The position numbers were made by a program, and so were the translations under genes. A model generated the notes under the pieces. It saw only the letters and a program-made list of their open reading frames with translations, did no database searches and was not told the DNA's origin. Below are positions 1 through 33,241 of a stretch of DNA of 33,241 nt, piece after piece. Source of the stretch: Candidatus Ornithospirochaeta stercoripullorum (GTDB lineage Bacteria > Spirochaetota > Spirochaetia > Sphaerochaetales > Sphaerochaetaceae); assembly GCA_017694595.1 (NCBI GenBank), contig JADIMT010000092.1, forward strand, positions 1 to 33,241. The letters run 5' to 3'. How positions within the stretch are numbered: position 1 is the first letter of the stretch; each line of letters opens with the position of its first letter.

Positions 1-165
1 AATATAAACAGATACTGTCTCCTGCTTCAGCAAAGAGCAGGAGAGCGCATCAAGCAATCAGAAAGCATAGCCAGCACGACATACTTGCTGGATGCGATAA
101 AAGAATTCAACGCTATCAGCACAGCATGCAAGAACATTGCAGAATCTTCGTTTAAACAGGAATGA
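1..165 (+). CDS. 3' end of a CDS truncated by the window edge (54-aa C-terminal tail, unknown function)
   Basis: Frame 1 is open from base 1 to TGA at 163-165: NINRYCLLLQQRAGERIKQSESIASTTYLLDAIKEFNAISTACKNIAESSFKQE*. Not in the ORF track because its start lies outside the window. Overlaps the argH stop by 14 nt, like other convergent pairs here. Confidence 0.6.
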   Translation, partial: NINRYCLLLQQRAGERIKQSESIASTTYLLDAIKEFNAISTACKNIAESSFKQE

Positions 166-1522
166 CTTCTTCAATTCCCGGAACAAGAGAACTATAGACA
201 GAGGAGAGCTTCTCGCTTTCTTCTGCAATCTTTTTCGAGAGCGATGAAAGCCATTTTCTGTCATTCTCAAGCCCAAGGTTTCCAGTAGTTCCTGTACTTG
301 TCCTCTTTTCGAGGGATGCAACAGGATCCTCGCCTTGCACAGCATTAAGGTTAAGTCCCACATCCTTGTAGCTGTCGCGGAAATTGCCTCCATGAAGGAC
401 TTTCTCCATAACCCTGTCGGTAGCATACAGCTCCGGCACACAGGCTTTTTCCAAAGCTTTTTCGTGCACTTCGATCTTTTCCACCATCTCCGCCATAATC
501 AGCACCAGTTCTTCCGTGCTTCTATAGCCTTCAATAAGTGGTTCCTTTGTGTCCTGGAAATCACGGTTATAGCCAGAAGGAAGCGCTTTGATGATTGATT
601 TGACTCGCATGGAACATGATGAGATAAGAGCTGTTCTTGACCTTGCCAGCTCAAGTCCATCAGGATTCTTCTTCTGAGGCATGATTGAAGAGCCAGTGCA
701 AAGTTCTGCAGGAAGAGAGAAATAACCGAACTCAGGAAGCGTGAAAAGAATGAGATCCTGAGCCAGCTTGGAGAGTGTAAGAGCAATATACTCAGCATGA
801 TCGAGGAAGAATGCCTCGAACTTACCTCTTGAGTTATTCGCATAAAGCACGTTGTTCTGAACTTTGCCAAATCCCATCAAGGAGGCAGTATATTCTCTGT
901 CAAGCGGCAGCGTCACTCCGTAAGAAGCTGCTGAACCGAGCGGGCTCTGATCCAGCACATTATATAGAGAAAGCATCATGCCAGTCTCTTCCAAGAGCTC
1001 CTCTGCAAAAGAAAGTGCCCATAGAGCCACCGACGATGGCATCGCAATCTGCATATGAGTGCGCCCAGGCATCGGTGTCTTCCTATTTTTATCAGCAAGG
1101 TCTATAAGAGCGCTAGAAGCCTTGAGCGTAGCAGAAGAAAGCTTGAGAGAAGCTTCTCTCATATAGATGCGCAACGCTGTCTGTACCTGATCATTGCGGC
1201 TTCTGCCTGTGTGAATTTTCTTTCCGACCTCCCCTAGCGTTCTTGTCAGATAACCCTCTATTGCTGTATGGCAATCTTCATCTGATAGTGTGATAGGAAA
1301 AGCATCACGCTTTCTCAGCTCCGCAATCTCCTGCAGTCCAGAGAGAAGAGAAGATGTTTCATCGGCTGTTAAAATGCCAATCTTCTCAAGTCCTTTAGCC
1401 TGTGCAGCTGAACCGATAAGATCAGAGAAGACAAGCTCCTCATCATAGATATAATCATTACGTACCGTAAAATGCTCCATCATGCTGTCGAGCGTATAAT
1501 TTTTCTGCCAGAGTTTTGCCAT
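152..1522 (-). CDS. argH: argininosuccinate lyase
   Basis: Contains the lyase signature GSSIMPQKKNPD plus TGRSRNDQV; start placed at MAKLWQKNYTLDS within the longer ORF. Confidence 0.96.
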   Translation of the reverse strand: MAKLWQKNYTLDSMMEHFTVRNDYIYDEELVFSDLIGSAAQAKGLEKIGILTADETSSLLSGLQEIAELRKRDAFPITLSDEDCHTAIEGYLTRTLGEVGKKIHTGRSRNDQVQTALRIYMREASLKLSSATLKASSALIDLADKNRKTPMPGRTHMQIAMPSSVALWALSFAEELLEETGMMLSLYNVLDQSPLGSAASYGVTLPLDREYTASLMGFGKVQNNVLYANNSRGKFEAFFLDHAEYIALTLSKLAQDLILFTLPEFGYFSLPAELCTGSSIMPQKKNPDGLELARSRTALISSCSMRVKSIIKALPSGYNRDFQDTKEPLIEGYRSTEELVLIMAEMVEKIEVHEKALEKACVPELYATDRVMEKVLHGGNFRDSYKDVGLNLNAVQGEDPVASLEKRTSTGTTGNLGLENDRKWLSSLSKKIAEESEKLSSVYSSLVPGIEEVIPV

Positions 1523-1609
1523 AGTGGTTAATCTACTGAATTCGCACCTGTTTTTCCATAGCCTGCAGCACATGCTGACATAATTCAGCAGAAAAACCGT
1601 ATTATTTGT

Positions 1610-2560
1610 ATGAAAGTTTTATCAGCAATAATAATCGTGGCGATGCTTTTTACATCATGCCTGCCACAGAATGGCCGAATCGTTGATGCATTCCTGGATA
1701 AAGACAGAAGCATACCGAAGCTGCTGAAGCATGAAACGATAGACAATGCTTCAATCCGTCTCATCTACGACGAGGATGTGACGCTGACAGAAATTCTCTT
1801 CAGCGGAAAAGAACTTGACTATTCACTCTATGGTACAATCTTCGTTGTTCCCTTCGGAGAAACTATCGAGAGAGGTGAAACCGTCATCTTCTCTGTCACA
1901 GCAGAAGATGATTCCGGGAATTCATCAAAAGCTTCGCTGAGCATCACAGGCAAGAATACAGCGATACCGGATGCGCTTATCAATGAAGTTTCCATCAAAG
2001 GCACAACCGAATCTCCAGACAGAATAGAAATCCTGTTCCTTGAAAGCGGAAGCATGGCAGGATTAGCAGTCACAGATGGGCTTTGGGGAGAGGAAAACCA
2101 TGCAGCGATTCTTCCTGACATCTCCGTGGAAGCGGGAGATACAGCTGTAATCTACTGGGACAAGAAACCAGAAAGCACGGAGACTATCATAAGTCATGGA
2201 CGCAAAGGCTACATCATCGAAGGTGGCAGCGACACAACGTTGTCGGGGACGAATGGCACAATCCTGCTCTGGAAGGAAAGAGAGGGAGAGCTTGCAGATG
2301 GCATAATCTACACAACCGGTGAAAGCGATTTAGCAGATGGCTATGGCAACAACAGAACAAAGAATGCAGCCAGCTATCTGATACGCAAAGGAGAATGGGA
2401 GGGTGAAGCAATCTCCTCATCCCTTGTCACATCAAGCAGAGTAATAGCCCGCCTGCCTGGCGGGCCTGACACTAATTGCAATGATGATTTCTTCATCACA
2501 GCTGCAAGAGAATCCACGTTCGGCAGCGAAAATTTATATATCCCCTACGAACCGGATTAG
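1610..2560 (+). CDS. secreted lipoprotein, possibly lamin-tail-domain-like
   Basis: Lipobox-like N-terminus MKVLSAIIIVAMLFTSCLPQ; INEVSIKGTTESPDRIEILF and the GGSDTTLSGTNGTILLW region resemble lamin-tail-like beta domains. Confidence 0.6.
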   Translation: MKVLSAIIIVAMLFTSCLPQNGRIVDAFLDKDRSIPKLLKHETIDNASIRLIYDEDVTLTEILFSGKELDYSLYGTIFVVPFGETIERGETVIFSVTAEDDSGNSSKASLSITGKNTAIPDALINEVSIKGTTESPDRIEILFLESGSMAGLAVTDGLWGEENHAAILPDISVEAGDTAVIYWDKKPESTETIISHGRKGYIIEGGSDTTLSGTNGTILLWKEREGELADGIIYTTGESDLADGYGNNRTKNAASYLIRKGEWEGEAISSSLVTSSRVIARLPGGPDTNCNDDFFITAARESTFGSENLYIPYEPD

Positions 2561-2988
2561 ACTTCATACAGAACCTCAATCTCCCCTGCGCTGTCGCTTT
2601 CGTTGTCCTTCTCTTCAAGAATCTCAGTGCCAGCGGGAGATGATCCGTTCTTAGGTCTCCTGAACTCAATATGGTTTGCGACAATCTCAATCGCTCTGCG
2701 GCTTGAGCCATCCGATGCAATCCACTTGCAAAGACGAAGACGACCGACGGTTCTGCATGTCATACCTTTTCTAAGCCTCTCCAGGCATTTCTCTCCAAGA
2801 GAGCCCCAGCATTGGATAGGGACAAACACAGTCTCGCAAGCTTTCTTGCCATTGCGATCGACATAGAACCTATCGCTTGCTACATCGAATTTGACCAGGC
2901 TTACAGATTCAGGCTGCTCTGCAAGTGGAATGAGTTTCGGATCATCTACCAAGATCCCTTCCAGCAAAACATTGTTTAAATGATTCAT
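2557..2988 (-). CDS. ssb: single-stranded DNA-binding protein (SSB/OB-fold)
   Basis: MNHLNNVLLEGILVDDPKL...FDVASDRFY...VPIQCWGSLGEKCLERLRKGMTCRTVGRLR is an SSB-like OB fold; GGAGG Shine-Dalgarno just upstream of this ATG. Confidence 0.8.
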   Translation of the reverse strand: MNHLNNVLLEGILVDDPKLIPLAEQPESVSLVKFDVASDRFYVDRNGKKACETVFVPIQCWGSLGEKCLERLRKGMTCRTVGRLRLCKWIASDGSSRRAIEIVANHIEFRRPKNGSSPAGTEILEEKDNESDSAGEIEVLYEV

Positions 2989-3053
2989 ATCTGCCTCCAT
3001 TTTGATATACGCAATATGTGGCGGATTTGGACAACTTTTGTTACAATTATTTC

Positions 3054-3746
3054 ATGAAACTCACTGTTCTCTCAGTCGGGGGCTCTATCATTTCCCCTGA
3101 CAAAGTCGATTACACATTCCTCGCATCGTTTGCGGAGATGCTCTCCGATTACCTTGAAAACAACAAAGATGACAAGCTGATTCTTGTCGCTGGCGGCGGT
3201 GCGCCTGCCAGAGTCTACCAAGAAGCTCTCAGAAAGATAAAGAGCGATGCAGATCCGGCGCTTCAGGACTGGATTGGCATAAAAGCCACACATCTGAATG
3301 CAATGCTACTGAAAGCTGTGTTCTCACAATATGCATATGATGACATCGTAACAGATCCCACGGACGAGAGCATAAAATTCACAGGAAGGATTCTTGTCGC
3401 TGGTGGATGGAAACCTGGATTCTCGACAGACACAGATGCAGTCTACTTAGCCACCCGCTTCGGTGGCAAAACCATCGTAAATCTTTCAAATATCAAGAAA
3501 GTCTATACCGACGATCCAAAGAAGAATCCAGATGCCAAGCCTATAGACCGAATCTCCTGGGAAGATTTCAGGAAGATTGTCGGGGATGAATGGAATCCTG
3601 GGCTGAATGCTCCATTTGATCCTATCGCTTCCCGCCTAGCTAGCGAAGAGGGCATGACTGTCATCGCTGCAGACGGCAGAAACATCGACAATACAAGAGC
3701 GATATTGGAAGAAAAGCCATTCGAAGGCACTATCATCGGTGCTTGA
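3054..3746 (+). CDS. pyrH: UMP kinase, archaeal-type PyrH family (amino acid kinase fold)
   Basis: MKLTVLSVGGSIISPDKVDY...LVAGGGAPAR...FSTDTDAVYLATRFGGKTIVNLSNIKKVYTDDPKKNPDAKPI; start moved to the internal ATG at 3054. Confidence 0.88.
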   Translation: MKLTVLSVGGSIISPDKVDYTFLASFAEMLSDYLENNKDDKLILVAGGGAPARVYQEALRKIKSDADPALQDWIGIKATHLNAMLLKAVFSQYAYDDIVTDPTDESIKFTGRILVAGGWKPGFSTDTDAVYLATRFGGKTIVNLSNIKKVYTDDPKKNPDAKPIDRISWEDFRKIVGDEWNPGLNAPFDPIASRLASEEGMTVIAADGRNIDNTRAILEEKPFEGTIIGA

Positions 3747-4665
3747 GCGAAAGAAAATACGGATCGGCATCTGCAAATGAAGACGGGAATGGCACATCTC
3801 GAGTGAAATCAGGGATCCAGAGGATATCATCATCTCCTGGGTCCTGCATGAAACCATCATCGATGCCAAGATCTTCAAGTGTATCGACAAGCAAATCATA
3901 ATCTTCATCGCTGATGGGAGGGAAACCAGGCTCTCCTTTGGGAGGGACGAACTGAGTCATCAGAGAGAGATAGAAGTTATCTTTGTACCTCTGCGCAAAA
4001 ACGCGGAGGAACTCAATTGTAGATGCTATTTCTCCTGGAAAAACCAGATGGCGCAGCAGTGTCCCCTTCATCTTTTCCAAGTCTGTTACGGGATGCCATG
4101 CTTTCACAGCATCCAGCACGGGAAGTATCACAGAAGCATATTCAGCTCTTCCGCAGAATCGGGAAGCTGTAGACGAAGAGAGCGTTTTGCAATCAAGCAA
4201 GTAGATATCAATATAATCATCTATAAGAGAAAGCGCTTCCACCCTCTCATATCCAGAGCTGTTCCAGACTACTGGAAGGGAAAAGCCCTCTCGTTTCGCA
4301 ATATCAAGCGCATCGATGATTGAAGGTATGAAATGCGTGCCAGTGACAAGATTCAGCGTGCAAGCCCCATCTCTTTCGAGACTCAGCATGATATCAGCAA
4401 GTTCCCAGACAGTGACTATGAGCCCTACATCCATACCATCAGATCCAGATATCTGCCTGTTCTGGCAATATGGACAATGCAATGGGCAGCCTGTGAAGAA
4501 AATCATTCCTGAACCATGCACACCTGTAATTGGCGGCTCTTCGCCTCTATGGAGACCAGCCCAAGCTATCTTAACTTGATCGCTCTGTCTGCAGATTCCC
4601 CTTCTCTCCGTTCTATTAACACGGCAGAGATTGGGACAAAGCTCACAATTCAAATACTGATTCAT
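3733..4665 (-). CDS. radical SAM protein, pyruvate-formate-lyase-activating-enzyme-like (COG1313-like)
   Basis: CX3CX2C cluster motif FFTGCPLHCPYCQN; N-terminal extra Cys motif CELCPNLCRVNRTERRGIC. Confidence 0.85.
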   Translation of the reverse strand: MNQYLNCELCPNLCRVNRTERRGICRQSDQVKIAWAGLHRGEEPPITGVHGSGMIFFTGCPLHCPYCQNRQISGSDGMDVGLIVTVWELADIMLSLERDGACTLNLVTGTHFIPSIIDALDIAKREGFSLPVVWNSSGYERVEALSLIDDYIDIYLLDCKTLSSSTASRFCGRAEYASVILPVLDAVKAWHPVTDLEKMKGTLLRHLVFPGEIASTIEFLRVFAQRYKDNFYLSLMTQFVPPKGEPGFPPISDEDYDLLVDTLEDLGIDDGFMQDPGDDDILWIPDFTRDVPFPSSFADADPYFLSLKHR

Positions 4666-4731
4666 ATCATGATAATACACACTTTCATCATCTCTGTTGA
4701 CCCTCGCATGCAAAGAGAGGAGAATTCAGAT

Positions 4732-5880
4732 ATGTCATTTTTCTTCAGAACAAAGAGCGACAAGCAAAAGCAGAGAAGAAGGCGCTTCATACTCTCAATA
4801 GATGGAGGTGGCATGCGTGGCATCATCGCTGCTGAAATCATCAGAAGAATGGCAGAGATGCTGAAAGAGAAAGGTGACAATAGACCTTTCTACTCACATT
4901 TCGATCTCATCGCAGGAACAAGCACTGGCTCCCTTATAGCTTCGGCGCTATCTCTGCCAGCAGAGACAGAGATGCTGAAAAAAGAAGAAGGAGAGGAGAT
5001 TGAAGTCATTGAACAATATAGTGAGAGAAAGCTTTTCAGAACTGTAAATAGAAAATATTCAAAAGGTAAAATCATCCTCTCATCCAATCCAGAAGCATTC
5101 ACATCGCTTTTCATAGCAAATGGCCCCGCGATCTTCCCCCAAAAAGGTGTCAGCTCAATCATCGGTCCCGTATTCACAGATAAATACAGTGGTACAAGCT
5201 ATGAACGTTTTCTTAAGAAGCTTTATGGAGACAGCTTACTGAGTGACTTGCTTGTTCCAACATTATTAATATCTTATTCATCCGAAAATGGAATTATATA
5301 TCCAATAAAAAGCTGGAATAGCAATCAATTCACAATCTGGGAAGCCACAAGAGCCAGTTCTGCAGCCCCGTTATACTTTCCTCCATTCATAAAGGATATT
5401 GATGGAGAGAGAATCTCTCTGATAGACGGGGGTGTTGCCGCCAACAACCCATCGCTTCTTGCCTACACATCTGCAAGAGAGCTCTATCCAGATTCTGATG
5501 AGTACCACATCCTGAATCTTTCTACAGGCGAAGTGAAGAACAGGGAACACAGCCCACAGATAGGAGGTCTCACAGGATGGGGTGGCAGGATTATCGGCAT
5601 ATTCCAGAGTGCACAGCTCGAAGTAGCTGACCTGGCACTTCAAGCTATTCCCGGAGTCAGCTATACACGCATCTGGGCACCTGTTCTTGAGAAGAAGATC
5701 AAACTTGACGAGACAGGAAAAGAGGCAATCAATGCCCTTCTGAGAGCCTCGGACAAAATCTTCGAAGAGAACAGAAGCACTATAGAAGAATGGGTAAGCA
5801 CACTCTCCTCTGCAGATGTGCCTGATAGCATCAAACTCAGAAAGAATGGAGAACTTCCTCCACCTTCTCTGGAAGTTTAG
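4732..5880 (+). CDS. patatin-like phospholipase family protein
   Basis: Oxyanion GGGMRG, nucleophile GTSTGS (GXSXG) and catalytic DGGVAANNP motifs; start at MSFFFRTKSDK with purine-rich SD (agagaggaga). Confidence 0.9.
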   Translation: MSFFFRTKSDKQKQRRRRFILSIDGGGMRGIIAAEIIRRMAEMLKEKGDNRPFYSHFDLIAGTSTGSLIASALSLPAETEMLKKEEGEEIEVIEQYSERKLFRTVNRKYSKGKIILSSNPEAFTSLFIANGPAIFPQKGVSSIIGPVFTDKYSGTSYERFLKKLYGDSLLSDLLVPTLLISYSSENGIIYPIKSWNSNQFTIWEATRASSAAPLYFPPFIKDIDGERISLIDGGVAANNPSLLAYTSARELYPDSDEYHILNLSTGEVKNREHSPQIGGLTGWGGRIIGIFQSAQLEVADLALQAIPGVSYTRIWAPVLEKKIKLDETGKEAINALLRASDKIFEENRSTIEEWVSTLSSADVPDSIKLRKNGELPPPSLEV

Positions 5881-6394
5881 AGAGCAGGGAGCGAAGCTGC
5901 AGGCCATACTCTTTCAGCGTTATATGCACGCCAACTACATCTGTGATGACTTTACATGCGAAACAGGGAACTGAATAGAGGGAGGATGCGAGTGCGACCC
6001 CATATGCTTCCATATCAGCAGCATCTGCGAAATCAACAGGCGAAGAAGAGAAAGCAGAAGATGTCATCAACACTCTGCTAGAGTTCTTATCAAGCTGTAT
6101 TTTTCCGATTCTCTTCCCTTCAGGAAGGAGTGTCTCACCTCTTTCAAAGCCATAAAGCGTCAGGTCGAGATCTGGAAAGATTACAGAACCAAAAGAGATG
6201 CAAGCTCCGACAGAAAGTTCTCCCATGCTTCCAGCGCTTCCCACAGAAAAAACAGCATCAGGCTTCTCTTCGCTTATCGCCTTTGCTGTCATGGCAGCAG
6301 CTAGTACAGGACCAACACCGGTTACGACTCTGCGATAAGAAAGAGGGAAAGAGGAAAGCTCCTTCGCTGAAGAAGCCGCTACCAACACTTTCAT
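5837..6394 (-). CDS. nucleoside phosphorylase superfamily / MTA-SAH nucleosidase-like protein
   Basis: MKVLVAASSAKEL...VVTGVGPVLAAAMTAKAI...VFSVGSAGSM...DMEAYGVA (Mtn-like MEayg motif). Confidence 0.75.
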   Translation of the reverse strand: MKVLVAASSAKELSSFPLSYRRVVTGVGPVLAAAMTAKAISEEKPDAVFSVGSAGSMGELSVGACISFGSVIFPDLDLTLYGFERGETLLPEGKRIGKIQLDKNSSRVLMTSSAFSSSPVDFADAADMEAYGVALASSLYSVPCFACKVITDVVGVHITLKEYGLQLRSLLSKLPEKVEEVLHSF

Positions 6395-7209
6395 AGGATT
6401 TTTCTCCTGATTTCATCCATGACAGGAGAGAGCATTACGCCAAGCCGCCTTTCCCTTCCCCTTCTTTTCGATTCAGCAACCGCATATGTTGCAACACTAG
6501 TCGCATGAGAAACAGATGCAAAGAAATTGCAACCTTTCATTACAAGGCCAAAGAGCAAGGAAGCGAACAAATCACCTGAACCGGGGAAAGATGCGTGCAA
6601 ATCATCATACTGGAACAATCTGATTTCACCATCGTCCCATGCCGCATTCCCCAGTCCTCCGGCTTTAAGCGGAATTCCTGTGATCACACCACGTTTAGGA
6701 CCAAGGGAACGCAGTACTGATATCTGATCGCGAATCGCTTTCTGTCCTTGAGGACAAAACCCATCATCCATCTCTGTCAGCAGCATAGCTTCCGTGAAGT
6801 TCGGAGTGATGATATCGGCTTTGCGCACGAGACGCAGCATCGCACTGCACAATCCTTCATCGACAGTCTGATACAGTTTGCCATTATCACCAAGCACGGG
6901 ATCCACAAGACGAAGAGATGAGAAGGAGGAAAACACTGAAAGCACGATATCAATCACATTTTCAGAGCCAAGAAAACCTGAATAGATACCATCAAACTCA
7001 AGATGCAAAGATTTAAAACGCTTCAGGATTTCCATCATCTGCTGCTGTTCGTTTTCTATATAGATATCTTCAAAGCCATCCGTCTGCGTCGAAAGGAGTG
7101 CAGTAGGCAGTACAGCAGTCTCGACACCAAGTGCTTCCAGAACAGGAAGCACTACGGTAAGAGATGATTTGGAATAACATGAAAGGTCATGTATCGCCAG
7201 GACAGACAT
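6391..7209 (-). CDS. pyridoxal/pyridoxamine kinase (PfkB/ribokinase-like superfamily)
   Basis: MSVLAIHDLSCYSKSSLTVVLPVLEALG, LPTALLSTQTDGF, VDPVLGDNGKLY, ITPNFTEAMLL, FPGSGDLFASLL. Stop and downstream start share ATGA with the nucleosidase gene. Confidence 0.88.
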   Translation of the reverse strand: MSVLAIHDLSCYSKSSLTVVLPVLEALGVETAVLPTALLSTQTDGFEDIYIENEQQQMMEILKRFKSLHLEFDGIYSGFLGSENVIDIVLSVFSSFSSLRLVDPVLGDNGKLYQTVDEGLCSAMLRLVRKADIITPNFTEAMLLTEMDDGFCPQGQKAIRDQISVLRSLGPKRGVITGIPLKAGGLGNAAWDDGEIRLFQYDDLHASFPGSGDLFASLLFGLVMKGCNFFASVSHATSVATYAVAESKRRGRERRLGVMLSPVMDEIRRKIL

Positions 7210-8501
7210 TATACGCTGAGCCCTGCAATAGCGGCGCCAAGCGTCGGCGAGTTATCAATATGGACAATCTCGAAGTATCTGCCATGCTTCTTTTCAAGAA
7301 GCTGGTCAAGGTACAGACGAGTATAGAACTCAAGGAACGCTGTCTTATAGAACGTGGTTCCATCCGCATTGATGACAACAGGAAGCCTTGGATCGGAACC
7401 TTCTCCAGACATAAGCACTGCCGCTGTCAGATTGATAGCTGTAAGCTTGCCAGCGCGCTCTATGATAGCCTTGATAATCTTATAGAGCGCTTCAGCATCC
7501 TCCTCAGATCCTTCAACGCACTTCACAAGATCATAGTCCGGGTTATGGCAATCCTCAAGATAATGGCTCATTCTGGTAGTATCGAGCCTCTCAATCTTCT
7601 CATAGCGCTCCTTGAATGTATTTGTAAACACGCCTTCCTTAATAGCTTCATCGATTACATAAGCCGCGAAAGGTCCAAGATACGCGCCGCTTATCTTCTT
7701 CTCGAACCAATACTTAGCAGGATCTTTAGTACCACTTACAAAGCCTTTATCCAAATCACCGAGCTCGAGTGCAAGACAACCAGATTCTACATTGATGATC
7801 TGTCTGCCTTCTTTCTCGGAGAGTTTGCCGATATTGCTGTTATTCTCGCTATAAGCTGTGTTCGTGCCAGTCCCCAGAATGAATCCGATATAAGAAGAAG
7901 CCCAATCAGGACGCTCTGCCTTAGCTGCCAGCAGTGTGGCGACTGTGTCATTCACGACAGAGACTTTCTTGTCAGAGACATCGTAACCACGCCTTGCAAG
8001 CTCGGCAAGCAGATTCTTTCCCAGCGGCTTCCCGATTACCTCGGGTGCTTTGATTTCCTTTGAGAATACAATAGGAATGCCATCGTGCTCTGGAGTGATG
8101 GAAGCTGCATATGAAAAACAGAAACCAATTCGATCACTCTTGTTTATCAGTCGTTCAATGTTATCAGCGAGAACTGAGTAGAACTCTGCCGCACTGACTT
8201 CTTCCTTCAAACCAGGCATGCCGACTTTCCTGAAATCTGTAATCATAGGGCGCTTGTTCTCATCAAATGTAACCAGGCACGTACGGAAATTCGTTCCACC
8301 CGCATCCATTACGATAACGCTCTTGCCAGGCACTATGCTTGAATCAGGAGAGACATATGTAGGAATCATCTGAAGAGAACTGCTGTTCTCTTTATCCAAT
8401 CCCTTCCTCATCTCTGAGAGAATGAAATCAAGTGTCTTTTCTTCATCAACAGAAGCGGCACTGAGCATGTGCTTCGCTATAAAATCCTCAGTTTTTCCCA
8501 T
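7209..8501 (-). CDS. hexokinase (eukaryote-type family)
   Basis: VIVMDAGGTNFRTCLVTFDE, FCFSYAASITPEHDG, GFILGTGTNTAYSE, GNLSEK-like binding motifs; GGAGG SD upstream of MGKTEDF. Confidence 0.92.
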   Translation of the reverse strand: MGKTEDFIAKHMLSAASVDEEKTLDFILSEMRKGLDKENSSSLQMIPTYVSPDSSIVPGKSVIVMDAGGTNFRTCLVTFDENKRPMITDFRKVGMPGLKEEVSAAEFYSVLADNIERLINKSDRIGFCFSYAASITPEHDGIPIVFSKEIKAPEVIGKPLGKNLLAELARRGYDVSDKKVSVVNDTVATLLAAKAERPDWASSYIGFILGTGTNTAYSENNSNIGKLSEKEGRQIINVESGCLALELGDLDKGFVSGTKDPAKYWFEKKISGAYLGPFAAYVIDEAIKEGVFTNTFKERYEKIERLDTTRMSHYLEDCHNPDYDLVKCVEGSEEDAEALYKIIKAIIERAGKLTAINLTAAVLMSGEGSDPRLPVVINADGTTFYKTAFLEFYTRLYLDQLLEKKHGRYFEIVHIDNSPTLGAAIAGLSV

Positions 8502-8511
8502 CATAACCTCC

Positions 8512-9144
8512 CTAAGCCAAAGAAAACTGAACTGGCTGGATATCCACATCCACGCCATTGACTGTAAAGTCTTCGGCTTCTATTGTCACGCCCCTTGAAG
8601 GGCCTCCTTCTATTCTTAGCAGACATTCTACAATAAAACCACCATTTGTCACTGCTCCCGTGACCATGATTGAAAGAGAATAAGTGGCTTCAATACCAGA
8701 CCAGTCATTCGATGTGATTGTATCAGGAAATTTCTCATTCAGCAGTCTCACAGAACCATCAAGCACAGCATCCCCGCTTCCGAATAAAGGAAACTTCTGG
8801 AGGTAATCACGGACTCTGGAAAGCGTAAAGCTCTGCGACAGCTCTGTCATGATTGCCGAACTGTCCCCAGAAAACACATGCTCATTATCAAAAAAGGACA
8901 GTGAATCCCTATAAGTCGCGACATCGGATCGCACAAAAGAAATCCTGGAAGGCAGAATTCCCTCTCCAGAAACTACAACAACCCCTTGCAACGTTATGTG
9001 AGGCTCTGAGAACCAGGAAGCAAATGCTGATACCAAGCCATTGGAGACTGCTCCAATCGCTATATCAATATTGCCACTTGGCTGAGCAAAAACAGAACAA
9101 CAGAAGACTACCATCAACATGATTAAAGCAATGGCTTTTCTCAT
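8512..9144 (-). CDS. secreted/periplasmic protein of unknown function
   Basis: Signal peptide MRKAIALIMLMVVFCCSVFAQPSG; no family recognised. Confidence 0.65.
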   Translation of the reverse strand: MRKAIALIMLMVVFCCSVFAQPSGNIDIAIGAVSNGLVSAFASWFSEPHITLQGVVVVSGEGILPSRISFVRSDVATYRDSLSFFDNEHVFSGDSSAIMTELSQSFTLSRVRDYLQKFPLFGSGDAVLDGSVRLLNEKFPDTITSNDWSGIEATYSLSIMVTGAVTNGGFIVECLLRIEGGPSRGVTIEAEDFTVNGVDVDIQPVQFSLA

Positions 9145-9206
9145 CGTTGGTCCTCCATCTTGTGATATTTTAGCAACGGCAGAAGCCACTTGCAACGAAA
9201 AACTGC

Positions 9207-10484
9207 TTATTTGTTGCAGTTGAAAGCTGCAATTTCCTGCTTTGCATTCGTCTCATCTACCCTGCTAAGCAACACACCACCAAGCACAAAGAGAAGTATC
9301 AGAGATAGAATGCCATAACGCTGTTCGCCTGTTATGAGAGTCACAATACCAAGAAGCAGCGGTCCGATGATAGCCGCGAACTTGCCAAGCATATTGAAAA
9401 AGCCGTAGAACTGGGAACTCTCGCCTTCTGGTATCAAACGTGAGAAATATGAACGCGACAGCGCCTGGATGCCACCCTGGAACAAGCCAATGCACACAGC
9501 GAGGATATAGAAGTGAATCTCGCTTGTCATGAAAAATCCAAAGCATGCGATGACTATATATCCGATAATAGCAATCAGAAGCGCTTTCTTGATACCTACT
9601 TTATGGCCGAAAATATTATACAGAAGCGCGGATGGGAATGCCACGAACTGCGTGATGAGCAAAGCTACTATCAGACTGGATGAGGAGAAGCCAAGTGCTG
9701 TACCATAGTCAGTCGCCATTCTGATGATTGTATCAACACCATCGATATAACACCAATAAGCGACGAGGAAAATTGCAGTGTTCTTCAGCTGCTTCAATGA
9801 TCTTAGCGTCTTGCTTACAGCTCCAAAGCCATCCTTTACAGCTTTCTTTATCGTGATTCTCTCTCCATCTGGCTCTTTGACGAAAAACAGCAGAGGAAGG
9901 AGGAAGACAATCCACCAGATACCGACCATCAAGAAAGAGACTCTGACAGCCTGAATCTCATCCTGGAGCCCAAATACAGAAGGAAAGAGATACATCAGGA
10001 CATTAATGAGGAACAGCAATCCACCACCGATATACCCAAGCCCATACCCTAATGAGGAGACAAAATCCACCTTCTTCTCAGAGGCTACTGAAGGAAGCAG
10101 CGAGTCATAGAATGTATTTCCAGCGGAAAAACCTATATTAGCGACTATATAAAAAGCCATAGCCACAGGCCACATGCCTGCTTTCACCCAGCAAAGAGCA
10201 GCTGTCATCACAGCACCCAGGAATGCGAAGAAGATCAGAAGCTTCTTTCTATAGCTTCCTCTATCAGCAATTGCACCAAGAACTGGAGCACAGACAGCGA
10301 CAATCAGAGACTCTATCGAATTTCCCAAACCAAGGAAGAATGTGCTTGTAGCGCTATCGCCACCCATTGACCAAAACTGTGAGAAGAAAATGGGGAAGAA
10401 AGCCGCCATTACAGTCGTTGCAAACGCACTATTAGCCCAGTCGTAAAACGCCCAGGAGATTATTTCTTTTCTGGAATCTTTCAT
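9207..10484 (-). CDS. MFS transporter, UMF1/Atg22-like family
   Basis: EIISWAFYDWANSAFATTVMAAFFPIFFSQFW N-terminal signature; ~12 hydrophobic segments. Confidence 0.9.
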   Translation of the reverse strand: MKDSRKEIISWAFYDWANSAFATTVMAAFFPIFFSQFWSMGGDSATSTFFLGLGNSIESLIVAVCAPVLGAIADRGSYRKKLLIFFAFLGAVMTAALCWVKAGMWPVAMAFYIVANIGFSAGNTFYDSLLPSVASEKKVDFVSSLGYGLGYIGGGLLFLINVLMYLFPSVFGLQDEIQAVRVSFLMVGIWWIVFLLPLLFFVKEPDGERITIKKAVKDGFGAVSKTLRSLKQLKNTAIFLVAYWCYIDGVDTIIRMATDYGTALGFSSSSLIVALLITQFVAFPSALLYNIFGHKVGIKKALLIAIIGYIVIACFGFFMTSEIHFYILAVCIGLFQGGIQALSRSYFSRLIPEGESSQFYGFFNMLGKFAAIIGPLLLGIVTLITGEQRYGILSLILLFVLGGVLLSRVDETNAKQEIAAFNCNK

Positions 10485-10564
10485 AGACTATGTGATTCTA
10501 CGTTTTATTCACCTTATCTACAATTATGTTTATATTATAGAAAAGTAAAATTATGGAGAATTTC

Positions 10565-10966
10565 ATGACTATTGCATCAACTTTTGACAAAGAAACAGGG
10601 GATGTATTCCAGCATTTCGGCAGGACAGAGACATTCCGCATCTACACAGTCGAAGACGGAAAGATTACAGATAAACATGATGTCAGCGCAGCAGAGACTG
10701 GAGGACACGCAGCTCTGGCTCCATTCCTTAAAGAGCATGGAGTTTCTGCCCTGATAGCAGGTGGAATCGGAGGAGGTGCAAGAGCTGCACTCTCAAGCTA
10801 TGGCATTGCACTATACCCTGGCGTCAGTGGCAATGCAGACAAAGCCGCAGAAGCTCTTGCAAACGGCACTCTGATTTATGATGAGAACGCTACATGCCAC
10901 CATCACGACGGAGAGCATAGCTGCCATCATCACGGAGAGGGAGACGGTTGCCATCATTCCTGTTAA
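10565..10966 (+). CDS. dinitrogenase iron-molybdenum cofactor (NifX/NafY-like) domain protein with C-terminal His/Cys-rich tail
   Basis: MTIASTFDKETGDVFQHFGRTETFRIYTVEDGKI...GVSALIAGGIGGGARAAL and tail CHHHDGEHSCHHHGEGDGCHHSC; SD ggag upstream of ATG at 10565. Confidence 0.88.
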   Translation: MTIASTFDKETGDVFQHFGRTETFRIYTVEDGKITDKHDVSAAETGGHAALAPFLKEHGVSALIAGGIGGGARAALSSYGIALYPGVSGNADKAAEALANGTLIYDENATCHHHDGEHSCHHHGEGDGCHHSC

Positions 10967-11005
10967 GTATTCAGGGAAATGCCTTTTTGATGCTATATTA
11001 ATCTT

Positions 11006-12400
11006 ATGAAGACATTTCTCTGGTATGATCTTGAAACATTCGGCCTTAATCCGCGCTATGACAGGATTGCGCAGGCTGCAGCTATCAGAACTGATATGGA
11101 TTTCAATCAGATTGGAGAGCCATTGCTTCTATATGCAAAGCTCTCCCCTGATTACCTTCCTTCTCCCGAGTCCTGCCTCATTACAGGCATCACTCCCGAT
11201 GAAGTAAATAGCAAGGGAGTGTGTGAAGCTGAGCTGATAGAACGTCTGAGGCGCGAATTCATGGTCCCAGAAACCATCACAGTGGGCTATAACAACATCA
11301 ATTTCGATGATGAAGTAATCAGGTCTACACTGTACAGGAATCTATACGATCCTTTTGAGAGGGAGTATAAGAACAAATGCTCAAGATGGGATCTGATAAA
11401 CCTCGTAAGAGCGACACGCGATCTCAGGCCACAAGGCATTGAGTTCTCAATCCTGAATCCTGAGACAAATGCACCTTCATTCAAACTTACAGACCTGACA
11501 GCGGAGAACAACATAGATCAGACAGGAGCGCACGATGCGCTTGTTGATGTCAGAGCGACAATCGCTATTGCAAAGCTCATCAAAGAAAAACAGCCAAAGC
11601 TATTCAAATGGGCTATGGAACATCGTACCAAGAACGAGATAGCAAAAGAGATCAATGTCCTTTCGCATCTGCCTTTTCTACACACATGTCCGCTCTTTGT
11701 TTCCGATAAGGGTAATACACATCCGCTCCTTCCACTTTTCTATGAAGCTGAGAAATCAGCGGCTCTCTACTGCTTCGATTTGACATTCCCAATTCCAGAG
11801 AGCCTTGAAGGAACATACCATGAGACGGGAGTATTGAGACTGATGATCAACCGCTCTCCTTTCATAGCTCCGCTAAGCACACTGGACAGTGAAAGCGAAA
11901 AGCGGCTTGGTTTCACAAAAGCCTGGATCATACAGAAAGCCAGTCAGGCAATACAGTCTCCATTGCTGTCAAAAGAAGCTGTACTTGGAGCAAAAGAACC
12001 ATACGCAGAGAGTGCAAAGGATCCCGATCTGACTATCTACAACAGCTTCCCGTCAGATCATGACAAAGGCATCATGGCCTCAATCAGAGCGATGTCCCCT
12101 GAAGACAAGATCAAGAAGGGAGAGCATCTCTTCGATGATGACAAATACCATAAACTGCTGTGGAGACAAGTTGCCAGGAACTGGCCTGAGGCGCTTCCAG
12201 AGAAAGACAGAGAAAGCTGGAAGAATTTCTGTGCGCTTCGCCTGATTTCCCCTCCTGTCGAAGGCACACCTACTTATGAGCTCTACATGAGGCAGGTGGA
12301 GGAGAAGCTCAACAGCCTTGACACTGATTACCATGACAAAGAGATCCTCCTTAAGCTCAAAGCCTATGGAGAAGAGCTTTTCGATAAAGTGATAAAATGA
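11006..12400 (+). CDS. sbcB: exodeoxyribonuclease I
   Basis: DEDD exonuclease motifs [73 protein letters not shown]; followed by the ExoI C-terminal region. Confidence 0.92.
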
Positions 12401-12413
12401 TAAAAAGGTCGTT

Positions 12414-13484
12414 ATGTCTGATTTAACTGATAAACTCGGCGAATACAGAAAACAGCTGGATGAACTCGATGCCAGGCTCAGCGGCGAAGCTCTTAGCGAT
12501 ATGAAGCTTTATAAGAGTCTGATGCAAGAACGTTCACATCTTGCCCCCGTCGTCTCAAAGCTGGAAGAGATGAAAGCGACAGAGACAGAGATTGCAGACT
12601 CCCGCGAGATGATAAGGATCGAAAAGGATCCAGAAATGATTGAGATGGCAAAGGAAGAGCTTGCAAGGCTGGAAATGCTCTATGAAGAGCAAGCGAAAGA
12701 ATGCCGCATCCTGCTTATTCCGCCAGACCCACTGGAAGGCAAGAACATAATCATGGAAATCAGAGCTGGAACAGGCGGAGACGAGGCTTCCCTCTTCGCT
12801 GCGGATATTTTCCGCATGTACTCGCATTATGCAGAGAAAAAACACTGGAAGATGGAAATCATGTCATCCAGCGAATCAGGAATCGGTGGGTACAAAGAGA
12901 TTGTTGTCTCCATCTCCGGCAAAGATGTCTATGGCCATCTGCGCTTCGAATCAGGCGTACATCGAGTACAGCGTGTACCCGAGACTGAATCAGGCGGCAG
13001 GATCCATACATCCGCTATCACAGTGGCAGTGCTCCCGGAAGCTGAAGAGACAGATATCGAAATCAAGCAGGAAGATCTGAGAATCGACGTAATGAGAGCT
13101 GGAGGACCTGGTGGACAGTGCGTCAACACGACAGACTCAGCTGTCAGAATAACGCACATACCATCGGGACTGGTCGTCATATGCCAGGATGAGAAATCCC
13201 AGATCAAGAACAGAGCAAAAGCCATGAGAGTTCTCAGATCCAGGCTCTATGAGTTGGAAGAAGCGAAGAAACAGAAGGAACGGGCGGATGCCAGACGTTC
13301 AATGGTTGGATCCGGAGACAGATCTGAACGTATCCGCACCTACAACTTCCCTCAGAACAGAGTGACTGACCATCGTATCAACCTCACACTCTATAAGCTT
13401 GATTCCATCATCGAAGGCGATCTTGATGAACTGATTGATTCGCTGAGGATTGCTTATGGAGAGGAGGCGTTGAAAGAAGCGTGA
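12414..13484 (+). CDS. prfA: peptide chain release factor 1
   Basis: GGQ motif [49 protein letters not shown]. Confidence 0.97.
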
Positions 13485-14299
13485 CAATCACAGAACTCAG
13501 ACGCAAGCTGCTTAAGAGCCTTGATCCAATAGACGCAAGGATGATTCTCTCTATGGCTACCGGGCTGGATGAAATAGCTTTGATTACGGAATCGGGCAAG
13601 ACTGTATCAAAAGCGGAAGAAGAGAAAGCATCCAGCCTGATGCAGCAACGGCTTTCAGGCATTCCCATGGCTTACATAATCGAGAAAAAAGAGTTCTATG
13701 GCCATGAGTTCCATGTCACGCCTTCTGTCCTGATACCCCGCCCCGATACTGAAACACTTGTAGAATGCGCAATCGAACTGGCAAAGAATTTCAGCCATCC
13801 AACCATCCTTGACCTTTGTACTGGAAGCGGCGCAATCGCAACATCTGTATCCTATGCGCTCTCCACGCCTGTCGCTATCTCCGATATCTCAGAAGAAGCG
13901 CTGGCAATTGCTAAAGCCAATTACAAAGCTATCATTGGTACATTTCCAGAAGCGAGATGTGGCAATCTTCTCGAGCCATGGCAGGATTGCAAGTTCAATC
14001 TGATTCTCTCAAACCCTCCCTATCTGACAGATGCCTGGTACGAAGAGACGGACAAGGATGTGAAAGCCGAACCAAGGATAGCTTTCCTTGGCGGAGGCTC
14101 AGATGGCTTGGATATAATCAGGGATATTATCTCTTCAGCCCCCGCCGTACTCGATAAAGGTGGCTACCTGGCGCTTGAAATCGACTATCGGCAAGCAGAA
14201 ATCTGTGGTAGTCTTCTTGAAAAGAATGGTTTTGAAGAGATATCTATAGTCAAAGATCTTGCAAATAAGGAGCGTGTGATATATGGAAGACTTTCCTAA
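13481..14299 (+). CDS. prmC: peptide chain release factor N5-glutamine methyltransferase
   Basis: [33 protein letters not shown]; overlaps the prfA 3' end. Confidence 0.95.
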
Positions 14300-16298
14300 C
14301 AAGGAACTTGTAGACAGATTCGTAAAGAAAATCATACGCTACAGCGAAGATGACAAAGACAAGATAGCAGCGGCAGCAGTCTTCGCTGCGAAGAAGCATG
14401 GTGACCAAAGACGCAAGACCGGAGAACCATATATAACACATCCAATCGCCGTGGCTGAAATACTCATGCAGATAGGCATGGATGCGGATACGGTCTCTGC
14501 AGGCTTGTTGCATGATACACTTGAAGATACAGATACAACAGAAGAAGAGATTGCAACAATATTCGGCAAGGAAGTCGGTGAAATGGTGCAGGCTGTTACC
14601 AAGATCTCACGTATCACCGATGAGAAATCCATACAGGAAGCGGAGACAATCAAGAAGATGTTCTTCGCCATGTCAAAGGATCTGAGAGTAATACTCATAA
14701 AGCTTGCAGACAAATTGCACAACATGCGTACTATCGATGGGCTTTCACCGGAACGCAGACGCGCTTTTGCGGAAGACTGCCTCGATATCTTCGCCCCAAT
14801 CGCTGACAGTCTTGGTATGCAGACTATAAAAAGCGAACTGGAAGATCTGTCGCTGAAAGCACTCAAGCCAGAGTCCTATGACTACATCAATGGTTATCTA
14901 CTTGAAAAGAAAAGCGAGTATACTGCTTATATCAAACAGGTTTCCAAAGCTATTGGAGAAGCATGCGCAAAAGCTGGCATCACAGATATAGAAATCACAG
15001 GCAGAGTCAAACATGCCTACTCTATTTATCAGAAGATAAAGAAGAGGAAGAAGGAAATCGATGAAATCTATGACATCCTTGGCATCAGGGTAATCTGCCA
15101 GACTACTGTCGAATGCTACACAATCCTTGGTGTGATCCATTCAATGTGGATACCTATTGAAGGACGATTCAAGGATTATATTGCCATGCCCAAGGCAAAT
15201 AACTATCAGAGCCTCCACACTACTGTTCTCGGGCCGCAGAACAGGCATCTGGAAATCCAGATACGTACCCAGGAGATGCACAAGACAGCAGAGGAAGGTG
15301 TTGCTGCACATTGGGCATACAAAGCGGCTTCAGGCTCAGAATCTGGCACATGGAAGACTGTAGATTCCATCAACTACCAGAAAATCATCAGAAAGATAAA
15401 GACATGGTCCAAGGAAATCGCGCAGAGCGAAGACTTCATGGATGAGATTAAGAATGAGCTCTTAAAGGATTCCATAGTCGTGTTCACTCCGCAAGGCCAT
15501 GTCATTGAACTTCCTGTAGGTTCCACAGCTCTCGACTTCGCTTATAAAGTACATACTGAAATCGGAAACCACTGTTCAGGTGCTAGAGCAGATGGTTCCA
15601 TCATTCCTCTCAACAGGCCGCTGAACAATACACAGATCGTCGAAATCATGACAAGTCCGAATGCGCATCCAAACCAGCAGTGGCTTGAGTATGCGCAAAC
15701 GACATCAGCGAAGAAGAAAATCAGAGCATGGTTGAACAAGAACGCACCTTCCAATCTGCCAATTGCACAGCCCCAGAAGAAGAGCATACCTGTGCAGAAT
15801 CCAGCACTGGAGAGCGCGAAGAAACGTATCCCGGCTTTGCAGGGATTGCGTTTCACACCAAGGGAGAAGAAAGGGACTGTCATCATTGGAGACAACAGCA
15901 ACATCCTCTTTGACTTTGCAAAATGCTGCAATCCTGTTCATGGCGATGATATCGTGGCATATATCACAAGAGGCAGGGGCTATGTGATACATCGCAAAGA
16001 CTGTCCGAACCTTGCAAATATGCCAGAAGCTGAAGAGAGGATTGTCCCTGTAGAATGGGATAGCCAGGAGCTTGTCAGACGATTCTCCGTCACAGCAAAA
16101 TTCAATTCTGAACTCTTCAGCGAAATCGACAATGCGGTACGAAAGCATAACAGCCACCTGATTCAGGGAGCGCTTGACGTCTCTCCAGAAGGACTTGTAG
16201 GCACATTCACTATCAGTGCGGACAGCGAAGATGCGATGAAACGTACCACGCAGGCAATCAGGCAGATTCCTTCAATCATAAAAGTGCAAGGAGTATAA
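14283..16298 (+). CDS. RelA/SpoT-family bifunctional (p)ppGpp synthetase/hydrolase
   Basis: HD domain (HGDQRRKTGEPYITHP...LLHDTLEDT), synthetase GRFKDYIAMPKANNYQSLHTTV, TGS (VFTPQGHVIELPVGSTALDFAY) and C-terminal ACT region. Confidence 0.96.
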   Translation: MEDFPNKELVDRFVKKIIRYSEDDKDKIAAAAVFAAKKHGDQRRKTGEPYITHPIAVAEILMQIGMDADTVSAGLLHDTLEDTDTTEEEIATIFGKEVGEMVQAVTKISRITDEKSIQEAETIKKMFFAMSKDLRVILIKLADKLHNMRTIDGLSPERRRAFAEDCLDIFAPIADSLGMQTIKSELEDLSLKALKPESYDYINGYLLEKKSEYTAYIKQVSKAIGEACAKAGITDIEITGRVKHAYSIYQKIKKRKKEIDEIYDILGIRVICQTTVECYTILGVIHSMWIPIEGRFKDYIAMPKANNYQSLHTTVLGPQNRHLEIQIRTQEMHKTAEEGVAAHWAYKAASGSESGTWKTVDSINYQKIIRKIKTWSKEIAQSEDFMDEIKNELLKDSIVVFTPQGHVIELPVGSTALDFAYKVHTEIGNHCSGARADGSIIPLNRPLNNTQIVEIMTSPNAHPNQQWLEYAQTTSAKKKIRAWLNKNAPSNLPIAQPQKKSIPVQNPALESAKKRIPALQGLRFTPREKKGTVIIGDNSNILFDFAKCCNPVHGDDIVAYITRGRGYVIHRKDCPNLANMPEAEERIVPVEWDSQELVRRFSVTAKFNSELFSEIDNAVRKHNSHLIQGALDVSPEGLVGTFTISADSEDAMKRTTQAIRQIPSIIKVQGV

Positions 16299-16299
16299 C

Positions 16300-17931
16300 C
16301 TACTCCTCAAGCACTCTGAGAATCTCAGGCAGCAGCTGCTTCTTTCTGGAAAGGACTCCCGTAAGGCTGTAAACACCTGTAGTGATCTTATCGTAGACAA
16401 GGTCCTTCAGTTTCTCGAAAGGTGTCGTGAGCAGAACAGAACTTTCATTTATGACATCTGTTATCAGGAGCATGCACCAATCAAGCGCGTTCTCCAGCCT
16501 GACGCGTTCCAGAGCTTCGAGATAACTCTCCCTGATATCCCTTACCTCCTCAAGCGTTGTCACTTCCACCTGTCCGATAGCGAATCGAACATTCTTCTCA
16601 TGATAAGTCTTCATATCAGAAGTGATGACACTCTCTGGATCCTGGGCTGCCAGCGATAAACCATCTGAGAAAATCGAGCGGCAGAACACACCGTAGTCCT
16701 CTACCTTTCCAATCTCTACAAGCCGTTTAGCAACATGCACATCGTAGCTTGTCGTGGTTGGACTTTTCAACATTACAGTATCAGAAGAAAGACCTGCTAA
16801 GAGTACCTTTGCAGTCAGCGGATCTATCTCCTCTCCCCACTTCTTGAACTGCTCATATACTATAGTACAAGTAGAGCCAAGAGGCTCAGAGACAATGTAG
16901 ATAGGACTCTTCATACGAGGAGGCGCAAGACGGTGATGATCAAGTATTTCTATTATCTCAGCCTCCTCTATTCCAGGAACACTCTGCTCCGCCTCATTAT
17001 GATCGACGAGAATCATCTTCTGCCTTGGCTTATCGAGAAAACAACGTCTCGTGACAAATCCTGTCCATTCATCTCCGTTGAAGACTGAGAAGCCCCTGGC
17101 ATCGCTCTCTTGCAGTTTTTTCTTGGCGTCATCGAAGAGCGCATCGCCATCCACATGCATCTCATTCTCGTCTTTGTTCATTATATCTGAAACCGGAGTC
17201 GAAAGCCTCAGAAGGCGCAATGTCTCAGCTGTATCGAGATAAGAAGTATAAACAAATCCATTGAAAGGTGAGAAATCTATCTCCAGCTTCGATGGATCTG
17301 AAACACCGGTCAGTACAATACCTGGAAGCTGCTGCTCGATTGCTGCCTCGATATGCTTTTTACGATAACCTATAATCAGAACAGGGCGCTCATGCAATCT
17401 CTCAAGGCGAGATAGATAGACATTGTACTCCATAGCACCAATCATATATGGTGCACGGACTGTTCTTCCGCTTCCATGTTTGAGAAACTCACCTTCAATT
17501 ACCCTTTCCATGTTCTCTTCGGAAAGAAGATATCGCTGTCTCATCACACCGCTATTCTCACGAAGGAAAAATCCGTTGATATCATCAGCAGAAAGAAGGC
17601 CTTTGTAGACTCCGTCATCAATGACTGGCACAACTGTAGGCTTACGTTTCTGGAATATATCCATCAACAAACAAAGCGGATCTGCAGAACTGATTGAATA
17701 GATAGGCGTCTTTTGTACTTCCCTGACTCTCGGCCTGACATCGTGCAGAAACTGAGGAAGAGGAAGAGAGAGATCTGAAAACACTTTCCTTGTATTTCTG
17801 TTAGCCTGTCCAAGCATTACAGGTATATATTGGTTTTTGCTGTCAATTCTGTTTTTCAGCACTGAATATGCATAAGCTGCACAAACAGAATCCATATCAG
17901 GGTTACGATGGCCTGTGATATATATCTTCAT
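16300..17931 (-). CDS. manganese-dependent inorganic pyrophosphatase (family II, DHH/DHHA2 with CBS/DRTGG insert)
   Basis: GHRNPDMDSVCAAYAY, LVDHNEAEQSV, ILDHHRL, plus ~250-aa CBS/DRTGG-like insert between DHH motifs. Confidence 0.9.
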   Translation of the reverse strand: MKIYITGHRNPDMDSVCAAYAYSVLKNRIDSKNQYIPVMLGQANRNTRKVFSDLSLPLPQFLHDVRPRVREVQKTPIYSISSADPLCLLMDIFQKRKPTVVPVIDDGVYKGLLSADDINGFFLRENSGVMRQRYLLSEENMERVIEGEFLKHGSGRTVRAPYMIGAMEYNVYLSRLERLHERPVLIIGYRKKHIEAAIEQQLPGIVLTGVSDPSKLEIDFSPFNGFVYTSYLDTAETLRLLRLSTPVSDIMNKDENEMHVDGDALFDDAKKKLQESDARGFSVFNGDEWTGFVTRRCFLDKPRQKMILVDHNEAEQSVPGIEEAEIIEILDHHRLAPPRMKSPIYIVSEPLGSTCTIVYEQFKKWGEEIDPLTAKVLLAGLSSDTVMLKSPTTTSYDVHVAKRLVEIGKVEDYGVFCRSIFSDGLSLAAQDPESVITSDMKTYHEKNVRFAIGQVEVTTLEEVRDIRESYLEALERVRLENALDWCMLLITDVINESSVLLTTPFEKLKDLVYDKITTGVYSLTGVLSRKKQLLPEILRVLEE

Positions 17932-18083
17932 AAAATAATGGTAAACTCAAAATCGGAGAGAGAAAACCATAATTTCTTGGAGTACTGGACAAGCTCGTAC
18001 CGTTAAAATCAAGTGAACAGCATGTTGACCTATGGTTCACAACAAAGCTAATGTCTAATTGGATTTTTTTACTGGAGTATGTT

Positions 18084-18524
18084 ATGAAATGTGTCCTTGC
18101 AAATGATCATGGTGGTGTGGAGCTGGCAGCAGAACTGAAGAAGCACCTAGCTGAGAGAGGCATTGAAGTTGTCTATCTCGGTACAGATAGCACAGAGAGC
18201 GTTGACTATCCTGACTATGCAGAGAAAGCTGTCAATGAATATAGGAAAGGTTCCTATGATTTCGGAATCCTCATCTGCGGAACAGGCATTGGAATCTCCA
18301 TCTCTGCAAATAAGATGAAAGGCATAAGATGCGCTCTGCCTCAGAATTCATATGCATCTGAGATGACAAAACGTCACAATAATGCCAATTTCATAGCTTT
18401 TGGTGGCAGAATAGAATATTCAGAACCAGTCACGGCTATCCTGGATGCTTATCTGGATGCCACGTTCGAAGGTGACAGACATCAAAGACGCATCGACAAG
18501 ATGATGGCTCTGGAAGGCAAGTAA
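18084..18524 (+). CDS. rpiB: ribose-5-phosphate isomerase B
   Basis: MKCVLANDHGGVELAAELKKHL, CGTGIGISISANKMKGIRCAL; start moved to ATG at 18084 after tggagt SD. Confidence 0.94.
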   Translation: MKCVLANDHGGVELAAELKKHLAERGIEVVYLGTDSTESVDYPDYAEKAVNEYRKGSYDFGILICGTGIGISISANKMKGIRCALPQNSYASEMTKRHNNANFIAFGGRIEYSEPVTAILDAYLDATFEGDRHQRRIDKMMALEGK

Positions 18525-19046
18525 TCAGAAACTGTAATCACGCCATGTACCGCGTACATAGAAGTCGATAGCGATGAGAGAAAAACCTATCATAATTTCA
18601 TTGTTGACAGCATCATAGCCTATCATCGTTCGAAGAATCTTCTCTCTTCTGCCAGAGACAGGTGTACCTACAGTAAGTGGAGTCAGGGAGACAAAAGGCC
18701 CTGCTCCATTATTGTCTGTGCGGTAGAATCCTCCGATACCAATAAGTGTATTGAGTGCGCTTCCAGCTATCTTTGTCGCTGTCGAGCGAGGTCCAAGCAG
18801 TGCCCAATCGATTTCAAGGCCAACCATATTTGACTCAAAAGGACGAGGAACAAGAACACTATTGCACCACAGCTCCAGCTCCATACGCTCTGTCAGACCA
18901 ATATTCACACCATAATAAATACTGATACCTTTCTCCGGCCATCTGTAGCTTTGCTGTCCGAGAGACATGGAAATATCATGATAATCACCCGCGTGAAGCG
19001 GAACAAGCGATATGATGATAAATACAACTGCAAGCACTTTCCTCAT
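18525..19046 (-). CDS. secreted, putative outer-membrane beta-barrel-like protein
   Basis: Signal peptide MRKVLAVVFIIISLVPLHAGD; alternating amphipathic strands; C-terminal aromatic ending WRDYSF*. Confidence 0.55.
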   Translation of the reverse strand: MRKVLAVVFIIISLVPLHAGDYHDISMSLGQQSYRWPEKGISIYYGVNIGLTERMELELWCNSVLVPRPFESNMVGLEIDWALLGPRSTATKIAGSALNTLIGIGGFYRTDNNGAGPFVSLTPLTVGTPVSGRREKILRTMIGYDAVNNEIMIGFSLIAIDFYVRGTWRDYSF

Positions 19047-19053
19047 AATCACC

Positions 19054-19545
19054 TCAGAAGAAATATGAGAAGCGGAATATATACATACCCCATCCCCAGT
19101 TTTTGTAGGGGATGCTGTACACCGCAAATGGCGCTATCGCTTCATAGATAAAATGCTTATCCTGAAATGCAAATGGAGAAAAACCCAGCAGAAGATTCCA
19201 TTCATCTCTCATTCTGTACTGTGCTCCTACAGTCAGCGTAGGCGTCCAGAGCACAGGATTCGAGAAAGCCCAGGAGAACGGATTTCTGAGCGTGGATAAT
19301 AATGGCAGAGAGAGAGTCAGCGCGGCACTTTCGAAGAATGGAGGAACTGGCGAAAAATCCGCACTAAGATGAAGATCAACCGCATGTACTTCCGGGAATG
19401 GAGAGAAGATGATAGCGACTGTAAGTCCTCCATAGCTCCCTGATGGTGTCGTGACTCCTACCGGAGCAAGCGAATAGCCAAAGGAGGGGGCACTGAAAAG
19501 ACACATAGGAAGCAGTAACAGCAAAAGAATCAACCCTTTTCTCAC
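19054..19545 (-). CDS. secreted, putative outer-membrane beta-barrel-like protein (GTG start)
   Basis: Signal peptide (V/M)RKGLILLLLLLPMCLFSAPS from GTG at 19545; C-terminus YIFRFSYFF* typical of a beta-signal. Confidence 0.55.
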   Translation of the reverse strand: MRKGLILLLLLLPMCLFSAPSFGYSLAPVGVTTPSGSYGGLTVAIIFSPFPEVHAVDLHLSADFSPVPPFFESAALTLSLPLLSTLRNPFSWAFSNPVLWTPTLTVGAQYRMRDEWNLLLGFSPFAFQDKHFIYEAIAPFAVYSIPYKNWGWGMYIFRFSYFF

Positions 19546-19546
19546 T

Positions 19547-20800
19547 CTAGCCCCCGAAATACATGAAAAGATAAGCCAGCACATTCCCTTCCGTTTCCTT
19601 CAGCTGAATGGCCTCTTCATAGCTTATCTTCTCAGAACCTTTCATCATCGTCCTGACATGTTCTTCAAGAAGAGCTGCAAGCTGAGGAGAGTCAATCACA
19701 AGCGAAAGCTCTTCAGAAAGCGCCATTGAACGGAAATTGAAATTGGCAGAACCTATTACGACATAACGGGAATCTGCAATCATCAGCTTTTCATGAAGCA
19801 GCGGAAGTTCTATGCCATTCTCATCGAATACAGACAGAAAGACATCGGATGAAGTATCCGCAATCAACGAAGGCAAAGCTGAATATATTCCGCTTGCAGC
19901 ATAGCCACGGAGATCGACAGGCATGATGATATCCACATCAACCCCATGCCTGGAAGCTTCTTGCAACGCACTTTTCATGTTGCCATCCAGAGCAGGAAGA
20001 TAAGGAAGTATCAAGAGTTTCTCCTTCGCGCTCCCTATAACAGATGCGAACATTCCGGCAGTTTCCTCTGTCGGAACAAGCCATGCTTGAAATGATTCAT
20101 CCGCATCAGCCTCCGATACAGCGAAATCGTCACGTTCTATCTCTTCCATGCTTATATCATTCCACATTGAGACAAATTCATCAGAGAGAAGAGAGGCAAG
20201 AGATGGTGACTTGAACAGATACATGCTGTCACGCTGCGTCTTTCCCTCTCCTGCTCCAAGAGAGATGTAATTCATGTTCATTCCACCAATCGCACAATAG
20301 AGACCATCAACAACAAGCATCTTCACATGATCACGATGGATTATCGTCGCAGGATTGATCAGATGAGTCACAGAAACAGGATTATACTCTACCAGATGCA
20401 CTCCGGAAGAACGCAGAAAATAAAGAGGCGTCATATACTGCTTCGAAGCAGTCATATCAAGAGAGGAGATTCCATCGATTATGAAGTAGACTCTCACACC
20501 ACGCTCGGCAGCATCCATAATGGCTCTGTAAAGTTTCTCAAGAGCAGGGGCATCAGATCCGAGGAAAGTAGATATCAGAATATAGTCATCAGATTCTTCT
20601 ACAAGCTGTGTGAAGCGGTCAAGCCATGCGCTTCCATCAAAAAAAACTTCTGGCATTGGCACAGAGAGGGAACTGGCAGATGAAAGCTTCTCTTCCAGCG
20701 CTATTTCAGGAGATAGCAATCTGGAAGATGTGAAAGCTCTTGTGCTTGTACATGAGCAAAGCAATAGAAATATAGAAGTTATTACCCAGAACCTCTTCAT
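19547..20800 (-). CDS. phospholipase D-like / cardiolipin synthase-like lipoprotein
   Basis: Two HKD motifs HRDHVKMLVVDGLYCAIGG and HEKLMIADSRYVVIGSANFN; lipobox-like LLLCSCTS. Confidence 0.9.
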   Translation of the reverse strand: MKRFWVITSIFLLLCSCTSTRAFTSSRLLSPEIALEEKLSSASSLSVPMPEVFFDGSAWLDRFTQLVEESDDYILISTFLGSDAPALEKLYRAIMDAAERGVRVYFIIDGISSLDMTASKQYMTPLYFLRSSGVHLVEYNPVSVTHLINPATIIHRDHVKMLVVDGLYCAIGGMNMNYISLGAGEGKTQRDSMYLFKSPSLASLLSDEFVSMWNDISMEEIERDDFAVSEADADESFQAWLVPTEETAGMFASVIGSAKEKLLILPYLPALDGNMKSALQEASRHGVDVDIIMPVDLRGYAASGIYSALPSLIADTSSDVFLSVFDENGIELPLLHEKLMIADSRYVVIGSANFNFRSMALSEELSLVIDSPQLAALLEEHVRTMMKGSEKISYEEAIQLKETEGNVLAYLFMYFGG

Positions 20801-20804
20801 GACC

Positions 20805-21956
20805 CTAACGCATTGTAGGAAAAATAAAAGGCATCGGCAACATGTTTTCCAAACGATATTCCACAGGCTGCGAATGTGGAGTCACAAGCACTATCTTCGT
20901 CTCAGGTCTTGCAAATTCGGCAATCACTTGCAAGCACATCGCACAGGGAGGAGCAGGCGGATCATCATCTGAATAGACAACCAGCATGTCGATTCCGAAC
21001 TCACCTTCATTTGCAACTGCTGTAGTAATTGCGTTACGCTCTGCGCAGATAGTAGCGCCATAAGATGAATTCTCCACATTGCATCCAGCGTAAATCCTGC
21101 CTGTTGAGGCAGAAACAACAGCAGCCCCCACTTTGAATTTGGAATATGGTGCATAGCCATGTTTCCAGCTGTCTTTTGCCGCTCCGATAGCAGATTCAAG
21201 CACAGCAGAATAAGGAAGCTTCTCGGCAAGAGGCTTTATCCAGCATGCTCCATACTTCAACTTTCCAGAACGTTCATTGCCGAAAAGAAGCTCTTCCAAT
21301 TCCTCTCCAGAGTTGAAATCCTGGATGAATGACAAGTTCTCAATCACAGCATCAGCACCGGCACGAAAAGCTTCCGTAGCCCTTATTGTTGTCATCATAG
21401 AGACTACTCTGCACCCCGCTCTCTTGCCGCTCTCAATACCGCCAGGTGTATCCTCGAAGACAACAGCTTCTTTCTCATCACAGCCAAGATTAATCAGACA
21501 AAGCTGATAGATATCCTTCTCTGGTTTGTTCCGTTTGATATCAGCGCCAGTCGCGATGAAATCGAAAGAGGATTGCTCAAGTCCAACAGCCTCTATATTC
21601 GCTAGCACTTTCCATTTCGGTGCACTGGAGGCGAGCGCTGTCATAATCCCACGCTCCCTGGCTTTCCTGACGATATCAGCACCGGGGAGAGCTATATTCG
21701 TTTTTCCAATGAGCTCTGTGTATCTCTTTCTGAAGAACGCCGAAGCTTCTTCATAGGAATATGGAGGTCCATCAAGTCCTAAAGCAGATGCGGAGATATC
21801 GAAAAAAGGGCGCTCACCACAGCCCAAGGCATCACGGAAAGCTTCCTCATCAGCTCTTATGCCAATAGAGGAGAAATAATCAATACCAACTTTGATGGAA
21901 ATTCCTTCGCTATCGGCAAGAACTCCATCCATATCAAAAAGCAGCGCTTTAATCAT
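20805..21956 (-). CDS. fusion protein: N-terminal HAD-superfamily (beta-PGM-like) phosphatase + C-terminal cytidine deaminase
   Basis: N-term LLFDMDGVLADSE, ALASSAPKWKV, FEDTPGGIESGKRAG; C-term YAPYSKFKVGAAV, GCNVENSSYGATICAERNAI, PPCAMCLQVIAEF in one uninterrupted 383-aa ORF. Confidence 0.93.
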   Translation of the reverse strand: MIKALLFDMDGVLADSEGISIKVGIDYFSSIGIRADEEAFRDALGCGERPFFDISASALGLDGPPYSYEEASAFFRKRYTELIGKTNIALPGADIVRKARERGIMTALASSAPKWKVLANIEAVGLEQSSFDFIATGADIKRNKPEKDIYQLCLINLGCDEKEAVVFEDTPGGIESGKRAGCRVVSMMTTIRATEAFRAGADAVIENLSFIQDFNSGEELEELLFGNERSGKLKYGACWIKPLAEKLPYSAVLESAIGAAKDSWKHGYAPYSKFKVGAAVVSASTGRIYAGCNVENSSYGATICAERNAITTAVANEGEFGIDMLVVYSDDDPPAPPCAMCLQVIAEFARPETKIVLVTPHSQPVEYRLENMLPMPFIFPTMR

Positions 21957-23320
21957 CTTCTGGCCCTGAGGAACTTTCCATCCCCTTTCAATCCCAGATA
22001 GATACCATCACCCATGATCAGACGGCCACGGAGATAAGTCATCACAACCTTTCCTGTCACATTGAAACCATCGTAAGCTGTATAGCCGGAAGCTGAATGT
22101 ATCGTATCCTTCGAAAGCGTCCAGTTATAATCAGGATCGAACAATGTTATATCAGCATCAGTGCCAACTTCCAGCGAGCCTTTCTCCGGATAGAGGCCGA
22201 AGAGCTTTGCAGGGCCTGTAGAAACAAGGTTGACAACCTGCGAAAGCGAGAGCTTGCCGCTTGTAAGCGCAAATGTATGCAAGAGCGGAAGCAGCTCCTC
22301 AGTACCTGGAATGCCTGGATATATTGTCCTGCAATCATTGCTTTCAAGCTTCTGCTCCCTTGTAAATGAACAGTGGTCAGTAGCCACAACCTGGATTTCT
22401 CCATTGACAAGCGCTTCCTGCAGTGCCTCATTGTCTTCAGCTGTGCGAAGCGGCGGTGTCATCACATACAACGGTCCATCAACGCCCTCAAGCTTCTCTT
22501 TTGTCAGGAAAAGATAATGTGGTGTCGTCTCCACAATGACCTTCACGCCATCCATTCTCAGGCGTCTCACGCTCTCCAAGCCTTTCTTCGATGAAAGATG
22601 GACAACGTAGATAGGCATATCAAGCTCTCCAGCGATTCGACCTACATACTCGATAGCAGCAGCTTCAGCCTCTGCAGGACGCAGCGCAGCGTGATCTATT
22701 GGCTTGTAAGTTCCCTTCCAATTGGCCGAGATGGATGTGACTATCTCATCATCTTCACAATGCACAGTGACCATCAGTCCCAGATCCTTAGCATCGCTGA
22801 AAATCGATTTGAGCTCATCGCGGTTATCAACAAGATATCCGACATCTTTATATGTAGTGAACAGCTTAAGAGTCCCGATACCAGCCCTCTTTATCGACTC
22901 AAGCTCCCTCCTGATATCAGCCCTGTATTTGTAAACTCCCTGATGAAGTGCATAGTCAATAGCCATCGGAATCATCTCGCGCCGTCTTGCATGGAGAGAA
23001 TCCAGCAAAGAGATTTTATTATCATCTGCGAAATCAACAACAGTTGTGACACCGCCGAAAGCCGCCAGCCTTGAACCTTCCTCGAAGGAGTCAGCAGTCA
23101 CGGTTCCCCTGCTCACTAAATGATAATGTGTATGCGCATCGATTATTCCAGGAAGGACGCAAAGACCATCCGCATGCACGACCATTGTATCAGGAGGTAG
23201 TGTCGCAACGTCTATCGCCGGCGCTACACGCACAATCTTTGAACCAGAAATCAGAATGTCATAGTGGCGCATCCACTCTGTATCAACAACTAAACCGTTT
23301 TTAATCAGAATATCGCTCAT
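21953..23320 (-). CDS. dihydropyrimidinase / D-hydantoinase-like amidohydrolase
   Basis: VLPGIIDAHTHYHL, GIGTLKLFTTYK (carbamylated Lys region), VATDHCSF; stop overlaps start of the HAD-CDA gene as ATGA. Confidence 0.9.
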   Translation of the reverse strand: MSDILIKNGLVVDTEWMRHYDILISGSKIVRVAPAIDVATLPPDTMVVHADGLCVLPGIIDAHTHYHLVSRGTVTADSFEEGSRLAAFGGVTTVVDFADDNKISLLDSLHARRREMIPMAIDYALHQGVYKYRADIRRELESIKRAGIGTLKLFTTYKDVGYLVDNRDELKSIFSDAKDLGLMVTVHCEDDEIVTSISANWKGTYKPIDHAALRPAEAEAAAIEYVGRIAGELDMPIYVVHLSSKKGLESVRRLRMDGVKVIVETTPHYLFLTKEKLEGVDGPLYVMTPPLRTAEDNEALQEALVNGEIQVVATDHCSFTREQKLESNDCRTIYPGIPGTEELLPLLHTFALTSGKLSLSQVVNLVSTGPAKLFGLYPEKGSLEVGTDADITLFDPDYNWTLSKDTIHSASGYTAYDGFNVTGKVVMTYLRGRLIMGDGIYLGLKGDGKFLRARR

Positions 23321-23360
23321 ACTGATAGGATACTACTGAGATGCAGAACTTACAAAAGGA

Positions 23361-23386
23361 AAAAGGAGGCTCGTGAAAAGCCTCCC
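23361..23386 (-). terminator. Rho-independent terminator downstream of the ABC permease gene
   Basis: Minus strand GGAGGCT-tttcacg-AGCCTCC followed by TTTTTCCTTTT. Confidence 0.8.
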
Positions 23387-23407
23387 AAAGATAAAACCTG
23401 TTTTCTA

Positions 23408-24235
23408 TCAGCCTTTTACACCGCTGGAAACTTCGGAACTCATGATCTGACGGTTGAATATGATGAAGATGATGAGAACCGGAATCATCGTGATTACAGA
23501 GAATGCAAGGAGAGCTGACCAGTCAACAGCTTCTGCACCGCTGAGCGTTCTGAGCTGGAGCTGCATAGTGTATTTATCAGGATTTGTAAGTGCGAGCAAT
23601 GGCCAGATGTAATCATTCCATCTCCAGCGGAATGAGAAGATAGCAAGAATAGCTATCTGGCTTCGGCAGAGAGGAACCATGATCTGTACAAACGATCTTC
23701 CTTCGTTAGCGCCATCGATTCTAGCTGCTTCAAGGAGTTCGTCTGGAATGGAGATGAAGAACTGACGCATCAAGAATACACCTGTCATTGTACCGACTGT
23801 CGGGATAATAGCACCCCAGAGCGAGTTGTACAGGCCAAGCGAAAGAATGACCTTGAAGCTTGGGGACATGATGACTTCTGTCGGAAGCATAGTCGTAGCA
23901 AGCATACACATGAAGAAAACAGAGAGCCACTTATAGTGATACTTCGCAAGCGCGAATCCACACATACAGCTCATGATGAGCGTGATGATCGTCGCGAAGA
24001 ATGTGATGAATGCTGTGTTGAATGTCGAAAGGATGATATTATAGCTCTCGAACGTCTTTGCATAGCCCGCTATCGAGAAGTTCTTCGGGAACAGCGTAAG
24101 AGGGAATGTAAAAAGCTCATCACCAGGCTTGAATGATGAGAGGACAAGCCAGACAACAGGGAATACCCAGATAAGCGCAAAAAGCAGAGAGACTACAGTC
24201 TTTCCGACTATTGTTGATTTCTTAGTTACATTCAT
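23408..24235 (-). CDS. carbohydrate ABC transporter permease (CUT1, MalG-type)
   Basis: EAA loop LLEAARIDGANEGRSFVQIMVPL, six hydrophobic segments. Confidence 0.94.
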   Translation of the reverse strand: MNVTKKSTIVGKTVVSLLFALIWVFPVVWLVLSSFKPGDELFTFPLTLFPKNFSIAGYAKTFESYNIILSTFNTAFITFFATIITLIMSCMCGFALAKYHYKWLSVFFMCMLATTMLPTEVIMSPSFKVILSLGLYNSLWGAIIPTVGTMTGVFLMRQFFISIPDELLEAARIDGANEGRSFVQIMVPLCRSQIAILAIFSFRWRWNDYIWPLLALTNPDKYTMQLQLRTLSGAEAVDWSALLAFSVITMIPVLIIFIIFNRQIMSSEVSSGVKG

Positions 24236-24236
24236 T

Positions 24237-25124
24237 TCAAGCCTCCTCGGATCTTGCGTTCATTCTTGTCTGTACGAATGAGATAACAAGAAGAACAACA
24301 AAGAGAATCATGGAAGCTGCTGATGCATAACCATGTCTGTTTCTTGTGAATCCAATCTGATAGATATACTGGATCATATATGTCGTCGATGTACCAGGAC
24401 CACCATTTGTGAGTGTCTGGACCATAGCGAAGACTTTGAACGCGTTGATCATCGATGTGAGGAGAATCATGAACGTGACAGGCTTCAGCGATGGCAGAGT
24501 GATGTTCCTGAATCTCTGCCAAGAGTTGGCACCATCGATGGTGGCAGCTTCGTAGAGATCTGCTGGAATCTGCTTGATACCGCCAAGATAGATAAGCATG
24601 TTGACACCACAACCAGACCAGACTGTAGCGATGATGGTTGTCCAGAAAGCTGCAGTTGGGTTAGAGAACCAACCTACTCCATTCAGCCCCATAGATGTCA
24701 GAAGATAGTTGGCAACACCAAATGACTCACCAAAAATCCACTTCCATGTAACACCGACCATGATAGTCGAAAGCAGAGTTGGCCAGTAAACGAGGACTCT
24801 TGTTATCGAGTTTCCCTTGATTTTCTCATCATTGAGGAGAAGAGCAAGGAAAAGAGAGACAACCATTCCCAATGGGACTGAAACTACAACGTAGAGAACA
24901 GTATTCAAGAAGACAGAGTAAAACTGGCTATCATGAAAAAGGCTGATGTAGTTAGAAAGCCCCACAAAATCCATATTCCTCCAGCCATCATAGTTGGTGA
25001 AAGAATAATAGAGTCCAATCACTGCAGGCCAAACGAAGAAGATGATAAAAAAAATGATATTAGGAGCGCAAAAGAGCAAAGCCCAGCCCTGGTTGCGATC
25101 CAAGTTATTCTTCTTTTTGGACAT
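24237..25124 (-). CDS. carbohydrate ABC transporter permease (CUT1, MalF-type)
   Basis: EAA loop LYEAATIDGANSWQRFRNITLPSLKP; directly upstream of the MalG-type gene. Confidence 0.94.
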   Translation of the reverse strand: MSKKKNNLDRNQGWALLFCAPNIIFFIIFFVWPAVIGLYYSFTNYDGWRNMDFVGLSNYISLFHDSQFYSVFLNTVLYVVVSVPLGMVVSLFLALLLNDEKIKGNSITRVLVYWPTLLSTIMVGVTWKWIFGESFGVANYLLTSMGLNGVGWFSNPTAAFWTTIIATVWSGCGVNMLIYLGGIKQIPADLYEAATIDGANSWQRFRNITLPSLKPVTFMILLTSMINAFKVFAMVQTLTNGGPGTSTTYMIQYIYQIGFTRNRHGYASAASMILFVVLLVISFVQTRMNARSEEA

Positions 25125-25198
25125 ACGACCTCCCTTATAACAGTTAGTTTATCATGGTGAAGGTCTCCTGCAACATATTCCTTGCCCCGATATATTGT

Positions 25199-25216
25199 AA
25201 TTTTTGCAATTTTTGC
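25199..25216. repeat. tandem 9-bp direct repeat (aatttttgc)x2 in a divergent intergenic region, possible operator
   Basis: aatttttgc aatttttgc between the permease gene start (25124) and the divergent 25293 gene. Confidence 0.35.
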
Positions 25217-25292
25217 TCTTAAAAGTTCATGAAATGAAAGACTCAGCAAAGTAATACTGACCATTATCTGTTTTTTGCGATATCATCTCTTC

Positions 25293-27719
25293 ATGCAGCA
25301 GCTAAGATACCCAATAGAACAAGGCAACAGCCTTTCCCATTGGTTGTACTCCGGAATCGAAGAACAGCCTGTGGATTCCCCAGCCCAGTCGTTCTATGCC
25401 CCTATAAATCTTGGAGAGGCATATGTCCAGATCGTCTATCCAGTAAGAAAATACTTTCTTTCTCACCATGACGTGGCGAAGACAGTGCTCTATAATGGAC
25501 CATATCCAAAAGCATGGTTCCCGTTTGAAGATTCAAAAGTCAATTTCTCGACAGCACGCCCCACCCCGACATTCATGTGGACAAATCTAAAAAGTACAGT
25601 AACTGTCCCTGAAAGCGGCAACTATCCATTCTCCATTGCCACATGCGGAGCCATTAAGCTATGGGTAGATGGAGAGGAAGTCATAACATATGCACCTTAT
25701 GACAGGAATATTCCGCATACAAAAGAATTCTCTATTGAGCTTACAACCGGAGCTCATATCTTCCAGCTCTATATGGATGAGCTTGCAGAACGCGACGCAT
25801 TCTTCTACTTTGATTTCATCTACCATGGAAGCAATACAATAGAGCAAAGCTTTGAAACGACAGCTGATGAAAACGACGCGAAAGAAGCTGAACGATTCCT
25901 CGAGAGCCTTTCGCTAACATGCTTCACATACTGCTTTGGAGGCATTGAAGCAGACTTCGACACATCGATGCTTTCCCATTCGCTTGTGATGAGCGTGAAA
26001 GGTATCGGAGATGATAAAACATTCACAGTGGAACCTGGAATGAGCCACTTGAAGCTTGCGGAGGGCTTTTCTGATACAGCTAGCTCTAAAGCATGTTTTT
26101 CAGCCACTGTAGGCAATCTGGTTATCGAGAGGAAGATCCTTTATAACACAGCACCTGTGTATATGACAGAGCTTCCTATCCATAGCTCAATCGAAGAGAG
26201 AAAGCGGGAAGCACTGCAGTTTGCAGCATTGCACGGGGATGCTCTGATGCATCAGGCTATGGCTTTGATGAGCATTGAGAACAGAATCTCAGAGCGTTGC
26301 AGATCATATATCGAGAGAAGCCTCAGCATGATTGAACGAAAAGAAGACTGCGCTGATTTTGTCATGGCACCTCTTCTCTGGAGCATGAAGAAAGACAAAG
26401 CGCTCTATCCAGAAGATCTCTATGAGAGGGCAAAGAGTGCTGTACTGAATTTCAGATACTGGATTGATGAGAAAGGCAGTGATTCGATGTGGTATTTTTC
26501 GGAAAACCATGCATTCCTCTTCCATACTTCACAGTATCTTGCGGGTATTCTATTTCCAGATGAGCGGTTCGCTGTCAGCGGAAGGAAAGGAAGCGAACAG
26601 CGCAAGATCGGAAAAGCCAATCTGATGACATGGTTCAGGAATTTCAGTCTCTATCATTATGCTGAATGGAACAGTGCCACTTACTTCCCAGTCGATCTCA
26701 TCGGGCTTTTCTCACTTTACAGCGCAGCTGAAGATGAGGATATCATAAAGAAGACAATAGATGCCCTGGATTATACGTTCAGGATAATCAGGGACAACAC
26801 ATTCAAAGGAATCATGACAGCCTCTTTCGGCAGAGCATATGAAGGAACAGTAAAGGCAAAAGAGCTCAACGAGCCATCTTTCCTTTCATACATCGCATTC
26901 GGAGAAGGTCATGCCACTAAGCATAACAGAGCTTCTATACTCTTTTCTCTGTCTTCCTACATTCCACCATACTCAATGATAGAACCTCTGAATGATGGAG
27001 AGATCAGGACGACAGTGACAGTACAGGGGCTGGCACCTGTCTGGACGTACAGAGCGGAGACAAAGTACTGGTCATTATCTTCTGCTGAGGAATTCAAGCC
27101 GTTCCAGCATGGACATCAGCAGCATATCATGGACTGTACATTCGGAGCGGAAGCTCCATTCTTCATAAATCATCCAGGAGAGAGAGCATATAGTGGAGAA
27201 AACAGGCCTGCATACTGGGCAGGAAACGGCACAGTCCCTCTGATAATCCAATACAAAGGGCTTGCGATTATGATTTTCTCCACAGAAGAGAAGGAAGTCG
27301 TAAAATACATCCATGCTTACTTCCCCACATGGTTCTATGATGAATGGTCAGTGGAAGATCACTACGTTTTCGCTTCTTCCAAAGATGGCTATCTCGGTGT
27401 TTATTTCTCTTCAAATCCACACCTTGTGACATGGGGTATGAACAGGGGAAGGGAAATCATTGCAGATGGAGAGAAGCAGATGTGCATAGTAAGGTTGTCA
27501 GACAGAGCGGAATGCGGTTCCTTTGCCCATTTCAAAGAGCTCTTCAAGAGCATGGCTATCAGCTACGATAGCGATTCAGATAGTGCCTCTGCTGATGATT
27601 TCTCTTATGGCATTCTCGAAGCTGGACGCAATAAAATCCCGACGCTCAATGGAGAGTTCTACGATTGGCGCTATGCTTCCGGCTATGAAAGATTAACAGA
27701 ACAAACAGAAGCCCATTAA
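25293..27719 (+). CDS. large putative carbohydrate-active protein, N-terminal beta-sandwich/PA14-like region and central alpha-helical toroid-like region; family not recognised
   Basis: Single long ORF, no signal peptide; N-terminal VTVPESGNYPFSIATCGAIKLWVDGEEV...TTGAHIFQLYMDEL; central WYFSENHAFLFHTSQYLAGILFPD...NFSLYHYAEWNSATYFPVDLIGLFSL. Start chosen at ATG 25293; tandem TAATAA stop. Confidence 0.6.
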   Translation: MQQLRYPIEQGNSLSHWLYSGIEEQPVDSPAQSFYAPINLGEAYVQIVYPVRKYFLSHHDVAKTVLYNGPYPKAWFPFEDSKVNFSTARPTPTFMWTNLKSTVTVPESGNYPFSIATCGAIKLWVDGEEVITYAPYDRNIPHTKEFSIELTTGAHIFQLYMDELAERDAFFYFDFIYHGSNTIEQSFETTADENDAKEAERFLESLSLTCFTYCFGGIEADFDTSMLSHSLVMSVKGIGDDKTFTVEPGMSHLKLAEGFSDTASSKACFSATVGNLVIERKILYNTAPVYMTELPIHSSIEERKREALQFAALHGDALMHQAMALMSIENRISERCRSYIERSLSMIERKEDCADFVMAPLLWSMKKDKALYPEDLYERAKSAVLNFRYWIDEKGSDSMWYFSENHAFLFHTSQYLAGILFPDERFAVSGRKGSEQRKIGKANLMTWFRNFSLYHYAEWNSATYFPVDLIGLFSLYSAAEDEDIIKKTIDALDYTFRIIRDNTFKGIMTASFGRAYEGTVKAKELNEPSFLSYIAFGEGHATKHNRASILFSLSSYIPPYSMIEPLNDGEIRTTVTVQGLAPVWTYRAETKYWSLSSAEEFKPFQHGHQQHIMDCTFGAEAPFFINHPGERAYSGENRPAYWAGNGTVPLIIQYKGLAIMIFSTEEKEVVKYIHAYFPTWFYDEWSVEDHYVFASSKDGYLGVYFSSNPHLVTWGMNRGREIIADGEKQMCIVRLSDRAECGSFAHFKELFKSMAISYDSDSDSASADDFSYGILEAGRNKIPTLNGEFYDWRYASGYERLTEQTEAH

Positions 27720-27782
27720 TAAAAGAGGAGCTGTCGCATAAATTACTTTTGAGAATTGGCAGCATCCATTAATCAACCACAG

Positions 27783-27806
27783 AGCAGGACTTCGGTCCTG
27801 CTTTGT
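27783..27806 (+). terminator. strong stem-loop with C(UUCG)G tetraloop, terminator-like
   Basis: AGCAGGAC-TTCG-GTCCTGCT followed by a short, weak T-run (TTGT); just inside the tentative left end of the IS. Confidence 0.5.
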
Positions 27807-27895
27807 ACATCAAAGCAAGTGAATGAATGTAGAATGGGGCTATCTGAGACAGAATCATCCCTGGGGAATACCAGAACCAGATATGCATCACAGAC

Positions 27896-29497
27896 TCAGC
27901 TTGCCTGCTGTTCTATCCTGAACCAGAAAGGCGTTCCGGCTCTGCCATTTGCAAGCCGTACAGAATACCTGAGAGCATTGCCTGCCATACATAGGATCAT
28001 CCATTCAGTCTCTATGTTCCTTATCCCATGCGTCCGGAATCTGCGGTAGCCGAATGCGGCCTTGAGAAGGGAGAAGGAGCCCTCGGCCTGTATGCTCCGG
28101 TTTATCCGCATCTCTATTCCCTTCTCGCTTGTTATCAGAACTTCGCTCTTCCTTCTGTATTTCTCAGCATCAATATCTATCGTAAGACGCTTGTAATCAT
28201 GCTTATCAGCAGTGGAAAGCATGCACTGCTTCCTTAAAGGACAGCTCTTGCAGCCTCTCCTTGCCTCATGCACCTGTCCCCTGGAAGTGTCATGCACATG
28301 GTAGAGCTTATGCCCTCTCATGCAGGTGAAGACATTGCTTTCTTCGTCGTATGCGAAACTGGTCTTCAGAGAAGGATTCTTTCTTCTCTTCCTTTTCTTG
28401 TCCTCCTCATGGTACTGCGGCTTGATGTATGCCTTCTTCTCATGCTCATCAAGCCATCTGTAATTCTCCTTTATGTCATAGCCTGAATCCGCACAGTACG
28501 AATCATAGGAGAACCCATCTTTCTCCAGCTTCTCGAGCATCGGTATCATCGTGCGGTAGTCAGTGCGGTCCATGAATGCTCCGCAGGCAATCACATAGCC
28601 GTTCTGGACGAGGTCCTGCATGTTGTATGCCGCCTTGAGCTGCCCGTTGCGTATGTAGTCTTCCTTCATCCTCATGAACGTCGCATCCTCATCCGTCTTT
28701 GGAAGGCTGTTCCTCCCGCTCTCCTTCATCTTCCGTATCCATGAGATGTAATTCGCTATCTTCTGCTTCTCCTCGCGTATCTTCTTCCAGTCCCTCTGTT
28801 CCTGTGAAAGGTGATGGCCGCGGCCGCTGGCTGATGGGAACCTGACGCCGTTCTTCTGCATCAGATCCTCAATGGAATCCATGACAGCCATAACGTTCTT
28901 TTCCGTAACTTCAGCTTCAAGGCCATATGAACTTGAAATCGCGGAAACCCCTCATCAGGGCCTTTGCCAGATTCTTCTCGCATCCCGTGCGCCACACGAA
29001 TGTGTATTTCCCGGCTGCGCTCTCTATCTTCGTCCCATCCTGGAATACTGCTTGCCCATCAAGCTCCCCAAGCTCCATGAGCTTCATCACGCTCTGCCTC
29101 ATGATGTCGGCTATCGCGTCATGGCTATTACGGATGAATCTGTCTATCGTGGAGTGGTCTGGTATCCTGCCCATGCCAACGATCCTCATGCATACGCAGT
29201 CACGCCTCATCAGCTTCTCTATCTCCCTGGATGAGAAACAGCCGTTCATGTATGAATATATCAGAAGTACCATCATCTTCGACGGATGTATGGCAAATGG
29301 GCGTCCAAGGCTTCTATGTATGAGGAATATGTTCCATCAAGCGGTATTGAGAGGTTCAGATACAGTTGTCCGTCTTCGAGATTCAGGATATTATTATTCA
29401 TGGCCATATGGCTTAAGCAAGTCCTCCTGTTTATTTCTTTGTGGTATCTGAAATTATAACAGAAAAGGCTTGCTTTTTCTATGCCAAGACGCCTCAA
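27896..29497 (-). pseudogene. IS1182-family transposase, disrupted into three ORF fragments
   Basis: Fragments 29273..29497, 28917..29276 and 27896..28891 read in succession as one transposase (N-term; GRPFAIHPSKMMVLLIYSYMNGCFSSREIEKLMRRD; C-term with CADSGYDIKENYRWL and GSFSLLKAAFGYRRFRTHG) but lie in different frames. Confidence 0.85.
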
Positions 29498-29556
29498 TTC
29501 CTGAATTAATTCGTTTTATTGGAAGAAATTATACAGCTTTTGCCTAGACAGCAGAA

Positions 29557-29581
29557 GACCGTCGCTTTTTTTGCGACGGTC
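29557..29581. repeat. perfect 9-bp stem hairpin with T7 loop at the right end of the IS
   Basis: GACCGTCGC-TTTTTTT-GCGACGGTC. Confidence 0.75.
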
Positions 29582-29607
29582 CCCTTATTATCCACTTATT
29601 TATTGGA

Positions 29608-30870
29608 TCACTCGTGGATGTCTCCATATGTCTCGAGAAGAGTGTCACATGTAATGCGGATAACATCTTCGCCTGTAATCTCGCCAGCAACTGCTCTAGC
29701 AAGGTTGTCACGGAGTGTGTTGCCCCAGTCCTTACCAATGTAAGAAGACTCGATAGCTTTATCTCTCTCCGGACCTGCATCTGTAGCATTGAGCTCCTGA
29801 ACGAAGATATCAAGACCAGGAACATCGTAATCAACTTCGATTCCCTTGACACCTGGCAGATAGTTTCCATCCTTGCAGTACTGGATGTAGTTTTCTGGCT
29901 GGAAGAACCAATTGATGAACTCAACTGCAGCCTCTTCCTGGCCTGTTCCATCGAATGCGTAGAGGAAGTTACCACCAAGACATGTAGCAACTGTTGTCTC
30001 ATATGGCATCAGAACAGGAATCCATTCGAAGTCCTTGATGTTCTCCATGTAGTCTGTGATAACCCAGTTACCAGCAAGGTGAGCAGCAACACGACCAGTC
30101 TTGAACATCTGCTGAGCGTTCTCTGTTCCGAGACCTGCGGAAACTGATGAGTATCCATTCTTATAGAGTGAAAGAATGAAGTCGATTGCTTCCTTTGTCT
30201 CAGGGCTATCGAGAATAAGGTGCTTCGGATCTTCTGGATCGAAGAAGAGTGAACCGAACTGATAAAGAATAGTTCTGATTCTCTGCTGTGAGTAGTCAAT
30301 TACAAGAGCATAGTCGAGTGTATCCTCGTTAGCTGCCATAACCTGATCAAGGGCTGCCATGAATTCATCCCATGTCCATCTCTCTTCCTCTGTGAGAGGA
30401 TAGGAAACACCAGCTTTGTCGAATGCTGTCTTGTTGATGATGAGACCTACAGCTGTAGCATTGACTGTACCTGCAATGAGCTCGCCTGTAGCTGGGCTTG
30501 TTCCGTCCATTGCGAAAGAGTCACCTGTAAGATCACCAACCTTGCCCTCGAGAGAATATGCCAGATCATTATACTGGATGAAGTGGCCAGAGCGGATAAG
30601 AGCTGGAAGGTCATGAGCCATTGCTCTGTTCTGAATCTGTGTCTGCATATCGCCATAAGCGATTTCATTGATGAAGACCTGGATTCCCTTATCTGCATAT
30701 TCAGCATTGAATCTCTCGACAGCTTTAGCCATCGCTCCGCCTTCAAGTGTATCATCTGAAAGAAGAATCTCAAGGCGTTCTACACCACCGGATGACTCTC
30801 CACTACCACCAGCCCAAACGCCAGTAATAAGGAGTGAAAGCACAAGGAATGCTGCTAAGAATTTCTTCAT
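29608..30870 (-). CDS. carbohydrate ABC transporter extracellular solute-binding protein
   Basis: Signal peptide MKKFLAAFLVLSLLITGVWAGGSGESSGG; SBP family 1 features such as FKTGRVAAHLAGNWVI, EERWTWDEFMAALDQV; start at SD-preceded ATG 30870. Confidence 0.92.
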   Translation of the reverse strand: MKKFLAAFLVLSLLITGVWAGGSGESSGGVERLEILLSDDTLEGGAMAKAVERFNAEYADKGIQVFINEIAYGDMQTQIQNRAMAHDLPALIRSGHFIQYNDLAYSLEGKVGDLTGDSFAMDGTSPATGELIAGTVNATAVGLIINKTAFDKAGVSYPLTEEERWTWDEFMAALDQVMAANEDTLDYALVIDYSQQRIRTILYQFGSLFFDPEDPKHLILDSPETKEAIDFILSLYKNGYSSVSAGLGTENAQQMFKTGRVAAHLAGNWVITDYMENIKDFEWIPVLMPYETTVATCLGGNFLYAFDGTGQEEAAVEFINWFFQPENYIQYCKDGNYLPGVKGIEVDYDVPGLDIFVQELNATDAGPERDKAIESSYIGKDWGNTLRDNLARAVAGEITGEDVIRITCDTLLETYGDIHE

Positions 30871-31043
30871 ATGTTTCTCCTTTTTATTATTCCTATCGGT
30901 TAGTCTACACCCAGTATCTAGGGCAATTCTACTCACATTTTGCTATCATATTCTACTTTACCATGATTTCTTGTTAAAAATCTGGAAATCATAAAGTCAA
31001 AGGCCTTCAGGACAAGCCTTTTTGCAATGCTTTTCTAAAAGCA

Positions 31044-31073
31044 CCTCTCCTTCAGCTTTCACATCAGGAGAGG
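31044..31073 (-). terminator. Rho-independent terminator after glyA
   Basis: Minus strand CCTCTCCT-gatgtgaaagctga-AGGAGAGG followed by TGCTTTTAG. Confidence 0.65.
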
Positions 31074-31079
31074 CATGAA

Positions 31080-32588
31080 TCAGCCAAGAGGGAATTCCTT
31101 CTCAAGGAAATCCAGATCAAGCTCAGGATAAAGGACGAAAGCGTCGAGGAGCGCTTTGACTCTACGCCTTGCTTCTTCCATCACGCTCTCTGGAGCTTTG
31201 GCTTTGTTTTTAGACAACTCACCAGCGTGCTCACCCTTCGTCAGCTTTACAGGATGGGCAGCTTTCAGGACAGTGGCAATGATTGATGCAACCTCCTCCA
31301 TCTCCTGCTCCCCCATTCCAAGCGTCGTGAGAGCGGGAGTGCCCAAGCGCAGGCCAGATGTGTACCAAGGTCCATTACTGTCAAACGGAAGCGCATTACG
31401 ATTGAGTGTGATACCACATTCTCTCAAAAGGCTTTCTGCTTGACGTCCGTTGAGACCAAATGGACGTACATCCAGCAGCATCAGGTGGTTATCAGTGCCG
31501 CCAGTTGCTACAGGAATGCCTTCTTTCATGCAGCTCGATGCGAGATGACGTGCATTCTGGACAATTCTATCCGCATACGCTCTGAAGTCCGGCTTTAAAG
31601 CTTCTTCCAGTGCCACAGCTTTTGCGGCAAGGATATTCGGCAGCGGTCCGCCAATGACAAGAGGACAGCCTTTATCGACAGAAGCTGCAAATGCTTCCTT
31701 GCACAGAATCATACCTCCTCTGGGGCCTCTGAGCGTCTTATGCGTAGTTGTTGTCACGACATCAGCCCACTGGACTGGATTGAAATCGCCCTGGAAGACT
31801 TTACCAGCCACAAGTCCTGCAAAATGTGCCATATCAACCATGAAGACTGCGTCATATTTATGCGCTATGTCAGCCATGCGATGGAAATCGATTGCTCTCG
31901 GGTATGCAGAATATCCCGCAAGGAGAATCAACGGCCGGATCTCAGCAGTCAGGCGCTCAATCTCATCGTAATCGAGAAGCCCCGTCTCTTTATCTACAGT
32001 ATATGAATAAGCATCGAACATCTGCGCGGAGACATTCTGCCTATAGCCATGCGTCAAATGTCCACCGGAATAGTAATCAAGCCCAAGCAACCTCTGGTTA
32101 TGAGTTGCCTCTCTGATTTTGTTCCAGTCTTCCCTTTTCATGTCAGAAGGATTCTTTATACCCATTTCAGACAACGCAGGCACTTCCACGCGCTCATTCA
32201 GAACAGCCCAGTAAGCACAGAGGTTGGCATCTGCCCCTGAATGCGGCTGTACATAGGCATGCTCTGCCCCAAACAGCTGTCTAGCTTTCTCTGCGGCTTC
32301 CGCTTCTATAGCATCCACATTATCACAACCTGCATAGAATCTATGATAAGGAAAACCTTCGGAGTATTTGTCCGTAAGAAGGTTCCCCATCGCAGCTTGT
32401 ACAGAAAGCGATGAATAGTTCTCGCTGGCAATAAGCTTGAGATATGTTCTCTGGTCCTTAAGTTCATGGACTATCCTTGCAGCAACTGATGGGGAAACAC
32501 GTGCGACAAGATCAAGAGACGCTGTATACATAGCCATCTCTGAAGTCAAGTTCTTCCCGCTTTTCAGATAATCTTCAAATGCACCCAT
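31080..32588 (-). CDS. glyA: serine hydroxymethyltransferase (long form)
   Basis: LIASENYSSLSVQAAMGNLLTDKYSEGFPYHRFYAGCDNVD, VDMAHFAGLVAGKVF, DVVTTTTHKTLRGPRGGMIL (PLP lysine); 502 aa. Confidence 0.96.
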   Translation of the reverse strand: MGAFEDYLKSGKNLTSEMAMYTASLDLVARVSPSVAARIVHELKDQRTYLKLIASENYSSLSVQAAMGNLLTDKYSEGFPYHRFYAGCDNVDAIEAEAAEKARQLFGAEHAYVQPHSGADANLCAYWAVLNERVEVPALSEMGIKNPSDMKREDWNKIREATHNQRLLGLDYYSGGHLTHGYRQNVSAQMFDAYSYTVDKETGLLDYDEIERLTAEIRPLILLAGYSAYPRAIDFHRMADIAHKYDAVFMVDMAHFAGLVAGKVFQGDFNPVQWADVVTTTTHKTLRGPRGGMILCKEAFAASVDKGCPLVIGGPLPNILAAKAVALEEALKPDFRAYADRIVQNARHLASSCMKEGIPVATGGTDNHLMLLDVRPFGLNGRQAESLLRECGITLNRNALPFDSNGPWYTSGLRLGTPALTTLGMGEQEMEEVASIIATVLKAAHPVKLTKGEHAGELSKNKAKAPESVMEEARRRVKALLDAFVLYPELDLDFLEKEFPLG

Positions 32589-32739
32589 ATCTTCCTCCTT
32601 GTGAAAGGATGCATCTAAGAGAAGATGTTTTCAATATCTCTTCATGGCCATCTGATTTCCAATGGTTCTGATGATTGACAGCTTTTGATGGAATAAATAG
32701 ACTGCTAAAGGCTTTGATAAAATATATTAAGGAGAAAAA

Positions 32740-32958
32740 ATGGCAAAGGAAGAAGCAATCGAGGTTGAAGGAGTTGTAAAAGAAGCTCTGCCAAACACTA
32801 TGTTCCGCGTTGAGCTCACAAACAAACTGGTAATCCTCGCACACCTTTCAGGAAAGATGAGGAAGCACTACATCAGAATCGTTCCTGGTGACACAGTGAA
32901 AGTAGAGCTTTCCCCATATGACCTGACAAAGGGCAGAATTGTCTACAGGGAGCGCTAA
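32740..32958 (+). CDS. infA: translation initiation factor IF-1
   Basis: [26 protein letters not shown]...[38 protein letters not shown], 72 aa. Confidence 0.97.
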
Positions 32959-33224
32959 GCTTTAAGGATTATCCAGAGTGCTCCCGAGCCGCCTGCTGAC
33001 TGAGGGGCGCTATATTTTTCGCTTACGATTCCCGATTCATCAAGAACATGTATCACGGCATCGCGGAGAACTCCAATGCCGTCTTCGCTGTGAAGTCCCT
33101 TTCCTGTTATTATCGATATTTTTCTTAAACCGTTCTCCCTGCATTCATCGAGGAAAGACTTCACGCAGCTTTCAGCTTCGGCCACAGTATAGCCATGAAG
33201 ATCGAGCGTAGACTGAGGCATCAT
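32955..33224 (-). CDS. Smr-domain protein (N-terminus may extend beyond the window)
   Basis: [19 protein letters not shown]...[11 protein letters not shown]...GALWIIL; the frame stays open upstream of ATG 33224 to the window end. Confidence 0.88.
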
Positions 33225-33241
33225 AGTGCGAAGCTTGGAGA

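Follow-up and report, generated by a model that had tools for sequence, protein, structure and literature searches.

The window, i.e. the whole stretch of 33,241 nucleotides analysed here, contains a gene in which a HAD subfamily IA (HAD-IA) phosphatase and a cytidine deaminase (CDA) are joined in a single polypeptide. That this fusion is genuine is well supported. The pairing of these two ordinary enzymes has been long conserved and is apparently undescribed; no account of a HAD–CDA fusion was found in the open-access papers searched, which does not prove that none exists. The open reading frame runs from 21956 to 20805, with an ATG start and zero internal stops. Its position had been given exactly in the first-pass annotation, where it was described as a single frame joining a HAD domain to a complete CDA; the strand, which was not specified there, is the minus strand, and all the HAD and CDA motifs quoted could be found in the translation. 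The gene, its domains and its neighbours are:

20805..21956, minus strand: HAD–CDA fusion gene, 383 aa plus stop
21282..21956, minus strand: HAD-IA phosphatase domain with helical cap, residues 1 to about 225 (Pfam, alignment, model and fold matches)
21207..21281, minus strand: linker, residues 226-250 (model and conservation)
20808..21206, minus strand: tetrameric-type cytidine deaminase domain, residues about 251-383 (Pfam, TIGR01354 and alignment)
21953..23320, minus strand: dihydropyrimidinase/D-hydantoinase-like gene, upstream (TIGR02033, 394.8 against a cut-off of 393.25)
19547..20800, minus strand: PLD-domain gene, downstream, syntenic in most family loci examined
18051..18524, plus strand (opposite to the fusion): RpiB/LacAB-type sugar-phosphate isomerase (Pfam and synteny)

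In Pfam, HAD_2 (PF13419) matches residues 5-185 of the fusion (E 8.8e-21; 75.3 bits, cut-off 23.8) and dCMP_cyt_deam_1 matches residues 255-351 (E 8.3e-19), and in NCBIfam the CDA half is above the curated cut-off of TIGR01354 (cyt_deam_tetra; 125.4 vs 113.65 bits) and the HAD half above that of the broad model TIGR01509 (HAD-IA-v3; 52.2 vs 29.4 bits). Besides the latter, no specific HAD family was above cut-off for the fusion among the NCBIfam matches listed; beta-phosphoglucomutase (TIGR01990, 59.9 vs 189.4 bits) and BT2127-type inorganic diphosphatase (NF053653, 55.9 vs 245 bits) were rejected as identities of the HAD half, both being below their equivalog cut-offs. HAD motifs I-IV (DxD, S/T, K, ED) are complete (D8/D10, S110/S111, K144 and E168-D169), with D8, D10, K144, E168 and D169 invariant in the alignment (A1). 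The CDA half holds the zinc ligands C304, C338 and C341 and the catalytic E306, and the corresponding CxE and CxxC motifs are kept in nearly all aligned fusions. Since dCMP deaminases use an HxE zinc ligand, and C304-A-E306 is of the CxE type, a nucleotide-type dCMP deaminase was also rejected. Both catalytic sets are complete in nearly all the full-length members aligned, and comparison with close relatives indicates purifying selection on both halves (pN 0.13-0.23, pS 0.62-0.84). The AlphaFold2 model has a mean pLDDT of 90 across both domains and a pTM of 0.65; the linker, which is the least conserved region of the protein, carries a beta-hairpin in this model.

The fold neighbours of the HAD half are CbbY, TM_1254, YniC, AlnB (alnumycin P phosphatase), HDHD1A and beta-phosphoglucomutase. 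With the HAD-IA/beta-phosphoglucomutase-like enzymes CbbY, TM_1254 and YniC/HxpB it shares the fold, the cap and the four catalytic motifs, and it is 25-29% identical to these best fold matches over the domain; unlike such enzymes, it is fused to a CDA and lies far below the specific NCBIfam cut-offs of the models listed. AlnB and human HDHD1A (pseudouridine-5'-phosphatase) have the same fold and are also among the best structural matches, although identity is about 23-24%, neither is fused, and a C-nucleotide substrate is not indicated for the HAD half. The CDA half, with EfCDA as fold neighbour, resembles homotetrameric cytidine deaminase (Cdd; TIGR01354; B. subtilis 1JTK, 2d30) in its full domain, three-cysteine zinc site and catalytic glutamate, and differs from it in the N-terminal HAD domain and in one motif, where the usual PCGxCRQ reads PCAxCLQ in the window (20925-20951, minus strand) and in most fused relatives; CRQ is retained in another fused group. 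CDA is joined to a partner in other proteins too, in the phylum of L054 (L163, L164, L165, L166, L167 and L168), but the partners are different ones: by reading, these are apparently pyrimidine-nucleoside phosphorylase–CDA, YbeY–CDA and CDA–TrmO-like fusions. A separate 410-aa frame in G000 (contig C11, L005:607-1839) encodes a GrpB domain (PF04229) and, after it, a weak cytidine-deaminase-like domain, and weak CDA matches in frames of about 300-350 aa occur in many genomes of the genus.

Both HAD and CDA domains were present in a single open frame in 95 of the 139 genomes of the family, which belong to 14 of its 22 genera. This is a hand count from the match table, comprising matches from residue 3 or earlier to residue 358 or later plus 11 genomes with two pieces sharing the frame; contig-edge copies (G017, G094, G111 and G031) and a copy with a stop (G037) were left out. 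The fusion is found in the single-contig genomes G076, G090, G091, G093, G100, G110 and G113. The genome of the window is fragmented (113 contigs), as would suit two genes merged by an assembly or sequencing artefact, but the recurrence of the architecture in 95 genomes, several of them single-contig, rules out such an error, so that the frameshift or lost stop contemplated in the first-pass annotation has a negligible probability. Outside the family, no fusion was seen among the matches listed for 393 genomes of the phylum, about 36 of which belong to the family, leaving about 360 outside it. Nor was any seen among those listed for 150 genomes of a second phylum (that of L054); in both cases a real fusion would be expected near the top of the ranked matches. 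In plasmid records there was no site covering 80% of the fusion protein. The architecture had been suggested to be non-standard, which holds for the genomes searched; within one family it is fixed in most members.

As a rule, a genome with the fusion has no other cytidine deaminase. A CDA above the TIGR01354 cut-off was present in 118 family genomes, none of which held a fused and a standalone gene together when the rows were read singly; a standalone frame of less than 250 aa was the only one in 19 of the 118 (excluding a contig-edge piece in G094), and G119 has two fused copies, one of them cut by a contig end. In some relatives, either the HAD or the CDA half is missing or decayed. G002 and G004 have a CDA without HAD at the same syntenic site, and in G081/G083 and G125/G131 the HAD half lacks the DxDG motif and the N-terminal part, with the CDA intact; in these genomes tblastn gave no good N-terminal HAD piece in another frame, with weak traces in G081 only. 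Deletion or decay of the HAD with retention of the CDA has taken place in at least three lineages. The reverse is found in one genus (G023 and G025), which retains an intact HAD next to a CDA half devoid of zinc-binding and catalytic residues and carries a separate canonical standalone CDA elsewhere in the genome:

L113:6890-7900 and L130:4621-5634 (G023 and G025): decayed CDA half still joined to an intact HAD

The loss of either half in relatives shows that the two can be separated and thereby speaks against obligatory channelling, although lineages without the HAD may have altered their metabolism. The interpretation initially proposed, a channelled pyrimidine salvage in which the HAD half makes a nucleoside and the CDA half deaminates it, is thus weakened: the fusion on which it was built is genuine, but the mechanism finds no support, as an intact CDA outlives the HAD, the opposite happens in one genus and the sugar-gene contexts described below speak against it.

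Upstream, the end of the dihydropyrimidinase-like gene, which is barely above its cut-off, overlaps the ATG of the fusion by 4 bp, and this gene is a probable co-transcribed partner. Of the 36 loci compared, most have the dihydropyrimidinase-like gene followed by the fusion, the PLD gene, two small genes and, on the opposite strand, rpiB, with a DHH/DHHA2-domain protein and RelA/SpoT beyond rpiB where the contig extends. A conserved neighbour, rpiB directly adjoins the fusion in several genera; in L103, L105 and L106 it does so with no dihydropyrimidinase or PLD match, and in L104 the PLD gene is kept, with no dihydropyrimidinase match beside the fusion. In L096, a glyA-like gene is separated from the dihydropyrimidinase by glycine-cleavage genes. 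Elsewhere in the window, an IS1182-type transposase remnant in two frames (27896-29276) is flanked by an ABC solute-binding protein gene (29608-30936) and by a PA14-domain gene and permeases.

A single origin of the fusion is suggested mainly by shared synteny, since the trees do not show a single clade. In the HAD tree, the fused HADs cluster with eight standalone HADs of spirochaetes, apart from nearly all other HADs (branch support 99/98); the very long-branched paralogue L003 also falls into this cluster, and a single clade of fused HADs was neither rejected (p-AU 0.246) nor shown. The CDA tree, in which the backbone is weakly supported, splits the fused rows into two main groups, and HAD-less and HAD-decayed CDAs are placed among or beside them. 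The replacement CDAs of G023/G025 and most other canonical standalone CDAs are separate from the fused ones (99/93); exceptions to this pattern are the long-branched L133 and two divergent fused rows, L122 and L123, which lie beside HAD-less rows.

The explanation that we favour, at slightly better than even confidence, is that of a two-enzyme polypeptide in which the enzymes would act next to each other and not as the steps of an obligatory pipeline, with a HAD half leaning towards sugar phosphates. Both activities, which we infer from conserved residues, as well as the oligomerisation and the HAD substrate, are predictions. The C-terminal half would be the cytidine/deoxycytidine deaminase of the cell, of nucleoside type and with zinc on three cysteines, and the uridine produced could go to uridine kinase or to PNP_UDP_1-family proteins; the former was above cut-off, and the latter family present, in ten out of ten genomes checked. 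The N-terminal half, perhaps carried on the CDA oligomer, would be a catalytically active, Mg-dependent HAD phosphatase with a small phosphorylated metabolite as substrate, and the fusion would provide co-expression and fixed stoichiometry, not an obligatory substrate channel. A point against this explanation is that the fusion is intact across 14 genera, which might be more than mere convenience would predict.

As HAD substrates, sugar or pentose phosphates appear somewhat more likely than nucleotides such as CMP or dCMP. The best fold and sequence matches of the HAD half include several sugar-phosphate enzymes (CbbY, TM_1254 and YniC), and the sugar genes around the nearest standalone spirochaete HADs, in two operons, favour this choice: L138 lies between FGGY kinase and transketolase genes, with a Zn-dehydrogenase upstream, and L141 is downstream of an FGGY kinase gene and of a similar dehydrogenase gene (the latter by reading). 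On the other hand, sugar genes were seen at these two standalone-HAD operons only, L139 having no such context, and the C-nucleotide phosphatases AlnB and HDHD1A are also among the fold matches. The operons of relatives are, moreover, weak evidence of substrate, because HAD-IA enzymes are promiscuous and subfamily IA includes nucleotidases. One of these is YjjG, which acts on dTMP, dUMP and UMP (PMC8475336).

The existence of a pyrimidine nucleotidase in this subfamily is in line with the alternative that survives best, which we hold as a tentative, clearly less probable option, namely a CMP-to-uridine shunt, for salvage or turnover, in which the HAD half would remove the phosphate from CMP, dCMP or a modified pyrimidine nucleotide and hand the resulting nucleoside on to the CDA half. 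The two activities would then be consecutive, uridine kinase is available for the product, the fusion has been kept in 14 genera and pseudouridine-type phosphatases appear among both the fold and the sequence matches of the HAD half. This is countered by the repeated loss or decay of the HAD with the CDA kept and its mirror image in one genus, by the location of L138 and L141, two standalone HADs of the closest group, in sugar operons, and by the NCBIfam matches listed, among which there is no nucleotidase-specific model. In its fuller version, a nucleotide phosphatase–deaminase in one polypeptide would yield (deoxy)uridine from CMP/dCMP or from a modified cytosine nucleotide and be, in most of the family, the fixed exit from the cytosine nucleotide pool, which we regard as a little more doubtful still.

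It is improbable that the gene belongs to a pyrimidine nucleoside degradation operon, with the HAD half acting on the product of the dihydropyrimidinase-like enzyme or on a nucleoside-derived pentose phosphate (ribose-1-phosphate). The 4-bp overlap, the conserved synteny and the nearby RpiB gene would fit such a role, but the latter is on the opposite strand and the fusion persists in L103-L106 without an adjoining dihydropyrimidinase match. In addition, neither a carbamoylase (TIGR01879) nor a pyrimidine-nucleoside phosphorylase (TIGR02644) was above cut-off in the ten genomes searched, and the high-scoring DHO_dh matches were frames of 567-602 aa in nine of these ten, a 440-aa match being found in G093; the one DHO_dh protein that was read, in G000, is PyrD-PyrK-like and lies between pyrF and pyrC. 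With DHO_dh matches of this kind and no carbamoylase, the classical reductive uracil pathway, for which no dihydropyrimidine dehydrogenase was identified in these genomes, is unlikely and was set aside. The G000 protein (contig C101, L160:2300-3967) has 555 aa, with a DHO_dh N-terminal domain (Pfam) and a C-terminal half that, from reading the sequence, resembles the electron-transfer protein PyrK; its gene is part of a pyrE-pyrF-pyrC operon, and DHO_dh is found in the 567-602-aa frames in eight other family genomes. Lastly, a HAD half turned into a mainly structural or regulatory, decaying passenger would agree with its decay or deletion in several lineages, but is very unlikely given the catalytic residues kept in the window and in nearly all aligned fusions and the purifying selection on the domain.

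The fusion is an apparently new architecture made from two ordinary enzymes. It also carries a warning for annotation, as the sole cytidine deaminase of these genomes may hide under a 'HAD hydrolase' label. Where a standalone cytidine deaminase would be usual, most of one spirochaete family uses a fused HAD–CDA, and the relatives without one half offer natural controls for the question of whether fused salvage enzymes serve channelling or joint expression only.
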